Shown here: in pieces, positions 1-64,000 of the stretch | Layout: each line of letters begins with the position of its first letter | How positions within the stretch are numbered: position 1 is the stretch's first letter | DNA from: Parabacteroides sp. FAFU027 | Lineage (GTDB): Bacteria; Bacteroidota; Bacteroidia; Bacteroidales; UBA7332 | Direction of reading: 5' to 3' | DNA: 64,000 nucleotides | Assembly: GCF_022808675.1 (NCBI RefSeq) | Contig: NZ_JAKZKV010000001.1 | Coordinates: 310,001 to 374,000 of the forward strand | Translations under genes and position numbers: made by a program | Notes under the pieces: model-generated | What the model was told of the DNA's origin: nothing | The model's input: the letters and a program-made list of their open reading frames with translations, nothing else | Database searches by the model: none

Positions 1-46
1 AATCCGGCTCTTTCGTTGTTATATTCATATAACTAAAGAAAAAGCC

Positions 47-1240
47 ATGAAGGCATATTTATTCCTGATATTATACCTTGGTACGTACCTGGTTACTGTT
101 GCGCAGGACAGCCTGAAATTCGGGTTCAAAGCGCAACCTTATCTGCAACGCATGACCGAAACCGGTGTGACGGTGATGTGGGTAGCCAATAAGATGTGCA
201 CCTCTTATCTGTTATTTGGAGAAAACGATCGCCCGGATAATAAAGCATTAACGACCCATTACGGACTGATTGATGCGAATGTACCCGTCCAAAAGATCCG
301 TCTGGACAATCTGACTCCGGGCAAGACCTACTTTTACCGGGCTGTCTCGGTTGAAATCAAGCAATACGGTGCCTACCGGATGACCTTTGGCGATACCATC
401 ATCAGCACATTACACTCGTTTACTCTTCCCCGGAAGCAAGTTTCTGCTTTCAACTTCCTCGTTTTTAACGACATTCACGGCAAGCCTTATTATGTGGACT
501 CTGTAATTAAAGCCAATCCGGATTTCGATTTTGCTATTTATAATGGCGACATCATGCCAACCGCCTCTTCCGAAGAAGAGATTCTGAGCTTTATTTGCGG
601 AAATGCTTTGGGTTCAGTGGCGGGAAACAAACCATTCATCATGGTGCGCGGCAATCACGAAACCCGCGGTGCCGAAGCCCGAAACCTCATCAACTATATC
701 GACACGCCCAACGGTCAGTTTTATTACCTGTTTCGATGGGGAAATACCTGTTTTCTGATCCTCGATAGCGGAGAAGACAAGGAAGACAAGAACGCTCAAT
801 ATAGTGGCCTGAGCGACTTTGATTACTACCGTAGTGAAGAGGCCGAATGGCTGAAAAAGGCTGTCACATCGGAAGAATGGAGAAATACTGATCACCGGAT
901 TGTCTGCTGCCACATCCCGGTTTCATTAAATCGCGGAGACGGACGTCACGGAACCACTGAGATCAGGAATAAGTTTGCGTCTATTCTCGATACAGCCAAT
1001 GTTGATCTGGTGATCTCCGGACATACGCACCATGCCGAGCTGAAAAAACCCGGAAACGGACACCATTATGCCCTCGTGATCGGTGGAGGTCCCGAAAAAA
1101 GCGTTCCGTTTGTATTGTCCGGCCCCACCTACATAAGGGTTTCCATCGACGGCAAAAGGTTGTTTGTCGGACTATACCACATTGATGGCAGGATGATCGG
1201 ATATTATAGAAAAGAGTTTACCGACGTCAGGGAGAATTAA
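47..1240 (+). CDS. Secreted calcineurin-like metallophosphoesterase
   Basis: Probable exported phosphoesterase acting in the periplasm or at the surface. Residues 1-19 form a Sec signal peptide ending TVAQ. Residues about 25-130 look like the Fn3-like domain that precedes purple-acid-phosphatase-type catalytic domains. The two-metal motifs are all present: DIH (D142, H144), NGD (D168), GNHE (202-205), a His at 289 in CHIPVS, and GHTHH (325-329). The 397-aa length fits the family. The start is the first ATG and leads straight into the signal peptide. The substrate cannot be told. It stands alone, with 262 bp before the next gene. Confidence 0.85.
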   Translation: MKAYLFLILYLGTYLVTVAQDSLKFGFKAQPYLQRMTETGVTVMWVANKMCTSYLLFGENDRPDNKALTTHYGLIDANVPVQKIRLDNLTPGKTYFYRAVSVEIKQYGAYRMTFGDTIISTLHSFTLPRKQVSAFNFLVFNDIHGKPYYVDSVIKANPDFDFAIYNGDIMPTASSEEEILSFICGNALGSVAGNKPFIMVRGNHETRGAEARNLINYIDTPNGQFYYLFRWGNTCFLILDSGEDKEDKNAQYSGLSDFDYYRSEEAEWLKKAVTSEEWRNTDHRIVCCHIPVSLNRGDGRHGTTEIRNKFASILDTANVDLVISGHTHHAELKKPGNGHHYALVIGGGPEKSVPFVLSGPTYIRVSIDGKRLFVGLYHIDGRMIGYYRKEFTDVREN

Positions 1241-1502
1241 CACCATCATGACTTCTTGTCATTGAGTTTAAGGGGTTATTGCCAACATAATACGTCATTC
1301 CACTTCACCATCGGTATGTCCGATGATGACTATTTCTCTTTCGAGTCACCCCTTTTCCGGTATATTTCTAGGCTATTGCTTTGCATCAATAGTTTTACCT
1401 GAAAACGTATTTGAAGAACGCACCTAAAATCCATCTCATAAACATTTGTTATTTCCACTTTGTTATCAGTACAATCTGAAATAACCTAAAAACCAATATT
1501 TT

Positions 1503-2393
1503 ATGAGATCAATACATTTTGCCGTTGCATCATTGCTCGTTACCAGCATCTCTGCTCAGGCTCAAAACAGTAAAATCCTGACAAGCAAGAGTGACACCCT
1601 CAACTCAAAAGATAAACAGATTACCAAAGTTACCACCTCCAAACAAACGCAGGGGGCAACATTTGGTAAAAAGGTCAATCAAGGCATACACGCAGCAGGA
1701 AGCGCTATAAACCAGGGAGCAACGCTGGTAGGTGGAGCTTTGCCGGGCGGAGCTATCGTCAGCGCCCGACAGATTCCCAATAGCATGCCCAATCGTATTT
1801 CCATGAATGTCACGGTAGCCAAACAGACACAGGGCGCCACATTCGGTGAACGTGCGGCTTCTTCAGCGGCAGGAACCATACACATTAGCCTGACCGATGA
1901 AGGTTGTGTGGTTTTTATGCCTGACAATACAACAATTCAGATCAACACCCGCACACAGACTGCCTCACAATTGAACGAAAAGGAGGCCATACCACTTAAA
2001 AGCAAACTGACAGCCAGAGATGCCCTTTGGGTGAGAAGCTCAAATAGCACAGCCGCCAACCTTCCGGGAGGTTCTATTGTTTCGGCTGCCGTCTCGTCTG
2101 TTTCAACTCTTGCGGGTTCGGAGGGTGGCGCAGCATCGGCATCCTATGCAGCTACCGGACGAACTGCCTCCGCCAGTCAGCAACTGATTGCCGAACTGCC
2201 TGACAACGATTGCGACGATGTACTACTGCTCTCTGACGGGGACTACGAGATCAGCTTCAAAGTGGTGGAGAAAGCCACTTCGGGACTGAAAGACACGCTG
2301 AAAACTCAGGTAAGAATCGGATTTACCGTGAAAGGTAACACCCTGAAGACAAAACACGACACAGCTAAAAATGCCATCAACAACGTTCGGTAA
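1503..2393 (+). CDS. Secreted protein of unknown function with duplicated QTQGATFG motif
   Basis: I do not recognise a family. The protein has a signal peptide (residues 1-20, cut after SAQAQ) and is rich in Ala, Ser, Thr and Gly. It carries two copies of KQTQGATFG (about residues 48-56 and 102-110) and two related segments, LPGGAIVSA and LPGGSIVSA, so an ancestral segment looks duplicated. The C-terminal part (from about residue 235) reads like a beta-rich domain. There is no lipobox. It is followed by a hairpin resembling a terminator at 2422-2465, so it is probably monocistronic. Confidence 0.6.
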   Translation: MRSIHFAVASLLVTSISAQAQNSKILTSKSDTLNSKDKQITKVTTSKQTQGATFGKKVNQGIHAAGSAINQGATLVGGALPGGAIVSARQIPNSMPNRISMNVTVAKQTQGATFGERAASSAAGTIHISLTDEGCVVFMPDNTTIQINTRTQTASQLNEKEAIPLKSKLTARDALWVRSSNSTAANLPGGSIVSAAVSSVSTLAGSEGGAASASYAATGRTASASQQLIAELPDNDCDDVLLLSDGDYEISFKVVEKATSGLKDTLKTQVRIGFTVKGNTLKTKHDTAKNAINNVR

Positions 2394-2421
2394 ACGGGCT
2401 TACTGCTATTTCCTCTTTTCA

Positions 2422-2465
2422 CAAACAGACTCTACCTTCATCCGGAAGAGTCTGTTTGCGTTTTC
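2422..2465 (+). terminator. Hairpin terminator after the secreted protein gene
   Basis: A perfect 12-bp stem, CAAACAGACTCT (2422-2433) with AGAGTCTGTTTG (2447-2458), is followed shortly by TTTT. The T-run is short, so strength is uncertain. Confidence 0.6.
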
Positions 2466-2519
2466 CTACTGTTTATCCAAATGAATGCACCTGAATCTAG
2501 CGGGTAAGGTCAATTTATA

Positions 2520-2527
2520 TATATTTG
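2520..2527 (+). promoter_or_regulatory. Bacteroides-type -7 element upstream of the AIM24-like gene
   Basis: TATATTTG matches TAnnTTTG. A transcript starting near 2534 would have a leader of about 70 nt before the ATG at 2607. Confidence 0.5.
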
Positions 2528-2606
2528 CTGTCTGAAGAGCATCGGACTCTTATGCCGATGCTGAATGCAGAAATCAAACGTTTACAACTATAAACACAAT
2601 CAACCT

Positions 2607-3407
2607 ATGAGATCACATGAGATAGATTACCAAATCTATGGAGAAGAGATGCAATACATTGAGATCGAGCTCGATCCGCAAGAGGTAGTGGTAGCCGAAG
2701 CGGGCAGTCTTATGATGATGGATAACGGAATTCGCATGGAAACGATATTCGGAGACGGATCGTACAACAATTCCGGCATCTTCGGAAAACTACTTTCTGC
2801 CGGTAAACGCGTACTCACCGGTGAAAACCTATTTATGACAGCATTTGAAAACGTCGGTTACGGCAAAAGCAGGGTTTCCTTTGCTTCGCCCTATCCCGGC
2901 AAGATCATTCCGATAGCCCTGGCGCGCTTCGACGGCAAGTTTATCTGTCAGAAAGATGCTTTCCTTTGTGCAGCCAAAGGGGTGCAGGTAGGCATTGAGT
3001 TTACCCGCAAGCTCGGCACCGGACTCTTCGGCGGTGAGGGCTTTATCATGCAAAAGCTGGAAGGTGACGGACTGGCTTTTGTGCACTCAGGAGGCACACT
3101 GGTAGAGAAACAGCTTGCAGCCGGTGAAGTTCTGAAGGTGGATACCGGTTGCATTGTGGGTTTTACCCGCGATGTGCAGTATGATATTGAATTTATCGGT
3201 GGTATCAAAAACTCACTCTTTGGCGGTGAAGGACTCTTCTTCGCAACCCTGCGCGGTCCGGGCACCGTCTATGTACAGTCATTGCCGTTTAGCCGACTGG
3301 CCGATCGCATCATCGCTTCTGCTCCCAAAGCAGGTGGCAGTCGACGCGAAGAGGGCAGCATCCTGGGAGGTCTGGGCAACCTACTTGACGGTGATAACCG
3401 GTTCTGA
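2607..3407 (+). CDS. TIGR00266 / AIM24 family protein
   Basis: Homologue of the AIM24-like (TIGR00266) proteins, which are cytoplasmic beta-rich proteins with no settled biochemical role. The sequence shows the repeated glycine-rich motifs [10 protein letters not shown] and [11 protein letters not shown], and the typical N-terminus [17 protein letters not shown] chose the ATG at 2607 because family members start there. An in-frame ATG at 2565 would add 14 residues (MQKSNVYN...) with no family match. Length is 266 aa. The C-terminal GGLGNLLDG tail is flexible. A strong terminator follows at 3441. Confidence 0.85.
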
Positions 3408-3440
3408 TTCTGAGAATAAGTTATCGTCTATTGTTTTATA

Positions 3441-3481
3441 AAGTTACTATCATCCCGGATCGGATGGTAGTAACTTTTTTT
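3441..3481 (+). terminator. Intrinsic terminator
   Basis: A 15-bp stem (arms 3441-3455 and 3462-3476, one G-T pair) with a 6-nt loop CGGATC runs into T7. It ends the AIM24-like gene. Confidence 0.9.
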
Positions 3482-3976
3482 GTTTCTACAAATGGGCTCT
3501 TTCTCCGTACCATCTCCGGTGCATATTATCTATTATAGTATAGATATAACATACATATAGCTTAGATATAGCATATATATAGTATATTTTTAAAAGTATA
3601 TAACATCTATGCTATAAATATATTATTACTAACTTTGTAGTGAACCATAATAGATATACAGGTACGGAGAAGCCCCCTGTATGACACATAGAGAGCACTG
3701 ATTTGAATCGATATACACCGATAAAAAAAGATTCTTCCCCGTCCGCACCAATATTAATCCGCAACAGCCTCTCCATTATCCAAAATACGTTAACTTTGAA
3801 CATCAAAGCAGAAAACAAAGTTATCCCGGATAGGAACGACTTTATCTTCAATACATTTCAGGTTAACGATAGTCTATTAAAAGGAAGGTTCTCAAAGAAA
3901 TCCAGGCCAAAACAATCGGTCGGGATTACCCCTCTAAAGTTTCAGAACTTATTTATTTAACACAAAACATCTAATC
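3482..3976. other. Gene-poor stretch with AT-rich microarray
   Basis: Holds the 11-bp-period array at 3530-3606 and two -7-like elements, TAACTTTG at 3630-3637 and 3791-3798, either of which could serve the gene at 3977. An 85-codon open frame (3703-3960, TTG start) is present but has no recognisable similarity or coding character, so I do not call it. Confidence 0.5.
3530..3606. repeat. 11-bp-period degenerate tandem array (AT-rich)
   Basis: Consecutive 11-mers read CTATTATAGTA (3530), TAGATATAACA (3541), TACATATAGCT (3552), TAGATATAGCA (3563) and TATATATAGTA (3574), then decay. The period is exactly 11 bp. It is one of six such islands in this window. Confidence 0.7.
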
Positions 3977-4768
3977 ATGAGTAAGAATCAATATCCGGAT
4001 GACTTGCCCGATAAAAAAGAGCAACTCCGAAAAGAGAATGAAATAAAAAAAGAAAAACTTCGCCAGGAATATGGCGCAGATTTATCCGGAAGCAACAAAA
4101 ACCTTTCACCTGAGATTGAAGGACAGTTTCTGGATTATATACTGAACTTTGAGAAGGCCTTCGAAAATGCTGAACCCATACAACTTTTCGAGATGATCGG
4201 AAGACCCGAATACCGTAAGTCGGAAGATATTCCCGATACTGAAATCGGAGAAGAACTGGACAATCTCTTTGAATTACTCAATCAACACAACCTCACTGTG
4301 GACACTATTTGTGAGGTAGAAGATCGTGAATTGTACCGGTTTATCACCGAAGAACTCTTCCTTGAAGAGATCGACAATATGAAAGTCCCCGGGATGTTCA
4401 CCCACTTTACGTATGAAGAGTTTCATCCCAATCATGCTTATGACATTGAAAATCACAGCATCGACTTTTTCAGAATTTACCTGGACAAGAAAAGCACCTA
4501 TTACACAACCTTCTTGTCAAAAGAGGCTGAAGCAGGAAACTGGCATACTGATTTCAGAGCCTCCTTCAGAGCATTCACCATCCGGAAATTCTCCATCACG
4601 AAGCTCTTTTTTGATCTGGAAAAAGCCCGGGTGCAGTTCGAATGTGACTTTACCGGAGAAATTGAAAACTCAATAGAGAAGGTTCGTTATTCAGGGAAAG
4701 GAAAGATGGAGTTGGTCAATCAATGGGGTTTCTGGTGTATCGACAAACTGATATTGCCTCAACATTAA
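3977..4768 (+). CDS. Conserved-looking hypothetical protein (263 aa)
   Basis: I do not recognise a family. It is a soluble, acidic protein with a charged N-terminal helix (residues about 10-32, Lys/Glu-rich) followed by a globular alpha/beta-looking domain. No signal peptide or membrane segment is visible. The C-terminal part (about 155-263) has alternating beta-like strands ending in WCIDKLILPQ, a pattern reminiscent of SnoaL/NTF2-like folds, which is only a suggestion. It is first of three tandem genes (3977, 4802, 5423) with gaps of 33 and 21 nt, probably one operon. Confidence 0.6.
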   Translation: MSKNQYPDDLPDKKEQLRKENEIKKEKLRQEYGADLSGSNKNLSPEIEGQFLDYILNFEKAFENAEPIQLFEMIGRPEYRKSEDIPDTEIGEELDNLFELLNQHNLTVDTICEVEDRELYRFITEELFLEEIDNMKVPGMFTHFTYEEFHPNHAYDIENHSIDFFRIYLDKKSTYYTTFLSKEAEAGNWHTDFRASFRAFTIRKFSITKLFFDLEKARVQFECDFTGEIENSIEKVRYSGKGKMELVNQWGFWCIDKLILPQH

Positions 4769-4801
4769 ACACAACGATTTCCACCAAATATCATAAAAAT
4801 C

Positions 4802-5401
4802 ATGGGCATCACCATTCATTACCGCGGACGATTCAATCCTGCCGCCAACTTATCAGAAATGATTGACGAGATCGAAGACATTGCCCGGACACAAGGTTGG
4901 GAATATTTTATTTTTGAGCGGGAATTTCCTGTTGATCTTTATAGTGATCGTATGACCTTAAATCATCCGATCACCGACAACATCTACGGTATCTCCTTCT
5001 CCCCTCCCCATTGTGAAGCGGTGCAATTCTCGTTTCTGTCCAACGGTCGCATGAGCAATCCGCTCAACTTACAGCTATACGGCCAGTCTACCAACCCTCA
5101 GGAACAAGAATTCCTTTACATGCTGTTTACCAAAACACAGTTCACCGGTGTTAAAACCCATATGGTGATCGTTGCATTACTCCGTTATCTGAGCAATAAA
5201 TACCTCTCTGAATTTGTCGTAAATGACGAAGGAGAATATCGGGAAACGGGAGATAAGTATCTACTGGAAAGCAATTTCAGAAAGGTTGAAAATTATATCG
5301 ACCTGGTCCAGAATAGCTTTGAAGCATTTCCAATCCATGAAAACGAATCAATCGAGCAATACGTTGACCGGTTGATGGGATATATCTTTAAGAATAAATG
5401 A
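4802..5401 (+). CDS. Hypothetical protein, second gene of three-gene operon
   Basis: Unknown 199-aa soluble protein starting MGITIHYRGRF. No signal, membrane segment or catalytic motif stands out. The start is the ATG 33 nt after the preceding stop. Codon use resembles its neighbours. The order and tight spacing with the 3977 and 5423 genes suggest a shared role, perhaps a small cytoplasmic module, but nothing in the sequence names it. Confidence 0.6.
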   Translation: MGITIHYRGRFNPAANLSEMIDEIEDIARTQGWEYFIFEREFPVDLYSDRMTLNHPITDNIYGISFSPPHCEAVQFSFLSNGRMSNPLNLQLYGQSTNPQEQEFLYMLFTKTQFTGVKTHMVIVALLRYLSNKYLSEFVVNDEGEYRETGDKYLLESNFRKVENYIDLVQNSFEAFPIHENESIEQYVDRLMGYIFKNK

Positions 5402-5422
5402 GTTCCTATAAAAGCAAAGCGT

Positions 5423-6082
5423 ATGAATTCCCATCCTGACTATATAGAAAACGTACACAACAACTTGCCCGACAAGCTTTCAGAAGATGAACTGGAGCAA
5501 TGGGGAAAGACTCTCTTTGAACCGGATAAAACAATTGCAGACAAAAAACAAGCTCTGGCAATCCTGGCTCACTCCGGAAAGGTTTCGGCACATCAGCATC
5601 TGAAGAAATACGCCGAAAATCCGGAACAGGAACTGGAAGAGTGGGCTAAGTTGGCATTAGGCGAGTCTGTTCTTTTCCTACGAATGGAATTGGGGGTTGA
5701 AGATGAAGACTTTGTCTATACCGGCATCGGGAAAAACAATGACCAACTGAAGTTTTGTTTCATGATACTGCCCCGCGAAGAAGATCAGCATTTTAAAAAC
5801 TGGCAAAACATTTACATAGAAACGGAAGCCAACGATATTGCCCGGGAACTTGGCTGCGAGCTTGAGTGGTACGAGGCTAAAGATGATTTCTTTATGTTCA
5901 GCATCCTGATGCCCACAACGATTTCCGTCGCCTCATTTATTGAAAAAGTAATCGAGACCTGCAATCAAATGGGCAATTTCATTCTGGAAGATTATTATTG
6001 CGGCTGTGAGAAACCCGACGATTCAGAAACATCGGAGATTATGGATATTGTAAGGGGGAAAATTCCACCACCTGAGTTTTAA
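5423..6082 (+). CDS. Hypothetical protein, third gene of three-gene operon
   Basis: Unknown 219-aa acidic protein. The first half (about residues 10-75) looks helical and HEAT-like (KKQALAILAHSGKVSAHQHL). The second half is a separate alpha/beta domain ending in a Cys pair (YYCGCEKP). There is no signal or membrane segment. It starts 21 nt after the 4802-5401 gene and is convergent with the CapA-like gene, with only about 30 bp between the two stops. Confidence 0.6.
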   Translation: MNSHPDYIENVHNNLPDKLSEDELEQWGKTLFEPDKTIADKKQALAILAHSGKVSAHQHLKKYAENPEQELEEWAKLALGESVLFLRMELGVEDEDFVYTGIGKNNDQLKFCFMILPREEDQHFKNWQNIYIETEANDIARELGCELEWYEAKDDFFMFSILMPTTISVASFIEKVIETCNQMGNFILEDYYCGCEKPDDSETSEIMDIVRGKIPPPEF

Positions 6083-6112
6083 TGATGTAAGATATATTCA
6101 TCTGAATCAGTA

Positions 6113-7432
6113 CTACTTCTCCCATACCAGACAAAGTCTGTTATTTGGGTCCAATACTATCTTCCCACCGGAAAGTTGAGATTCCCGGTTTAGCATTTTA
6201 GCCAACCATTGGGCATCAGTTCGGGATGCCTTGTTCAACCTGAACTTCCGGATCGGCATAGGAGACATGGTCAGATTGACCAGTTTCCCGGTAGATGGAT
6301 CTATTTCTACAAAATACATCAGAGCCAAATCCGGCCTGTAGGCCTCTTCCCCACCGATGCCTTCGTAGTCGTTTAACAAATCACCGCATCCGTACAGAAT
6401 CAGTTTGCCTTTATACACTTCCAATCCTTTCGCATGGTGTGAAGAGTGGCCGTGGACAATATCCACTCCTGCTCCGTCAATTAGACGATGGGCAAAACGG
6501 ACATAACTTTCAGGCGTTTCATATCCCCAGTTGGCTCCCCAATGAATCGAAAAAACAACAATATCCCCATTCTTCCTGACCGATTCAATCTTTTCCTTTA
6601 TCCGTTGAAAGACCTTTTCCGTCAGATCGGGCAATAGATTTACTCCTGCTCTATTTGCAGTAGCAGCCCACTCTTCAGGAACTCCGCTGTAGAGCGTTCC
6701 GCAGGAATAGATAATCACCTTGCCTTTGCCCTTCACCGAAACGATGGCAGGTTTCTCTGCCTCATCCAGATTTACTCCGGCACCTGCATAATGAATATCT
6801 GATTTTCTCAAAGTTGCAAGCGTCTCCTTCAGTCCGGTATAGCCCCAGTCCAGGACATGATTATTGGCCAAAGAACAGTAATCAATCCCGACAGCAGTAA
6901 GACTGCCGATGTTGCGCGGATTCATCCGGTAGTTGATTTCCTTGTCAGGCCAGCACTCTTCGCTGGAAGTCACGGCCGTTTCCAGATTGATGATTTTAAT
7001 ATCAGGACTGAATCTCCTCAATTCCTTCAACCCGTCGCCCCAGATGTAGAAATTATTCACGGGATGTGGTATCGGTCCGTTAACCTCCTCCGCAATGCGG
7101 ATATAATCACGGGCATCGCGTACATACGATTCATAAATAACAGGAGAAACCGGATAACGAAGGATCTGGTCAATTCCTCTTCCTGTCGCCACGTCACCAC
7201 ACAGAAAAAGTCGGATTGTAGCGGGAGTATCTTTGGGGTGAGTGTTTGAAAGATGGGGATGGTTCATGGTTTCAGAATGAGTAACTGTGCTTTTTCTTTG
7301 CAAAGGATGTCGGGATGAATCCGAACAGGCTGTAACGCAAAAAATGGTGGTAACAAGCAGTACAATTAGCCTGTCCCATCGGATTATCCGTTGTTTAATT
7401 GCGTTATTTGTATTCATTCCTGTTTCGGACAT
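6113..7432 (-). CDS. CapA-family (PGA_cap metallophosphatase-like) lipoprotein
   Basis: Member of the CapA/PgsA family, named for poly-gamma-glutamate capsule export but with a calcineurin-like fold and often of unknown function. Motifs seen are LFLCGDVATGRGID, NLETAVT, SLANNHVLDWG, FSIHWGANWGYE, and VHGHSSHHAKG followed by LILYGCGDLLNDYEG. A hydrophobic N-terminus ending FCVTAC indicates a lipoprotein anchored after cleavage before the Cys. The start may be the ATG at 7432 or the in-frame ATG 15 nt downstream (7417). No pgsB/pgsC partners are nearby, so capsule synthesis is not implied. Confidence 0.85.
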   Translation of the reverse strand: MSETGMNTNNAIKQRIIRWDRLIVLLVTTIFCVTACSDSSRHPLQRKSTVTHSETMNHPHLSNTHPKDTPATIRLFLCGDVATGRGIDQILRYPVSPVIYESYVRDARDYIRIAEEVNGPIPHPVNNFYIWGDGLKELRRFSPDIKIINLETAVTSSEECWPDKEINYRMNPRNIGSLTAVGIDYCSLANNHVLDWGYTGLKETLATLRKSDIHYAGAGVNLDEAEKPAIVSVKGKGKVIIYSCGTLYSGVPEEWAATANRAGVNLLPDLTEKVFQRIKEKIESVRKNGDIVVFSIHWGANWGYETPESYVRFAHRLIDGAGVDIVHGHSSHHAKGLEVYKGKLILYGCGDLLNDYEGIGGEEAYRPDLALMYFVEIDPSTGKLVNLTMSPMPIRKFRLNKASRTDAQWLAKMLNRESQLSGGKIVLDPNNRLCLVWEK

Positions 7433-7606
7433 TAATAAGCAATTGATCTGCTACAACATTCTGTTGACATATTGCATATTGATGACTATTTCGTAACGTA
7501 TGTATTTCTACTTTTGTTTGCGTGACCGGCAATTATTCGGAGGAAAGATATTGGTCAGAAAAAATAGATTTCAAAGCCATATCCGGGTTGAACAATAAAT
7601 TATAAA

Positions 7607-7614
7607 TACCTTTG
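7607..7614 (+). promoter_or_regulatory. Bacteroides-type -7 element for the ADP-ribosylglycohydrolase locus
   Basis: TACCTTTG, with a GTTG about 17 nt upstream that may serve as the -33 element. The ATG at 7656 follows about 40 nt later. Confidence 0.6.
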
Positions 7615-7655
7615 TAGATAACCTGTAAAATGGAGATTCACCTTAAATTATACTT

Positions 7656-8444
7656 ATGTTAGGAGTAATTATAGGCGACATTGTAGGTTCGCGATTTGAT
7701 TTCCGTGATTTTAAAAGCAAAGCATTTGAGCTGTTTCATCCTGAATGTGACTATACCGATGACACGATATGCACGGTCGCTACAGCCGATTGGTTGATGA
7801 ATGACGAAGCTTTGCAGGCCTGTCAATACCAGGCAACCCTGCTTGATTATTGCCGCAAATACCCCAATCCGATGGGTGGTTACGGTGGTTCGTTTGCCCG
7901 CTGGATAAGAAGTGATGCACCGAAGCCCTACGGCAGTTTCGGGAATGGTTCGGCTATGCGCGTCTCTCCCGTAGGATGGTTTTGTAATACGCTGGAGCAG
8001 ACGTTAGATCTCGCGGAACGTTCCGCAGCGGTCACCCACAATCATCCGGAGGGAGTAAAAGGAGCACAGGCTGTAGCTGTTGCTATCTTTCTGGCCCGTT
8101 CCGGAAAAAGCAAACAGGTGATTAAGGAGGATATTATCGCTCGTTTCGGTTATGAACTGGATAAAACCTGAGACCAGATCAGACCAACCTATCAGTTTAA
8201 TGAGACCTGCCAGGGAACCGTACCACAGGCCATAACCGCATTTCTGGATAGTACGGACTTTGAAGAGGCTATCCGGCTGGCTATTTCACTGGGCGGAGAC
8301 AGCGATACGTTGACCTGCATTACCGGAGCAATTGCAGAGGCTTACTACGGCATCCCCGATGCGTTGATTAACAAGGCACTGCAATATTTACCTGAAGAGC
8401 TTCTGGAAGTCTATACCACTTTCAGTAGCCGGATAATCAGATGA
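7656..8444 (+). pseudogene. ADP-ribosylglycohydrolase split by in-frame TGA
   Basis: Removes ADP-ribose from modified targets; family members bind two Mg ions. The open frame from 7656 ends at TGA 8169-8171 (171 aa), but the same frame continues without any shift to 8444. The downstream part encodes recognisable family sequence including GGDSDT (codons 213-218) and ends SSRIIR. The first metal motif YTDDT (Thr34-Asp-Asp) is upstream of the stop and the second (GGDSDT) lies after it, so the truncated product would lack half the metal site. The surrounding context DKT*DQIRPTY fits a sense codon such as CGA mutated to TGA. It could be a true nonsense mutation, a sequencing error, or recoding; I see no recoding signal. 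Confidence 0.85.
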
Positions 8445-8470
8445 TTTTCTTTACATTTAACCAATAAGCG

Positions 8471-8884
8471 ATGAAGACGTTTCCGAGACTCACCCCGGCA
8501 TACATCACCACCCTTGCCGATAATGAAATCTTTGTATTCGGCAGTAATATCCACGGCATGCACGGTGGTGGAGCCGCACGACTGGCCCTGAAGTGGGGCG
8601 CCATTATGGGACAGGGAGTCGGTCTGCAAGGTAAAACCTATGCCATCCCGACCATGTTTGGCTCGGTTAGGGAAATTAAACCCTATGTCGATGAATTTAT
8701 CTGTTTTGCCCGGCAACACCCGAACTACCACTTTCTGGTCACTGAAATTGGATGTGGTATTGCAGGATATACTCCTGAAGATATCGCACCGCTATTTGCC
8801 CAGGCGGTTTCTGACGATATTCAGAATATCTGGTTGCCGGAGCGCTTTGCAAAGGTAATTGCCGGAATTAACGAAGGGAAATAA
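8471..8884 (+). CDS. Macro-like A1S_2505-type protein
   Basis: Small (137 aa) protein with the motif NEIFVFGSNIHGMHGGGAAR followed by GVGLQGKTYAIPTMFG and VTEIGCGIAGYTPEDIA. These resemble ADP-ribose-binding macro-domain-like proteins often called A1S_2505 phage-related family. It begins 26 nt after the broken ADP-ribosylglycohydrolase frame, a pairing that supports a joint role in ADP-ribose metabolism (inference). No signal or membrane segment is present. Length matches a single compact domain. Confidence 0.75.
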   Translation: MKTFPRLTPAYITTLADNEIFVFGSNIHGMHGGGAARLALKWGAIMGQGVGLQGKTYAIPTMFGSVREIKPYVDEFICFARQHPNYHFLVTEIGCGIAGYTPEDIAPLFAQAVSDDIQNIWLPERFAKVIAGINEGK

Positions 8885-8892
8885 TATATTTG
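8885..8892 (+). promoter_or_regulatory. -7 element that decides the start of the 8917 gene
   Basis: TATATTTG sits across a TTG codon that would otherwise be a possible start (8890). A promoter here implies translation from the ATG at 8917. Confidence 0.5.
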
Positions 8893-8916
8893 CAGAAACC
8901 CGATAGTATAAAACCG

Positions 8917-9375
8917 ATGTTTGACAAAGAGAATTACCGAAATAACATAGACAGCCATCCCCTGTTCCAAAAGGGGAATGAAATATTGGAAATGGTCATT
9001 CAGATTACCGACCTAATCCCTGAAACTGAAGACCACTTAAATACCATCAAACGAATCATGCTGGAGGACGCACTGATGCTGACCTCCAAAGTAGCGGGTG
9101 CAGAGGGCGGCGACCTCTATGACCTGCGCATGGAGTGTGCCGCACTGATCCGCAAAGCTGCCCGCAACCTGATGGTACAGAATCACACACTGGAGATGTT
9201 CGGTTTCGAGCACACCGAATACTTCGATATCGTGCGCAAACTGATTGAGGAATATCGCCTGCTCTTCATCGACTGGGTGGCAGGCTTCGATAAATGGAAT
9301 TATATTGTGGATGACTGGGGATTGTTTAATCCTCCGGGCATCGGACCATTTGATGGGGAAAATAGTTCCCTGTAG
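8917..9375 (+). CDS. Hypothetical helical protein (152 aa)
   Basis: Unknown family. The predicted protein is mostly alpha-helical, with a central stretch DLRMECAALIRKAARNLMVQ and a C-terminal FDKWNYIVDDWGLFNPPG. It is similar in feel to small four-helix proteins, but I cannot name one. The frame is open from TTG 8890, but a -7 promoter element overlaps that codon, so I place the start at ATG 8917. It follows the macro-like gene by 32 nt and may also be read from upstream. Confidence 0.6.
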   Translation: MFDKENYRNNIDSHPLFQKGNEILEMVIQITDLIPETEDHLNTIKRIMLEDALMLTSKVAGAEGGDLYDLRMECAALIRKAARNLMVQNHTLEMFGFEHTEYFDIVRKLIEEYRLLFIDWVAGFDKWNYIVDDWGLFNPPGIGPFDGENSSL

Positions 9376-9410
9376 TTGAGCACCCACTCTAAAACATTTA
9401 GCAAACTCTT

Positions 9411-10136
9411 ATGCACAATATCACCAGCTTATCATTCTCCAGACGACTTATACACAAAGTCGCATTTGCCATCATTTGCCTGATTCTTACTCAGTCAATT
9501 TCTGCAAAGAAAATAAAATCCGTTCTTTTGCCCGAAAACTGGATCATCGAGCAGGAATCTCCCCAAACGAAAGTGAGATTTTCAAAAGACACCGTCGAAA
9601 TAAATTCCCCCAAAGGCATTACCCTCTGGTACAATCAGCCGCTCTCGGGAGACATCAGCATCAGTTACAAAGCACTATTCATCATGAATGGTGGTCCCAA
9701 CGACCGGCTCAGCGATCTGAACAGCTTCTGGATGGCACAGGATTCTCTACATCCCAATGATTTCTTCGCCCGGAAAGAGTGGCGGGGAGGCGTTTTCTCA
9801 AAATATTATTCCCTGAAAATGTACTATGTGGGCTTTGGCGGCAACAACAACACTACCTCCCGTTTTCGCAAATACGACGGCGATTACGACAGCTTCAGGC
9901 AAGGGAAAGTACGTCCTGACATCATCAAAGAATACACCGATGCAGCACATTTGCTCAAGCCCAATTACTGGTACGATATCAAAATTGAAGTCGTTGGAAA
10001 TAGAGTCACTTATATATTGAATGGCGAAAAACTCTTTGACTATACTGACCCGGCCCCTTATCGGTCAGGATATTTCGGATTCCGCACCGTACAGAGCCAC
10101 CAACTGATTACCGGATTCAGGATTGAAAGACATTAA
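9411..10136 (+). CDS. Secreted DUF6250-type protein
   Basis: Exported protein (hydrophobic segment residues about 15-33, ending QSISA) with the DUF6250 pattern: SFWMAQDS, GGVFSKYYSLKMYYVGFGGN, TSRFRKYDGDYDSF, IKIEVVGNRVTYILNGEKLFDY and GYFGFRTVQSH. These domains have a concanavalin-like jelly-roll look and are commonly found with polysaccharide-degrading genes in Bacteroidota, so a carbohydrate-related role is likely. At 241 aa it is the stand-alone form. The nearest neighbours do not form a polysaccharide utilisation locus. Confidence 0.8.
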   Translation: MHNITSLSFSRRLIHKVAFAIICLILTQSISAKKIKSVLLPENWIIEQESPQTKVRFSKDTVEINSPKGITLWYNQPLSGDISISYKALFIMNGGPNDRLSDLNSFWMAQDSLHPNDFFARKEWRGGVFSKYYSLKMYYVGFGGNNNTTSRFRKYDGDYDSFRQGKVRPDIIKEYTDAAHLLKPNYWYDIKIEVVGNRVTYILNGEKLFDYTDPAPYRSGYFGFRTVQSHQLITGFRIERH

Positions 10137-10175
10137 AAATCGGATAACCAAACGAATAAATGCAATAAACTGATT

Positions 10176-10210
10176 ACCCCGATATCTAACAGGTATCGGG
10201 GTGTTTTTTT
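10176..10210 (+). terminator. Intrinsic terminator after the DUF6250 gene
   Basis: ACCCCGATA (10176-10184) pairs with TATCGGGGT (10194-10202), followed by G and a long T-run. Confidence 0.9.
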
Positions 10211-10274
10211 GTCTTATACAGATGGATTCACTCTATTTAAAATTGAATTAGCCAAATCCAACCGGTTTTCCTTC

Positions 10275-10282
10275 TACCTTTG
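10275..10282 (+). promoter_or_regulatory. -7 element very close to the 10291 start
   Basis: TACCTTTG ends 8 nt before the ATG, so the transcript would be almost leaderless. Confidence 0.55.
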
Positions 10283-10290
10283 CAGGCAAG

Positions 10291-10617
10291 ATGAAAAGCC
10301 GGAAACGACATATAATCCTGATTGCGTGGCTGCAACTTCTCCTGCTACTGTTCCCTACTGCGGTGAAATTCATTCACCGCCATACGCAAGCGGACGTTTG
10401 CCGGCAAGAGAAGCAAACGGGATATGTTATTACTGGAGGTAAACATGCTTCTGACTGTCCCATCTGTGACTTTGAGTTTGTACAGTTCGTACAACCGGAG
10501 GAAGGAATTCTCCCGGAGCAACCGATTTATCCCGACAAACAATATGCGTTTCATCTTTCAGCCGTTACGGTTGAAGCCGTAGCACTTCCTTCTCTACGGG
10601 CACCTCCTGCGTGCTGA
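10291..10617 (+). CDS. Small exported Cys-containing protein upstream of a TonB receptor
   Basis: A 108-aa protein with an N-terminal hydrophobic segment (about residues 8-25), a HRH cluster just after it (about 29-31), and a Cys pair in ASDCPICDFEF (about 53-60). This His/Cys pattern resembles small Bacteroidota proteins encoded just before metal-related TonB receptors, which suggests metal binding in the periplasm (inference). The gene lies 122 bp before the TonB receptor gene on the same strand, and a -7 element ends only 8 nt before its ATG. I know no confirmed function. Confidence 0.6.
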   Translation: MKSRKRHIILIAWLQLLLLLFPTAVKFIHRHTQADVCRQEKQTGYVITGGKHASDCPICDFEFVQFVQPEEGILPEQPIYPDKQYAFHLSAVTVEAVALPSLRAPPAC

Positions 10618-10739
10618 TATTTTCATTCTCAGAATCAATTCATCAACAAAGCTGATGGCTTCTGTTACAATCTATTATATCCGTGTATCTGTTACGTTGA
10701 CAGATGACTCCTATTTACATTAATCAATAATCATTTTCA

Positions 10740-13163
10740 ATGAAAAGAATATATCTTGTACTGACGCTGATAGTGTCGGTTACACTTCACATATCTGCAC
10801 GTACAACGGCGAAAGCCATTCTCACCGGGAAAGTCACCGAAGCTGCCACCGGCAATACGCTCCCCGGAGTAACCATCTATTTCCCCGACCTGAAAGTGGG
10901 AACCGTTACCGACATCAACGGTAACTACCGCATGGAGAATCTGCCCAACACCAAAGTGCTGATACAGGTTCAATACCTCGATTTTCGTACCGTCATAGAA
11001 AGCATTGACCTGACGAAAACCGCTGTAAAAAACTTCGCGCTCGAGCACACCGTGACTGAACTGAACGAGGTGGTGGTAACCGGACTTTCCAAAGCCGGGG
11101 AACAGAAACGCACCCCCACTCCGATCAGCGTTGTGCCGAAGCTTCTGCTTCTTCAAAATAGCTCGACCAACATCATCGACGCCATTGCCTCTCAGCCCGG
11201 AGTTTCGCAAATCACCACCGGAACAGGTATCTCTAAGCCGGTTATACGTGGATTGGGGTACAACCGCGTGGTGGTGGTTAACGATGGTATCCGTCAGGAA
11301 GGACAGCAATGGGGCGACGAGCACGGCATCGAAGTAGATGAATATGGCGTAGGCAGGGTGGAGATACTGAAAGGTCCGGCCACACTGATGTATGGCTCGG
11401 ATGCAATGGCGGGGGTTGTCAATCTGCTGCCGGAACCGCCGTTGCAGGAAGGTAAGATTGCGGGCAATGTGACAACGAATTACCAGACCAACAATGGGCT
11501 GACAGGTTATTCGCTCAATCTGGCAGGCAATAAAAAAGGCATCATCTGGGACGTGCGGTACAGCCATAAGATGGCGCATGCCTACCAAAACCGATACGAT
11601 GGATATGTCTTCAATTCAGGATTTCGGGAGAATGCCTTCAGCGGAAAGATTGGGCTAAATAAATCGTGGGGATATTCACACCTGACACTGAGCGCTTATC
11701 ACCTCCAACCCGGCATGGTGGAAGGCGAACGTGACAGTGCTTCGGGCAAATTCCTTAAAACGGTTATCAATCAAAACGGACAGGAAGATTTCGCCATTGC
11801 CTCCGACAAGGACATGAAATCCTATCATCCGCAAATGCCCTACCAGCAAATCGACCACTACAAGGTTGTCTGGAGCAATAACCTCTATCTGGGGAAAGGC
11901 AATCTGGCGGCAACCTTGGGACTTCAGCAAAACCGGCGCCAGGAGTTTGACAATATTCTGACAAATCAATACGGACTCTATTTCCACATGAATACGTTGA
12001 ATTACGATGTCAAATACAACTTTCCGGAAATCAACAATTACAACATCTCCGTTGGGGTAAACGGCATGCAGCAGGCTTCCCGCAATAAGGGGACAGCATA
12101 TCTGGTGCCGGAGTATAACCTGTTTGATGCCGGGATATACGCCATTGCCCAAAAGGCTTTGGGGAAAGTCGATGTGAGCGGAGGTGTGCGTCTCGATAAC
12201 CGCCACATTGATAGTCAAAGCCTATTCGTAAACGACAAAGGTGAAGCGGTAAGTTCAACAGAAAGCGGTGCCACCGAACGGTTCTCTGCATTCAGAAAGA
12301 ATTTCGGTGGAGTGTCAGGTAGCCTGGGTGCGACGTGGCAAATCTCCAAAACCCTGTTTACCAAACTCAACCTCTCGCGTGGTTTCCGTGCCCCGAATAT
12401 CTCCGAATTAGGAGCAAAGGGCGTGCATGAGGGGACTTTCCGTTACGAGATTGGAAACGTCAACCTGAAGCCTGAAAACAGCCTGCAACTGGATTACACT
12501 TTTGGACTGAACACGCAACACATCTCTGCCGAACTGAATCTCTTTGACAACCGCATCAACAATTATATCTTCGCCCGCAAGCTCAACAACGTGGCAGGTG
12601 GCGATTCGTTGATGGACGGAACTACCGCGTTTAAGTTCGTATCCGGAGATGCTCATCTGTATGGCGGAGAGTTCCGTTTCGACATTCACCCCCACCCGAT
12701 AGATTGGTTGCACATTGAAAATGCCTTCTCATACGTGCGTGCCATGCAGTTGCATCAGTCCGATTCGACAAGGAATCTACCGTTTACTCCCGCTCCGAAA
12801 TACCAGTTGGCAGTCAAAGCAGAGCTGCACAAGTGGGGAAAATTCATCCGAAACGGTTACCTTAAACTGGAGCTGGAGAACTATTTTGCCCAAAACAACG
12901 TCTTTTCGGCTTACAATACCGAAACACGCACTCCGGGCTACTCTCTGCTCAATCTGGGACTGGGAACGGACTTTACATGCAAAAGACATACACTCTTCTC
13001 CATTTACATGAATGTAACCAATCTAACTGATGTTGCCTACCAAAGTCACCTTAGCCGCCTGAAATATGCTCCGGTCAACTATGCCACCGGACGGACTGGC
13101 GTCTATAATATGGGGCGAAATTTTAGCGTGAAGTTGGTGGTGCCGATTGGCCGGGATCATTAA
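10740..13163 (+). CDS. TonB-dependent outer-membrane receptor
   Basis: Outer-membrane beta-barrel transporter of 807 aa. Order seen: signal peptide (residues 1-20), carboxypeptidase-regulatory-like domain (about 27-105, LTGKVTEAATGNTLPGVTIYF), TonB box-like region near LNEVVVTGL, plug domain with KPVIRGLGYNRVVVVNDG and VEILKGPATLMYGSDAMAGVVN (about 125-230), then the barrel. It ends RNFSVKLVVPIGRDH, so the last residue is not the usual Phe. There is no SusD partner, which points to a metal, siderophore or cofactor substrate rather than a glycan. The Cys-rich small gene upstream favours a metal (inference). Confidence 0.9.
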   Translation: MKRIYLVLTLIVSVTLHISARTTAKAILTGKVTEAATGNTLPGVTIYFPDLKVGTVTDINGNYRMENLPNTKVLIQVQYLDFRTVIESIDLTKTAVKNFALEHTVTELNEVVVTGLSKAGEQKRTPTPISVVPKLLLLQNSSTNIIDAIASQPGVSQITTGTGISKPVIRGLGYNRVVVVNDGIRQEGQQWGDEHGIEVDEYGVGRVEILKGPATLMYGSDAMAGVVNLLPEPPLQEGKIAGNVTTNYQTNNGLTGYSLNLAGNKKGIIWDVRYSHKMAHAYQNRYDGYVFNSGFRENAFSGKIGLNKSWGYSHLTLSAYHLQPGMVEGERDSASGKFLKTVINQNGQEDFAIASDKDMKSYHPQMPYQQIDHYKVVWSNNLYLGKGNLAATLGLQQNRRQEFDNILTNQYGLYFHMNTLNYDVKYNFPEINNYNISVGVNGMQQASRNKGTAYLVPEYNLFDAGIYAIAQKALGKVDVSGGVRLDNRHIDSQSLFVNDKGEAVSSTESGATERFSAFRKNFGGVSGSLGATWQISKTLFTKLNLSRGFRAPNISELGAKGVHEGTFRYEIGNVNLKPENSLQLDYTFGLNTQHISAELNLFDNRINNYIFARKLNNVAGGDSLMDGTTAFKFVSGDAHLYGGEFRFDIHPHPIDWLHIENAFSYVRAMQLHQSDSTRNLPFTPAPKYQLAVKAELHKWGKFIRNGYLKLELENYFAQNNVFSAYNTETRTPGYSLLNLGLGTDFTCKRHTLFSIYMNVTNLTDVAYQSHLSRLKYAPVNYATGRTGVYNMGRNFSVKLVVPIGRDH

Positions 13164-13171
13164 GGTGATCA

Positions 13172-13355
13172 ATACGGACGTATTAAGATGTCCAATACGC
13201 CCGTATTCATGTATCGCATACGAGCGTATATGAGTGTCGTATATTAGCGTATGCGATTGTCGAATACGAGCGTATACGAGTGTCGCATATTAGCGTATGC
13301 GATTGTCGAATACGGGCGTATGCGAACATCGAATATTACCCTATACTTTACCAAT
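13172..13355. repeat. 23-bp tandem array of quasi-palindromes (11+12 sub-period)
   Basis: Eight consecutive 23-bp units start at 13172, 13195, 13218, 13241, 13264, 13287, 13310 and 13333. Each begins with a 12-mer such as ATACGGACGTAT, ATACGCCCGTAT, ATACGAGCGTAT or ATATTAGCGTAT, mostly palindromic around a 2-nt centre, followed by an 11-mer such as ATGAGTGTCGT or GCGATTGTCGA that resembles the first half. Units 3-4 and 5-6 also form a near-identical 46-bp pair. It begins 8 bp after the TonB receptor stop. Could be protein-binding sites, a processed 3' UTR structure, or replication slippage. Confidence 0.85.
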
Positions 13356-13579
13356 ATATAACGGGTATCAATTCAACCGTATAAGTTTGAAGGATTATCC
13401 CGTGTGATTCAGGGTGACTGAAACGAGCGAATCAGTTTTTACGGTAAAGTACGAGCGATTTTAAGCGGTAAACACGGGTTAGTCCAAACACCCACAATAT
13501 CAGGGGCAATCGGAATAGAAATTAAAACGGTTATCCGACATTTTAGCAAAACCGTTCTTTAAACCTCTCTATTAATTTT

Positions 13580-13587
13580 TATCTTTG
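13580..13587 (+). promoter_or_regulatory. -7 element for the Yip1-like gene
   Basis: TATCTTTG followed by GC, about 22 nt before the ATG at 13610. Confidence 0.65.
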
Positions 13588-13609
13588 CACGAATATAACG
13601 ACCCAGGAA

Positions 13610-14182
13610 ATGATTAAGAATATTTTCACCTCCATACTTTTGCTTATCACCCAGCCTGCCAGGGCGTGGGATATGTTGTCAAAACGCGAAGAGAGCCACC
13701 AGGAATATCTGAGTCGCTTCGTCTATCCGTTGATTATCACAGCCACCATAGCAGCTTTTCTGGGTAAAATATATCAGGCTCGTGAAGATGAAGGCATGCA
13801 AACTGCAATAAAAGAGGCAACTACCGTTCTTACCGGACTTATAGGAGGATTCTACCTGGCCGCTTTTGCGCTAAAGCAGATAGCCGGTCGTTGGTATCCC
13901 ACGATTAAGGGAGACAGCCGCTTTTTCCAGAAATATGTCGGTTATGCCTCTTGCATCACATTTGTTATCGTGGCCGTATTGGAACTGATTCCTGACTTTT
14001 TCTTTATCAAAGTAGGTGAATTGTACGTTATCTATATCATCTGGGAATCCATCGGCCCGTTTGTCAAACTTGATGAAAAGAAAAGAATCACCTTTACTGC
14101 TGTTTTCTCGGCCCTGATTCTTTTATCTCCGGTAATTATCGAGAAAATCCTCTTTTCCCTGATGCCGGGATTAAAAGTTTGA
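13610..14182 (+). CDS. Yip1-family membrane protein
   Basis: Integral inner-membrane protein of 190 aa. The N-terminus MIKNIFTSILLLITQPARAWD matches the start of bacterial Yip1-domain proteins (a helix, then P-x-x-A-W). Four or five hydrophobic segments follow, roughly at 38-52, 72-92, 113-130, 138-155 and 163-183. The biochemical role of bacterial Yip1 proteins is not established. The gene is followed at 51 nt by smpB and may be co-transcribed with it. Confidence 0.75.
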   Translation: MIKNIFTSILLLITQPARAWDMLSKREESHQEYLSRFVYPLIITATIAAFLGKIYQAREDEGMQTAIKEATTVLTGLIGGFYLAAFALKQIAGRWYPTIKGDSRFFQKYVGYASCITFVIVAVLELIPDFFFIKVGELYVIYIIWESIGPFVKLDEKKRITFTAVFSALILLSPVIIEKILFSLMPGLKV

Positions 14183-14233
14183 TTTATAACAACCTACCAT
14201 TGACAATTCTTATTTTGTAAATACATTTTCACA

Positions 14234-14686
14234 GTGAAACCATCTTCCATCAATATAAAAAATAAACGCGCCAGCTTTGACTACGAATTGCTGGATCAAT
14301 ACATTGCCGGTATCGTGCTTACCGGGACCGAAATCAAATCCATCCGTCTGGGAAAAGCCAGTCTGGTTGACACCTTCTGCTACTTCGCCAACGGTGAGCT
14401 TTGGGTCAAAAACATGCACATCGCCGAATACTCGTATGGTTCCTACAACCAGCATAATCCGCGCCGCGACCGCAAATTGCTGCTGACAAAAAAAGAGTTA
14501 ACCAAACTCTGGCGTGCGACCAAGGATACCGGTTTTACCATTGTCCCCTCGAAGCTTTTTATCAGTGAGAAAGGGCTTGCCAAGCTGGTTATCTACACCG
14601 CAAAAGGTAAGAAAGAGTACGACAAGCGCGAAACCCTGAAAGAGAAAGAAGACCGCCGGGCCATGGACAGGGCGTTCAAGAAATAA
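14234..14686 (+). CDS. smpB: SsrA-binding protein SmpB
   Basis: Binds tmRNA and delivers it to stalled ribosomes during trans-translation. The whole 150-aa protein matches: [29 protein letters not shown] at the start of the OB fold, [38 protein letters not shown], and the basic C-terminal tail [18 protein letters not shown], which inserts in the ribosome. The start is GTG at 14234; no ATG fits. A terminator follows at 14692. The ssrA gene itself is not in the window. Confidence 0.95.
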
Positions 14687-14691
14687 AACGA

Positions 14692-14737
14692 AAAAGCAAC
14701 GATATGGAAATCATTCCAACCGTTGCTTTTCTTTTTT
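14692..14737 (+). terminator. Intrinsic terminator after smpB
   Basis: AAAAGCAACG (14692-14701) pairs with CGTTGCTTTT (14721-14730). The loop itself can form TGGAA/TTCCA, and a T-run follows. Confidence 0.85.
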
Positions 14738-14803
14738 AAAGGCTTGCAGAGAAAGCCCCAGTAGGCTTTCAACTGCAAAACCTTACTCAAACACACATTT
14801 CAA

Positions 14804-15649
14804 CTATTTATACCATTTTTCTACCATCTGTTTCATAAAGGCGAGACTGCCTTTAGCTAAATCTTCAGAGTTGTATTTAGACGGTCGCCACAATGAGGTC
14901 GGCCCCACCAATTCTTTAATCTGAGACGAGAAATTCTCCAGTACCAAAGGCCCCTGGTAATTAATCTCAGCCAATGCACGGAACAGGTCGTCCCAATGTA
15001 CATTCCCCTCTCCCATCATACCACGGTCACTTTCTGTCATGTGGACATGTTTCAGGCGGCTTCCAGCTTTGATCACCGGCTCATAAAAGTTCCTTTCTTC
15101 AATATTCATGTGAAAGGTATCCAAATGAACGCCAATATTATCGGCACCAATGGCCTCAATCATCTCCAGTACCTCTTCCGCTGCCGTAAAGACATAGCTT
15201 TCGTAACGGTTGATAGGCTCGGGGGCGATGGTGATGTTTCGCTCTTTGGCATAGGCCGCCACTTCTTTAAAGACCTGCTGCACGATTTTACGCTCATCCG
15301 GTGTACAGGGCTGTCCGGTAAAGGTTCCTATGGCGGAATGCAACACACCACCCAGGAAGTCACCCTCCATCTCTGCCACTAAATCCAACGCTCTTTTCAG
15401 CAAATCGGTCGCTTTATCCGGATAGTACGGGATGTGGCAATTGGCAGGGATATTGAGCGACAGTCGTCCTTCCACGCCATTATCATCAAGTTGTTTTTTC
15501 ACCGTTTTCGCATCAAAATCGAGCGTTGACGGCAAGCTTATTTCCAGCATATCAAAGCCGAAGCTGGCTGTTTGTTGTATCGCGTATCTTCCTCTCTCTG
15601 CATCCCAGGAAGGGATAAACGATAATATGGATGTTCCAAATTTGGGCAT
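14804..15649 (-). CDS. D-tagatose / D-psicose 3-epimerase-like sugar isomerase
   Basis: TIM-barrel protein of the xylose-isomerase-like superfamily, 281 aa. The four metal ligands of ketose 3-epimerases can be placed: Glu in EPINRYESY, Asp in HLDTFHMNIEE, His in LKHVHMTE, and Glu in LVLENFS; the GEGNVHWDD segment also fits. The likely reaction is D-psicose (allulose) or D-tagatose to D-fructose or D-sorbose, feeding the sugar kinase in the same cluster. Some relatives act on other ketoses or on hydroxypyruvate, so the substrate is open. It is the last gene of the minus-strand sugar cluster, 79 nt after the porin gene. Confidence 0.75.
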   Translation of the reverse strand: MPKFGTSILSFIPSWDAERGRYAIQQTASFGFDMLEISLPSTLDFDAKTVKKQLDDNGVEGRLSLNIPANCHIPYYPDKATDLLKRALDLVAEMEGDFLGGVLHSAIGTFTGQPCTPDERKIVQQVFKEVAAYAKERNITIAPEPINRYESYVFTAAEEVLEMIEAIGADNIGVHLDTFHMNIEERNFYEPVIKAGSRLKHVHMTESDRGMMGEGNVHWDDLFRALAEINYQGPLVLENFSSQIKELVGPTSLWRPSKYNSEDLAKGSLAFMKQMVEKWYK

Positions 15650-15728
15650 AATCTTAATTTACAATTTATTCATTTACAATTGACTCTCTGATTCGCATTT
15701 GCTTATTGCTAATCCGCTAATTTTCAAA

Positions 15729-17117
15729 TTAGAATATCCACCACTCTGTCTTCACACCGATGTAAGTCCCCCACTGTTTCTGGTTGATTTGCAACCAGGG
15801 CGAATACTGGTTATTCTTTGCAAAGTCGTTATAACGAGCCAGAGAGAATACCAGACGAATGTGCGGACGACACCACGGGTCACGTTTACCCAGCGGCACA
15901 ATGGTCGGTGCAAAATCAAACTTCATCATCTCAGCATTCGGATTCACACCGTCTTTACGGATGGCGTAGTGTGCCTCTCCCAACAGGTGTAGCCAGTTGG
16001 TTGCATAAAACAATCCACGCATACCTACCACAAAGTCCGTTTTGCGGTTGTAAATCTGGTTACCGTTGAAGTAAGTCGCTTTACCGTCACTGTCGGCACC
16101 ACCTTTACTTTTGGTAAATACTCCGTAACCATTCAACGACAGCTTTCTTGACAGGTTCAGCAGAAAATGCTCGACAGTCGTAAACGAATAGGCACTAGTA
16201 TATTTGCCATTTTCATCAGGAGCACCGTAAGTAGCCCAGGTATAAGTGGTTCCGTTATCTCCTCCGTTGGCAATGCCATGTCCGTAACGCATTGAAAACT
16301 GGTTAAATGACCCCGGCAAAGCGGTCTTGATATCGTTATTATACTTCGCACCAATCACCCAGCCGTTGTCTGCGGCATATTTGACAGTTGCTTTTTCAGA
16401 AGTTCCGGCTACGTGGTGGAATTCACCCAGTAACTTCAGGACGGAACCATTTTTCGAAAGAATGCTATGCTCAATCACCCAGGCCTGACGTTGACGAATA
16501 ACCGCATTCTTAGAATTTCCGATATTAATAGCATAATTATAGGGATAGACACCTGCCGAATCAGTATTTGCAGGCATATACATGGCAATCTCCGTATTCT
16601 TATGGCTGAATCCGAATCCCTGAGCCGAGTGGTCATCAAAGTAGAAGTAGTCCGTAATATGAATATCATCGTAACGACGGAAACGAACGCCTGCCCATGC
16701 CGACCATTTGCTACCCAGAATATTTTTACCTTCAATGTAGGTTTCAGGCAAAATAAAGGTCAGTCCACTCATGGTACGTGTACTCGTATTTCCCATAAAC
16801 TGACCGTTCTGGGAATACATTCCCAATCGTACCTGAAACGTTACATTTGTACAATCTTTCCCTGCGATCATCGGAGTAAAGTGCAGTGCTGGCAACAAGT
16901 CCATATAATCCACTTGCTCCATACGTCCGCCCAATGAGCCCTGACCGTTAAGATTAAGTGGTTTCCACATATTACCTTCACCGGTGGGTGATGCACCCAC
17001 TCCGATACGTCCTGTTGTTCCGAATGACATCCGGGTGTTGGTAATTACGACCTGCGCTTTCATTACCTGAATGAAGAGCAACATCGCTATAATGATGATT
17101 GATTTTGTGTTTTTCAT
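15729..17117 (-). CDS. LamB/ScrY-like carbohydrate porin
   Basis: Outer-membrane sugar porin of 462 aa. It has a signal peptide (1-21, ending KAQ) and a mature start with GRIGVGASPTGEG, which resembles the conserved N-terminus of maltoporins. The C-terminal region includes DPWCRPHIRLVFSLARYNDF and ends GVKTEWWIF, a terminal aromatic typical of barrels recognised by BAM; the RPHIR strand resembles LamB/ScrY. A LacI-type operator lies at 17121-17136, just upstream of the start, so it has its own regulated promoter within the sugar cluster. Confidence 0.75.
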   Translation of the reverse strand: MKNTKSIIIIAMLLFIQVMKAQVVITNTRMSFGTTGRIGVGASPTGEGNMWKPLNLNGQGSLGGRMEQVDYMDLLPALHFTPMIAGKDCTNVTFQVRLGMYSQNGQFMGNTSTRTMSGLTFILPETYIEGKNILGSKWSAWAGVRFRRYDDIHITDYFYFDDHSAQGFGFSHKNTEIAMYMPANTDSAGVYPYNYAINIGNSKNAVIRQRQAWVIEHSILSKNGSVLKLLGEFHHVAGTSEKATVKYAADNGWVIGAKYNNDIKTALPGSFNQFSMRYGHGIANGGDNGTTYTWATYGAPDENGKYTSAYSFTTVEHFLLNLSRKLSLNGYGVFTKSKGGADSDGKATYFNGNQIYNRKTDFVVGMRGLFYATNWLHLLGEAHYAIRKDGVNPNAEMMKFDFAPTIVPLGKRDPWCRPHIRLVFSLARYNDFAKNNQYSPWLQINQKQWGTYIGVKTEWWIF

Positions 17118-17120
17118 TTT

Positions 17121-17136
17121 GTTTAATCGTTTAACC
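17121..17136. promoter_or_regulatory. LacI-type operator upstream of the porin gene
   Basis: GTTTAATCGTTTAACC, centred on CG, lies 4 bp before the porin start codon and just downstream of a T-rich TTTG element (minus strand). It matches the sites at 19559 and 20648. Confidence 0.75.
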
Positions 17137-17220
17137 TGCGATGCAAAAAAAATAGCAGGGAGAAATTGAAATTTGTTTAGGCTAAATATTCAAATAGATT
17201 AAAAGGGTTATAAGGGCAAA

Positions 17221-18561
17221 TTAATATGCTGAACATTCGGTATCGGACTCTGATTTTTCCTTGTATCCTCTCAAAGCGTAGAATGCGATAAAGACGAAAC
17301 AAAGCAGCGGAACGAACAAAGAATTTGAAATTCCAGCCACATCAGATACAGCTCCCATTATCATGGTCAGTACAGCACCACCAATAATAGACATAACCAG
17401 CACCGAAGCAGCCAGTTTGGTATGTTGTCCCAGGTCACGGATACCCAATGAGAAAATAGTCGGATACATGATAGACATAAAGAAGCTGGTAGCCACCAAA
17501 GCCCAAACACCGATATTTCCGGGAAGCAAAACACCAATCAATAATAATACTACATTAATAACAGCATAGATACCCAATAGGTTGTGCCCTTTGATTTTCT
17601 TCAACAAAGCTGTTCCCACGAAACGTCCTGTTGTAAACACCAACAACGAAATAGTCAGGAAGTTAGCTGCAATTTTCTCAGGTGTTCCCGGAACAGTTCC
17701 CTGAATGTAACGAATCAAATAGCTCCAGATACATACCTGTGCACCTACGTAGAAGAACTGTGCCAAAACGGCTTGTCTAAAATGACGTTTGCCGAAGATG
17801 TGCACCAAGGTCCCTTTTGCGGAAGTTTTTTCTGCATCTTCCTCATCTTTTACAGTCGGGAATTTTGTAATGGCAATGGCAAAAGCAAAGGCCAGAATCA
17901 CCATTCCAATCACTAAATAAGGCATTTGCACGGCATGAGACTCAGCTGAATAGTAGGCGTTCAGGGCTTCGGGAGACATTTTGGCCATCTGCTCTTTGGT
18001 ATATTCCACACCCGAGAAGATGAAATGCTGACCAACCAGAATACCGGTTACGCAACCAATCGGATTAAACGATTGAGCCATATTCAAACGGAAGGTCGAA
18101 GTTTCAGGAGTTCCAAGCACTGATACATAAGGATTAGCAGCCGTTTCCAGGAAAGCCAGACCGGAAGCAATCACAAACAGGGCAAAGAGGAAGAATCCAT
18201 AAGATCCCAGGTTTGCCGCCGGAAAGAAAAGAAACGCACCGGTAGCATAAAGCAACAACCCGATAATGATACCAGCCTTGTAGTTAAACTTCCGCATCAC
18301 CAATGAAGCCGGAATGGCAAACAGAAAATATCCCATGTAAAATGCAGACTGCACCAGACCCGATTGAAAATCGGTAAGTTCAAACGTTTTCTTGAATTGT
18401 TTTATCAGAATGTCGTTTAGGTTATTGGCCATTCCCCACATAAAGAAGAGGCTCACGATAAGAATAAGCGGCAACAGATAGCTGCTTGCTTTTTGTACTT
18501 TCTCACTGGTCGATGCCGATGCAACGACGGTTTTCGCTGAATTAAAGCTTGAAGTTTGCAT
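17221..18561 (-). CDS. FucP-family MFS sugar permease
   Basis: Inner-membrane sugar:proton symporter of the FHS (fucose-galactose-glucose) family with 12 predicted membrane spans. Characteristic segments include FFMWGMANNLNDILIKQFKK in the first span, QSGLVQSAFYMGYFLFAIPA, and FLETAANPYVSVLG before span 5. I start it at the ATG at 18561 (MQTSSFNS...). The frame is open back to an ATG at 18603 that would overlap the kinase gene by 11 nt. It lies 31 nt after the kinase stop, so the two are co-transcribed. The substrate is probably a hexose, fructose being the best fit to the neighbours. Confidence 0.85.
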   Translation of the reverse strand: MQTSSFNSAKTVVASASTSEKVQKASSYLLPLILIVSLFFMWGMANNLNDILIKQFKKTFELTDFQSGLVQSAFYMGYFLFAIPASLVMRKFNYKAGIIIGLLLYATGAFLFFPAANLGSYGFFLFALFVIASGLAFLETAANPYVSVLGTPETSTFRLNMAQSFNPIGCVTGILVGQHFIFSGVEYTKEQMAKMSPEALNAYYSAESHAVQMPYLVIGMVILAFAFAIAITKFPTVKDEEDAEKTSAKGTLVHIFGKRHFRQAVLAQFFYVGAQVCIWSYLIRYIQGTVPGTPEKIAANFLTISLLVFTTGRFVGTALLKKIKGHNLLGIYAVINVVLLLIGVLLPGNIGVWALVATSFFMSIMYPTIFSLGIRDLGQHTKLAASVLVMSIIGGAVLTMIMGAVSDVAGISNSLFVPLLCFVFIAFYALRGYKEKSESDTECSAY

Positions 18562-18592
18562 AGATTTGTGTTTTAAAGTATTAGGTTTTGAA

Positions 18593-19516
18593 TTAAAAGG
18601 CAAGTTCAGGTTCTTTTTTTGTGATAAATTCGTTTAGGTTTTCAAGATTATATTCTGGGCAGGCTCCTTCGTGTGAAGCGACAAATGCACCCAATGCGGT
18701 GGCATATTTCATACCTTCTTCTGCCGGTGCTCCCTGTAATTTTTTAGCTAAGAATGCAGCAAGGAAGGAGTCTCCGCTACCTACCGTATCTTTCACCTCT
18801 ACCAGGTAAGCCGACAATGAGCAACTTTCGGTCAGGGTGTAATAGGTTGCTCCTTCTGAGCCTTTGGTTACGATTATCTCGCTAATGTTGAATTCTTTTT
18901 GCAGAAATCGAACGCAACCCACTTCATCATCACATTCAAGGGAATACCATTGAGCAAGCAATGCCACCTCGTTTTCGTTTAACTTCAGTAAATCGCATTT
19001 TCCCAACAGATATTCCAGGATATCCCGCGAATAAAACGGAGGACGAAGGTTGATGTCAAACACTTTGAACTTCGCCTCTTCAATCAGGCGGTAAAGCGTT
19101 TCGCGTGATGTTTCGTTGCGTGTCACCAGACTGCCGAATACGAATGCGTCAGCATTTCTCACCAGTTCAGCCTGCTGCTCATTCCATTCGATAAAATCCC
19201 AGGCAGCACCTTCCTGGATGGTATAGCACATCTCATTGCCGGGTAATACGGTCGCCAAAACCTGTCCGGTTTCGTGATTGGTATCCGGCTGGCAGTAATT
19301 TGCAGGGATATTCCATCCTTTGAGCAAATAATTTAACCGGTCTCCCAGGTTGTCTGCACCTACCCGACTAATCATACGGCTGTCGATGCCGAATTTACGC
19401 AGATGGTAAGCCACATTCATCGGTGCGCCGCCGGGTTTGGTCTGTGTTGGGAAAATGTCCCAAAGTACTTCGCCGTAACACACCACTGTCTTGATTTTAA
19501 GGTCATTTGAGTTCAT
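18593..19516 (-). CDS. PfkB-family sugar kinase, probable fructokinase
   Basis: Phosphorylates a sugar with ATP, probably fructose to fructose-6-phosphate. The ribokinase-family signatures are present: GEVLWDIFP near the start, GGAPMNVAYHLRKFG (sugar site), NLRPPFYS, and the anion-hole/catalytic motif DTVGSGDSFLAAF near residue 262 with the base Asp. Length is 307 aa from the ATG at 19516. The frame is open to an ATG at 19576, but that longer start would place the operator (19559-19574) inside the coding region, so 19516 is preferred. First gene of a kinase-permease operon. Confidence 0.85.
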   Translation of the reverse strand: MNSNDLKIKTVVCYGEVLWDIFPTQTKPGGAPMNVAYHLRKFGIDSRMISRVGADNLGDRLNYLLKGWNIPANYCQPDTNHETGQVLATVLPGNEMCYTIQEGAAWDFIEWNEQQAELVRNADAFVFGSLVTRNETSRETLYRLIEEAKFKVFDINLRPPFYSRDILEYLLGKCDLLKLNENEVALLAQWYSLECDDEVGCVRFLQKEFNISEIIVTKGSEGATYYTLTESCSLSAYLVEVKDTVGSGDSFLAAFLAKKLQGAPAEEGMKYATALGAFVASHEGACPEYNLENLNEFITKKEPELAF

Positions 19517-19558
19517 GATAAATATATTATTGATTTGAATTATTAATCCAAAGAGATT

Positions 19559-19574
19559 GTTTAATCGTTTAAAC
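19559..19574. promoter_or_regulatory. LacI-type operator upstream of the kinase-permease operon
   Basis: GTTTAATCGTTTAAAC is a near-perfect palindrome centred on CG (only the innermost pair fails). It lies about 45 bp before the kinase start and just downstream of a TATTTTTTTG element on the minus strand, a position expected to block transcription. Confidence 0.8.
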
Positions 19575-19591
19575 ATTCGGGCAAAAAAATA

Positions 19592-20593
19592 TTATCTGGA
19601 AATAACAGAAGATTGGCGGATGATAAGTTCAGTGTCCAGGATAACCGATTCGTAAGAATCAGGGTTTTCAATGGCATTGAGGAGGAGCTTCACAGCCTCG
19701 CTACCGAGTTCGGTCATAGGCTGTCTCACATAAGTAACGGGAGCATAAAACAGGTCAAAAGCATCTGTTTCGTCAAATCCAACCACTGCGACCTCATCGG
19801 GGATCCTTATCTTTCTCTCATTCAGGCTTTTCAGGCCGGAGATGGTCAACAAGTTGGTTGTAAAGAAAATAGCATCAACAGGTTCAGGTTGTGAAAGGAA
19901 GCGGGTTACCGCAGCCGTTACATCTTCGGCTACGTGATCAATACGCACCTCTCCGACCAGCGAAGGGTCATTCATCAATTCCACAGCACCTCTCTGACGT
20001 TCATTCAGGTGATGCAGGGTGGTGGCGTAAGATACCACACCAATGCGTTTGCGACCGTTATCTATCAGATGCTGAACAGCTTTAGCCGCTGCACGATAGT
20101 TGTCAATAGTCACGCAGTTTGCCGTAATTTCAGGAAAATAACGGTCAATCATCACGAAGGGAACTCCTACTCGTTTTAGATAATTGACCTGCTCTTCACA
20201 ACGTTCCGGAAAAGCGATGATAAATCCATCCACCTGACGGTTCATCAGCAGCATAATGAGGTCCTGTGTCTTTGAGCCACTTTCGTCAGAACTGCCAAAA
20301 ATGACAGTGTAACCATGTCTTTGCGCTTCATCCTCGATAATGCGGGCAATCTGGGACGAATACGGGTTAGCTATGTCAGCAACAATCAGGCCGATCGTAA
20401 GCGTCTTTTGCGCTTTGAGGCTGCGGGCGATTTGGTTAGGTTGATAGTTTAGGTCAATAGCCGCCTGTTTGATCTTGGCAGTCACCTCTTTGCTGATCCG
20501 GCCCTCTTTCTTATTGTTCAGCACATAAGAGACCAGTGCTGTCGATACTCCGACATGCGCTGCTATATCTTTTAAGGATACTTTCTTCTTCAT
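19592..20593 (-). CDS. LacI-family transcriptional regulator of the sugar cluster
   Basis: 333-aa DNA-binding repressor. The N-terminal HTH (residues 5-25, SLKDIAAHVGVSTALVSYVL) and hinge helix region (QIARSLKAQKTLTIGLIV) are canonical, followed by a periplasmic-binding-protein-like sugar sensor domain. It is transcribed in the same direction as the kinase operon with a 75-nt gap that holds an operator. A third copy of the operator lies immediately upstream of its own -7 element, so autoregulation is likely. The inducer is probably the imported sugar or its phosphate (inference). Confidence 0.9.
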   Translation of the reverse strand: MKKKVSLKDIAAHVGVSTALVSYVLNNKKEGRISKEVTAKIKQAAIDLNYQPNQIARSLKAQKTLTIGLIVADIANPYSSQIARIIEDEAQRHGYTVIFGSSDESGSKTQDLIMLLMNRQVDGFIIAFPERCEEQVNYLKRVGVPFVMIDRYFPEITANCVTIDNYRAAAKAVQHLIDNGRKRIGVVSYATTLHHLNERQRGAVELMNDPSLVGEVRIDHVAEDVTAAVTRFLSQPEPVDAIFFTTNLLTISGLKSLNERKIRIPDEVAVVGFDETDAFDLFYAPVTYVRQPMTELGSEAVKLLLNAIENPDSYESVILDTELIIRQSSVISR

Positions 20594-20636
20594 GGCTGAA
20601 CTGATAAGATTTTTATCTGATTACGCTTTGATAGGA

Positions 20637-20644
20637 CAAATATA
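20637..20644 (-). promoter_or_regulatory. -7 element for the lacI-type gene
   Basis: Reads TATATTTG on the minus strand, about 44 nt before the ATG at 20593. The operator at 20648 sits directly upstream of it. Confidence 0.65.
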
Positions 20645-20647
20645 ATT

Positions 20648-20664
20648 GGTTAAACGATTAAACC
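20648..20664. promoter_or_regulatory. LacI-type operator overlapping the regulator promoter
   Basis: GGTTAAACGATTAAACC is the same site as at 17121 and 19559, read on the other strand. It fills the spacer just upstream of the -7 element, consistent with autorepression. Confidence 0.75.
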
Positions 20665-20820
20665 AGCACCTAAACGCAACTATTTATTACTATTTAACAC
20701 ACTATCATTCAACCAATCGGTCTGAAACAAAACAGTCCGGCACATTTAACCAATTGATATTGAATAAAAAAGCCCACCGGAGCAAACCGATGGGCCTTAA
20801 CAATATATTAATCGTGGGGA

Positions 20821-22764
20821 TTAATCTTGAGATTCGAGATCTTCCATAGTCAGGAATGAATATTGGTATTCCATTGGAAGCATTTCATTGTACTCTTCGA
20901 CAGAAGCACCGTTAAGGCAAGCCTCGATGATTCTTCTACCCAGTGGGTTCAAGCCCGGCTGAAGGTATTTAGGCAGCTGTTTTCTGAAGAAGTCGTACAG
21001 GATTTCAGCTCCTTTGTCGTAACCCTCTTCTCCTACTTCAGGCTGACGGTACACTTTAAGGAAGCGTGAAGGAATTTTAGCGCCTTCGATAGTTACATAG
21101 TTCATCTCGTAACCCAACAGCGGACAACGCGCCGGTTCGTACTGATCACGACGGAACATCGCATTACCACGACGGGTCAGGTACTCACGCATGAAAAGCT
21201 GCGGTCTGAAACCTACTTTCCATACACCGATGTGCTGGTTAGGAGTCAATGTATAACGAACACGTGGGGTGTTTACGATCTGCTCAAGCAACAGGTTAGC
21301 GTGGTGAATCATCTGACCGGTAGCAAATGGCCAGTATGAACCTACACCTTCGCTCTCCATCTCGCCTGTATCCACGATACTTGGGTTAGCAAATCCACGT
21401 GGACTTACCAGACGCCACAACCATGCCAATGCTGGCGGCAACAGGTGGAACATACCGATGATACCGTAAGAAGGAGCTTCTTTGGTACATGGCGGAGTGC
21501 GCACCCCGAAGCTACGTACGTCAACCGCAACCGGTTTGTTCAATACGTTAGGGAAGTTCTTTCTTGGGATCACCACACGTGGGTTCGGACATCTTTTACC
21601 CGGAGCATCTTCAATGTGGTTCCAGATGATAGCCAAACCATCAGGTTTAGTATCGATATTTAAGAAAAGAAGCGGCTCTGATGGGTTCAGACTGAGTTTT
21701 TCCAGAATAGGCTCATCACCATAGTTATTTACCCCATCGGTACGCATAAACCAACCGTTCTCTGCATCAATTACAGTTAACTTACCACTTGTTTTTTGAA
21801 CTGATGGGTGACACATTGCCATGTCATCGGTTACAGGGTAGTAAGAACAGAACATCGGGATAGAAATCAAACGCTCTTCCTGAGTCGCCATATTCAGACC
21901 GATTTTGATCTGACCGTTCGCTTCACGTGGGATGTTTTGCATCATCTCACTCTTACCACCTCCCGAAGCACCTTCGTGCATGAAAGTAGTCAGATTGTCG
22001 TAAGGGCTTGCAGCCTGTACGGTAGAACAGTGAGTGGTGATCCAACCCTCTTTTTCACCTTTATCCAAAAGAACTGCATAAAGACCTTTCTTAGCACTTG
22101 GTCCCGGATAGAGGTTATATGAATACACTTCGTGCAGATGCTCGGTACGGTTGTGAACCACGATCTGTTTGCCATCGAAGTGAGTATGTCTGAATGGAGG
22201 AGCAACGAATACAGCCGATTCGATTTTGAAATCTGAAGGAAGAGTATCGGTAGCCATCAGTTTCTGCAATTGAGCCAGTCCGAATCCAAAGAAGCCGGCA
22301 TTAGCAGGAGCAATTACCAAACCACCCACACCTACAGGATAGTGTCCTGCAAAGTAAAAATAGGTAATCAGATCCTGATTTTTCAGCCATTCGAAGGTCT
22401 CTTTTCTCATTTCTGAGAATTCGTAACCACATTTGTCTTTGAATCGTGTCTTATCAGTCGGTTTCTCATCGCCGATCAACATGGTGTTGGGGTCTCTGCG
22501 GCGCATGTATGATTCAACATAGTTTGCAGAAATACCATTGATCACTTTGTGAACTACAGCCTCAAGGACTTCTCCTTTACCGGGAACATCATATTTCACT
22601 TCGAAACTGTTGTTTCCTTTACCGCCATAAGATGCCTCCAACAAATCCTGAGTAGAATTGTAGTGAGTCACACTTTTAGCTTGTAAAAGAAGATTTTCGA
22701 TCTCGAGGGGAAGCGAAATTCCTTTTACTCTCAGTGTTTTTAATACGTCTGTAATCATATTCAT
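20821..22764 (-). CDS. DUF4914-type protein with PEPCK-like P-loop
   Basis: A 647-aa soluble protein I place in the DUF4914 family, whose function is not established. It has a kinase-type P-loop in HEGASGGGKSEMM, which is closer to PEP-carboxykinase P-loops (GxSGxGK) than to AAA-type loops, and it has Gly-rich segments such as FAGHYPVGVGGLVIAP. The GTP- and ATP-type PEPCK signatures are otherwise not obvious, so I do not call it pckA. It has its own -7 element (22850-22857). The codon use looks well adapted, suggesting decent expression. Confidence 0.6.
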   Translation of the reverse strand: MNMITDVLKTLRVKGISLPLEIENLLLQAKSVTHYNSTQDLLEASYGGKGNNSFEVKYDVPGKGEVLEAVVHKVINGISANYVESYMRRRDPNTMLIGDEKPTDKTRFKDKCGYEFSEMRKETFEWLKNQDLITYFYFAGHYPVGVGGLVIAPANAGFFGFGLAQLQKLMATDTLPSDFKIESAVFVAPPFRHTHFDGKQIVVHNRTEHLHEVYSYNLYPGPSAKKGLYAVLLDKGEKEGWITTHCSTVQAASPYDNLTTFMHEGASGGGKSEMMQNIPREANGQIKIGLNMATQEERLISIPMFCSYYPVTDDMAMCHPSVQKTSGKLTVIDAENGWFMRTDGVNNYGDEPILEKLSLNPSEPLLFLNIDTKPDGLAIIWNHIEDAPGKRCPNPRVVIPRKNFPNVLNKPVAVDVRSFGVRTPPCTKEAPSYGIIGMFHLLPPALAWLWRLVSPRGFANPSIVDTGEMESEGVGSYWPFATGQMIHHANLLLEQIVNTPRVRYTLTPNQHIGVWKVGFRPQLFMREYLTRRGNAMFRRDQYEPARCPLLGYEMNYVTIEGAKIPSRFLKVYRQPEVGEEGYDKGAEILYDFFRKQLPKYLQPGLNPLGRRIIEACLNGASVEEYNEMLPMEYQYSFLTMEDLESQD

Positions 22765-23301
22765 CAGTTTAAATTTACTTTCCAGAACATTACCTCCTTT
22801 TAATCAGAGGGTTAGAATGAAAACATTAGGGTTTTACTTTTTCCGCTCGCAAAGATAACTAATAATTTCCAAAAATCAGCCTTACCCCAAAGTCAAAGTA
22901 GATGCGAAAACCCGCTACATCACTGAAACTTACGCAATAAAAAATTGAGCTGTTCTGCAATTTAAAAACACCGACATATTTAAGAATGTATCAAAATAAC
23001 ACAATCCGTGCACAGCCAAACTCCCCTTACGATAATAGCGGTATCTGGGCTGTCAAATGTGAATCAACCGATATCAAAAAGAGGCTTGTCTTCATTTTTT
23101 TTCGCAAATACCAAATCACAACCATTGATATTTGATATATTTTGCTTATTATTGCATTTAAACCGATGTTTTACACATATATACTAATCCACAACACTCA
23201 ATCCCCCCATTAAAAAGAGCTACAAGACTATGTGTAAAGCATTTGAGCTATCCGAGCCCTAGGGGGCTACAAATTCAATACTTACCAAAAACTTATTCAT
23301 T
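22765..23301. other. Gene-free stretch between divergent genes
   Basis: 537 bp between the divergently read DUF4914 gene and T9SS cargo gene. Only the minus-strand promoter at 22850 can be assigned. I see no ORF, repeat or strong hairpin. Confidence 0.5.
22850..22857 (-). promoter_or_regulatory. -7 element for the DUF4914 gene
   Basis: Reads TATCTTTGC on the minus strand, 86 nt before the ATG at 22764. Confidence 0.65.
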
Positions 23302-24759
23302 ATGAGAAGGACAAACTTACTTAACAAAGGAAATTTTATTTCACTAAAAACGGGATTAACATTTCTATTGCTGCTATTTGCCACCAAAAGCCATTCCGGC
23401 AATACCCTAATCTCAGAATCATGCGCCTCTTCACCTACTGAGTGGAGCTACACAAACAACAACACCAATAATCCAATCCAGAAGGAGGGCTATTGGCTAC
23501 TGGATGCAGGAACGCCTGGCGACCAGATCATCAGTCCGGCCTTCGACACTGGCAACTACACCAACCTGACGCTCTCATTCAGCTACGCCGGTTTTGATAA
23601 CGGAAATTATAATTCGATCTTGGTTTCGTACTCCACAGACGGGGGCGCCTCCTGGTCCGCAACAAACTTCCTGACAGCTACACCCACCTCTAATAGCACA
23701 TTCACCGCTTCGGGCGACCTGATCATCGGAACAGCAAACACCCGCAATTTCAAATTCAGACTATCCAATCCAGGAAGCAGCGGTAGAGGTGTCAAAATCA
23801 AAGACATCTTGTTAACCGCCTCGCCAATCATCACCGCCCCCACCTCACTCGAAGCTACCTGCATTTCACTCAAAAGCTTCAACGCCAATTGGAGCGCAAT
23901 GCAGGGTGCAACAGGGTATCTCTTAAACGTAAATAAATCAACTCCGGCCATTGACGAAAACTTCAATACAATTGCAGCAAGTAGCTCTTTCGTCACCTCC
24001 GGAAGCGGGGCTTCTGGAAATCTAAACTTAAGCAACTCAGGCTGGAGTGTAATAAACGGATATGCAGCCGGCGGAACAGTCAAGCTGGGCACAAGTTCAC
24101 TGGCAGGCACCTTAATTTCTCCCGCCTTAAATCTATCCGGAAAATTCAAAATAACCTTTAAAGCTGCCGCCTGGAGTGGCGATTCAAAAACAATCGACAT
24201 CTTACTAAACGGAACGGCGCTAAAAACAATCACACTGGACAACAACATCTCATCCGCCTCAGAACTCAAAGAATTCACCATATCCGGAGTCGGCACAGGT
24301 GTTGACACTATCAGGTTTTCAGCACCCAAAACCACATCCAACCGATTCTTTATCGACGATGTAAAAATATGCAAACTTGAAGCGATTGAAGGCTCTCCAT
24401 TTTCCGTAGCCACGGGAGAAACCTGCTACAAAGTCAGTGTTTCAACATCCGGAATCTACTCTTATACAATCCAGGCGACAAATAACATCTACACAAGCGA
24501 AGAATCAAATGAAGTAACAGTGGGCGTCAACTCCATATCAGAAGCAACTACAGCTAAAGTCAATCAAACAACCCTTACTCTATCCAAAGGTGCTGTAACC
24601 ATCCTTAATCCGACACAAAACGAAAAGATTACAATATACAAGACCAACGGAGCGATTGTATCACAATTCACCCCAACCAAGACAATACATATCCCACTAC
24701 CGGCGGGAATCTATTTGATCAGGTCATTAAATAGCACACTAAAAGTGGTAATCGAATAA
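23302..24759 (+). CDS. Secreted beta-rich protein with T9SS C-terminal sorting domain
   Basis: 485-aa exported protein. It has a signal region (about residues 18-33), two jelly-roll-like repeats (about 45-175 and 210-355), each with a pattern of the type SPAFDTGNYTNLTLSFSYAG / SPALNLSGKFKITFKAAAW, and a Fn3-like insertion (SLEATCISLKSFNANWS, then CYKVSVSTSGIYSYTIQATN). The last 70 residues (from about 415) match the Por_Secre_tail style: an alternating strand pattern with IPLPAGIYLIRS and ending LKVVIE. This predicts export by the type IX system and surface attachment or release. No enzymatic motif is visible. Confidence 0.75.
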   Translation: MRRTNLLNKGNFISLKTGLTFLLLLFATKSHSGNTLISESCASSPTEWSYTNNNTNNPIQKEGYWLLDAGTPGDQIISPAFDTGNYTNLTLSFSYAGFDNGNYNSILVSYSTDGGASWSATNFLTATPTSNSTFTASGDLIIGTANTRNFKFRLSNPGSSGRGVKIKDILLTASPIITAPTSLEATCISLKSFNANWSAMQGATGYLLNVNKSTPAIDENFNTIAASSSFVTSGSGASGNLNLSNSGWSVINGYAAGGTVKLGTSSLAGTLISPALNLSGKFKITFKAAAWSGDSKTIDILLNGTALKTITLDNNISSASELKEFTISGVGTGVDTIRFSAPKTTSNRFFIDDVKICKLEAIEGSPFSVATGETCYKVSVSTSGIYSYTIQATNNIYTSEESNEVTVGVNSISEATTAKVNQTTLTLSKGAVTILNPTQNEKITIYKTNGAIVSQFTPTKTIHIPLPAGIYLIRSLNSTLKVVIE

Positions 24760-24776
24760 GCAAAGCGACACAAGCA

Positions 24777-24815
24777 GAAAAGCCGCCTGACATAAAATAT
24801 CAGGCGGCTTTTTTA
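24777..24815. terminator. Bidirectional terminator
   Basis: AAAAGCCGCCTGA (24778-24790) and TCAGGCGGCTTTTTT (24800-24814) flank a 9-nt loop. It serves the T9SS cargo gene on + and the first tRNA-Ser on -. Confidence 0.9.
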
Positions 24816-24830
24816 GCAATTAATCTGAAG

Positions 24831-24917
24831 CGGAAGCGGGGGGATTCGAACCCCCGGTACGGTTACCCGTACGTCAGTTTAGCAAACTGGTGGTTTCAGC
24901 CACTCACCCACACTTCC
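24831..24917 (-). tRNA. tRNA-Ser(GCU), copy 1
   Basis: 87-nt class II tRNA with a 7-bp acceptor stem (GGAAGTG / CGCTTCC), anticodon loop TTGCTAA giving GCU, long variable arm (ACGTACGGGTAACCGT) and T arm GGGGGTTCGAATCCCCC. CCA is not encoded. Confidence 0.97.
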
Positions 24918-24950
24918 TTTCTGCAAAGGGATGCGTCTCAATTGCGAGTG

Positions 24951-24958
24951 CAAATATA
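24951..24958 (-). promoter_or_regulatory. -7 element for tRNA-Ser copy 1
   Basis: Reads TATATTTGC on the minus strand, about 34 nt before the mature 5' end. Confidence 0.65.
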
Positions 24959-25022
24959 AGACAGAACTTTGAACCTCGCAAGTATCTTTGAAAATTTATT
25001 TCAGAAAATAAACGGAAATAAA

Positions 25023-25054
25023 AAAACCCGAAGAAAGAACTTTCAACGGGCTTT
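25023..25054 (-). terminator. Terminator for tRNA-Ser copy 2
   Basis: On the minus strand AAGCCCG and CGGGTT flank a 16-nt loop that can itself pair (AAAG/CTTT), followed by T7. Confidence 0.65.
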
Positions 25055-25087
25055 ATGGTACATTTCTCGAAGTCATTAGATTTTGAG

Positions 25088-25174
25088 CGGAAGCGGGGGG
25101 ATTCGAACCCCCGGTACGGTTACCCGTACGTCAGTTTAGCAAACTGGTGGTTTCAGCCACTCACCCACACTTCC
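25088..25174 (-). tRNA. tRNA-Ser(GCU), copy 2
   Basis: The same 87-nt sequence as copy 1, located 170 bp upstream of it on the same strand, with its own promoter and terminator. The 5' flank (about 80 bp) is also recognisably duplicated. Confidence 0.97.
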
Positions 25175-25208
25175 TTTCTGCAAAGGGATTGCTTCTCGAT
25201 TGCGGTTG

Positions 25209-25216
25209 CAAAGATA
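25209..25216 (-). promoter_or_regulatory. -7 element for tRNA-Ser copy 2
   Basis: Reads TATCTTTGC on the minus strand, in the same position relative to the tRNA as for copy 1. Confidence 0.65.
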
Positions 25217-25274
25217 TGTCGGAAGTTTGAATCTGCCAAGTGTTTCGGAAAGATTTTAATTAGAAATTATTTCG

Positions 25275-25282
25275 TACTTTTG
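25275..25282 (+). promoter_or_regulatory. -7 element for mltG
   Basis: TACTTTTG, about 50 nt before the ATG at 25332. Confidence 0.55.
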
Positions 25283-25331
25283 GCCGTCTATTCGCATTTG
25301 TACATATATATCATTAGCCAAAACGTAAATT

Positions 25332-26357
25332 ATGAAAACAAAATTCGGGGGTAAGCACCTGACTCTTAGTCTGCTTGCCACAGCTGCTTTTGTAGGTTTG
25401 ATACTCTTCTATTTTATCTTTATCAAAAGCTTTTCCAGTGAAAAATTTTCTGTAAATATTCGTCCCAACACCCAATATACGGAGGTTGAAAGCCAACTTA
25501 AGGCTCATGCAAGCACCCCTTCGATGACTTTCTTCTCTCTTTTGAATGGTATTTTCAATTATAAAGAGCATGTAAAGGTAGGACATTATGAAGCAAAAAG
25601 AGGGACTTCAGTATGGACACTCTTCAGCAACATGCGCAAAGGCCGCCAGACTCCGGTCAGACTTACCTTTAATAATATACGCACCAAGGAGCAACTGGCC
25701 GGTCGTTTTGCCGAACAGTTAATGGTTGACTCAATTACCATTATCAACGAATTTAATAATCCGGACACTTGCGCTAAATATGGATTCAATATCGAAACTA
25801 TCCCTGCAATGTTCATTCCGGATACCTATGAAATGTACTGGGACATTTCGCTCAGCAAGTTTATGAAACGGATGAAATCGGAGTATGATGATTTCTGGAC
25901 TGCCAAACGCAAAGCGGAAGCAAAAGAAGTGGGACTTACCCCGGTGGAAATTTCAACCCTGGCCTCTATCGTTGAAGAAGAGAGCAACAATAAGGAAGAA
26001 AGACCCGCTATTGCAGGACTTTACCTGAACCGGTACCGCATCGGCATGCCACTGCAAGCTGACCCGACCGTTAAATTTGCCGTAAATGATTTTTCTTTGA
26101 AGCGTATTTTATTCGAACACCTGAAAGTCAATTCACCATACAATACTTACAAGAATATAGGATTGCCTCCGGGACCTATCCGTGTACCTTCTAAATCGGG
26201 GATTGACGCAGTGTTGCATTATCAGAAACACGAATACCTCTACATGTGTGCCAAATCGGATTTTTCAGGCCGACATGCCTTTGCCCGCACCATGGAGGAG
26301 CATCATAAGAATGCTCAACTTTACCGTGACGAACTAAACAAACGTAAGATTAAATAA
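25332..26357 (+). CDS. mltG: Endolytic murein transglycosylase MltG (YceG-like)
   Basis: Cuts nascent peptidoglycan glycan strands at the inner membrane and so sets chain length. A short cytoplasmic start is followed by one membrane span (residues about 12-32), a LysM-like subdomain and the catalytic YceG domain. The active-site Glu lies in TLASIVEEESN (about 215-225), followed by GLYLNRYRIGMPLQADPTVKFA and YNTYKNIGLPPGPI, both strongly conserved in MltG. Length (341 aa) fits. The glycosyltransferase gene starts 32 nt later, so an operon is likely. Confidence 0.92.
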   Translation: MKTKFGGKHLTLSLLATAAFVGLILFYFIFIKSFSSEKFSVNIRPNTQYTEVESQLKAHASTPSMTFFSLLNGIFNYKEHVKVGHYEAKRGTSVWTLFSNMRKGRQTPVRLTFNNIRTKEQLAGRFAEQLMVDSITIINEFNNPDTCAKYGFNIETIPAMFIPDTYEMYWDISLSKFMKRMKSEYDDFWTAKRKAEAKEVGLTPVEISTLASIVEEESNNKEERPAIAGLYLNRYRIGMPLQADPTVKFAVNDFSLKRILFEHLKVNSPYNTYKNIGLPPGPIRVPSKSGIDAVLHYQKHEYLYMCAKSDFSGRHAFARTMEEHHKNAQLYRDELNKRKIK

Positions 26358-26389
26358 GCAGTTAACCTTTCTACAAAACAGGATTGATT

Positions 26390-27850
26390 ATGAACAAAAT
26401 AGATTGCTTTATACCCTTGGGCGAAGCTGCCCAGACACTTAAAACATTGGATTATTTACGCGATTCGGGTGTCGTAAATAATATTTTCCTGCTTTCTACA
26501 AATGCAGAGTTTACTCTGCCCGGCTATGAAACAATTGTAATTGATAGCCTCCAAAGCAGTGATACAGTCGCTAAAATAGAAGCCAAATCCAAAGCTGAAT
26601 ATATCCTAATCTACTCAAAAACTTCCATTCTTGGACTCGGCTATTTTGCATTGGAGCGAATGGTCAAAATTGCAGAAGAGAGTGGCGCCGGACTGTTATA
26701 CTCGGATTACAACGAAGTCAAATTAGGCCGCGTACATCCGGTTCCTTTGATTGACTGCCAGGAAGGAAGTGTACGTGACGATTTTAATTTCGGCTCGTTG
26801 ATATTATATAAAACTGAAGCAATCCGTCAGGCTGTGACCAAAACGGAAACATCATACAAACATGCCGGACTTTACAATCTGCGCCTGAAGATTTCACAGC
26901 AATGGCCGTTGGTGCATTTGAATGAATATCTCTACACGGAAGTCGAGCTGGATGAACGCGTGTCAGGTGAAAAGCAGTTTGACTACGTTGACCCCAGAAA
27001 CCGTGCTGTACAAATCGAAATGGAAGAAGCCTGCACCGACCACCTCAAAAAGACAGGTGTATGGCTGAAGCCGGAATTCAAAGCCGTTTCTTTCAACCAA
27101 CAGGAATTTGAATTTGAGGCATCGGTAATTATTCCGGTACGTAATCGCGTCAACACCATTAAGGATGCGGTTAAATCTGCTCTATCCCAGAAAACAAACT
27201 TCCCCTTCAACGTTATTGTCATCGACAACCATTCGACAGACGGCACCAGCGATGTCATCGAGGAGTTCAAAATGGACCACCGACTGATCCACATCATCCC
27301 CGAAAGACTGAACCTTGGTATTGGCGGCTGCTGGAATGAAGGAGTGCATCATCCTCAATGCGGAAAATTTGCCGTTCAGTTGGATAGCGACGACATCTAC
27401 AGCTCACCGCAAACGCTGCAAACCGTTGTGGATGCCTTTTACGACCAAAACTGTGCGATGGTGGTCGGCACATACCGTATGACCAATTTCGCTTTGGAAG
27501 AAATTCCTCCGGGCATCATCGACCACCGCGAATGGACACCTGAAAACGGTCGCAACAATGCTCTTCGCATCAACGGATTGGGTGCTCCACGTGCTTTCTA
27601 CACGCCAATGCTCCGTGAAATCAAGGTTCCGAATACCAGCTATGGAGAAGACTACGCACTTGGTCTGAATTTTTCCCGCGAATATCAAATCGGACGTATT
27701 TACGATGTACTTTATCTCTGCCGCCGCTGGGAAGGCAACTCCGATGCTGCATTGGATGTACACAAACTAAATGCCAACAATCTTTACAAGGATAAAATCC
27801 GCACCATTGAGATGGCAGCTCGTAAACGCTTGAACCAAAAACAGAACTAA
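26390..27850 (+). CDS. Two-domain GT-A (family 2) glycosyltransferase
   Basis: 486-aa cytoplasmic glycosyltransferase. The N-terminal half (residues 1-240) looks like a divergent GT-A domain with LLYSDYNEV and DCQEGSVRDDFNFGSLILY. The C-terminal half is a canonical GT2 domain starting ASVIIPVRNR, with NHSTDGTSDVIEE and the metal-binding QLDSDDIY. The start is ATG 26390; an upstream in-frame TTG (26384) is less likely. It lies between mltG and the DUF4922 gene, 6 nt from the latter, a pairing that implies a joint pathway step (inference). Acceptor unknown. Confidence 0.85.
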   Translation: MNKIDCFIPLGEAAQTLKTLDYLRDSGVVNNIFLLSTNAEFTLPGYETIVIDSLQSSDTVAKIEAKSKAEYILIYSKTSILGLGYFALERMVKIAEESGAGLLYSDYNEVKLGRVHPVPLIDCQEGSVRDDFNFGSLILYKTEAIRQAVTKTETSYKHAGLYNLRLKISQQWPLVHLNEYLYTEVELDERVSGEKQFDYVDPRNRAVQIEMEEACTDHLKKTGVWLKPEFKAVSFNQQEFEFEASVIIPVRNRVNTIKDAVKSALSQKTNFPFNVIVIDNHSTDGTSDVIEEFKMDHRLIHIIPERLNLGIGGCWNEGVHHPQCGKFAVQLDSDDIYSSPQTLQTVVDAFYDQNCAMVVGTYRMTNFALEEIPPGIIDHREWTPENGRNNALRINGLGAPRAFYTPMLREIKVPNTSYGEDYALGLNFSREYQIGRIYDVLYLCRRWEGNSDAALDVHKLNANNLYKDKIRTIEMAARKRLNQKQN

Positions 27851-27856
27851 CACTGC

Positions 27857-28846
27857 ATGAATCGTATTCTCACAGATAATGAATTGAAGCCGTTCCTCCA
27901 GGGAAGCGGCTTCTCTGCTAATGCACGGGCGTTGCTGGCCCAACAACGAATCCACTTCCCACTGGCGGCCAAATTTTACGGCAGCCTGGATGGCGTGCAG
28001 GAAAAGTCATTTACCATCGATGGCACAGTCGTTCGCGTACAATTCAATCCGGCGCGTATCCAGTCTTCAGCGGCCAAAGTGGATGCAAAGTCAATCAGCG
28101 AGCGCAAATGTTTCCTGTGCGAAGCTCACCTTCCGGTCGAACAAAAGGGACTTTCATTCGGCAATCATTATATGGTACTGGTCAACCCCTTCCCTATTTT
28201 TCCGGAACACTTCACCGTTCCTCACCTCATTCATACTGATCAGCGAATTTCAGGCAGAGTCGGAGATTTCCTTGCATTGGCTGATTTGCTGAGCGAATTT
28301 GTCATCTTCTACAACGGGCCCAAATGCGGGGCATCAGCTCCTGACCACTTCCACTTTCAGGCAGGAAACAAAGGCTTTATTCCGCTGGAAACCGAATTTG
28401 AATCTATCCTCAACGAAAGCGAAGCTGTTTGTAAAAATGGTGAAACCGACATCTACTGTATCAAGCCATTCGGAGCAAACTGTATAGCTTTTGTATCTGA
28501 TAATATCCGGTCCATTGAAGATGCTTTTGAAAAAGCTTATAACTATCTGTCGGAGAAATCACAAGAAGGGGCTGAACCAATGATGAATCTTCTGGGCTGG
28601 AAATGGCAAGATAAGTTTGTCCTGACGCTTTTCCCCAGGAAATTGCACCGCCCCTCACAGTTCTTTGCCGAGGGAGATTCCAATATCCTGTTAAGTCCGG
28701 CAGCTGTTGACCTGGGTGGAGTCTTTATCACTCCACTTGAAAAGGATTTTACCAAAATAACGGCGGATGACCTGTCTGATATTTTAAGCCAGATCCTGAT
28801 CAGTGATGACGAGATAGCTAAATTGTGTAATAGCATTGCTCAATAG
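27857..28846 (+). CDS. DUF4922 HIT-like protein
   Basis: 329-aa soluble protein of the DUF4922 type, related in sequence style to GalT/HIT-fold nucleotidyltransferases and phosphorylases. The HIT-like signature is GASAPDHFHFQAG (about residues 156-168) with HxHxQ. There is also a Cys pair, RKCFLCEAHLP, near residue 88. The probable chemistry is transfer or release of a nucleotide on a sugar-nucleotide (family inference). The gene begins 6 nt after the GT2 stop, so the two are translationally close and probably act on the same sugar-nucleotide. Confidence 0.75.
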   Translation: MNRILTDNELKPFLQGSGFSANARALLAQQRIHFPLAAKFYGSLDGVQEKSFTIDGTVVRVQFNPARIQSSAAKVDAKSISERKCFLCEAHLPVEQKGLSFGNHYMVLVNPFPIFPEHFTVPHLIHTDQRISGRVGDFLALADLLSEFVIFYNGPKCGASAPDHFHFQAGNKGFIPLETEFESILNESEAVCKNGETDIYCIKPFGANCIAFVSDNIRSIEDAFEKAYNYLSEKSQEGAEPMMNLLGWKWQDKFVLTLFPRKLHRPSQFFAEGDSNILLSPAAVDLGGVFITPLEKDFTKITADDLSDILSQILISDDEIAKLCNSIAQ

Positions 28847-28928
28847 AAAATAAGATTCCTCATTTCTAATAATACATGCCGGTAATCCGGGTTTCTATAA
28901 ATCGCCAGGAGCCCACAAAAATTAATAC

Positions 28929-28965
28929 AAGAGGTAGTCTGTCAAATACATGGCTACCTCTTTTT
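28929..28965 (+). terminator. Intrinsic terminator after the mltG-GT2-DUF4922 cluster
   Basis: AAGAGGTAG (28929-28937) pairs with CTACCTCTT (28954-28962), followed by T-run. Confidence 0.8.
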
Positions 28966-29150
28966 ATTCGTGTTTTAGTGGAATAATTTTCCTCATTATA
29001 TCTTTCCGAATAACATGGTTACCCTAATTCCATATCTAAAATCAGTGCTGCTACCCTACCCCCTGCTTTGCATTATGACAATCGAATTTCAGTTTTGATG
29101 TTTCTTCCAATCGAGGTCTAAACAAGCTCCTTATTAAGGAAATATTTCTC

Positions 29151-29158
29151 TAATTTTG
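29151..29158 (+). promoter_or_regulatory. -7 element for the fucO-like gene
   Basis: TAATTTTG followed by CC, leaving a leader of about 50 nt before the ATG at 29216. Confidence 0.55.
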
Positions 29159-29215
29159 CCAACCTGAAAATTAAAGGATCAGATACATAAAACCAATTTA
29201 TCTTTAAACTCAATT

Positions 29216-30373
29216 ATGGCAATCTCTAGAATTATCCTGAACGAAGTTTCTTACTTCGGCCCCGGTGCGAGAACAGTTATCCCAACTGAAGTGGCTCGCA
29301 GAGGCTTCAAAAAAGCGTTGATCGTTACTGACAAAGACCTGATGAAATTCGGTATCGCGCAGAAAGTAATCGACGTATTGGTAGAAGCTAATATTCCATA
29401 CGAAATCTACGATGAAATCAAACCAAACCCAACCGTTACCAACGTAAAAGAAGGTGTGGCTGCTTATGAAAAAAGCGGTGCTGACTTTATGATAGCTATC
29501 GGTGGCGGTTCGTCTATCGATACTTCTAAAGCCATCGGTATCATCATCAACAACCCTGAGTTTGCCGATGTGGTTTCTTTGGAGGGCGTAGCTGACACTA
29601 AAAAACGTTCAGTGCCCATTATTGCGGTTGCAACTACTGCCGGTACTGCTGCTGAGGTGACTATCAACTACGTAATTACCGACGAAGCCAACAAAAAGAA
29701 AATGGTATGCGTTGACCCTAACGACATTCCTGTATTGGCAATCGTTGACGCAGAGTTGATGACCTCTATGCCTAAAGGCCTGACTGCTGCAACCGGCATG
29801 GATGCCTTGACTCATGCGATCGAGGGTTACATCACTAAAGGTGCATGGACTATCAGCGACATGTTTGAGTTGAAAGCGATCGAACTGATCGCTAAACACC
29901 TGAAAACAGCGGTAGAACAACCAACCAACCTCGAAGCACGCGACGGTATGGCTGTTGCACAGTACGTTGCCGGTATGGGATTCTCTAACGTAGGTCTCGG
30001 TATCGTTCACTCTATGGCTCACCCACTCGGTGCGTTCTACGATACTCCTCATGGTGTAGCAAACGCATTGTTGTTGCCATACGTAATGGAATACAACATG
30101 CCTGCTGCTATGGACAAATACAAAGACATCGCCATTGCAATGGGTGTTAATGTAGCTGGTCTTAGCACTGAAGAAGCTGCTAAAGCTGCCGTTAAAGCTG
30201 TGAAAGACCTGGCGGTTTCAATCAACATTCCTCAGCAATTGAGCGCAATCGGCGTGAAAGAGGAAGATTTGGAAAAACTGGCAGTTTCAGCATTCAACGA
30301 CGTATGTACTCCGGGTAACCCACGCGACACCAGCGTTGAAGAGATCCTCGCTATCTACAAAAGCGCTTTTTAA
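29216..30373 (+). CDS. fucO: Iron-containing alcohol dehydrogenase, lactaldehyde reductase-like
   Basis: Group III Fe-dependent alcohol dehydrogenase of 385 aa, closest in pattern to lactaldehyde:propanediol oxidoreductase. The NAD motif GGGSSIDTSKA (about 97-107) and the iron ligands in GMDALTHAIEGY and HSMAHPLGAFYDTPHG are present. It reduces L-lactaldehyde to 1,2-propanediol, or acts on similar aldehydes, with NADH. Codon use is strongly biased, suggesting high expression and a fermentative role. It is monocistronic, with promoter 29151 and terminator 30398. No fucose genes are adjacent, so the symbol rests on sequence alone. Confidence 0.85.
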   Translation: MAISRIILNEVSYFGPGARTVIPTEVARRGFKKALIVTDKDLMKFGIAQKVIDVLVEANIPYEIYDEIKPNPTVTNVKEGVAAYEKSGADFMIAIGGGSSIDTSKAIGIIINNPEFADVVSLEGVADTKKRSVPIIAVATTAGTAAEVTINYVITDEANKKKMVCVDPNDIPVLAIVDAELMTSMPKGLTAATGMDALTHAIEGYITKGAWTISDMFELKAIELIAKHLKTAVEQPTNLEARDGMAVAQYVAGMGFSNVGLGIVHSMAHPLGAFYDTPHGVANALLLPYVMEYNMPAAMDKYKDIAIAMGVNVAGLSTEEAAKAAVKAVKDLAVSINIPQQLSAIGVKEEDLEKLAVSAFNDVCTPGNPRDTSVEEILAIYKSAF

Positions 30374-30397
30374 TTCCTGATTTTATATAGGTTAATG

Positions 30398-30433
30398 ATC
30401 CCGCTACGGCTTATGCTGTTAGCGGGATTTTTA
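30398..30433 (+). terminator. Intrinsic terminator after fucO
   Basis: ATCCCGCTA (30398-30406) pairs with TAGCGGGAT (30420-30428), then TTTTTATTTTTT. Confidence 0.88.
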
Positions 30434-30482
30434 TTTTTTAATAAAAAGAACCATTTACATTGGAGATTCCGGGCAGTTTCCT

Positions 30483-30490
30483 TATTTTTG
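30483..30490 (+). promoter_or_regulatory. -7 element for lon
   Basis: TATTTTTG followed by GC, 54 nt before the ATG at 30545. Confidence 0.5.
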
Positions 30491-30544
30491 GCACGAATAT
30501 TGAAGTGATACTACTCAATTAAATATACTGACAAATTCCCGCTT

Positions 30545-32998
30545 ATGAATATTTACAAAAACATATTTGCCCAGGACGGTGAGGAGGAAAACGACGAGCA
30601 GATGATTCCTATTTTCACGGAAATAGAGATCAAAAACGATGACGAAAGCGTAAAAGTCCCCACCGACGGACTGCCTATCCTGACCCTTCGTAATATGGTA
30701 ATGTTTCCAACCATCGCCTTACCGGTAACAGTAGGTCGCTCTAAATCGTTGCGACTGATTAAGGAAGCTAACAGCAAGAAGAAACTCATCGGAGTGGTTT
30801 GTCAAATGGACGAATCCATCGAAGAGCCGGAAGAAAAAGACCTTTTCCGTGTCGGTGTGATCGCTGAAATCCTTCGTGTAATCGAATTGCCCGATAAAAC
30901 AACCACCGTAATTCTACAGGGAAAACGTCGTTTTGAGCTGGAAGAGATTACCAGCACAGAACCGTACTTTAAGGGTACAGTTCGCCTGCTTGACGAAATC
31001 AGCCCGGCGGATGACGACAAAGAATTCGAAGCGCTCACCGCTACCGTTAAGGAGATGACGCTCAAATACATGCATCTGCAAAACGAGATTCCACGCGAAG
31101 CGATGATGCTGATCAAGAATATGGTTCATCCGAAATTCCTGATCCACTTCATCTGTTCTAATCTGCCTATTTCGTTGGAAGAAAAACAGGCTTTACTGGA
31201 AATGAACGACCTGAAAGAGCGTGCATACCAGTTGATCCGTATCCTCTCCCGCGAAACGCAACTCGAGGAAATCAAGAGCGACATCCAGACCAAGGCGCGT
31301 GAAGACCTCAGCCAGCAACAAAAGGAGTATTTCCTTCAGCAACAGATAAAAACCATTCAGGAAGAGCTGGGCGGTACGTCAAACGACAACGAAATTAATG
31401 AGTTTCGCATCAAGGCGGCCAAGAAGAAATGGCCGGAAGCTGCAGCTGAAACTTTCGAGAAAGAGTTGAAGAAACTGGAACGTACCCACCCGCAATCGCC
31501 CGATTACTCGATGCAGCTCAACTATCTGCAGACCTTTATCGGATTGCCCTGGGGTGAATTTACCAAAGATCATTTCAATATCAAAAGTGCGCAAAAACTA
31601 CTTGATAAAGAGCACTTTGGCATGGAAAAAGTAAAGGAACGTATCCTTGAACACCTCGCCGTGCTTCAGCTGAAAGGCGATATGAAGTCACCGATTATCT
31701 GCCTCTATGGCCCTCCGGGAGTAGGTAAAACCTCTTTGGGAAAATCCATTGCAGCGGCATTGAAACGTAAATACGTACGCATGTCTTTGGGTGGTCTGCA
31801 CGACGAAGCTGAAATTCGTGGACACCGTCGTACCTACATCGGTGCTATGCCGGGACGCATTATCCAGGGCATTCAGAAAGCTGGGTCATCTAATCCGGTT
31901 TTCGTACTCGATGAGGTGGACAAGTTAGGTAAAGACTACAAAGGCGACCCCTCGGCCGCACTACTTGAAGTACTTGACCCTGAGCAGAATAACGCCTTCC
32001 ACGATAATTTCCTCGATGTGGATTACGACCTGTCCAAAGTGTTGTTTATCGCAACAGCTAACAACATCGGAGATATTCCACGTCCCCTGCTCGACCGTAT
32101 GGAGATGATTGAAATCAGCGGTTATATTCTCGAGGAAAAGATGGAAATTGCCCGCAAACACCTGATTCCGAAAGAGATTGCTAACCACGGTCTGAAAAAA
32201 GACCAGATAAAACTACCGAAGCCAACTATCGAAGCATTGATAGATGGTTACACACGCGAATCAGGTGTCCGCGAACTGGACAAGAAGATTGCCAAGGTGA
32301 TGCGTAAGGTTGCTATCAAAGTACTGAACAGCGAAATAGGCGACGGTACAATTTACCCGGCTGAACTTCCTGATTATTTAGGCATGGTAGAATACACCCG
32401 CGATAAATACCAGACAAACGAATATGCCGGCGTAGTAACCGGATTAGCCTGGACAGCGGTAGGTGGTGAGATCCTTTTCGTGGAATCGAGTTTGAGTAAA
32501 GGCAAAGGCGGCAAGTTAACTTTGACAGGTAATTTGGGTGATGTCATGAAAGAGTCTGCCATTTTGGCACTCGAATACATCAAGGCACACGCCGATAAAT
32601 TAAATATTAAGGAATCTGCTTTCGAAAACTGGAACGTACACGTTCACGTACCGGAAGGTGCTATTCCCAAAGATGGTCCTTCGGCGGGTATCACGATGGC
32701 AACATCACTGGTCTCTTCTTTTACCCAACGTAAGGTGAAAAGCAACCTCGCCATGACAGGTGAAATTACCCTGCGCGGACTGGTGCTTCCTGTGGGTGGT
32801 ATCAAGGAGAAAATCCTCGCCGCCAAACGCTCAGGCATCAAGGAGATCATCCTTTGCAAAGAGAATGAAAAAGACATCAAGGATATAAATCAGATTTATC
32901 TCGAAGGCCTGACTTTTCACTTCGTGAAAGACATCAAGGAGGTGCTGAAAATTGCACTGCTTGACGAGAAGGTGGAAGATGCCTTAACGATAGAATAA
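30545..32998 (+). CDS. lon: ATP-dependent protease Lon
   Basis: Cytosolic AAA+ serine protease that degrades misfolded and regulatory proteins; 817 aa, full length. An N-terminal LonN substrate-binding domain (about 35-240, starting [13 protein letters not shown]) is followed by a coiled-coil, then AAA+ with Walker [14 protein letters not shown] (about 389-401) and Walker [12 protein letters not shown], and a C-terminal protease domain with the Ser-Lys dyad S713 (in DGPSAG) and K756 (in GGIKEK). It has its own promoter and a strong terminator (33019). No heat-shock element could be identified. Confidence 0.97.
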
Positions 32999-33018
32999 TC
33001 AGTACCGTTTTATACCAG

Positions 33019-33058
33019 ACACCCCGAATGTTTAACGTAACATTTGGGGTGTTTTTTT
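33019..33058 (+). terminator. Intrinsic terminator after lon
   Basis: ACACCCCGAATGTT and AACATTTGGGGTGT form a long stem with a short loop, followed by T7. Confidence 0.9.
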
Positions 33059-33192
33059 GAAGAAAACTCCCCGAACAAGACCAAACTTATCTGCGGAAAA
33101 CGCCCCTCTCCCACCGTCACAAACATTCCCCTCATTCCGATTGTTTTATAATTGCATTTCAACGTATTAACCCCATCTGAAAGCAATCCACC

Positions 33193-33582
33193 ATGAGAAA
33201 CATTAATTTCTACAGGACGGTCTTTATCGCAGCAAGCGTGTATGACCTGTTTTTGGGCTTCATTTTCTTCTTATTTTACAAAGCCATCTATTTCCTCTTC
33301 AACATTCAGCTACCGGAAAATCCGGCCTATCTTCATCTGGCTACTGCGTTTGTTTTTGTACAGGGCATCAGCTACTACTATGTATTCCGCAACTTACGAC
33401 AAAATATCGATCTGGTCAAAGTGGGCATTTTCTACAAAATCATCTATGCCGGAGTATCGTTCTATTACTGGATAGTCGGTGGACTGCCCCATCCGATTTT
33501 TGCGGTGTTCGGGATATGCGATCTGATCTTTGGTGTTCTGTTTGTCCTGTATCTGAAAGACTATAAAAGAGTGATCCGCTAA
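33193..33582 (+). CDS. Small membrane protein of unknown function
   Basis: 129-aa protein with four hydrophobic segments (roughly residues 9-36, 46-66, 75-95 and 99-121), rich in Phe and Tyr, with no charged catalytic motif. I cannot name the family. It is first of three genes (33193, 33604, 34009) with gaps of 21 and 36 nt, so probably an operon ending in the radical SAM enzyme. Confidence 0.6.
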   Translation: MRNINFYRTVFIAASVYDLFLGFIFFLFYKAIYFLFNIQLPENPAYLHLATAFVFVQGISYYYVFRNLRQNIDLVKVGIFYKIIYAGVSFYYWIVGGLPHPIFAVFGICDLIFGVLFVLYLKDYKRVIR

Positions 33583-33603
33583 CATATACAAAGCCTTACC
33601 ACT

Positions 33604-33972
33604 ATGATCAACATTTACGCTGCCTGGATTGGATTTCTGCTGGGTTGCATTGCCGGTGCAGTTCCGGGGCTTTTCTTCCATAAAGAGAGCTGGTTGGGTG
33701 GATACAGTTCATGGAAACGCCGGCTGATCCGGTTGGGGCATATTGCATTTTGGGGAATCGGGTTCCTGAATCTTTCATTTGGGTTAACCGCCAAAGCTTT
33801 TGGTCTTGATATGGAAAACTCCGCAGCATCCATTTTGCTGATTATCGGAGCTGTTGCAATGCCTCTGACCTGTTATCTCAGTGCCTGGAAACCGTTCTTC
33901 CGGAACTTCTTTTTTATACCGGCGCTCTCTGTAACATTTGCCATTCTATTGTTTCTGACCCGGATCTTGTAA
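33604..33972 (+). CDS. Small membrane protein of unknown function
   Basis: 122-aa protein with four hydrophobic segments (about residues 5-24, 42-66, 74-92 and 97-119). There is no recognised family. The topology resembles the protein before it, though the sequences are not obviously homologous. It lies 21 nt after the 33193 gene and 36 nt before the radical SAM gene. Confidence 0.6.
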   Translation: MINIYAAWIGFLLGCIAGAVPGLFFHKESWLGGYSSWKRRLIRLGHIAFWGIGFLNLSFGLTAKAFGLDMENSAASILLIIGAVAMPLTCYLSAWKPFFRNFFFIPALSVTFAILLFLTRIL

Positions 33973-34008
33973 AGAGAGATACAACAACTCATTCATATTA
34001 CATAGATT

Positions 34009-35328
34009 ATGAAAATAGGACTTATAGCCATGAGTGGAATCCGTGTATGCGACACGGAGCTGTTAAAGCTGGGACTCACGCTTCCCGGTTTTGTAGAACG
34101 GAGTAAAACCATTGCCTCCCTGCCCAGTCTGGGGCTGCTTACTCTGGCCGGCATGACTCCCCCAAAGCATGAACTCCGCTACATCGAAGTGGCGGACCTC
34201 AATGAAGTAGAAGATATTCCCGGTAATTTTGATCTGGTGGTCATTTCAAGCTTCAGTGCCCAGATTGACGAAGCTTACCAACTAGCCGAACGTTATGAAA
34301 AGCATGGTGTGCAGGTGGTTATGGGCGGACTTCACGTTACAGCAGAGCCTGAAGAGGCATCCCAATACTGTACCTCCGTCATTATAGGCGAAGGTGAACC
34401 TTGCTGGCTCCAGGTACTTGAAGATGCCGAGAATGATGAACTGAAGCCTTTCTACGGCAACCGAAACAGTAAGTTCGATCTGGCAGACTCCCCTATTCCG
34501 GCCTTTGAGCTGCTCGATATCTCCAAATATAACCGTCTGACTATCCAGACCAGCCGGGGCTGTACTCACCAATGCGAGTTTTGTGCCAGCTCAATATTAC
34601 TGACCAACCAATACAAGCAGAAACCGGTCCATAAGGTATTGGCAGAAATAGACCGGATACTTAGCATCTGGCCCCACCCGTTTATTGAGTTTGCAGATGA
34701 TAACGGCATGGTTAATCATGCCTACTGGAAAGAGCTGCTCCAACAACTCCGGGGAAAGAAACTGCGCTGGTTTACCGAATCGGATCTCTCGATTGCCGAA
34801 GACACCGAACTGCTTGACCTGATGCGTGCCACCGGTTGTGCCCAGGTGCTTATCGGACTCGAAAGTCCGGTAAAAGAGGCACTACAGGGAGTAGAACTAA
34901 GATCCGACTGGAAATTCAAACATTTTGATTTCTATAAGAAAGCGATTCAAACCATCCAGTCAAGAGGCATCACCGTAAATGGCTGTTTTATCATCGGTCT
35001 GGACGGTCAGGGCCCCGATATTTTCGACCAGGTATTCAGCTTTGTAAAGGAACTGGAGCTGTATGAAGTGCAAATCACCATTCTGACACCATTTCCGGGA
35101 ACTCCATTGTATGAGCGTCTGAAAAATGAAGACCGTCTGCTCGAACCGCGCAACTGGAAGAAATGCACCCTCTTTGACATCAACTTCAAACCGAAAAATA
35201 TGACCGTGGAAGAATTACATGATCGCTTTAAGAAACTGGCAGTAGAGCTTTACAGTGATGAGTTTACCAATTGGAGAAGAAGTACCTACAAAGAACATTT
35301 GCGGCAGCAACTTTTGGGAAAGGATTAA
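34009..35328 (+). CDS. B12-binding-domain radical SAM protein
   Basis: 439-aa radical SAM enzyme. The N-terminal region (about 1-155) is a cobalamin-binding-like Rossmann domain (VVISSFSAQIDEAYQLAE, VVMGGLHVTAEPEEA). The 4Fe-4S motif is CTHQCEFC (about residues 184-191), within SRGCTHQCEFCAS. A B12-binding-type architecture is common in methyltransferases and C-C bond-forming enzymes of lipid or natural-product pathways, but the classical DxHxxG motif for base-off B12 is not evident, so B12 use is uncertain. The two small membrane proteins upstream suggest a membrane lipid substrate (inference). Confidence 0.85.
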   Translation: MKIGLIAMSGIRVCDTELLKLGLTLPGFVERSKTIASLPSLGLLTLAGMTPPKHELRYIEVADLNEVEDIPGNFDLVVISSFSAQIDEAYQLAERYEKHGVQVVMGGLHVTAEPEEASQYCTSVIIGEGEPCWLQVLEDAENDELKPFYGNRNSKFDLADSPIPAFELLDISKYNRLTIQTSRGCTHQCEFCASSILLTNQYKQKPVHKVLAEIDRILSIWPHPFIEFADDNGMVNHAYWKELLQQLRGKKLRWFTESDLSIAEDTELLDLMRATGCAQVLIGLESPVKEALQGVELRSDWKFKHFDFYKKAIQTIQSRGITVNGCFIIGLDGQGPDIFDQVFSFVKELELYEVQITILTPFPGTPLYERLKNEDRLLEPRNWKKCTLFDINFKPKNMTVEELHDRFKKLAVELYSDEFTNWRRSTYKEHLRQQLLGKD

Positions 35329-35353
35329 TCTGTCATCACTGACTGAAATATAC

Positions 35354-35465
35354 AAAAAGAGGATGTTCTAAAAGATACATATCCTCATATACCTCTACAA
35401 GGCGTTGAGAATAAACCTGACAGGTTAAACTTGTCAGGTTTTCTTTTTAGAACATCCTCTTTTTT
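35354..35465. terminator. Nested hairpin, bidirectional terminator
   Basis: An outer stem pairs the region 35354-35374 with 35443-35465 (AAGAGGATGTTCT with AGAACATCCTCTT), and an inner hairpin pairs AACCTGACA (35414-35422) with TGTCAGGTT (35432-35440). Runs of A and T lie at both outer ends. It separates the convergent radical SAM and tolC-like genes. Confidence 0.8.
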
Positions 35466-35485
35466 ATGAGAAGAATATGATATGA

Positions 35486-36949
35486 TCAATACAACCTTTC
35501 TCCGACAGCTGATTTCAGCTTATACAGATTGACAGTATAATCGATTTTTGATTTAAGCAACATCAGGCGGCTTTCGGATACAGCCGTAGAACCATCCAGC
35601 AATTCGAGGTTAGTAATCACACCCGATGCAAAGCGGTTCTGCGCCAGTTTGTATGCCTGGGTAGCCTGCTCAAGTTGCAGTTCCGATTGCTCCACTTTCT
35701 TTTGAGAAGCCTTCACGTTAGCAGAGCTTTCCACTACCTCATTGACAATGGTACGGCGGGTATATTCCGTCTCTTGGTCATTGACTACAATTGCGGATTT
35801 AGCCTGTGCCAGATTGTATTTACTGCGTTTGCCGTCATAAATCGGCACTTTCAGACTCACACCAATGGCGTAATTGGCTTTCGGTTGGTAAAGGTTTGGA
35901 AAATAGCCATCCTTGATACCGCCCTGCAGGAATCCGTTGATTGAAGCATTATTTTGCGCACCGGTCAGGCTGTATTTCATTTCTGCCAGTTTCGCTTTCT
36001 CGCGGGCCAGTTTCATCTCATCGCGGTTCTGCATAGCAGTGTTGATCAGCGCCTCATTTTGCAAATCCATAAGAGAGATATTCAGTTCGTTCTTCACCTG
36101 CTGCGAAGTCGATTCCGGTTTACCCAACAATGTATTCAACTGACTAACCTGAGTCTGACGGGCTACCTCAAGATCCGTTTTCTGGTTCTCAATCGCCGAG
36201 ATACGCACCTGGGTAGTCAGGATTTCGTATTGAGTAGCCGAACCTGTCTCTTGTTTCTTCTTCACATAGCGAAGGTGCTCATTGAGTGTAGCCAGCTGCT
36301 CGTCTTTAATCTTAATAGATTCCTGGAGATACAACAGAGCGAAATAGTTGCCAATCGCTGCCTGCGAAAGCTTTTGTTTCACTTGCTCAATGGACTGGCG
36401 GGTTAACTCTTTGCCCTGTTTTTCCAGAGAAATAGCCTTATCGGTGCGTTTAAAATCGGTGATTTTCTGCACCACATTGAAGGCTGCGTTGTAATTCTCT
36501 GTAGGTGCCATTTTAAAACTATTTCCATTGAAACTTATTTCTGGCACCGGTCCGATATGAGTATAGGTTGCATCAAAATCAACTGTTGGCAAATAGGCCG
36601 ATTGGGCAATGCCGATGCGGGCATCGCTGACAGTCAGTTCCTCCGATGCCTTCTTTACCAACGGGTGGTTTTGTACCACTTCGCTAATTATCGCATTGAG
36701 CGAAAGGGAATCTTTAGCCTGGGAAGCGCCTTTCACCGAGAAAACGGTAAATGCAACAGTAATCAAGCTCAATATTACTCTTGCTACCCCCAACCCCCTA
36801 AAGGGGGCTTTTGCAGAGGAGCCATTTGAAATTTCGGCTGTTCTTAATTGAATAAATCCAACTGCCCCGGAATTGCACTCCGCCAAGTCCCCTTTAGATT
36901 TAGGGGTGAAAGAAGCATAAGGAAATTCCTTTTTACTTGATAATATCAT
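35486..36949 (-). CDS. TolC-family outer-membrane efflux protein
   Basis: Outer-membrane channel of a tripartite drug efflux pump, with the two repeated OEP (TolC) domains and long coiled-coil helices visible (e.g. SLQEQIKIKDEQLA-type heptads, VNEVVESSANVKASQKKVEQ). The mature protein resembles a 430-residue TolC protein. The open frame starts at ATG 36949, 4 nt after the MFS stop, but the first ~55 codons contain a CCCCTAAA-type repeat. The likely signal peptide is around RVILSLITVAFTVFSVKG, with no ATG in between. A TTG near 36780 is an alternative start. Last gene of the marR-emrA-emrB-tolC operon. Confidence 0.85.
   Translation of the reverse strand: MILSSKKEFPYASFTPKSKGDLAECNSGAVGFIQLRTAEISNGSSAKAPFRGLGVARVILSLITVAFTVFSVKGASQAKDSLSLNAIISEVVQNHPLVKKASEELTVSDARIGIAQSAYLPTVDFDATYTHIGPVPEISFNGNSFKMAPTENYNAAFNVVQKITDFKRTDKAISLEKQGKELTRQSIEQVKQKLSQAAIGNYFALLYLQESIKIKDEQLATLNEHLRYVKKKQETGSATQYEILTTQVRISAIENQKTDLEVARQTQVSQLNTLLGKPESTSQQVKNELNISLMDLQNEALINTAMQNRDEMKLAREKAKLAEMKYSLTGAQNNASINGFLQGGIKDGYFPNLYQPKANYAIGVSLKVPIYDGKRSKYNLAQAKSAIVVNDQETEYTRRTIVNEVVESSANVKASQKKVEQSELQLEQATQAYKLAQNRFASGVITNLELLDGSTAVSESRLMLLKSKIDYTVNLYKLKSAVGERLY
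36785..36907. repeat. CCCCTAAA/TTTAGGGG palindromic repeat inside the tolC-like 5' end
   Basis: The element runs from ACCCCCAACCCCCTAAAG with its self-complement AGGGGGCTTTT near 36785-36812 to CCCCTTTAGATTTAGGGG at 36890-36906. The ends are each short palindromes, like REP or small mobile elements. In the gene's frame it adds about 40 residues (ending AKAPFRGLG) before the signal peptide. Confidence 0.6.
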
Positions 36950-36953
36950 TGAA

Positions 36954-38564
36954 TTAAGCTTTTACGGTTTGTTTATGTTTTTGGGTTCGCATCACAAGTA
37001 CCGGGATAATCCCCAGAATGGTAATCACAGATGCAATCCAGAAGTCATCGTCAATCCCCTGGATATAAGCTTGCAAATTGAGGTGCGACAAAATCATGTA
37101 CTTGCTTTGCTGCATAGCGGTGGCTGCACTACTGCCCACATGCTGTTGGGCATAATAGGACAGATTGGTCGCTACGTTTTTAAACTGTTGCGATGTGGCC
37201 TGAATGGCGGTTCCGTACATCTGCGCGTTATAGGTAATGCGAGAGGTGAGACAGGTAGAAAAAATGGCCACCCCAAGGCTACCGCCTAACTGGCGAATGG
37301 TATTGGAAATACTCGACGCCTGCGCCATCTTTTCGCGGGGAATATTCAACAGCATCACGGCACTTAGAGGTGTAAACAAGATACCCAAAGCAAGTCCACG
37401 AATGTAGAGCGAAGTCATGATATAGTCATGTTCGGTCAGGTACGAGAGCTTTGAATTCAGGAAAAAGCTGATGGCCAACAGTATCACGCCTAATGCCATA
37501 GGTGCTTTCGGACCGTATTTATCCGAAATCTTCCCAGACAACGGAGACATGAACCCCTGAATAATCCCTACCGGCAGGAACACCGAACCGGCCTGAACGG
37601 CGGTATATCCCAACGCATTCTGCAAATAAAGCGGCATCAGGAAGGTACTGCCCAGCATCCCCAAAAAGAGCAACAGCATGACCAGATTCCCCATCCCGAA
37701 GTTGTAATCCTTCAACAGTCGCAGTTCGATAAACGGATGGTCAGTCGTCAGCTCCTGGGTAATAAAGACGGCCAGCGAAAGTATCGAAATGGCCATACAA
37801 GAGAGGATAAACGGAGAGCTCCACCCTTCGCTATTCGTGGCTGCATTACCTTCCGACAAAGTGTACAACGTCAGAGGCAGGAAGATGACCACAGAGATAA
37901 ACCCGATAAAGTCGAATTTTCCCACACGCGGATTGATAAACTCCTGCTGAATCAGTATTGTGAAAAGCATAGCCGCGATACCAAACGGAATATTTACCGT
38001 AAAGATGAGCTGCCAGCTGAAGTTATCCACCAGATAACCGCCAATCAGCGGTCCGAAAGATACAGAAGCCGCTGCCGCAATCGCCCAGAAACCTAACGCC
38101 ATACCGCGTTGTTGCGGAGGGAATTCACGGGTAATCACCGCCATACCCAACGGCTGGATTACACCGGCACCCAAACCTTGTATGATACGGGAGATAATGA
38201 GCGTATTTTCGTCATACGACATTCCGCACAGTAATGACCCAATCGTAAAGAATAAAATCCCGAGGAAGTAAAGCCTTTTGTACCCAAACTTATCGGCGAG
38301 CCAGCCCGAAGTAGGCAGCATCACCGCCATGGCCAGCATGTAAGCGGTAATCACCCATTCGATCTTATCAATACCGACACCGAAGGAAGCCATAATCTTG
38401 GGCAGCCCCACATTAACGATCGTACTGTCGAGCACAGCCATGAAGGTACCTATCATGATATTCCCCAGCACGAACCACTTGTATTTATGGTGTCGGGGGT
38501 GATAGACCGATTCACGACTACGCAGTTTCCGGCGCAGTTTATGTGCTGTAGTAACTCTTCTCAT
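36954..38564 (-). CDS. EmrB/QacA-type MFS drug exporter (DHA2 family)
   Basis: 14-span inner-membrane proton-driven multidrug exporter, 536 aa. Motif D1-like LDSTIVNVGLPKI, motif A GWLADKFGYKRLY and motif C-like GLGAGVIQPLG are visible. It pairs with the periplasmic adaptor EmrA and the TolC-like channel in the same operon. Its ATG overlaps the emrA-like stop by one base (TAATG), so translation is coupled. The N-terminal ~25 residues are Arg/Lys-rich and cytoplasmic. Substrates are unknown. Repression by the MarR regulator is expected. Confidence 0.92.
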   Translation of the reverse strand: MRRVTTAHKLRRKLRSRESVYHPRHHKYKWFVLGNIMIGTFMAVLDSTIVNVGLPKIMASFGVGIDKIEWVITAYMLAMAVMLPTSGWLADKFGYKRLYFLGILFFTIGSLLCGMSYDENTLIISRIIQGLGAGVIQPLGMAVITREFPPQQRGMALGFWAIAAAASVSFGPLIGGYLVDNFSWQLIFTVNIPFGIAAMLFTILIQQEFINPRVGKFDFIGFISVVIFLPLTLYTLSEGNAATNSEGWSSPFILSCMAISILSLAVFITQELTTDHPFIELRLLKDYNFGMGNLVMLLLFLGMLGSTFLMPLYLQNALGYTAVQAGSVFLPVGIIQGFMSPLSGKISDKYGPKAPMALGVILLAISFFLNSKLSYLTEHDYIMTSLYIRGLALGILFTPLSAVMLLNIPREKMAQASSISNTIRQLGGSLGVAIFSTCLTSRITYNAQMYGTAIQATSQQFKNVATNLSYYAQQHVGSSAATAMQQSKYMILSHLNLQAYIQGIDDDFWIASVITILGIIPVLVMRTQKHKQTVKA

Positions 38565-39574
38565 TACCTAACTATTTTTACAACGGCCGACATACCTGAT
38601 AAGATACGGTATTCGGATGCTTTTTTGCCGTCTGTTGTTCCGTCGATAGAGATTTTCAACTGCACGCGCTGAGTTACTTTGGTAAAGTTACCCGATGCAT
38701 TGTTGGCAGGAATCAACGAGAAGGTAGAAGCGGTATTTGAACCCAATGTCATGATTTTACCGGTAAATGTCACGCCCGGATAGGTATCGAGGGTAAAGAG
38801 GACATTTTGTCCGATATGCAGGTTTTCCAGTTTTGTCTCTTCGAGGAAAATGCTGATCCACAATTTATTGCTACTTACCAGGGTAAAGATAGACTGTCCC
38901 GGCTGCGCAATATCGCCCGGCATCAACCAACGTTTACCAACTACACCGTTACAGGGTGCATACAACTTCGTATTGTTGATTTGGGTCTGAATCACACGGA
39001 TCTGGGCATCAGCACTGGCAACGGCTGCTCTTGAACTGCTGATTTGTGCGCTCGACACTTTCGCCTGTGAACGGGAAGCTTCCAACTGCGCCTGAGCCGA
39101 TTCGTATGCCTTTTTAGCATGGTCGTATTGCTCTTTGGCAATTACATCACCGCTGTACTGGCTTTTGGCACGGGCATAATCTTCTTTGGCTTTATCTAAA
39201 GCGATTTTCTGTACAGTGCTGTTTTTTACATCAAACTGCAATTTGGCTTCTGCCTGAGCGATAGAGGCCTGAGTCTGAAGTTTGTTGGCAATGGCCTGGT
39301 TTTTCTGGGCAACGAGGTCGGTACTGTCAAGCACGGCAATCAGTTCGCCTTGTTTTACCGAATCACCCTCCTGGGCAAACACCTGGCTGATTCTTCCCAG
39401 AATCTTCGAACTCACTGCCACATTATCACTTTCCACGTGCGCATCGTCCGTTTTGATGTATTTGGAGTAGTCGATATACCAGTAAACGGCACCACCCAGA
39501 ACTAATATGATCACTAAAATGAGGGGAATATATACTTTCCCGCTTTTCTCTTTCTTTTCTTTGTTATTCTCCAT
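38564..39574 (-). CDS. HlyD/EmrA-type periplasmic adaptor
   Basis: 336-aa membrane-fusion protein linking the EmrB-like exporter to TolC. It has one N-terminal membrane span (about residues 14-34), a biotinyl-lipoyl-like half motif (VSSKILGRISQVFAQEGDSVKQGE), a long coiled-coil hairpin (about 85-195) and a second lipoyl half (TKLYAPCNGVVGKRWLMPGDIAQPG). The start is ATG 39574; a TTG at 39580 is also in frame. It lies 26 nt after the marR stop. Confidence 0.92.
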   Translation of the reverse strand: MENNKEKKEKSGKVYIPLILVIILVLGGAVYWYIDYSKYIKTDDAHVESDNVAVSSKILGRISQVFAQEGDSVKQGELIAVLDSTDLVAQKNQAIANKLQTQASIAQAEAKLQFDVKNSTVQKIALDKAKEDYARAKSQYSGDVIAKEQYDHAKKAYESAQAQLEASRSQAKVSSAQISSSRAAVASADAQIRVIQTQINNTKLYAPCNGVVGKRWLMPGDIAQPGQSIFTLVSSNKLWISIFLEETKLENLHIGQNVLFTLDTYPGVTFTGKIMTLGSNTASTFSLIPANNASGNFTKVTQRVQLKISIDGTTDGKKASEYRILSGMSAVVKIVR

Positions 39575-39600
39575 AAACAATAGTTGAATATTAATTTGAA

Positions 39601-40047
39601 TTACTCTTTTGACAATATAGTAAGTAGAATCTCTTTCACTTTTTGGGAAGAAACGAGCAGCTCTTCGAGTTCCTGATCGCTGAGTAATGCCAGCTTCTCC
39701 TTCAGGCCCTCTGAGGCACTTCTCTTTATTTCTTCAAAATTGTGTAATCCCTTTTCGGTCAACACAATATTAATCACACGCCTGTCTTTCGGGTCATTAT
39801 GACGTTCCACATACCCCTCCTCGATCAGCTTATCCACAATCACTGTCACGTGTGGCTTGGGCATATCCAGGCATTTTCCGATATCCGTCATGGAAAGGGT
39901 TCCGTGCCTTTTCAGGCTCCCCAAAACAAACATCCCCCCCGGCGTAATCGGTGATTTGGCGCGCATAGGACGCGAAATGCTTTTATACAGCAACGGGTGA
40001 ATCGAAATCAGGTTTTCGGCAATAATATTAATATTTGGTTCAGTCAT
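39601..40047 (-). CDS. MarR-family transcriptional regulator of the efflux operon
   Basis: 148-aa winged-helix repressor. It has helix 1 and 2 dimer parts, the HTH (GSLKRHGTLSMTDIGKCLDMPKPHVTVIVDKLIEEGYVER, about 44-82) and the wing NDPKDRRVINIVLTEKG, which is the MarR hallmark. As the first gene of the operon it probably represses marR-emrA-emrB-tolC through the TCATT/AATGA site at 40057, releasing when a toxic ligand binds. Confidence 0.93.
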   Translation of the reverse strand: MTEPNINIIAENLISIHPLLYKSISRPMRAKSPITPGGMFVLGSLKRHGTLSMTDIGKCLDMPKPHVTVIVDKLIEEGYVERHNDPKDRRVINIVLTEKGLHNFEEIKRSASEGLKEKLALLSDQELEELLVSSQKVKEILLTILSKE

Positions 40048-40056
40048 CGCAATTAT

Positions 40057-40072
40057 TCATTTGAATTAATGA
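40057..40072. promoter_or_regulatory. Candidate MarR operator
   Basis: TCATT (40057-40061) and AATGA (40068-40072) are inverted around a 6-bp core. It overlaps ATTCATTTGAAT, a second palindrome. The site lies between the -7 element (40076-40083) and the marR start. Confidence 0.4.
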
Positions 40073-40075
40073 TTA

Positions 40076-40083
40076 CAAAAGTA
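40076..40083 (-). promoter_or_regulatory. -7 element for the marR-emrAB-tolC operon
   Basis: Reads TACTTTTG on the minus strand, 29 nt before the ATG at 40047. Confidence 0.55.
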
Positions 40084-40374
40084 TAACTATTATCAATGCG
40101 AAACTTATTAGTTAAGATGAATTGGGTGGAAAAGAGTATAGCGAAGATACTTTTAACAGAACAGCAAGCTCAATTAAAGACTATTTCCGAGAGTGAGGAC
40201 ACCAGCGTTCAGCGGCTCTAAGCTGCTTGACGCGTAACAAATAAAGAAATCAGAGAAAACAAATCACCTTTCCCGATCATTTAATCCTCACATTATCATT
40301 TTGACAGGAAAACACTCCTATCAAACAAAAAAGGCAAGCAAATCCCCCGACATACGACTTTTACCCGATTCCCG

Positions 40375-40429
40375 GAGCGTATGTAGACCATACGTGGAGC
40401 ATACATGGAGGATACGTGGAGCATCAGCA
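40375..40429. repeat. 11-bp-period array (GAGCATACGTG type)
   Basis: Five consecutive 11-mers: GAGCGTATGTA, GACCATACGTG, GAGCATACATG, GAGGATACGTG and GAGCATCAGCA, starting at 40375, 40386, 40397, 40408 and 40419. Confidence 0.8.
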
Positions 40430-40667
40430 GTATAAAACAGGGGGAATTTTGAAGTTTCGATAGTAACAAAATGTCAAAGCGGATGCATCGGAAGAATCTC
40501 AGCTTTCCCGAAAGCATCAACCTTTGGAAAAGTTGGCTATAACCGGAAATCACCCAGAGCTTCAACACACCGCAAGCACAGTCTCCTCTATCCTTAAGCA
40601 CATTTCTGATTAAACTGATAAAGCAGAGTTATACTATTAATACAGTGATATCACAGTCCTATATAAG

Positions 40668-40771
40668 ACTGTAATAACACTGTATTACTACTGTGTCAAT
40701 ACTGTGATACTACTGTGATATCTCACTTAATGGTGTGTTCATGGTATATCTATGATATGCTTATGATAACA
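40668..40771. repeat. 11-bp-period array (ACTGTGATACT type)
   Basis: Five 11-mers in register: ACTGTAATAAC (40668), ACTGTATTACT (40679), ACTGTGTCAAT (40690), ACTGTGATACT (40701) and ACTGTGATATC (40712). After a break three more follow at 40739, 40750 and 40761 (TCATGGTATAT, CTATGATATGC, TTATGATAACA). Confidence 0.8.
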
Positions 40772-41169
40772 CTCCGAAACGAACAAAAAACGGAGATACC
40801 CCACCCCAAAGGCTCCCTCATCGAGAGTCTTTGGGTAAATGAAAAAATCTCCTCTTTCACTTTTCCCTACGAGGGAGCTATTGTAATACGTCTCCGGTGT
40901 CAATAAGGCACTCAATATCCAGACGAGATTAACAGCTGTCTCTTCTGCCGGAGTATAGGTAGTTTTTAACGCTGACAGATCTATCGACACTGCCAGGTTA
41001 TCGGTACGTGATCATTGGGCGGTTAATTAGGCGGACTGGTATTCTCATCCCTCGAAACTGTCAGCGTGCTTGCATCTGACAGCGTTATTAAAAACAGCAT
41101 CGCTCCTCACCCCATTATCATTCTGAAAGTAAAACCAGCCAATCCCGTATTTTTTATCAAACTGACTAC

Positions 41170-41246
41170 ATGTGGACAACTGTGGAGCATATGTGGAGTT
41201 GCTGTGGAGCATATGTGGAGTTGCTGTGGAGCTGCTGTGGAGGAAG
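41170..41246. repeat. 11-bp-period array (TGTGGAGCATA type)
   Basis: Seven units in register, the last six exactly 11 bp: TGTGGAGCATA, TGTGGAGTTGC, TGTGGAGCATA, TGTGGAGTTGC, TGTGGAGCTGC and TGTGGAGGAAG, starting at 41181 and every 11 bp after. Alternation of two unit types gives a 22-bp higher-order repeat. Confidence 0.9.
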
Positions 41247-41539
41247 AACGGAGTTGGGTGCTATGAAAACCGCATATTCTTGTGACAAAATGGCAAATGC
41301 TCACTTTTCCAAATTTTGCAACTCATACCTCCTAGTTATCGTTAGCAGGCATTACTTCAAGTAGCCGATAGTAACATCTCGAAAGGAGTTTCTGCAATAG
41401 ATATGAAACATTTTTTTCAATATGAAGGTGGTAAAGCAGAAATAATCGGAAAGGAATGGTTATTTTTGATTCTTGTTCGAAAAATCAAATAATATTGGTG
41501 TGGAGATTTCCATTTATTATCGGGTGATTTTCACATTAA

Positions 41540-41634
41540 GGTAAATCCGGAGGCTTTGATATTCTAACGACGAAGACAGGAGCCTCTCGCCGAACGACAT
41601 ACTGCGGTTTTATTTTGTATGTAGTAGTTATTGG
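41540..41634 (-). repeat. Structured dispersed repeat, inverted copy
   Basis: The reverse complement reads AACCGCAGTATGTCGTTCGG, then GAGAGGCTCCTGTCTTCGTC, then AAAGCCTCCGGATTTACC, and aligns with the direct copies at 44351 and 47244. It ends where the integrase remnant begins. Confidence 0.75.
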
Positions 41635-41987
41635 CATATTATGGAGAAAATATGGTTGAATATATGCCAATTTCAAAACAAGCTTATCATCTTTGCGGTG
41701 AACCCGACAAGCCGGAGCAACATGTTTTTGAAGATTTACCAGACCCCTATTGGAATTCGGGCCCATTAAAGCGTTGGATAAAATCCGCAGGAATTACACG
41801 AAATATTACGTTTCATTGCTTCCGTAATACTTACGCAACCTTGCAACTTGCAGGCGGTACAGATATTTACGCCGTTTCCAAGTTGTTAGGCCACACCAAT
41901 GTAAAAACAACACATATTTATGCTAAAGTGGTAGATGAAAAGAAAGAAAAAGCAGTACACGCCATAAAGTTGAACATCAATAAATAA
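41635..41987 (+). pseudogene. N-terminally truncated tyrosine recombinase (integrase)
   Basis: Only the C-terminal part of a phage/transposon-type integrase remains (about 115 residues). The catalytic residues of boxes II and III are visible: His and Arg in FHCFRNTYA, the box-II His in LLGHTNVKTT, and the tyrosine nucleophile in THIYAKV. The first catalytic Arg and the whole N-terminal domain are missing. Homologous sequence starts near VEYMPISKQA (41652), directly after the dispersed repeat, so the break probably happened at the repeat. Its stop lies 9 nt before the nuclease-like gene, which may use its old transcript. Confidence 0.8.
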
Positions 41988-41996
41988 TAACCTACT

Positions 41997-44342
41997 ATGC
42001 CTAAAAGTAGAAAAAGAAAATTTCCAAAGAAAAATCCAAAGAAGAGGAATCCTAAACCATACGAAGTCGTTAAGCAAGAATTTGTTCAAATGGAAAATCC
42101 TTTTCCAGCTGATATTCCATTTGAGAAAAGAATAGAGTTTCTACTCGAAATAGGCAACAAAGCAAAAAACGACTTTGAAAGTGATTACCCAAAACTGATT
42201 CACTTCTTCAAAGAATATGATTCTTTGTATTTATGCTCTTTTTGTGCATATTATTTTTCGCTAAATAAAGAGGGGATTGATGAAGAAGCTGTTAATGGTT
42301 ATCTTGACTTTGCCCCCTTTCACCTTGAAATTTTGCAATGTATCTCATTGATGTTTGAGCAAAACCTTTCGGCGAAGCCACTACATGAAAGTATTGAAGA
42401 ATTTAAAACAACCATTAAAAACCTTAGCCAGAATCATTCTTTTATGAGTTTTCTGTTAGTAGAGAAAGCGGAAACCCAAGAAGACATTAGCAAAATGCTA
42501 TTGAGAACAGAAATGATGAACCACACCCGAGCGGTGAGAAATTGGGCATTTGTTCAACAAATGGAAACCACAGCTTATGATTTAGCCGAATTGATAGAAG
42601 ACCGCTTTGTTACTTCGCTAGGTTTTAGTCCTAAAAATTTTCTTGACATTCTCTTTAGTTTAGTTTCTCTTACAGAAGAAAAAATAAATATTCATCTCAG
42701 AAAAACCTCCTCTTTTTGCAGGATGAAAAAATATAATGAAGTGTTTGATAAATACGAGAAATGCTTTAGGCATGTGAAATGCACCGATGATTCGACAAGA
42801 AAAAGATTATGGGATAGGTATGGAAAGGATATCAAAACACTAAAAGCACTATTACTACAGCATTCCGATTTGTTTTTATCAGACATTTTCACGCATAGTT
42901 CATCCGAGATTCACAGTCATTTATCAGGCGAAATTCCAGAAAATGAGATTTGCAATGTCTTAGATAAGCTCAGTTTTAAATTTGGTGAACTCTCGCAGAT
43001 AAATAAAGACCATATATTTTTGGATAATCCGGTTCATTCAAAACCATTTATAAATATAGATGGGGATAAGTATTTCTCTGTTATCACACACATGTTCAGT
43101 CACCTTGGAGTGGACTTACTTGAAAAGTTTATTTCGAACGACAACGAATTGAAAAAAGAATATGCTCTAAAAAAAGGGAAATATCTCGAAGCGAAAGTAG
43201 AGCAACTATTCAGGCAATCCTTTCCCGATGCTCAGATTTTTACCGGGAGTTTATGGAAATGCCCAACAGAAAATAAAGAATTTGAAAACGACTTAATCGT
43301 ATTAATAGAAGATTTTGCAATAATAGTAGAATGCAAATCTGGCACCGTATCACCACCGGCAAGGCGTGGTGCAACTGAAAGACTTTCCGGAACTTTACAG
43401 AAACTAATCATAGAGCCTTCTGAACAAGCAATTCGCTTTGAAAATTACTTAAAGAAGCACAAACAGACACATACATTTAAAACAAAATCCGGGGCAAAAA
43501 ATCAGATAGACAGTACTAAAATCGAATACTACGTGCCGCTTGGGGTTACTCTCTCAAACCTGGGATCAATAGGTTGTAACCTTAAAAATTTAATCGATTC
43601 AAAAATTACCTCTCACAAGTTAAGTGAATTAGCTCCCTCAATAAGTTTGACGGATTTAGAAGTAATATTTGAAGTACTTCCTTTACAAGCAGAAAAAATA
43701 CACTATTTGTCAAGAAGAAGGGAGTTTGAGGCACATCTGAATTTTCGAGGAGATGAAATAGATTTGTTCGGCTTCTATTTAGATAATGGATTTAATATTG
43801 GAGAGACAGAATACGACGAATTATTCCACATTGATTTGACATTGAAATCAAAAGCACTTGACCCGTATTTTATTGGAAAACATAGAGGGGTTAATGTAAA
43901 GAAACCATATTTAAGAAAGACCAAGTATTGGAACGATTTGCTAGTAACGCTTGAGAAAAACGCCAAGAATTGGCTGCATATGTCGTACATCTTATTAAAT
44001 ATGCCAGAAGAGGATCAACTTAAATTTGAGAAGACTTTAAAACATCTTTCCGATAGGGTTATAAAGGGCAAGTGTATTCAACGGCACAATTGGCTAATTA
44101 TGGATTGTGGCCCGAAAAGAAGAAAGTATGCAATAGTTGGGTATCCATATAAGGACACAGATAAAGAAACTAGAAATGCTATTATTAACGACATTGTCGT
44201 TTCGTGCGATAAAGAAAACATTAGAGGAATTGTGATATTAGGATATAACTTAGATTCTAAAAATTACCCATATTCTGTCGTTGCAGGAAGTCTCAAAACC
44301 GATTTCTTCGATAGTTTGGAATTGAAACATCAAATAGAGTAA
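41997..44342 (+). CDS. Large protein with PD-(D/E)XK nuclease-like core (candidate defence gene)
   Basis: 781-aa protein I do not recognise as a named family. The first ~20 residues are Lys/Arg-rich (KSRKRKFPKKNPKKRNPK), then comes a long helical region to about 390. A restriction-nuclease-like core follows: an acidic helix in KGKYLEAKVEQLF (about 398-410), then FENDLIVL with D432, and IIVECKSG with E445 and K447, the spacing of a PD-(D/E)XK (NERD/Mrr-like) site. The C-terminal half (about 560-781) has no motif I know. It is AT-rich compared with the core genes, sits between an integrase remnant and a BRO-N pseudogene, and is bounded by inverted copies of one repeat. Anti-phage activity is inference from context. 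Confidence 0.7.
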   Translation: MPKSRKRKFPKKNPKKRNPKPYEVVKQEFVQMENPFPADIPFEKRIEFLLEIGNKAKNDFESDYPKLIHFFKEYDSLYLCSFCAYYFSLNKEGIDEEAVNGYLDFAPFHLEILQCISLMFEQNLSAKPLHESIEEFKTTIKNLSQNHSFMSFLLVEKAETQEDISKMLLRTEMMNHTRAVRNWAFVQQMETTAYDLAELIEDRFVTSLGFSPKNFLDILFSLVSLTEEKINIHLRKTSSFCRMKKYNEVFDKYEKCFRHVKCTDDSTRKRLWDRYGKDIKTLKALLLQHSDLFLSDIFTHSSSEIHSHLSGEIPENEICNVLDKLSFKFGELSQINKDHIFLDNPVHSKPFINIDGDKYFSVITHMFSHLGVDLLEKFISNDNELKKEYALKKGKYLEAKVEQLFRQSFPDAQIFTGSLWKCPTENKEFENDLIVLIEDFAIIVECKSGTVSPPARRGATERLSGTLQKLIIEPSEQAIRFENYLKKHKQTHTFKTKSGAKNQIDSTKIEYYVPLGVTLSNLGSIGCNLKNLIDSKITSHKLSELAPSISLTDLEVIFEVLPLQAEKIHYLSRRREFEAHLNFRGDEIDLFGFYLDNGFNIGETEYDELFHIDLTLKSKALDPYFIGKHRGVNVKKPYLRKTKYWNDLLVTLEKNAKNWLHMSYILLNMPEEDQLKFEKTLKHLSDRVIKGKCIQRHNWLIMDCGPKRRKYAIVGYPYKDTDKETRNAIINDIVVSCDKENIRGIVILGYNLDSKNYPYSVVAGSLKTDFFDSLELKHQIE

Positions 44343-44350
44343 GTAAACAT

Positions 44351-44518
44351 TCTCCGTTCAGCATAGCTTAATAAACACCAATATAACAAAATGCAGCATG
44401 CCGTTCGGCGTATGACTCCAGCCTACGTCGTCAAAAAATCAAAGCCTCCGGCCTTACCAAAACAAAAATATCCGACCTAAGCACGCCACTTCAGTCGGAT
44501 GTTTTTTATTTAAAACCA
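44351..44518 (+). repeat. Structured dispersed repeat, direct copy A
   Basis: About 168 bp aligned over its whole length to copy B (47244-47410). It contains GCCGTTCGGCGTATG, a hairpin CGTA-GAC...-TACG region, AAGCCTCCGGCCTT, and ends in an intrinsic terminator. Confidence 0.8.
44468..44507 (+). terminator. Intrinsic terminator inside repeat copy A
   Basis: ATCCGAC (44470-44476) pairs with GTCGGAT (44494-44500), followed by GTTTTTT. It may end transcription of the nuclease-like gene. Confidence 0.75.
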
Positions 44519-44632
44519 GCAGTTGAAAACTAAGTCACTGCAACTTGACACATCATACAGAACCTACAAGATAAAATTACCATAACTTTTGAGGGTAATT
44601 TTTTGAACAATAGAGTAGATGACTTCCAAATT

Positions 44633-44860
44633 ATGAGCAACGCCCAAATATCCATCCGTTATTTTTGACGACCGCGAAGCACGAGCCGCCTGGGACGAAC
44701 AAAAATCCAAATGGCGGTTTAGTGTGTTGGATATTGTAGCTGTGCTTACTAACTAGGACGATTACACCAAAACCCGCAACTATTGGAAACATCTAAAAGC
44801 CAAATTGAAAAAGAGAACAGTGAGTTTGTTAGTGACACTACCCAGTTGAAACTTTTAGCA
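44633..44860 (+). pseudogene. BRO-N-type phage antirepressor remnant
   Basis: Translation across frames gives MSNAQISIRYF, then DDREARAAWDEQKSKWRFSV LDIVAVLTN stop DDYTKTRNYWKHLKAKLKK and ENSEFVSDTTQLKLLA. This matches the N-terminal BRO/antirepressor domain common on Bacteroidota mobile elements. Two frameshifts (near 44666 and 44815) and an in-frame TAG inactivate it. Only the N-terminal third of the usual gene is left. Confidence 0.75.
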
Positions 44861-45010
44861 AATCAACCAAAAACCTCATTAGGTCGTTCGGCGTATGGCT
44901 TCTGCCCAAGAAATGCACCTTAGATATAAGGACACTGTAAAATCAGAAAATGACACTGTAAATGACACTGTATTTTATCTGATAAAGGAAAACGACAAAA
45001 TAACTACAAC

Positions 45011-45039
45011 TGGAATCAGCGGTTAAATAGCTATCGGGA
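45011..45039. repeat. 29-bp exact repeat, copy 1
   Basis: Begins TGGAATCAGCGGTTAAATAG and is identical to 47668-47696. Similar but diverged sequence continues for about 55 bp further in both copies. Confidence 0.85.
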
Positions 45040-45484
45040 AACTTCCTCAACAAAGGATTGTCATCAATGAAGGTATATTTCTTCCCTTTTTTAGCGTAGC
45101 TTATAAACAACCAATACAACAATGACATACCACAGTTGATCACTCGGTGTATGGCAACACTCTCCGTAGGTTATCATATAAACTTAACCCCTCTTTTGTG
45201 CGAATATATTCATAGCACAACTCAGATATCAGACTTGAAAAAAGGCTTTATTATCTATAATCTGCAACAATTGCCTGTTTCGAATTTCGCTAAAGGGAAA
45301 ATCCGCACCTAACTTGCTTTCCATGTTAAAAGTTTGGTTAAATTTGCCGCTACAACATCGTTTCCATCAGGTAAAGCTTCATCTAAAAATGAAACTATGT
45401 TTCGCTAAGGCTAATTCAACCTGCTTCAATCCGAATCGATGTTTATGTTATTATGAAACTAAATCTAATTAACCCGGAAAAAGA

Positions 45485-47026
45485 ATGAGATTAAAAAAAG
45501 TAATCCTCGCTTTAAGTTTATGCCTCTATATGATGGTTCAAGCTCAAACCCCGACTAGCAAGGGAGATGACTTAATAAAACAGGCAAAAGCCCGATATGA
45601 ACAAAAAGATTTTACATCTTCGCGTTCTCTCTACAAACAGGCCTTTGATGCTTTTGCAGCAGCCGGAAGCTATAAACAGGCAGTTGAATGCGGAATATAC
45701 GTCAGCAATCTTTATCACAGAGAATTCCTTTATAAAGAGGCCTTCGATATGTGTCGCACATTGGATCAGATGATTGCTAATGCAGGACAGACTCAGCATA
45801 AAACACTATACGACCTCTTCTTTCTGGTAACCAAGGAACGGGAAAACATGTACCTGAAACTTAAAAATCCGGTTCAGGCAAAAGTTCAGTTGGACCGACT
45901 GCAGGAACTGGCAAATCAATCGGACAATCAGGATATCCATAATGACTATCTGTATAGCAAAATGAACTACCACTACTCTTTTGGACAAAATACAGAAGGC
46001 GATGCGACATTCTCCGAATTGATTGCCAAATACCGCAAACAGAAGAACTATGATAAAGTGACAGCATGTTACAAAACGCTGATCGGAGTTGCTACCCGCG
46101 CCAACAATGCACCACTCGTAGCTCGTACTTATGACAAGCTGATTGCATGGCTTGAAACTGCAAAAACAATGAATGCTCAGGACGAACTGAGTGTCGCTAA
46201 AAGGAAATACAACGAAAGCCTGCAAACGATAAAGGAAAAGGATGACGCGTTAGCCACTAAAAAGCACATTATCGGTGGACTGATTACTCTGATCGTAATT
46301 CTTGCAGCAGGTCTTGCAATTCTTATCGTATTGATGATTCGTAATCTGGCGGTAATTGCCCGGCAGAAAAAAACAATCCGCATTGCTAATGAACACAATG
46401 AACTGAAATCTCAGTTTATCAATAACATCTCAGCTCAGATGGCTCCGGCATTGGATGCTTTGGATCAATCAGCCGGCAGGATAACAGGAGCTCAACATTT
46501 GAGCGTACAAATCAGCGCATTGAAGAGTTTTAGTAAACATATCCAGGATCTTACAACTCTGGAAAATTCTTTATCAGAAACATATGAACTCAATGACAAT
46601 TGTAATGTCGGTAAATTGTGTGATGAATTGATAAGCGGAATTAAAGGAGAGTTGAAAACAGGCGTTACCACTTCACTTGATGTGACTGCTCTTCAATTGA
46701 AAACCAACACCGAACAACTGACTTTTCTATTGAATCATTTACTGCGAAATGCAGCTTATCATACTGAAAGCGGGAAAATTACTCTCGAATTTAAGAAACG
46801 TGCAGCTCATGTCTTCCAGTTTTCTGTTACGGATACAGGTCCGGGAATTCCAGCTGAACAACGCGAAGAAATATTCAAACCGTTCAGCGGCATTAAGGAT
46901 CTTACACAGGGTGATGGTCTTGGATTGCCTATCTGCTCTCTGATTGCTATGAAATTAAATGGCAGTCTGACACTTGATCCGACTTACACAAAAGGTTGCC
47001 GCTTCATACTTAAAATAACCGCATAA
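45485..47026 (+). CDS. Sensor-kinase-like protein lacking the phospho-acceptor His
   Basis: 513-aa membrane protein. Signal peptide (1-20), TPR-like periplasmic helices (about 25-230), one membrane span (about 262-286), then a DHp-like helix and a HATPase_c domain. The H-box reads FINNISAQMAP where active kinases have a His at the position of A317, so it cannot autophosphorylate in the normal way. The ATPase boxes look intact: LLRNAAYHT (N), DTGPGIP (G1), IFKPF (F), GDGLGLPIC (G2). It may bind ATP and act as a scaffold or phosphatase-like partner, or be a recent degenerate copy. No response regulator is adjacent. A strong terminator follows. Confidence 0.8.
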   Translation: MRLKKVILALSLCLYMMVQAQTPTSKGDDLIKQAKARYEQKDFTSSRSLYKQAFDAFAAAGSYKQAVECGIYVSNLYHREFLYKEAFDMCRTLDQMIANAGQTQHKTLYDLFFLVTKERENMYLKLKNPVQAKVQLDRLQELANQSDNQDIHNDYLYSKMNYHYSFGQNTEGDATFSELIAKYRKQKNYDKVTACYKTLIGVATRANNAPLVARTYDKLIAWLETAKTMNAQDELSVAKRKYNESLQTIKEKDDALATKKHIIGGLITLIVILAAGLAILIVLMIRNLAVIARQKKTIRIANEHNELKSQFINNISAQMAPALDALDQSAGRITGAQHLSVQISALKSFSKHIQDLTTLENSLSETYELNDNCNVGKLCDELISGIKGELKTGVTTSLDVTALQLKTNTEQLTFLLNHLLRNAAYHTESGKITLEFKKRAAHVFQFSVTDTGPGIPAEQREEIFKPFSGIKDLTQGDGLGLPICSLIAMKLNGSLTLDPTYTKGCRFILKITA

Positions 47027-47043
47027 AGTGTCATTGCAAGCAT

Positions 47044-47087
47044 AAAACGCTCACTTTTCACAGGATTGAAAAGTGAGCGTTTTTTTT
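47044..47087 (+). terminator. Intrinsic terminator after the sensor-kinase-like gene
   Basis: A perfect 17-bp stem (47044-47060 with 47067-47083), loop CAGGAT, then a T-run. Confidence 0.95.
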
Positions 47088-47243
47088 ATTATTAGGGTTC
47101 TACTGGTTTTAGTATGGGTTAACATTCTTAGCAACCTTTACAATTGAATCTTTAAGGTTAATACAATGCGTGAGCAAAAGTCTGAAGGACTTTAATTTGA
47201 ATAACCACGGGTGAAAACCCGTGGAAGAATAAATAACCATCTA

Positions 47244-47410
47244 TCCGTTCGGCGTAGCCTGATTTACAACCGATAAACAATCAAAACCGCAGTAAGCCGT
47301 TCGGCGTATGGCTCCGGCCTACGTCGTGAATAATCAAGGCCACCGGCCTTACCAAACAAAAAACATCCGACTAAAGCACACCGCTTCAGTCGGATGTTTT
47401 TCATTTAAAC
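47244..47410 (+). repeat. Structured dispersed repeat, direct copy B
   Basis: Best preserved copy. Consecutive hairpins are visible: GCCGTTCGGC, CGTATGGCTCCGGCCTACG (7-bp stem with one bulged T), AAGGCCACCGGCCTT, and a final terminator ATCCGAC...GTCGGAT with T-run. The order is the same in copy A. Confidence 0.8.
47363..47402 (+). terminator. Intrinsic terminator inside repeat copy B
   Basis: ACATCCGAC (47363-47371) pairs with GTCGGATGT (47389-47397), followed by TTTT. Confidence 0.75.
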
Positions 47411-47514
47411 CCGACAGTAGAGAGTATATGCGGAGAAGAAAGCCACCAATCTCCGGAAAACATACGGAAATTACCCTACCCAACAACAGATTTACCTTAC
47501 CGGGGTAATCTACT

Positions 47515-47569
47515 GCTCCGATACTCCTCCGATATTGCTCCGATACTCGTCCGATCATCCGCGATCATT
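47515..47569. repeat. 11-bp-period array (GCTCCGATACT type)
   Basis: 11-mers GCTCCGATACT (47515), CCTCCGATATT (47526), GCTCCGATACT (47537), CGTCCGATCAT (47548) and CCGCGATCATT (47559). Confidence 0.85.
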
Positions 47570-47667
47570 CTCTGCATAGCGCAAACTATCACAATCAGCA
47601 AGTAAAGCTCAATACTTGCAAAGAATGTTCTTCTGCGGGCTATGTGATAACCGCGATAATATCCGAT

Positions 47668-47696
47668 TGGAATCAGCGGTTAAATAGCTATCGGGA
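47668..47696. repeat. 29-bp exact repeat, copy 2
   Basis: Identical to 45011-45039. Together with repeat copies A and B it shows that the flanks of the sensor-kinase-like gene are partly duplicated. Confidence 0.85.
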
Positions 47697-47934
47697 CGCT
47701 GCACCCACAAGTGACTACCATCAATGAACATATATTCCTTTCTCTTTCATCTTACCACCCGACTAAAGACCGACGCCTGCGACACTCCACAACCGCACAA
47801 CCCCGTAAGTGTGACCGATACATAATGCCAGAGCTGAGTCCGGCATATACCGACAACACTCCTGCATTGACAAAAACCACTCCCTCTCCCACCGATTCAT
47901 CCAGTCAAACTTTCCGCTGTCCATTAAAAATGAC

Positions 47935-47942
47935 TATCTTTG
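47935..47942 (+). promoter_or_regulatory. -7 element for hisIE
   Basis: TATCTTTG followed by CC, 29 nt before the ATG at 47971. Confidence 0.6.
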
Positions 47943-47970
47943 CCGCCTGCAAGCAAACTAATAGACAATT

Positions 47971-48564
47971 ATGATCGACTTTAATAAAATGGAGGGATTG
48001 GTTCCCGCCATCATCCAGGATGAACAGACCAACAAGGTATTGATGCTCGGTTTCATGAACGAAGCTGCTTATCAGAAAACAGTAGAAATCGGCAAAGTAA
48101 CCTTCTTCAGCCGCACTAAAAATCGTCTTTGGACGAAAGGTGAAGAAAGCGGAAACTTCCTGTTGGTAAAAAATATCGCTGTAGATTGCGACAACGACAC
48201 ATTGCTGATCAAGGTAAATCCGGTAGGCCCGGTATGCCACACTGGCGCGGATACCTGCTTCGAAGAGATCAACGAAAACCCGATCCAGTTCCTCGCATAC
48301 TTGCAGGACTTCATCACCCGTCGTCACCAAGAGATGCCTGAAGGTTCTTACACCACTTCTCTTTTCAAAAAAGGGGTAAACCGCATGGCGCAGAAGGTAG
48401 GCGAAGAGGCTGTAGAGACTGTTATCGAAGCGACCAACGGTACCGACGAAGGGTTCCTTTACGAAGCTTCTGACCTGATCTACCACCTGATCGTATTGCT
48501 GACCAGCAAAGGCCACCGCATCGAAGACCTGGCTATGGAGCTGAAAAAACGTCACAAAGAATAG
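47971..48564 (+). CDS. hisIE: Bifunctional phosphoribosyl-AMP cyclohydrolase / phosphoribosyl-ATP pyrophosphatase
   Basis: Steps 2 and 3 of histidine synthesis in one 197-aa cytosolic protein. The N-terminal HisI domain (about 1-105) has [19 protein letters not shown] and the metal-binding [11 protein letters not shown] and CHTGADTC. The C-terminal HisE domain (about 108-197) has [28 protein letters not shown] and [10 protein letters not shown]. It is not with other his genes here, which suggests a split his pathway in the genome. The ABC ATPase gene follows after 39 nt. Confidence 0.95.
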
Positions 48565-48603
48565 TTCGTCAAACTTAATCCTGCACCTCATACTGAGATC
48601 CTC

Positions 48604-49284
48604 ATGGAAGTATTGGTACATTACCAGGGAGTAGATATTTCCCGTCAGGACAACGTTGTTCTGAAAAATGTAGAACTGGAATTGCGCAAAGGTGAATTCC
48701 TCTACGTCATCGGCAAGGTAGGCTCCGGAAAGAGTAGTCTGCTCAAAACCATGTACGCTGATGTGCCCCTTGAGAATGGCGTTGCCAGCGTACTTGGGTA
48801 CGACCTGCGCCACCTGAAGCGCAAACAGGTACCGTACCTGCGCCGCAAGATGGGGATCGTATTTCAGGACTTCCAGTTGCTGACCGACCGTACCGTATTT
48901 GAGAACCTTCGGTTTGTGCTCAAATCGACCGGCTGGAAAAACAAGGAGGATATCCGCCACCGCATCAACGAAGTGCTGCAACAGGTGGGTATGAAGTTTA
49001 TGGACAACAAGATGCCACATGAACTTTCGGGAGGAGAGCAACAGCGTGTGGTGATCGCCCGTGCCCTGCTCAACCATCCGGACATCATCCTGGCCGATGA
49101 GCCGACCGGCAACCTCGACCCGCAAACAGGGGATCAGATCGTACAGCTCCTGCAAAGCATTTGCGAAACCGGCACCGCGGTAATCATGACCACGCACAAC
49201 CACCGTTTCGTGAAAGAATTCCCCGGAAAAGTGATGATCTGCGAAGATGAACAGCTGATTATATCGGAACACTCATCTTTGTAA
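48604..49284 (+). CDS. ftsE: FtsE-like ABC transporter ATP-binding protein
   Basis: 226-aa ATPase. Walker [16 protein letters not shown] (about 37-51), Q-loop [16 protein letters not shown], signature [16 protein letters not shown] (about 141-156), Walker [13 protein letters not shown] and the switch His in MTTHNH are all present. The Q-loop and signature wording match FtsE, which with FtsX regulates septal peptidoglycan hydrolysis. FtsX is not adjacent, so the symbol is probable rather than certain. It probably shares a transcript with hisIE. Confidence 0.8.
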
Positions 49285-49299
49285 ATCAATTATTTGTTA

Positions 49300-49307
49300 T
49301 AAATTTG
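49300..49307 (+). promoter_or_regulatory. -7 element for lysC
   Basis: TAAATTTG followed by CAC. The transcript would carry a leader of about 100 nt that includes the hairpin at 49333. Confidence 0.6.
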
Positions 49308-49332
49308 CACGACTTTTTGAGTCAGAAAAGAT

Positions 49333-49377
49333 AAACCGCAGGAACAGATCGGACGATCATAGCGAATGCGGTTTTTT
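49333..49377 (+). terminator. Terminator or attenuator in the lysC leader
   Basis: AAACCGCA (49333-49340) pairs with TGCGGTTT (49367-49374), followed by more T. It sits between the lysC promoter and start. It may simply end ftsE transcription, or it may attenuate lysC. A second small hairpin GACTTTTTGAGTC lies just upstream. Confidence 0.5.
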
Positions 49378-49413
49378 ATATAATCATACAATCCTCTTAA
49401 TTTACAACGAAAA

Positions 49414-50739
49414 ATGAAAGTTTTAAAGTTTGGTGGCACTTCTGTAGGTTCTGCACAAAGAATGAAAGATGTGGCCAAATTGATCTGTGACGGCGATAAA
49501 AAAATCGTAGTCCTGTCAGCCATGTCGGGTACAACCAACACCCTCGTTGAAATTTCCGATTATCTTTACAAAAAGAACCCGGATGCTGCAAGCGAGATCA
49601 TCAACAACCTGGAGAAGAAATATGCAGGTGTAGTTAATGAATTGTTTACAACAGAGGAATATAAGAAGAAGACACTGGATGTATTAAAAGGCATCTTCAA
49701 CGATATCCGCGCTTTGACCCAGGATCTGTTTACCATGTTCGAGGAAAAAGTGGTTTTGGCACAGGGCGAATTGATGTCAACCGCGATGGTGACAAACTAT
49801 CTGCAAGAGACCGGCATTAAAGCCGCTTTGCTTCCTGCGCTTGACTTTATGCGTACAGACAAAAATGCAGAGCCGGACTTAAACTACATCAAGGAAAAAA
49901 TCGCTATCCAGCTGCAAAACACACCTGATTCTGAAATCTACATTACTCAGGGATTCATTTGCCGCAACGCTTATGGCGAGATCGACAACCTGCAACGCGG
50001 AGGTAGTGACTACACCGCTTCATTGCTGGGAGCTGCGGTTAAAGCTGACGAAGTTCAGATCTGGACCGACATCGACGGTATGCACAACAACGACCCTCGC
50101 TTCGTGGATAAAACCACTCCGGTTCGCGTGCTGAACTTCGACGAAGCAGCTGAACTGGCATACTTCGGTGCGAAAATCCTTCACCCGACCTGTATCCTGC
50201 CAACAGCATTGGCTAACATCCCTGTTCGCTTGCTGAACACCATGGAGCCTAAAGCTCCGGGCACACTGATCTGCAACGAATCGGAACCTAATAAAATCAA
50301 GGCGGTAGCTGCCAAAGATGGTATTACCGCTATCAAAATCAAATCGGGCCGCATGTTGCTGGCTTACGGTTTCCTCCGTAAAGTATTCGAAATATTCGAA
50401 TCGTATCAGACAGCGATTGACATGGTAACCACTTCTGAGGTTGGAGTTTCGGTAACGATCGACAACGCTAAAAACCTTCAGGAAATCGTTGACGATCTGA
50501 AAAAACTCGGAACCGTAACCGTTGACAAGGACATGGTGATCATCTGTGTAACCGGTGACCTGCAATGGACCAACCTCGGCTTCGAGGCCAAAGTGGTGAA
50601 CGCATTAAAAGGAATCCCGGTTCGTATGATCTCTTACGGTGGTAGCGACTACAACATCTCATTCCTGGTACAGGCTGACGACAAGAAACGCGCCCTCCAG
50701 GCATTGAGCGACAACCTGTTTGCTGAAGATAACAAGTAA
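49414..50739 (+). CDS. lysC: Aspartate kinase
   Basis: Phosphorylates aspartate, the first step to lysine, threonine and methionine. 441 aa, monofunctional. Kinase domain: KFGGTSVGSAQRM at the start, SAMSGTTNTL, RGGSDYTASLLGAAV, WTDIDGMHNNDPR. The C-terminal part from about 305 holds two ACT domains (IKIKSGRMLLAYGFLRKVFEIF and VICVTGDL...), the usual site for lysine or threonine feedback. lysA follows after 81 nt with a terminator between, so both are in one pathway but can be uncoupled. Confidence 0.95.
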   Translation: MKVLKFGGTSVGSAQRMKDVAKLICDGDKKIVVLSAMSGTTNTLVEISDYLYKKNPDAASEIINNLEKKYAGVVNELFTTEEYKKKTLDVLKGIFNDIRALTQDLFTMFEEKVVLAQGELMSTAMVTNYLQETGIKAALLPALDFMRTDKNAEPDLNYIKEKIAIQLQNTPDSEIYITQGFICRNAYGEIDNLQRGGSDYTASLLGAAVKADEVQIWTDIDGMHNNDPRFVDKTTPVRVLNFDEAAELAYFGAKILHPTCILPTALANIPVRLLNTMEPKAPGTLICNESEPNKIKAVAAKDGITAIKIKSGRMLLAYGFLRKVFEIFESYQTAIDMVTTSEVGVSVTIDNAKNLQEIVDDLKKLGTVTVDKDMVIICVTGDLQWTNLGFEAKVVNALKGIPVRMISYGGSDYNISFLVQADDKKRALQALSDNLFAEDNK

Positions 50740-50748
50740 TCATATCTC

Positions 50749-50776
50749 TACCCCTTCCGCAAGAAGGGGTATTTTT
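50749..50776 (+). terminator. Intrinsic terminator between lysC and lysA
   Basis: TACCCCTTC (50749-50757) pairs with GAAGGGGTA (50763-50771), with a 5-nt loop and T5. The T-run is short, so read-through into lysA is possible. Confidence 0.8.
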
Positions 50777-50820
50777 CAAATATACTCAGGTAAATAACAA
50801 TAAAAACTATATTTCTAAAG

Positions 50821-52008
50821 ATGAATACTAAAGGAAATTTCCCCGTAGAGAATTTTAAGAAATTACAGACTCCGTTCTATTTCTACAATACGGACTTGCT
50901 TCGTGAAACGCTTGACGTTGTAAATCAGGAAAGCAATAAATACGATAACTTCCACGTACACTATGCAATCAAAGCGAACGCTAACCCCAAATTGCTCAAA
51001 ATCATCCGTGAGCAGGGATTGGGCGTTGACTGCGTGAGCGGCGGCGAGATCCTGGCTGCATTGAAAGCTGGTTTTTCTGCAAACAAAATCGTTTTTGCCG
51101 GTGTAGGTAAAGCCGACTGGGAAATCAATCTTGGTTTGGATCACGACATCTTCTGCTTTAATGCTGAGTCAATTCCAGAACTGGAAGTAATCAACGAACT
51201 GGCTGAAGCAAAAGGCAAAGTAGCATCAATCGCATTGCGTATCAATCCTGACGTAGCTGCTGACACTCACCACTATATCACTACCGGTCTGAAAGAGAAC
51301 AAATTCGGCATCAGCCTTTCTCACATGGATCATGTAATTGATGTGGTCGCTTCAATGAAAAACCTGAAGCTGATCGGTCTGCACTTCCACATCGGATCTC
51401 AAATCCTGGATATGGGCAACTTCAAAAGCCTTTGCGTACGCATCAACGAACTACAAGACAAACTGGAAGCCCGCAATGTAAAACTGGAATTAATCAATGT
51501 AGGTGGAGGTTTAGGTATCGACTACCAACAGCCTGAACAGAACCCAATCCCGGGATTCGCTGCATACTTCGAAACTTTCCACAAACACCTGAAACTGCGT
51601 GCAGGACAAGGCGTTCACTTCGAATTAGGACGTTCTATCGTATGTCAGTGCGGTAGCCTGATCACCAAAGTGCTTTACGTAAAAGAGGGTGTAAATAAGA
51701 AATTCGCTATCGTAGATGCCGGTATGACCGATCTTATCCGTCCGGCTCTTTACCAGGCTTACCACAAAATCGAAAACATCACCTCTGAAGGTGAAATGGA
51801 AGCTTACGACGTAGTAGGTCCTATCTGCGAATCGTCTGATACTTTCGCGAAAGCGCTTGACCTGAACAAAACAAAACGTGGCGACCTGATCGCTATGCGT
51901 TCTGCCGGTGCTTACGGTGAAATCATGGCTTCTCAGTACAATTGCCGCCTGTTGCCGGCGTCTTACCTGACTGAAGATTTCGTAGTAGTTGAAGAAAACG
52001 AAGACTAA
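50821..52008 (+). CDS. lysA: Diaminopimelate decarboxylase
   Basis: PLP enzyme that makes L-lysine from meso-diaminopimelate, the last step of the pathway. 395 aa. The PLP lysine is in HYAIKANANP (about residues 43-52), the specificity helix in GLHFHIGSQI, the glycine-rich phosphate loop in NVGGGLGIDY, and CESSDTFAKA near the C-terminus. Alternatives such as ornithine decarboxylase are excluded by the LysA-type HIGSQ and ESSD segments. Highly adapted codon use. Terminator at 52030. Confidence 0.95.
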   Translation: MNTKGNFPVENFKKLQTPFYFYNTDLLRETLDVVNQESNKYDNFHVHYAIKANANPKLLKIIREQGLGVDCVSGGEILAALKAGFSANKIVFAGVGKADWEINLGLDHDIFCFNAESIPELEVINELAEAKGKVASIALRINPDVAADTHHYITTGLKENKFGISLSHMDHVIDVVASMKNLKLIGLHFHIGSQILDMGNFKSLCVRINELQDKLEARNVKLELINVGGGLGIDYQQPEQNPIPGFAAYFETFHKHLKLRAGQGVHFELGRSIVCQCGSLITKVLYVKEGVNKKFAIVDAGMTDLIRPALYQAYHKIENITSEGEMEAYDVVGPICESSDTFAKALDLNKTKRGDLIAMRSAGAYGEIMASQYNCRLLPASYLTEDFVVVEENED

Positions 52009-52029
52009 TCTGTCGTTACAGTATAATGC

Positions 52030-52068
52030 AAAAAGAGCGGATTCCGGTTTGGAATCCGCTCTTTTTTT
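52030..52068 (+). terminator. Intrinsic terminator after lysA
   Basis: A perfect 16-bp stem (52030-52045 with 52051-52066), loop GGTTT, then T-run. Confidence 0.93.
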
Positions 52069-52366
52069 GCTTAATGAATATCTTTATAAAGATTGAAGAA
52101 ATGCAAACATACAACCTTTCCGCAATCATCATATCTAATATTGTGCTATCTATCCGACAAGCGGCTTCAGGCCGCTTGTCGGAATGCGACAGAGCGTTCA
52201 GCGGCTTCAAGCCGCATGTCGCGTAGTCAACTATACCAGAACGCTATCGCTTTAAAGCGTGTTACGGCAATATTAGCGCAAGACTAACGCACTCATCTGA
52301 AGCCACAACGAGACAATATAATCGTATCTATCATCCAATCGAATCAATGTATGCCGCTGAAATCAA
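52069..52366. other. Intergenic stretch with paired GCGGCTTCA hairpins
   Basis: CCGACAAGCGGC and GCCGCTTGTCGG (52154-52182) form a perfect 12-bp hairpin with loop TTCAG. A second (52186-52222) has GCGACA...TGTCGC enclosing GCGGCTTCAAGCCGC, and a third palindrome CGCTTTAAAGCG lies at 52248. There is no gene. A diverged relative of the second hairpin lies at 40198. Confidence 0.7.
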
Positions 52367-52579
52367 TTACGCAGTAATATCTATCAGCACCTGACCGTCA
52401 AAATCAACCTGATCTCCGGCCCGCAGCTTTTTTCTTTTCTGAAATTCCACCTGACCGTTCAGTTTCACATAACCTTCAACAATCACGGTATTAGCCATAC
52501 CACCGCTCTCTACCAGGCGAAGTATCTTCAGCAACTTGTTCAGCTCAATAAATTCGCGCCCCTCTAATGAAAATTCCAT
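52367..52579 (-). CDS. S4-domain RNA-binding protein (YbcJ-like)
   Basis: 70-aa stand-alone S4 domain protein. It contains EFIELNKLLKILRLVESGGMANTVIVEGYVKLNGQ and RKKLRAGDQV, the S4 pattern. Such proteins bind rRNA or tRNA-like structures, though the exact role of YbcJ-like members is not settled. The MITE ends 17 bp upstream of the start codon, so the MITE may carry or disrupt its promoter. Confidence 0.88.
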   Translation of the reverse strand: MEFSLEGREFIELNKLLKILRLVESGGMANTVIVEGYVKLNGQVEFQKRKKLRAGDQVDFDGQVLIDITA

Positions 52580-52595
52580 ATCCGTTGAATGTTTA

Positions 52596-52790
52596 GAGCC
52601 TGTTTAAATTTTACCGAAACATTTTCATATAAGGAGATAAAACTCCTTTCTTTGCTCCTTTTTTAGCCTCTTTAGGGTATATTTTTCACTTTTCCCCCTT
52701 GATTTAGCCCGCTAAATCTGCGTGATAAAAGCAAAAAATCTACCTCGAAACAGCCCTTAAAAAGTCGAGCAATAAAATTTAAACAGGCTC
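52596..52790. mobile_element. 195-bp MITE with 18-bp inverted repeats
   Basis: Perfect terminal repeats GAGCCTGTTTAAATTTTA (52596-52613) and its complement (52773-52790), flanked by TTA on both sides (52593-52595 and 52791-52793), a target duplication. It has no transposase, and the interior is short and AT-rich. A 3-bp TNA-type duplication is known for some IS5-family groups, so mobilisation by such a transposase is possible (inference). It lies between the S4 gene and the tRNA-Val terminator. Confidence 0.85.
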
Positions 52791-52800
52791 TTAGTATATA

Positions 52801-52832
52801 AAAAAAGTCCTGCAAAAACTGCAAGACTTTCC
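52801..52832 (-). terminator. Terminator of the tRNA-Val operon
   Basis: On the minus strand AAAGTCTTGCA and TGCAGGACTTT form a stem with one mismatch, followed by T-run, just after the last tRNA. Confidence 0.85.
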
Positions 52833-52841
52833 AATTGGTGG

Positions 52842-52916
52842 TGGGCCCAATAGGATTCGAACCTATGACCCCCTGCTTGTAAGGCAGGTGCTCTGAACCA
52901 GCTGAGCTATGAGCCC
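52842..52916 (-). tRNA. tRNA-Val(UAC), last copy of the array
   Basis: 75 nt, anticodon loop CTTACAA (UAC). The acceptor is GGGCTCA / TGGGCCC, different from the other six copies, and this is the only copy with CCA encoded (52839-52841). Confidence 0.96.
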
Positions 52917-52964
52917 CAATATTTGTTTTGTTGAATGAGTGGGAGTAATACTCCTTGTAAATCG

Positions 52965-53039
52965 TGGGTCCAATAGGATTCGAACCTATGACCCTCTGCT
53001 TGTAAGGCAGATGCTCTGAACCAGCTGAGCTATGAACCC
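52965..53039 (-). tRNA. tRNA-Val(UAC), copy 6
   Basis: 75 nt, anticodon UAC, acceptor GGGTTCA / TGGACCC, CCA not encoded. The body is identical to copies 1-5. Confidence 0.96.
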
Positions 53040-53090
53040 GATTTATGCAATAACTTTGATGAACGTCTGGAGAAATTCTCCTGTAAATCG

Positions 53091-53165
53091 TGGGTCCAAT
53101 AGGATTCGAACCTATGACCCTCTGCTTGTAAGGCAGATGCTCTGAACCAGCTGAGCTATGAACCC
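53091..53165 (-). tRNA. tRNA-Val(UAC), copy 5
   Basis: Identical 75-nt body to copies 1-4 and 6, anticodon UAC. Its flanks match those of copy 3. Confidence 0.96.
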
Positions 53166-53217
53166 GATTTATGCAATAACTTTGATGAACGTTTGGAGTA
53201 AATCCTCCTGTAAATCG

Positions 53218-53292
53218 TGGGTCCAATAGGATTCGAACCTATGACCCTCTGCTTGTAAGGCAGATGCTCTGAACCAGCTGAGCTATGAACCC
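53218..53292 (-). tRNA. tRNA-Val(UAC), copy 4
   Basis: Identical body, anticodon UAC. Its flanks match those of copy 2. Confidence 0.96.
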
Positions 53293-53343
53293 GATTTATG
53301 CAATAACTTTGATGAACGTCTGGAGAAATTCTCCTGTAAATCG

Positions 53344-53418
53344 TGGGTCCAATAGGATTCGAACCTATGACCCTCTGCTTGTAAGGCAGATGCTCTGAAC
53401 CAGCTGAGCTATGAACCC
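53344..53418 (-). tRNA. tRNA-Val(UAC), copy 3
   Basis: Identical body, anticodon UAC. Its position is exactly 253 bp from copy 5. Confidence 0.96.
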
Positions 53419-53470
53419 GATTTATGCAATAACTTTGATGAACGTTTGGAGTAAATCCTCCTGTAAATCG

Positions 53471-53545
53471 TGGGTCCAATAGGATTCGAACCTATGACCC
53501 TCTGCTTGTAAGGCAGATGCTCTGAACCAGCTGAGCTATGAACCC
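53471..53545 (-). tRNA. tRNA-Val(UAC), copy 2
   Basis: Identical body, anticodon UAC. Its position is exactly 253 bp from copy 4. Confidence 0.96.
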
Positions 53546-53596
53546 GATTTTGCAATAACTAAGATGAACATTTGGAGTAAATTCTCCTGTAAATCG

Positions 53597-53671
53597 TGGG
53601 TCCAATAGGATTCGAACCTATGACCCTCTGCTTGTAAGGCAGATGCTCTGAACCAGCTGAGCTATGAACCC
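53597..53671 (-). tRNA. tRNA-Val(UAC), first copy of the array
   Basis: Identical body, anticodon UAC. It is promoter-proximal, with a -7 element 36 nt upstream. Confidence 0.96.
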
Positions 53672-53706
53672 GATTTGTTAAGAAGCTTTATTTCTCAAAA
53701 GCGATG

Positions 53707-53714
53707 CAAAGGTA
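53707..53714 (-). promoter_or_regulatory. -7 element of the tRNA-Val operon
   Basis: Reads TACCTTTGC on the minus strand. No such element is found in the spacers, so all seven tRNAs are probably one transcript. Confidence 0.7.
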
Positions 53715-53798
53715 CGACTTTTCCGCAAACCTCCAAATTTTTCATACAAACTTCTACAAAAAAGTCTCTATCCATCGTATTTTCCGACAAATAAGCAT

Positions 53799-53806
53799 TA
53801 AATTTG
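53799..53806 (+). promoter_or_regulatory. -7 element for purB
   Basis: TAAATTTG followed by CA, 22 nt before the ATG at 53828. Confidence 0.65.
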
Positions 53807-53827
53807 CAGGGTAATAGAACCTAATTT

Positions 53828-55171
53828 ATGAGATTAAATTCATTAACCGCTATTTCACCCGTTGATGGGCGTTACAGAGACAAAGCAGAAGCTTTAGACC
53901 TATACTTTTCAGAGTTTGCACTAATCCGTTACCGCGTACTGGTTGAAGTAGAATACTTTATCGCACTTTGCGAGCTTCCATTACCGGAATTACGTAATAT
54001 TTCAGCCGACAAATTTGAGCCATTAAGAGAAATCTACCGTTCGTTTACCGAAGAAGATGCTCTGAAAATCAAATCTATCGAGTCGGTTACCAACCACGAC
54101 GTAAAAGCCGTAGAATATTTCATCAAAGAAAAATTCGACATCTTAGGTCTTCAGGAATACAAAGAGTTTATTCACTTCGGACTGACTTCACAAGATATCA
54201 ACAACACATCAATCCCGGTTTCTATCAAAGAGGCGGTAGATAAAATCTACATTCCATTGCTGGAGAAACTGATTGAGACGTTAAAAGGATTCGCCATCGA
54301 ATGGAAAGAAATCCCGATGTTGGCAAAAACACACGGACAGCCTGCCTCTCCTACCCGTCTGGGCAAAGAGGTGATGGTATTTGTTTACCGTCTGGAAAAA
54401 CAACTGGAGCAACTGAAAGCAGTTCCTCACAGCGGTAAATTCGGTGGTGCTACCGGAAACTTCAACGCTCACACCGTTGCATACCCTTCTTTCGACTGGA
54501 AAGCCTTCGGCGAGAAATTCCTGAGCGAAAAACTGGGTATCATCCGCGAAGATTACACCACACAGATTTCAAACTACGACAATCTGGCTGCTTTGTTCGA
54601 TGCTTTGAAACGCATCAACACCATCGTGATTGACATGAACCGCGACTTCTGGCAATATGTTTCGATGGAATACTTCAAACAGAAAATCAAAGCCGGTGAA
54701 GTAGGTTCTTCAGCCATGCCGCACAAGGTTAACCCTATCGACTTTGAGAACTCGGAAGGGAACCTCGGTATCGCAAATGCAATTCTGGAGCATTTGGCAA
54801 CCAAATTGCCTATTTCACGTTTGCAGCGCGACCTGACCGACTCAACCGTATTGCGTAACGTGGGTGTTCCGTTTGCTCACACGATGATCGCATTCCAGAG
54901 CTCATTGAAGGGGCTGAACAAACTGTTGCTGAATGAAAAAGCATTACAGGCTGACCTCGAAGGTTGCTGGAACGTGGTTGCTGAAGGCATCCAGACTATT
55001 CTTCGTCGTGAAGGTTATCCACAACCATACGAGGCATTGAAAGGATTGACCCGTACCAATGAAGAGGTGAACGAATCTTCTATCCATCGCTTTATCGACA
55101 CATTGAATGTAAGTGAGGCGATTAAAGACGAGCTTAAAAAAATAACACCGCACAATTATACAGGAATCTAA
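53828..55171 (+). CDS. purB: Adenylosuccinate lyase
   Basis: Releases fumarate from SAICAR and adenylosuccinate in purine synthesis; soluble homotetramer. 447 aa. The start NSLTAISPVDGRYRDK and the fumarase/ASL signature SSAMPHKVNPIDFENSEGN (about 298-316), with the catalytic Ser loop, are diagnostic, as are KTHGQPASPTRLGKE and HFGLTSQDINNTS. It belongs to the longer E. coli-like PurB group. The RluB-like gene follows after 69 nt on the same strand with no clear terminator between. Confidence 0.96.
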   Translation: MRLNSLTAISPVDGRYRDKAEALDLYFSEFALIRYRVLVEVEYFIALCELPLPELRNISADKFEPLREIYRSFTEEDALKIKSIESVTNHDVKAVEYFIKEKFDILGLQEYKEFIHFGLTSQDINNTSIPVSIKEAVDKIYIPLLEKLIETLKGFAIEWKEIPMLAKTHGQPASPTRLGKEVMVFVYRLEKQLEQLKAVPHSGKFGGATGNFNAHTVAYPSFDWKAFGEKFLSEKLGIIREDYTTQISNYDNLAALFDALKRINTIVIDMNRDFWQYVSMEYFKQKIKAGEVGSSAMPHKVNPIDFENSEGNLGIANAILEHLATKLPISRLQRDLTDSTVLRNVGVPFAHTMIAFQSSLKGLNKLLLNEKALQADLEGCWNVVAEGIQTILRREGYPQPYEALKGLTRTNEEVNESSIHRFIDTLNVSEAIKDELKKITPHNYTGI

Positions 55172-55240
55172 TTTATACCGTTATATAAAACACAAAGACA
55201 ACAAAGCCGAGAGGCCCGTAATATTTAATTTAATTTACAA

Positions 55241-56749
55241 ATGAAGACAGAAAGAGAACACAAGCGTCCAAGGATTGGCTCAGCCAACAAAGATGTAAAC
55301 CGTGAGGGTAACAATTACGAGAGAGGGAACTCTCAATTTTCAGGCGGACGTCAATTTGAAAGAAGGAATGATGGAGGTTACGAACGCAGAAATGACCGTT
55401 TCGAGCGCCCGTCACAAGGCGGAGACAGAGATGGTAACCGTTTCGAACGCCCACGCCGTGAAGGTGGATACGAACAACGCCAGGGCGGATATAACCGCGA
55501 AGGTGGCAACCGTGAGGGTGGATTCCGTCGTGAAGGTGGATACAACCGCGAAGGTGGATTCAATCGTGAAGGAGGTAACCGCGAAGGTGGATTCCGTCGC
55601 GAGGGTGGATACAATCGTGAGGGAGGTAACCGCGAAGGCGGATTCCGTCGCGAAGGTGGATACAATCGTGAAGGAGGTAACCGCGAAGGAGGTTTTCGTC
55701 GTGAAGGCGGATACAACCGCGAAGGTGGCAACCGTGAGGGCGGATTCCGTCGTGAAGGTGGATTCAACCGCGAGGGAGGTAATCGCGAAGGCGGATTCGA
55801 CAGACCACGTAAACCGTTTAACCGCGAAGGCGGATACAATAACAGAGACGGAAGAAGCAATGACCGTCCTTTCAACCGTGACCGCAATTTTGGCGGCGGA
55901 CAAGGAGGATATAACCGTGGTGGTGGAAACCGTCCCGGTGGCAGACCCTTCCAGAGAAATGACCGTTTCAACAGAGAACCGTTCGTAAAACCGAAAGAGG
56001 TTGAATACAACGATACAATCACCGATCCAAACGAGCCTATTCGTCTGAACAAATTCCTGGCTAACGCTGGTATTTGCTCACGTCGTGAAGCGGATGAATT
56101 TATCCAGGCCGGTGTGGTGAAAGTAAATGGTGAAGTGGTTACCGAACTGGGAACCAAAGTTCACCGTTACGATCAGATCCATTTCCACGATGACGCGGTG
56201 AAACTGGAGCGCAAAATCTACGTTTTGCTCAACAAACCGAAAGATTGCGTAACAACTGCTGATGATCCACAGGCACGTACCACTGTAATGGAGCTGGTAA
56301 AAGAGGCATGTCACGAACGCATTTATCCGGTAGGTCGTCTGGATAAAAACACAACCGGTGTTTTATTGCTGACTAACGACGGTGACCTGGCATCAAAACT
56401 GATGCACCCGAAATTCCTGAAGAAAAAAATCTACCACGTGTGGTTAGATAAAGATATTCCAATGGAAGATTTGCAGAAAATTGCTGACGGAATCGAACTG
56501 GAAGACGGAGAAATCCACGCTGACGCTATCAGCTACGCCAACGAAGAATCCAGTAAAGAAGTCGGAATCGAAATTCACTCAGGAAGAAACCGTATCGTTC
56601 GTCGTATTTTCGAACACCTCGGTTACCGCGTGATGAAACTTGACCGAGTTTACTTTGCCGGCTTAACTAAAAAGAACCTTCCACGTGGACGCTGGAGATA
56701 CCTGACACAACAGGAAGTCAACATGCTTCGCATGGGCGCTTTTGAATAA
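55241..56749 (+). CDS. RluB/RsuA-type pseudouridine synthase with Arg/Gly repeat N-terminus
   Basis: Makes pseudouridine in rRNA. Residues about 65-190 are low-complexity repeats built on YNREGG, NREGG and FRREGG, then a GGYNRGGGNRPGGR spacer. An S4 domain follows (about 264-310, IRLNKFLANAGICSRREADEFIQAG), then the catalytic domain with GRLDKNTTGVLLLTNDG (catalytic D368). Family members are usually 230-300 aa; the extra ~250 residues are the repeat tail, likely disordered and RNA-binding. A specific 23S or 16S target cannot be given. Confidence 0.93.
   Translation: MKTEREHKRPRIGSANKDVNREGNNYERGNSQFSGGRQFERRNDGGYERRNDRFERPSQGGDRDGNRFERPRREGGYEQRQGGYNREGGNREGGFRREGGYNREGGFNREGGNREGGFRREGGYNREGGNREGGFRREGGYNREGGNREGGFRREGGYNREGGNREGGFRREGGFNREGGNREGGFDRPRKPFNREGGYNNRDGRSNDRPFNRDRNFGGGQGGYNRGGGNRPGGRPFQRNDRFNREPFVKPKEVEYNDTITDPNEPIRLNKFLANAGICSRREADEFIQAGVVKVNGEVVTELGTKVHRYDQIHFHDDAVKLERKIYVLLNKPKDCVTTADDPQARTTVMELVKEACHERIYPVGRLDKNTTGVLLLTNDGDLASKLMHPKFLKKKIYHVWLDKDIPMEDLQKIADGIELEDGEIHADAISYANEESSKEVGIEIHSGRNRIVRRIFEHLGYRVMKLDRVYFAGLTKKNLPRGRWRYLTQQEVNMLRMGAFE
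55480..55800 (+). repeat. Coding tandem repeat of Arg-Glu-Gly-Gly units
   Basis: Within the pseudouridine synthase gene. Units of 24 to 51 bp encode GGYNREGG, GGFNREGG and GGNREGGFRRE in rotation. Synonymous differences between copies (GAAGGT, GAGGGT, GAAGGC, GAAGGA) show the protein sequence is being kept. Confidence 0.85.
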
Positions 56750-56769
56750 TGAATTTCATCAGATAAACG

Positions 56770-56872
56770 ACCGCAAAGAGCGCCGGGTGTGCGCATGAAG
56801 CCTGAAATATTGTCACTGACAAATATTTAAAGCCGAATGTAATGCCAATAAGCGATCTTTGCGGTTATTTTT
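56770..56872 (+). terminator. Possible large-loop terminator after the pseudouridine synthase gene
   Basis: ACCGCAAAGA (56770-56779) is complementary to TCTTTGCGGT (56856-56865), followed by a long T-run. The loop is about 76 nt, so this is weak support. Confidence 0.4.
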
Positions 56873-56979
56873 TTTTCGTTTCTGTCGGTTTTTCGTTAAT
56901 TTCGCAAACGATTTGCGTCAAATCGACAAAAATCAGTGACAATTAAAATTACAACAAACATATTTCAATCGTAATCATT

Positions 56980-58377
56980 ATGGAGAGTATCAGTAGAACT
57001 AAAATCGTTGACCTGCTGAAACGCGAAGATTTCGGCGCTAAGGTAAACGTAAAAGGTTGGGTTCGTACCCGACGCGGTAGCAAACAGGTGAGTTTCATCG
57101 CCCTGAATGACGGTTCTACTATAAATAATGTACAGATCGTTGTTGACAACGAGCATTATGACGAAGAACTGCTGAAAGTCATTACCACAGGTTCATGTGT
57201 AAGCATTAACGGAACTTTGGTACAATCACACGGCAAAGGTCAGGCTGTAGAAATCCACGCTAACGGAGTTGAAGTATATGGTTCAGCTGATGCAACAACC
57301 TATCCGCTTCAGAAAAAAGGTCACTCATTGGAGTTCCTGCGTGAAATCGCACACCTTCGCCCACGTACCAATACATTCGGAGCTATACTGCGTGTACGTC
57401 ACCACATGGCATTCGCTATCCATAAATTCTTTAATGAAAAAGGATTCTTTTACCTGCATACACCAATCGTTACTGCTTCAGACTGTGAAGGTGCCGGTTC
57501 TATGTTCCAGGTAACCACGCTGGATGTAAATAATCCTGCCCGTACTGAAGAGGGAGCAATCGATTATACTCAGGACTTCTTTGGAAAAAGCGCAAACCTG
57601 ACTGTATCAGGTCAGCTTGAAGGAGAACTGGGTGCAATGGCTCTGGGTGCTATTTACACATTTGGTCCAACTTTCCGCGCAGAAAACTCCAATACACCAC
57701 GACACCTGGCTGAGTTCTGGATGATTGAGCCGGAAGTCGCATTCAACGAGCTGAAAGAAAACATGGATTTGGCTGAAGAATTCATCAAATATCTGATCCA
57801 ATACGCTCTAGACAACTGTATCGATGATCTGAACTTCTTGTCGGAAATGTACGACAAAGAGTTGATTGAGCGTCTGAAATTTGTCATTGAATACGACTTC
57901 GTTCGTTTGCCATATACTGAAGGGGTTAAAATCCTCGAAGAAAGTGGTGAGAAGTTCGAATTCCCGGTTTACTGGGGCGCAGACCTCCAATCAGAACACG
58001 AGCGTTACCTGGTGGAGAAACACTTCAAAAAACCGGTTATCCTGACCGACTACCCGAAAGAGATCAAAGCTTTCTATATGAAGCAAAACGAAGACGGAAA
58101 AACCGTTCGTGCGATGGACGTACTTTTCCCGAAAATCGGAGAGATCATAGGTGGTTCTCAGCGTGAGGAAGACTTCGATAAACTGTCAAAACGCATCGAA
58201 GAGATGGAGATCCCGATGAAAGATATGTGGTGGTATCTTGATACCCGTCGTTTCGGTTCAGCCCCACACTCAGGATTCGGACTCGGATTTGAACGTCTGT
58301 TGCTTTTCGTAACCGGCATGTCAAACATCCGCGACGTTATTCCTTTCCCAAGAACTCCGAAAAACTGCGAATTCTAA
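56980..58377 (+). CDS. asnS: Asparaginyl-tRNA synthetase
   Basis: Charges tRNA-Asn; class II synthetase, 465 aa. An N-terminal OB-fold anticodon-binding domain (about 10-115: [26 protein letters not shown]) is followed by the catalytic core with motif 2 around [25 protein letters not shown] and motif 3 [15 protein letters not shown]. The N-type wording ([33 protein letters not shown]) separates it from AspS. The terminator at 58401 makes it monocistronic. Confidence 0.97.
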
Positions 58378-58400
58378 TCTGGCATTTCGCCTTTTCATAC

Positions 58401-58432
58401 AATGGCTTTCCGGCAACGGAAGGCCATTTTTT
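58401..58432 (+). terminator. Intrinsic terminator after asnS
   Basis: AATGGCTTTCCG (58401-58412) pairs with CGGAAGGCCATT (58417-58428, one G-T), with a 4-nt loop and T-run. Confidence 0.93.
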
Positions 58433-58528
58433 ATAGCACTCCGTGAGCCTTGCTGCCGGTAACTGCGAAAAATTAACAATTCTACTTTCTTTAATCCTTT
58501 GGAATTATTTTACCGGAAAATAAATGGC

Positions 58529-58536
58529 TAAATTTG
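58529..58536 (+). promoter_or_regulatory. -7 element for the TonB-like anchor gene
   Basis: TAAATTTG followed by CA, 55 nt before the ATG at 58592. Confidence 0.6.
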
Positions 58537-58591
58537 CATCCATTTTCAGAATAGCCGGACCAGACCGACGCTGAATGAAGCACGCATCAAA

Positions 58592-59482
58592 ATGAATTTT
58601 TTCAGAAGAAACCGATATAACTTAATTGCTGCTTTTGTATCTATAGCTCTACACGTAACGTTTGTAGTGGTACTTAGTTTTAAGCTGAATAAGGAATTAT
58701 TTTCGAAGGAAGATGAAGATAATCAGTTTGAGCTGCAGCTTCAACCAGAGCAAGAAAACCCGCTGCCACCTCAACCCCAACAAAAAACAGAAGAGACAAA
58801 AAAGCTGGTGGAAGAGATAATGAAAACCATTGACATCCCCCAGCCCGATCTTACCGATAAAACAGAAAACACTTCTCAGGATTTGGGAGAAATCCCGCTT
58901 GCCGAAAAGAAGGATACAGCTGTAGCTCAGGCCGTCGAGAAACTACTAGAAGCATTAACGACACCGCCTCCACCCGTTGAAGACAGCATTATCAAAAAAG
59001 AGATTCAGGAAATGCAAAAAGCAAGAGAGCAAATCCTGACAGACAAACGCCGCAAAGAGGACGACCGTCGCTTCCTGATAGACAATTACCGAACCATCCG
59101 TAACTTCAAAAAGGTTTATCCGTACGCTCTCAAAACCAGACAGGTGATTGATAGTTTAAATAAAAAACTGGCTACAGTTTCTGACAATCGTGTAAGAAAA
59201 CAAATGATCAAAGAAAAAGAAAAAGAGCTTTTTGGTCAATTTGAAAAGGAAGTCCGGAATATGTCATTCTCTCAGGGAAAGCTTCTACTCAAGCTTATTG
59301 CCCGTGAAACTGACCAGAGTGCTTATGATTTGATTAAGACCTACAAAGGGAAAGTTCCGGCCACATTCTGGTATGGAGTGGGATTACTCTTCCGGGAAAA
59401 TCTTAAGATGGAATATGATTCAATAAGCGAAGATGCTTTACTGGAAAAGATCGTTATAAAATACAAGCAGGGAAAATTGTAA
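58592..59482 (+). CDS. Membrane-anchored proline-rich protein, TonB-like N-terminus
   Basis: 296-aa protein with a short cytoplasmic start, one membrane span (residues about 11-31), then a Pro/Gln-rich segment (NPLPPQPQQK, IDIPQPD, TPPPPVED), a Lys/Glu-rich helical region and a C-terminal helical domain. The N-terminus resembles TonB, but no TonB C-terminal domain (YP box) is present. It may be a cell-envelope linker. A perfect terminator follows 77 nt later. I do not recognise the family. Confidence 0.6.
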   Translation: MNFFRRNRYNLIAAFVSIALHVTFVVVLSFKLNKELFSKEDEDNQFELQLQPEQENPLPPQPQQKTEETKKLVEEIMKTIDIPQPDLTDKTENTSQDLGEIPLAEKKDTAVAQAVEKLLEALTTPPPPVEDSIIKKEIQEMQKAREQILTDKRRKEDDRRFLIDNYRTIRNFKKVYPYALKTRQVIDSLNKKLATVSDNRVRKQMIKEKEKELFGQFEKEVRNMSFSQGKLLLKLIARETDQSAYDLIKTYKGKVPATFWYGVGLLFRENLKMEYDSISEDALLEKIVIKYKQGKL

Positions 59483-59559
59483 AATCGATTATCAGGAAAC
59501 CAAGATTTAATGAAACGCATTCGAATTACTACGTTCTTCAGGAAAATATAGCATAACAC

Positions 59560-59613
59560 AAAAAGCGAAAAGAGGTTGTCTCCTGTTTAGGAGACAACCT
59601 CTTTTCGCTTTTT
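59560..59613. terminator. Perfect 24-bp-stem bidirectional terminator
   Basis: Arms 59560-59583 and 59590-59613 pair without mismatch around loop TGTTTA, with A/T runs at both ends. It serves the 58592 gene on + and the small reading frame at 59623 on -. Confidence 0.95.
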
Positions 59614-59622
59614 ATCAGGCTC

Positions 59623-59739
59623 TTATTTGCTGATTGTGATAGTTTGCTTTACTTTTTCCACACCGGTAACCGTCTGAGGCATTTTAGTTGTGTAGTATAG
59701 TGACTCATTACAACGAGCAAATCCAATCAGGTAAATCAT
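59623..59739 (-). CDS. Possible small protein (38 aa)
   Basis: ATG at 59739 reads to TAA at 59623 on the minus strand (MIYLIGFARCNESL ... TVTGVEKVKQTITISK). It ends 10 nt before a strong terminator in the right direction, which supports a real transcript. No family is known and no clear promoter is seen. Confidence 0.3.
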   Translation of the reverse strand: MIYLIGFARCNESLYYTTKMPQTVTGVEKVKQTITISK

Positions 59740-59782
59740 ACAAAAACTTGAATAATCCTTCAGGAAGATGGCCGAATGTCGT

Positions 59783-59790
59783 TACCTTTG
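59783..59790 (+). promoter_or_regulatory. -7 element that decides the tilS start
   Basis: TACCTTTG followed by CA lies inside the longer open frame from ATG 59768, so translation from that ATG is unlikely. The GTG at 59810 follows 19 nt later. Confidence 0.6.
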
Positions 59791-59809
59791 CAGTCTAAAT
59801 AACATAAGG

Positions 59810-61147
59810 GTGCAACTAAAGGTCAAAGCATATATTCAGCAAAACAAACTATTACCGGACGGTGTAAAAGTGATTACAGGCGTTAGCGGAGGCGCCGACT
59901 CCGTCGCACTCTTACATTATCTGAAAGAAGCGGGATATGAATGTATTGCTGCTCACTGCAATTTTCACCTTCGGGGAGAAGAATCAAACCGTGACGAAGA
60001 GTTTGTACGTGATTTGTGCGGTAGGTGGGATGTACCACTGGAGGTAATTGATTTTCATACTGAAAAGATTGCTGCTGAGCAAAAAGTATCCATCGAAATG
60101 GCCGCGAGAGAACTTCGTTACCAATGGTTTGAAGAGTTGCGTATTCAATACAAGGCAGAAGTCATTGCTGTTGCCCACCACAAAGACGATTCGGTTGAGA
60201 CCTTTTTGCTTAACCTGATCCGGGGAACCGGAATTCGCGGTCTGTCAGGGATGAAACCAGTCAATGGCAAAATCATTCGTCCGTTACTTTGCGTCTCCCG
60301 TCAGGAAGTTGAAGAATATATCGAACAAAACAATCTCTCTTTCGTCCACGACAGCACTAACAGCGAAACGCTCTATACCCGGAATAAAATCCGACTGGAA
60401 GTATTACCGCTGTTACAACAATTTAATCCATCTATAAAGGAAACGATTATACAGACTTCCTGTTATTTGAGTGATACGGCAGAGGTCTATTTCTCCGAAA
60501 TTGAAAAGCAAAGGAGAAATCTGATCCATTCTGTCTCAGGAAAGACCTATATCTCAATTCCTGAGCTAAAAAAATCGCCTTTTGCCCAAACCATTTTATT
60601 TGAATTATTAAGCCCGTTTGGTTTTAACAGTACAGTTTGTGCTGAAATATTCGAATCTCTGGATGGCCTTTCCGGTAAACAGTTTTTTTCGACCGAATAT
60701 CGGTTAGTGAAGAATCGTGAAGAGCTGATCATCGATAAAAAGAAGGAAGAAAATGAGGTTTCAATCACAATTCCGTCTCCGGAAGAAAAAGTGAGACGAC
60801 CTTTCTATCTCAGTTTTGACATTATCCCGGCCGCAAATTTTAGCATCCCAAAAGATAAAGAGATTGGCTGCTTCGATGCCGATAAGGTCAGATTTCCCCT
60901 CACCCTGCGCAAATGGAAAATCGGAGATCGTTTCGTTCCTTTTGGAATGAAAGGCAGTAAGAAGCTAAGCGATTATTTTTCAGATCGGAAGTTTAGTCTT
61001 TTGCAAAAAGAGGAAGCAAATGTGTTATGCAGTGGAAACAAGATCATTTGGCTTATAGGCGAACGGACGGATAACCGGTTCAGAATTGACGAGCAAACAA
61101 CCAAAATCCTCGTTATACAATACAATGCTAACTCAACAGATTTATAA
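59810..61147 (+). CDS. tilS: tRNA(Ile)-lysidine synthase
   Basis: Adds lysine to C34 of tRNA-Ile(CAU), changing its reading to AUA; essential in most bacteria. An ATP-pyrophosphatase P-loop VSGGADSVALLHYL (about residues 27-40) is followed by the HCNFHLRGEESNRDEEF motif, HHKDDSVETFLLNL, and C-terminal TilS domains (TLRKWKIGDRFVPFGMKGSKKLSDYF). Start is GTG at 59810, 445 aa, chosen because a -7 element lies inside the longer frame. The DUF3108 gene follows after 3 nt. Confidence 0.93.
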   Translation: MQLKVKAYIQQNKLLPDGVKVITGVSGGADSVALLHYLKEAGYECIAAHCNFHLRGEESNRDEEFVRDLCGRWDVPLEVIDFHTEKIAAEQKVSIEMAARELRYQWFEELRIQYKAEVIAVAHHKDDSVETFLLNLIRGTGIRGLSGMKPVNGKIIRPLLCVSRQEVEEYIEQNNLSFVHDSTNSETLYTRNKIRLEVLPLLQQFNPSIKETIIQTSCYLSDTAEVYFSEIEKQRRNLIHSVSGKTYISIPELKKSPFAQTILFELLSPFGFNSTVCAEIFESLDGLSGKQFFSTEYRLVKNREELIIDKKKEENEVSITIPSPEEKVRRPFYLSFDIIPAANFSIPKDKEIGCFDADKVRFPLTLRKWKIGDRFVPFGMKGSKKLSDYFSDRKFSLLQKEEANVLCSGNKIIWLIGERTDNRFRIDEQTTKILVIQYNANSTDL

Positions 61148-61150
61148 GAA

Positions 61151-61960
61151 ATGGAATTCTCACATAAAATAAAAAGCTTTGTCGCATGTCTGCTTTTATG
61201 CCTGACAGTTGCCAATGCCCAAAACCGTCCATTTCAACCAGGTGAGAAACTTACCTATAATGCATTCTACAACCTGGGAATGATCTGGCTGCACGCCGGA
61301 GAGGTACAGTTTTCTGTCGATCAAAAACCATTTGGAGGCAAGACGGCTTACTTTTTTGAAGCCGTTGGCAAAACAATTCCCAAGTACGACTGGATGTACA
61401 AAGTAAGGGATTACTACAAATCATACGTCGATATAGACACCTTCAATTCGCTTTGGGCAGAAAGAAACACCCTGGAAGGGAGTAACAAGGTGTATGAAAA
61501 CTATACGTTTAAACCCAGGGATAAGCACATATATTACACAATAAAGAATTCGAAAACGAAATTACTCAAAGATACGTTGCAAGTATCCACAAATAGTGTG
61601 TTCGATGTATTGACTTTGATTTATCAATGCCGCAATTTAAACTTTGAGCGCTACAAAGTCAACGAAAAATTTCCGTTGCGAATTATTCTTGATGGTAAGG
61701 TTTATCCTATTTTCCTGCGATATCTCGGTAAAGAGGTGGTCAAAAATAAAGACGAAAAGAAATACCGATGTATTAGATTCTCAGCACTTTTGGTCGAGGG
61801 AAGTATATTTAAAGGTGGTGAAGATATGAATATCTGGGTAACAGATGATGACAACAGAGTCCCCATTCTGGTGGAAGCAAAGATTCTGATCGGTTCTGTC
61901 AAAGCCTATCTCAGGACCATGGAAGGACTAAAATATGAGGTAAAGGCGTTAGTACGATAA
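61151..61960 (+). CDS. Exported DUF3108 protein
   Basis: 269-aa exported protein with a signal peptide (1-24, ending ANA) and the DUF3108 pattern: FQPGEKLTYNAFYNLGMIWLHAGEV near the start, YYKSYVDIDTF, and WVTDDDNRVPILVEAKILIGSVKAYL near the end. The DUF3108 fold is a beta-rich periplasmic domain of unknown function. It overlaps transcriptionally with tilS (gap 3 nt) and ends at the bidirectional terminator 61981. Confidence 0.88.
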   Translation: MEFSHKIKSFVACLLLCLTVANAQNRPFQPGEKLTYNAFYNLGMIWLHAGEVQFSVDQKPFGGKTAYFFEAVGKTIPKYDWMYKVRDYYKSYVDIDTFNSLWAERNTLEGSNKVYENYTFKPRDKHIYYTIKNSKTKLLKDTLQVSTNSVFDVLTLIYQCRNLNFERYKVNEKFPLRIILDGKVYPIFLRYLGKEVVKNKDEKKYRCIRFSALLVEGSIFKGGEDMNIWVTDDDNRVPILVEAKILIGSVKAYLRTMEGLKYEVKALVR

Positions 61961-61980
61961 ATATCCTGACATTCAAAAAT

Positions 61981-62027
61981 AAAAGCATCTTTCTCTATTC
62001 AAAAGAATGAATGAGAAAGATGCTTTT
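61981..62027. terminator. Bidirectional terminator
   Basis: AAAAGCATCTTTCTC (61981-61995) pairs perfectly with GAGAAAGATGCTTTT (62013-62027) between two convergent genes. Confidence 0.92.
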
Positions 62028-62050
62028 GTATATTTATATTACTTGAAACA

Positions 62051-62638
62051 CTAATCTAAAGTCAGTATCACATTATTTTCCTGAGCAAGGCGGCGCATAT
62101 TAATCAGCGCATAACGCATTCTACCCAGAGCCGTATTAATGCTTACGCCTGTAATTTCGGCTATCTCCTTAAAGCTAAGATTCTTATAATAGCGCATAAT
62201 CAATACTTCACGTTGGTTATCTGGCAGATTACGGATAATCTTACGGATATCCGAACGAATCTGGAGTTTTACCAACTGATCCTCAATGGTACCTTCGCTA
62301 AAACGCGAATTATTCAACACACCACTATCTTCACAAGAGGTCGAATTTTCATCTTTATCCTGACGGAAAAAGTCGATAATCAGGTTGTGTGCAATCCGGG
62401 AAATCCAGGCACCAAACTTACCATTCTCGGAATAACGACCCTGTTTAATGGTTATGATAGCCTTCATGAAAGTCTCCTGAAAGATATCTTCTGTCAGTTC
62501 CTTATCACGAACGATATAAAAAATGTACGAGTAGATTTTTGACTTATGGCGAGTAAGCAAAATATCAAATGCCTCATTCGTTCCGCTTGCAAACAGAGCA
62601 ACCAGTTGCTCATCGGTCTGCTTTACTAATTTTTCCAT
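62051..62638 (-). CDS. ECF-type RNA polymerase sigma factor
   Basis: 195-aa sigma-70 family factor. Region 2 (about 20-95: FDILLTRHKSKIYSYIFYIVRDKELTEDIFQETFMKAI) and region 4 (about 130-185: LPDNQREVLIMRYYKNLSFKEIAEITGVSINTALGRMRYAL) are both complete and region 3 is absent, so it is ECF class. No anti-sigma gene is adjacent, which is common for sigma factors of this shape in Bacteroidota that work without an obvious anti-sigma. Confidence 0.92.
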   Translation of the reverse strand: MEKLVKQTDEQLVALFASGTNEAFDILLTRHKSKIYSYIFYIVRDKELTEDIFQETFMKAIITIKQGRYSENGKFGAWISRIAHNLIIDFFRQDKDENSTSCEDSGVLNNSRFSEGTIEDQLVKLQIRSDIRKIIRNLPDNQREVLIMRYYKNLSFKEIAEITGVSINTALGRMRYALINMRRLAQENNVILTLD

Positions 62639-62969
62639 GATGTTAGCTTTAAAAAATCAGTGTAAGCGTCATCTCATAGGCGTTGATATCTTTTTTAGAG
62701 GTTTATGATGCAAATAAAAGTCATTTTTCCGAGAAATAAAAACGAATCAGGCAATATTTCTGTCAAATCGTAGTTGAAAATTACATTTTAACACATTAAC
62801 ATCCGATATGTAAATACCCAATCTTGTGTTTTGAAGAAAAACCCCATTAAATCAAAGATTTCCACGGGACAACGTAGGGTATTTTACATCTCGCTCGGTG
62901 TGCAATCTCATTCTAAACAGATATTATTTTAACAAACAATCCGTCATTAATGTTCGGATGTTCTCCGGT
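62639..62969. other. Intergenic stretch between sigma factor and folC
   Basis: 331 bp, AT-rich. I see no gene, no clear TAnnTTTG element and no strong hairpin. Confidence 0.5.
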
Positions 62970-64000
62970 TTATTTAGATTCAGTGGGCTTAAATACCGGA
63001 AGAGCATCTGCCACTACAAATGTACTTCCACCAATATATATCAGATCATTCTCTGCTGCATTTGCTTTAGCTGCGTTCACTGCTTCAGGAACTGACAAAA
63101 ATGACTCCCCTACCAGCTGATATACCAATGCCTTTTGTTGCAGCTCTTTTGCATCCAGGGCACGCGGAATTCCGGCTTTGGTAAAATAATAGCGGGCATT
63201 GCGGGGCAGCATGGAAAGGACTTTGTTTACGTCCTTATCATTTACCATACCAATCACGAAATGCAATGTATCATACTGTTCATTCGCCAGTTGCTGAACA
63301 ATATATTGAATTCCACCTTCATTATGAGCGGTATCACAAATAATCTTAGGGGTATCTCCCAGTTTCTGCCAGCGTCCCTGTAAACCGGTCAATGATGTTA
63401 CTTTTGCAAATCCTTCTATAATGGCTTTCTGAGGAATATTATATCCCTGTTTAATCAGGATCTCCAATGTCAGAAAAACTGTAGTGGCATTTTTATCCTG
63501 ACATAAACCACCCAGCTCTCCCCAGACCTCACCAAACGAACGGGTAGTATAGAGCCATCCACCACTTGTTTGTGATTCCGCTTTTACAATTGGCTTCTCT
63601 TGTTCTGCAAAATAGATCGGTGCGGAAACCTCATTCGCCTTATTTCTAAAAACAGCTTCTGTCTCTTCTACACTTTCGCCAATCACCACCGGCACACCAG
63701 CTTTGATGATTCCGGCTTTTTCAGCAGCTATTTTAGGTAAAGAATCACCTAAAAACTGCACATGGTCAAAGCTGATATTGGTAATTACTGAAACATCCGG
63801 GGTAATGATATTAGTGCTATCCAATCTCCCTCCCAATCCGACTTCAATGATTGCTACATCTACATTCTGCTGTGCAAAATAGTCGAAAGCCATGGTCATG
63901 GTAAGCTCAAAAAAAGAAGGATGAATAGTTTCGGAAAATGCCTTGTGCTTCTCTACGAAATCAATAATGAAATCTTTTTCAATCATCTCTCCATTTACAC
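62970..64000 (-). CDS. folC: Folylpolyglutamate synthase / dihydrofolate synthase, 5' end beyond the window
   Basis: Adds glutamate to folates (and to dihydropteroate if bifunctional). The frame is open to the window end: just before the ATG at 63986 the codons read VNGE, giving the conserved VNGEMIEKDFI, so the true start lies past 64000. Visible motifs are FFELTMTMAFDYFAQQNVD, IEVGLGGRLDSTNII, ITNISFDHVQFLGDSLPKIAAEKAGIIK (Mur-ligase family catalytic region) and CDTAHNEGGIQYIVQQL in the C-terminal domain. The glycine-rich P-loop must be upstream of the window. The C-terminus is complete. Confidence 0.93.
   Translation of the reverse strand, partial: VNGEMIEKDFIIDFVEKHKAFSETIHPSFFELTMTMAFDYFAQQNVDVAIIEVGLGGRLDSTNIITPDVSVITNISFDHVQFLGDSLPKIAAEKAGIIKAGVPVVIGESVEETEAVFRNKANEVSAPIYFAEQEKPIVKAESQTSGGWLYTTRSFGEVWGELGGLCQDKNATTVFLTLEILIKQGYNIPQKAIIEGFAKVTSLTGLQGRWQKLGDTPKIICDTAHNEGGIQYIVQQLANEQYDTLHFVIGMVNDKDVNKVLSMLPRNARYYFTKAGIPRALDAKELQQKALVYQLVGESFLSVPEAVNAAKANAAENDLIYIGGSTFVVADALPVFKPTESK

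Follow-up and report, generated by a model that had tools for sequence, protein, structure and literature searches.

A predicted stand-alone PD-(D/E)XK nuclease resembling Upx in fold, a probable anti-phage defense gene in Parabacteroides sp. FAFU027

Upx is a single-gene defense system reportedly described by Gao et al. in 2020, and a cryo-EM structure of it (9wuf, 1212 residues in the chain) was released in 2026. It is counted among anti-phage systems (PMC10855318) and is concentrated in a Pseudomonas island hotspot (PMC12629846). For NERD-type nuclease domains, in turn, a role as suicidal or backup effectors of Dnd and BREX systems has been proposed (PMC10853773, PMC12839542). Here, we compare with these systems, and with the Can2/Card1 and McrC nucleases, a gene in the genome of Parabacteroides sp. 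FAFU027. The window analyzed is 64,000 nucleotides long (positions 310,001 to 374,000 of contig NZ_JAKZKV010000001.1); a sequence-only reading had picked out the gene as a candidate single-gene anti-phage effector or mobile-element accessory nuclease.

The gene (41997–44342, + strand) is an intact, uninterrupted open reading frame encoding 781 amino acids, as had been read from the letters. Its N-terminus is indeed very basic, with 12 K/R against 2 D/E among residues 1–30. An AlphaFold2 model built on a 20-sequence alignment (pLDDT 88, pTM 0.88) placed a PD-(D/E)XK core at residues 383–522 (43143–43562) between a helical N-terminal domain (residues 30–382; 42084–43142) and, beyond a post-nuclease segment (residues 523–640; 43563–43916), a C-terminal alpha/beta domain of no recognized family (residues 641–781; 43917–44339). 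The secondary structure of the core runs alpha-beta-beta-beta-alpha-beta and bears E398, D432, and E445-x-K447, so that the restriction-nuclease fold anticipated around D432, E445, and K447 is present in the model. E430, Q477, and R480 complete the putative active-site set (43188–43436). This topology, the E, D, and ExK residues, and the fold matches to restriction enzymes place the protein in the PD-(D/E)XK superfamily; it would be a catalytically active nuclease with DNA as its putative substrate.

Searched by structure with VIA-align, the whole model matched Upx (9wuf) first, with a Z of 11.6 over 402 residues (model residues 59–660), followed by Nt.BspD6I, McrC, and Can2-like enzymes, each aligned over approximately 170 residues or fewer. 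To guard against chance scores from helical parts, the N-terminal domain was also folded separately as residues 30–385; the resulting model was confident and helical (pLDDT 89) and again ranked 9wuf first (Z 11.0, 261 of 356 residues), with the next match at Z 5.3. In mainly helical models, Z values below about 13 can reflect a common arrangement, and it is therefore the gap to the second match, not Z itself, that carries the argument. The fold shared with Upx thus extends beyond the nuclease core, whereas the proteins differ in length (781 vs 1212 residues) and are only about 9–10% identical. No sequence-level match between the two was found in searches of solved structures and PADLOC, and 32 family members gave no Upx match in PADLOC at E values up to 10 (an Upx model in that library is unconfirmed). 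Sequence searches against solved structures yielded no convincing match, and Foldseek alone gave none with E < 0.001 in the PDB or among viral models. The likeness is one of fold and not an assignment to Upx, and residue correspondence is ambiguous between the two alignments, in which the Upx ranges differ (32–867 vs 757–1110). Judged by the models, the window protein is Upx-like in shape and plausibly works like such a system.

The differing Upx ranges point to a possible duplication or rearrangement in Upx and would fit a duplication there. Tentatively, and with some doubt, we suggest that Upx and this unnamed, widespread, single-gene PD-(D/E)XK immunity family might belong to a single superfamily whose common feature is a helical sensor domain, the 781-residue form perhaps being the simpler arrangement and Upx one with an extra or rearranged helical domain. 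If the family is confirmed, it would broaden Upx from an isolated system to a fold family, and would offer a smaller representative for asking how the helical domain senses invasion.

The likeness seen to the other systems lies in the core. NERD (PF08378) matched the core of the window protein weakly (E = 0.005, score 17.8 vs a cut-off of 22.1); the same match was seen in 22 of the 32 family members, and one distant relative (P0009) passed the cut-off with a score of 24.1. NERD, however, covers the nuclease core alone, whereas the window protein is much larger. Can2/Card1 and McrC nucleases have cores similar to that of the window protein (Z about 7–8), and the PADLOC model CARF_PDDEXK matched a few distant family members weakly, but a CARF domain was not detected: the N-terminal region is helical, and no CARF chain was among the matches listed. 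Likewise, no CRISPR or McrB partner was identified at the loci examined. Apart from the sub-cut-off NERD match in Pfam, no family name for the window protein was found in PADLOC (2023), NCBIfam (2026), or PHROGs.

We investigated conservation in a family assembled here from 32 divergent members. P350, D432, K447, Q477, L554, R574, and E587 were invariant, and the residues E398, E430, D432, E445, K447, and Q477 were invariant or nearly so, the D432, E445, and K447 singled out in the sequence-only reading among them. Conservation was lowest in the N-terminal (35%) and faster-evolving C-terminal (38%) parts and higher in the nuclease (51%) and the following segment (55%), which holds L554, R574, and D586–E587; the greater variation of the outer domains would be expected if they meet changing partners. 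Two close pairs of relatives had dN/dS values of 0.147 and 0.105, showing that the relatives are under purifying selection. In a Tannerellaceae MAG (L098:3031–5191), a frame change near codon 393 splits the homologous gene, and identity to the window protein is 56% in the first part and 74% in the second; the difference could come from an exchange of domains, or just from uneven conservation together with assembly error. Relatives on two Streptomyces plasmids (L004, L009) bear the annotation 'preprotein translocase subunit SecA', which is probably wrong, and other relatives carry a SEC-C motif at the C-terminus. In the literature searched, NERD and SEC-C were not found combined in connection with defense.

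Homologues are patchily distributed. A phylum-wide profile search found them in 20 of the 395 genomes, and of 99 genomes searched, 2 gave a match, the window protein's own genome being one of them. Additionally, tblastn on plasmids returned 15 records, among them a relative of nearly full length on plasmid pSJ25 of Salimicrobium. A single-protein search of genome and viral contigs detected no related locus, and the first family alignment was too divergent for locus search; with a closer alignment, 21 loci were found in genome contigs (23–74% identity in the best segment), while the viral contigs yielded none and phage records gave no match. The hosts of these loci include Labilibaculum, Flavobacterium, Maribacter, Mucilaginibacter, Pedobacter, Sphingobacterium, Chryseobacterium, and others, and further loci lie in MAGs named Acidobacteria, Proteobacteria, and Calditrichaeota. 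Host families are intermingled in the tree: the window gene forms a strongly supported group with genes of Maribacter (Flavobacteriaceae) and Labilibaculum (Marinifilaceae), and that of Flavobacterium Leaf82 is paired with one from a Mucilaginibacter, although claims between phyla are limited by MAG binning and long branches. Furthermore, two homologues that are 97% identical (L083 and L031), one of them in Flavobacterium chilense, lie inside a conjugative element with a relaxase. The homologues are not at fixed core-genome positions; they are patchy and present in several phyla, on plasmids, and in a conjugative element. The window gene was acquired horizontally.

The sequence-only reading had asked whether homologues sit in defense islands, and several do: Gabija, CBASS, AbiL, a UG21 reverse transcriptase (RT_UG21), and Avs2 adjoin them, these having been identified beside homologues and not beside the window copy. 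At one locus (L096), GajA and GajB as called by PADLOC lie directly upstream and a STAND-type NTPase downstream; at another (L097), beside a CBASS cyclase identified by PADLOC, a patatin phospholipase ends about 40 nt before the homologue, which is followed by an integrase. PADLOC neighbors also included AbiLi and AbiLii (L094), RT_UG21 (L086), and Avs2 (L092). Lit adjoins an Aliarcobacter relative, an Mrr-type endonuclease is near L090, and pSJ25 carries type I restriction–modification genes. The 104 neighbors matched 277 PADLOC models, as against 92 for 104 control proteins, which is supportive and not a formal enrichment, since models and not genes were counted and the controls came from partly different genomes. 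Matches of the neighbors included HamB, GajA, and GajB at E < 1e-200; those of the controls were mostly general helicases and type IIG enzymes. Several close relatives (e.g., L082, L085, and L087) are among ordinary genes. A UPF0489-type gene, possibly a recurring neighbor, lies directly beside two distant homologues (L098:2218–2946, a clear Pfam match; L005:11677–12459, below the cut-off).

The family thus shows the features by which anti-phage defense genes are recognized, namely patchy occurrence, horizontal movement, and residence in defense islands. We consider that the window protein is most likely a stand-alone multidomain PD-(D/E)XK nuclease whose role is to protect the cell from phages or from other invading DNA. 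It belongs to an unnamed family and would probably be a single-gene nuclease directed against phages or MGEs. The helical N-terminal and variable C-terminal domains would sense or bind a signal of invasion and restrain the nuclease; once triggered, the metal-dependent core (E398, E430/D432, E445-x-K447, and Q477) would cut DNA, either that of the invader or, in a suicidal response, that of the host. The proposal is directly testable, since it concerns a single gene whose active site is conserved and whose model is confident. The family spans several phyla and adjoins well-known immune systems, yet it is unnamed in the libraries searched.

The site of the window gene itself bears on how the gene arrived and whom it serves. 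A C-terminal fragment of a tyrosine integrase (41655–41987, + strand; Pfam Phage_integrase 7e-11, PHROG integrase 1.6e-18) ends 9 nt upstream of the start codon, as described from the letters. Downstream, the supposed decayed BRO-N gene (44652–44876, + strand) is indeed a remnant, disrupted by a stop and by a change of frame; the BRO-N identity was not confirmed by Pfam, for which one piece was searched, and the remnant's match is to an unnamed phage family (phrog_15286, 9e-6). In a sister species (G002), the flanks align at 94–95% DNA identity up to 41648 and again from 45081, and the segment between them (41649–45080) is replaced by other content: one contig bears a radical-SAM-like ORF, a second one ASCH-like and Fic-like ORFs (loci L141 and L142, on contigs C31 and C313), these names coming from reading the sequence and not from profiles. 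The nuclease homologue was not found in this assembly, which is 89% complete and fragmented. Cargo at the locus therefore varies, and this difference in content at one chromosomal site suggests an integration hotspot. The window gene would probably have arrived as cargo beside the integrase of an integrative element that has since lost its other genes to decay.

Such an origin raises the alternative that the nuclease serves the mobile element, in transfer, recombination, or exclusion of competitors, and does not protect the cell from phages. Proximity to the integrase fragment, the conjugative element, and the plasmid-borne homologues speak for it, but defense genes themselves are common cargo of such elements, and the homologues are found both on element types unrelated to one another and next to chromosomal defense systems, so that no single element's machinery explains them; we regard this reading as unlikely. 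The broader expectation of a role in either defense or mobility is supported by the fold, the neighbors in defense islands, the patchy horizontal distribution, and the homologue not being found in the sister species.

Returning to defense proper, the protein could instead be a restriction-like enzyme that cuts DNA according to its modification state, as type IV enzymes do, and involves no cell suicide. Its fold neighbors McrC and the nicking enzyme Nt.BspD6I would suit this, as would the position of a Rhizobium relative near a DNA adenine methylase and a DGQHR-domain gene; there is, however, no fixed methyltransferase partner across loci, domain searches recognized no modified-base-binding domain in the window protein or family members, and we think this quite improbable. 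An ordinary housekeeping repair nuclease, which the presence of EndoMS and Holliday junction resolvases among PD-(D/E)XK folds might recall, can be set aside as highly improbable because the distribution is patchy, with the gene missing from most relatives in both genome searches and not found in the sister species.

The locus had also been described as bounded by inverted repeats. Copies on either side of the gene are indeed inverted (41540–41610, − strand, and 44388–44458, + strand; 71 nt, 77% complementary), the right one having a terminator-like hairpin and a T-run downstream of it (about 44470–44506), but they delimit no element. A genome search found about 12 near-full-length copies across the genome, and the left copy lies in the flank that aligns with the sister species; the repeats are thus resident. 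Considered both as candidate integron attC sites and as element ends, they were rejected as ends, and the idea of a mobile unit bounded by them was found unsupported. Rfam gave a single sub-threshold match over 41000–48000. Many copies fold as tandem hairpins, and this dispersed two-hairpin repeat of about 70 bp sits at the edges of accessory genes. Other positions in the window are 44885–44906 and 47289–47362, and the sister species has the repeat too. On contig C6 (L077, 54468–59797), five near-full copies lie on one strand within 5.5 kb, where they set regulator-like genes and fragments of genes apart in a row resembling cassettes.

Follow-up and report, generated by a model that had tools for sequence, protein, structure and literature searches.

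Membrane pseudo-histidine kinases conserved in Bacteroidales that probably signal without phosphotransfer

The window analysed here, the whole stretch of 64,000 nt from Parabacteroides sp. FAFU027, contains a gene for a 513-aa protein that has the fold of a histidine kinase and carries Ala at the position of the phospho-acceptor His. The features of this gene, with the evidence used for each of them, are as follows.

45485..47026, plus strand: pseudo-histidine kinase gene, 513 aa (open reading frame and family searches)
45485..45550, plus strand: signal peptide, residues 1-22 (reading of the sequence; helix 2-19 in the model)
45551..46108, plus strand: TPR-like solenoid of helices (residues 23-208), presumably periplasmic (model, Pfam, LGN structure)
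46271..46342, plus strand: membrane span, approximately residues 263-286, with positive charges after it (reading of the sequence; continuous helix in the model)
46346..46477, plus strand: DHp-like helix 1, residues 288-331 (alignment, model, comparison with HK853)
46433..46435, plus strand: codon 317 (GCT, Ala), acceptor-His position (alignments)
46493..46567, plus strand: DHp-like helix 2, residues 337-361 (model and hairpin counts)
46592..47020, plus strand: GHKL (HATPase_c) domain, residues 370-512 (PF02518, 1.7e-18; model; PDB folds)
46736..46738, plus strand: His418, replacing the first N-box Asn (alignment)
46793..46822, plus strand: beta-hairpin motif restricted to the family, residues 437-446 (window protein KKRAAHVFQF, consensus KKRGAHTHQF)
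46913..46915, plus strand: Asp477 within the G2 box, which reads GDGLGL (GTGLGL in most relatives)
47044..47083, plus strand: terminator-like hairpin with a T run after it, immediately 3' of the gene (consensus scan, 17 pairs)

The domain order is a signal peptide, TPR-like helices, a long helix comprising the membrane span and DHp-like helix 1, then helix 2 and the GHKL domain. In the AlphaFold2 model of the protein (mean pLDDT 84) nine helices precede the long helix, which starts at residue 209, and residues 22-186 align to the TPR structure of LGN with Z 17.6 in the structural comparison. The signal, TPR-like part and membrane span had been described in a first-pass annotation made from the sequence alone, and the model agrees with all three, the Pfam TPR match (TPR_12) being below the cut-off. 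The other Pfam matches at E<=1 are HATPase_c (PF02518, 1.7e-18) and a weak HATPase_c_2, also below the cut-off; at this threshold there is no match to the HisKA model, and no PAS domains were found, as only the HATPase models and the weak TPR are reported. The HATPase_c (GHKL) domain of a HisKA-type kinase is thus present both by Pfam and by fold match, and the top structural match is DivL (PDB 4q20, Z 20.9), tied with other kinases. The model of the window protein and that of family member L030, used below for comparison, are monomers with pTM 0.45 and 0.46, respectively, and an uncertain arrangement of domains, and in both of them pLDDT is modest around the DHp helices (blocks of about 54 to 82). 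The terminator scan is consensus-based and yielded 4 candidates, compared with 2.7 expected in shuffles, the hairpin of this gene having 17 pairs.

The genes downstream are hisIE and a gene for an ABC ATPase, and upstream there are a piece of an integrase and a gene whose product matches NERD weakly; none of these four neighbours is a receiver protein. The integrase piece (41631-41987) is the C-terminal part of a phage-type integrase (PF00589) and adjoins the gene at 41997-44342, whose 781-aa product has the NERD match below the cut-off; together they are perhaps an island remnant. No RNA families were detected at the gathering score in 40000-52000.

The gene is flanked by repeats, as already noted in the first-pass annotation, which took them as a sign that the gene had been moved or copied as a block. 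The repeats do exist, but they belong to dispersed intergenic families and thus provide no evidence for a block move; a block duplication is likewise unsupported. The repeat found at 44388-44526 and 47284-47421 is about 70 nt long, with the core GTTCGGCGTATG-CTCC-GCCTACGTCGT, and has 17 matches in the genome, a number that counts the query and its own hairpin; contig C6 carries five of the 17, at 54-60 kb. Its two copies at this gene share the adjoining hairpin and are alike beyond the core (84% over approximately 134 nt), and a local copying event could still account for this similarity of sequence. The repeat at 45011-45090 and 47668-47747, starting with TGGAATCAGCGGTTAAATAGC, represents a second dispersed intergenic family with 14 genome matches including the query. 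Moreover, runs of an 11-nt unit occur on either side of the gene (40371-40425, 41181-41246, and 47511-47554).

The family set was collected from related loci and from two further genome samples, one of the order and one of the family to which a Bacteroides genome belongs. The first set of related loci comprised 55, of which 53 (L019-L071) fall in the family, and altogether 97 distinct family ORFs were gathered. Family members score at least 339 bits with the family profile, and other kinases at most 167. For the core alignment three family cores shorter than 180 aa and two relatives (shorter than 300 aa or duplicate) were left out, so that 94 family cores were compared with 54 relatives; the latter are not a random sample, as 9 come from the genome of the window, 15 are encoded beside family loci and 30 were taken from other genomes searched. 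The split between the family and the relatives was recovered in 40/40 bootstraps, with SH 1.0 and aLRT 100 (the aLRT and SH values quoted here are those of unrooted splits, and in the printed rerooted trees supports may sit one branch off). By these sequence comparisons, the window protein belongs to a monophyletic and conserved Bacteroidales family.

With the score thresholds applied, the family was found in two of the four genomes of the window's own family, in at least 6/295 genomes of the order, in at least 46/301 genomes sampled from the family that includes a Bacteroides genome, and in at least 1/296 genomes of the phylum sample, this one being the window's own genome; the last three counts are lower bounds, since no genome had more than five first-look candidates scored. 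Closest to the window protein are a copy with 95% identity that a contig end cuts short (L012/L019) and L020 (55%). Among the open-licence papers, judged on the title and the start of the abstract, no description of this family was found.

The DHp helix reads FINNISAQMAP, as reported by the first-pass annotation for this plus-strand ORF, and the Ala317 that it had placed at the acceptor position is indeed there: HK853 from T. maritima aligns to the family profile through this stretch gaplessly, with its His at residue 317, and the His of the relatives is aligned to the same residue. All 53 ordinary related kinases that have a residue at this position have His, while none of the 95 distinct family ORFs does (two of the 97 lack a residue at 317). 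In particular, the family has Ala in 64 ORFs, Ser in 13, Thr and Glu in six each, Gly in three, and Asn, Arg and Phe in one each; Tyr, the residue of DivL in this position, does not occur among the 95 ORFs. In the first related-locus set, 52 members reach the site, again with no His. Two relatives, L087 and L005, showed Ser in one profile alignment due to misalignment and both have His, and L100 is the relative without a residue there. The Phe, Arg and Asn are those of L150, L148 and L139, which together with L140 (Thr) also have an altered residue 318 and show the most diverged pseudo-acceptor sites seen.

Hence Ala317 is genuine, being neither an error nor a one-off; the family is old and the loss of the acceptor His is fixed across it. 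A sequencing error or a fresh mutation is ruled out by the absence of His from all 95 ORFs, and a pseudogene by the open reading frame in the window and by dN/dS values of the relatives far below 1. A shifted acceptor at His304 or His352 was considered as well, and neither residue is universal in the family: position 352 is His in 73/96 rows, Asp in 15 and Asn in five, and position 304 is His in 59/97 rows and Asn in 29.

The comparison of the 94 family rows with the 54 His-type relatives shows that the acceptor was not lost alone. The acidic residue at H+1 (Glu or Asp318) is found in 0/94 family rows vs. 53/54 relatives, 89/94 family rows having Gln; Arg at H+3, in 0/94 vs. 52/53; Thr, Ser or Asn at H+4 (position 321), in 0/94 vs. 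53/54, this position being Pro in all 94 family rows, including Pro321 of the window protein, where a HisKA kinase would have Thr or Asn. As L070_+_6518 is a frame-split ORF with the DHp letters out of register, only 93 of the 94 rows behind the DHp counts are sound. In the GHKL domain, the first N-box Asn (position 418) is present in 0/94 vs. 47/54, with His in 91/94 family rows; the N-box Lys or Arg (425), in 9/94 vs. 54/54, with Tyr in the window protein; the F-box Arg (466), in 0/94 vs. 48/54, with Pro in 90/94 family rows and in the window protein; and the G2 Thr or Ser (477), in 1/94 vs. 47/54, with Asp in 89/94 family rows. In contrast, the scaffold is kept: Asn422 is present in 93/94 family rows, Gly452, Gly476 and Gly480 in 94/94 and Gly478 in 92/94 (54/54 relatives in each case), and the spacing from Phe467 to Gly476 is the same 8 residues in 94/94 family rows and 46/54 relatives. 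Asp450 and Gly454 are partly kept (72/94 each vs. 54/54), position 450 being Asn in the remaining 22 rows. The six residues Asn422, Asp450, Gly452, Gly454, Gly478 and Gly480 are present together in 69/94 family rows including that of the window protein, which has the G1 residues Asp450, Gly452 and Gly454 and also Gly476.

Therefore, the ATP-binding boxes, initially described as intact, are so in their scaffold only: His418, Tyr425, Pro466 and Asp477 replace Asn, Lys, Arg and Thr, and the window protein does not have the complete N, G1, F and G2 boxes of a HisKA-type kinase. The initial picture of an intact ATPase with a lost acceptor is not supported either, since the remodelling extends to the nucleotide and catalytic site. 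Given Asp450 in 72/94 rows, nucleotide binding and some chemistry may nevertheless be possible.

The docking hairpin is changed in length as well. The 53 relatives with His have 46-55 residues between positions 317 and 360 (median 52), whereas the family has 32 in 69/94 rows, 47 in 16, and 42 in six including the window protein; the remaining three hairpins are of 40 (the frame-split L070), 41 and 49 residues. Thus 25 rows, including the window protein and L070, keep 40-49 hairpin residues, the shortest relative having 46. A HisKA kinase would combine a hairpin of the usual length with the H+3 Arg; the window protein has 42 residues, and the Arg is found in 0/94 rows. In the model of L030, a 32-residue member, helix 1 ends at residue 323, eight residues past the acceptor position (315), vs. 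14 residues past it in the window model. In the aLRT tree the 32-residue class is contained in a clade of 70, the row of L070 being the sole exception (split 97.4), with the window protein and L020, both with 42 residues, as sister to this clade (split of 72, 84.5). FastTree groups the same 70 (printed support 0.60), placing the window protein with L020 and two 47-residue members. The 32-residue class is therefore sound, while the order of steps is only suggested: the hairpin seems to have been shortened stepwise, from about 52 to 47, 42 or 32 residues. As 21/22 losses of Asp450 and 22/22 losses of Gly454 fall in the 32-residue class, the decay of the nucleotide site would have followed the trimming of the hairpin.

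The family also has conserved residues of its own. The beta-hairpin motif Arg439-x-Ala441-His442-x-x-Gln445 (RxAHxxQ) is found with all four residues in 81/94 family rows and in 0/54 relatives, and Gln318, Pro321 and Leu323, adjoining the lost acceptor, are conserved in the family. The GHKL domain is the most conserved part, with a mean entropy of 1.22 bits compared with 1.75 in the TPR part, and dN/dS between pairs of members lies between 0 and 0.18 where dS is defined, among the 25 pairs listed out of 87. This pattern argues that the core is under selection for a function different from ordinary phosphotransfer. A kinase fold under selection with its catalytic residues lost is what characterizes a pseudo-histidine kinase, and such a fold is found here; the initial suggestion of a pseudokinase is therefore strongly supported and extends to the whole family.

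By profile score, the nearest proteins outside the family are ordinary Bacteroidales sensor and hybrid kinases, which have the same DHp-GHKL core but differ in having mostly the SHE[IFL]RTPL box with His, Glu or Asp, Arg and Thr present, and in having the N-box Lys and mostly the N-box Asn, F-box Arg and G2 Thr or Ser. To our knowledge, few bacterial pseudo-histidine kinases have been studied; the best known is DivL, which still works through a response regulator. Its Arg553 we take, by number (550+3), to be at the H+3 position. According to the DivL study (PMC4211667), the acceptor His is replaced by Tyr550, the protein has neither kinase nor phosphatase activity and binds ATP weakly, the response-regulator docking module is built from the last part of helix 1 and the first part of helix 2, and Arg553 is required for the binding of DivK~P. 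DivL and the window protein are alike in the DHp-GHKL fold and the replaced acceptor His, and differ in the residue at the acceptor position (Tyr vs. Ala) and in the sensor, DivL from Caulobacter having PAS domains and the window protein a TPR-like part. Moreover, DivL keeps the docking module and Arg553, in contrast to the family described here, which has no such Arg and a shortened hairpin; the hairpin region lost in the family is the one called the docking module in DivL.

The genes around the 53 family loci were compared as well. A uridine-kinase-like gene (the one scanned, from L021, matches PF00485) lies directly upstream, on the same strand and within 300 nt, in 30/53 loci; as it is absent from this place in the window and in other loci, no functional link is claimed. 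The genome of the window has its uridine-kinase-like homologues elsewhere; one of them is seen twice with identical scores (G000:C1:682721-684367 and G000:C7:27925-29571), perhaps a duplicated stretch or assembly redundancy. In 17/53 loci, including L021, L022 and L030, the opposite strand carries an ordinary kinase gene approximately 4 kb (3.8-5.6 kb) upstream, with a Na/Pi transporter gene and the uridine-kinase-like gene lying in between. The SHEIRTP box is seen in 13 of these 17 kinases, the other four being cut or broken ORFs. All 17 belong to the 34 loci carrying a conserved gene block, and the window is without this block. A TPR protein of another kind is encoded downstream in a few loci. 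No receiver domain was seen in the 25 commonest of the 170 Pfam families matched by 96 neighbour proteins chosen from 196; a case from one or two loci could be hidden among the rarer families.

The linked kinase is a candidate partner and bears on the strongest rival explanation, an action on another kinase as already proposed in the first-pass annotation: the protein would regulate a second, active histidine kinase by pairing with it through the DHp helices, as in RetS-GacS or ChrS-HrrS heterodimers. Its presence in 17/53 loci makes this explanation gain slightly, at the expense of both the main reading and the departure from two-component signalling discussed below, and the DHp and GHKL fold, kept according to the model and structure matches, would allow it too. 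There are precedents: the evolved pseudokinase ChrS forms heterodimers with HrrS (PMC9491836), and RetS acts on GacS by dimerising (PMC12189002). Both are kinase-fold proteins acting on another kinase. However, their partners are known, and ChrS became non-functional through a frameshift in its CA domain that arose in the laboratory, unlike the old and fixed loss in this family. In addition, the linked kinase always comes with the conserved block (17/34 block loci), so that mere conservation of gene order may explain it, and the block with the kinase is missing from the window; a shortened hairpin would be expected to match poorly with the full-length one of a partner. A search of the window's own genome for a full-length paralogue with His, proposed as a check in the first-pass annotation, yielded none of full length, the 10 further matches with E<=1e-5 starting at residue 262 at the earliest. 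On this evidence we regard a heterodimer with an active kinase as unlikely.

A retained ATPase or kinase activity that uses a different acceptor, either within the protein (e.g. His352 or His304) or in another protein, is improbable. The six scaffold residues, all kept in 69/94 rows including the window protein, and the frequent His at 352 and 304 would fit such an activity, but the N-box Lys, the first Asn, the F-box Arg and the G2 Thr are lost, and the candidate residues vary, with Asp or Asn in 20 rows at 352, Asn in 29 at 304, and Asn in 22/94 at 450. Some histidine kinases act mainly as phosphatases, and HisKA phosphatases use Thr or Asn at H+4; a phosphatase of response regulators, as suggested initially, is scarcely to be expected in a family with Pro at H+4 in 94/94 rows and with the H+1 acid gone from all of them. 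A DivL-like protein, i.e. a repurposed kinase whose input is a bound phosphorylated response regulator, would have the same fold and the same kind of acceptor loss, and DivL has the top Z, though tied; but DivL keeps its docking surface and Arg553 (PMC4211667), while this Arg is gone in 94/94 rows and the hairpin is shortened, which makes such a role quite improbable here. Still, rows with 40-49 hairpin residues, including the window protein, might hold a regulator, judging by hairpin length.

The reading we favour, and consider more probable than not, is that of a conserved Bacteroidales membrane pseudo-histidine kinase that signals by conformation and contact, probably without phosphotransfer. 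The TPR part, presumably periplasmic, would serve as the receptor, connected by one membrane helix to a DHp-GHKL core without His-Asp phosphotransfer, and this core would still dimerise. A signal outside the membrane would shift the helices and reposition the GHKL domain, which would then bind a partner via a new conserved surface formed by the RxAHxxQ hairpin and the region of Gln318, Pro321 and Leu323. The output step would thus consist of partner binding, the partner probably being other than a conventionally docked response regulator; in the less eroded members, including the window protein, weak binding of nucleotide might act as its gate. A further-reaching version, which we regard as tentative, is that the family has left two-component signalling entirely: the acceptor would have been lost, the docking module trimmed stepwise, the nucleotide site decayed in the most strongly trimmed lineages and a new contact surface acquired by the GHKL domain, leaving a TPR receptor that signals by protein contact alone.

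For annotation, these results mean that such genes should not be labelled as working sensor histidine kinases. The family with its hairpin intermediates provides a natural series in which to study what the histidine kinase fold does after the loss of phosphotransfer, and, if the family has indeed left two-component signalling, the living intermediates with hairpins of 47, 42 and 32 residues would reveal the order of loss.
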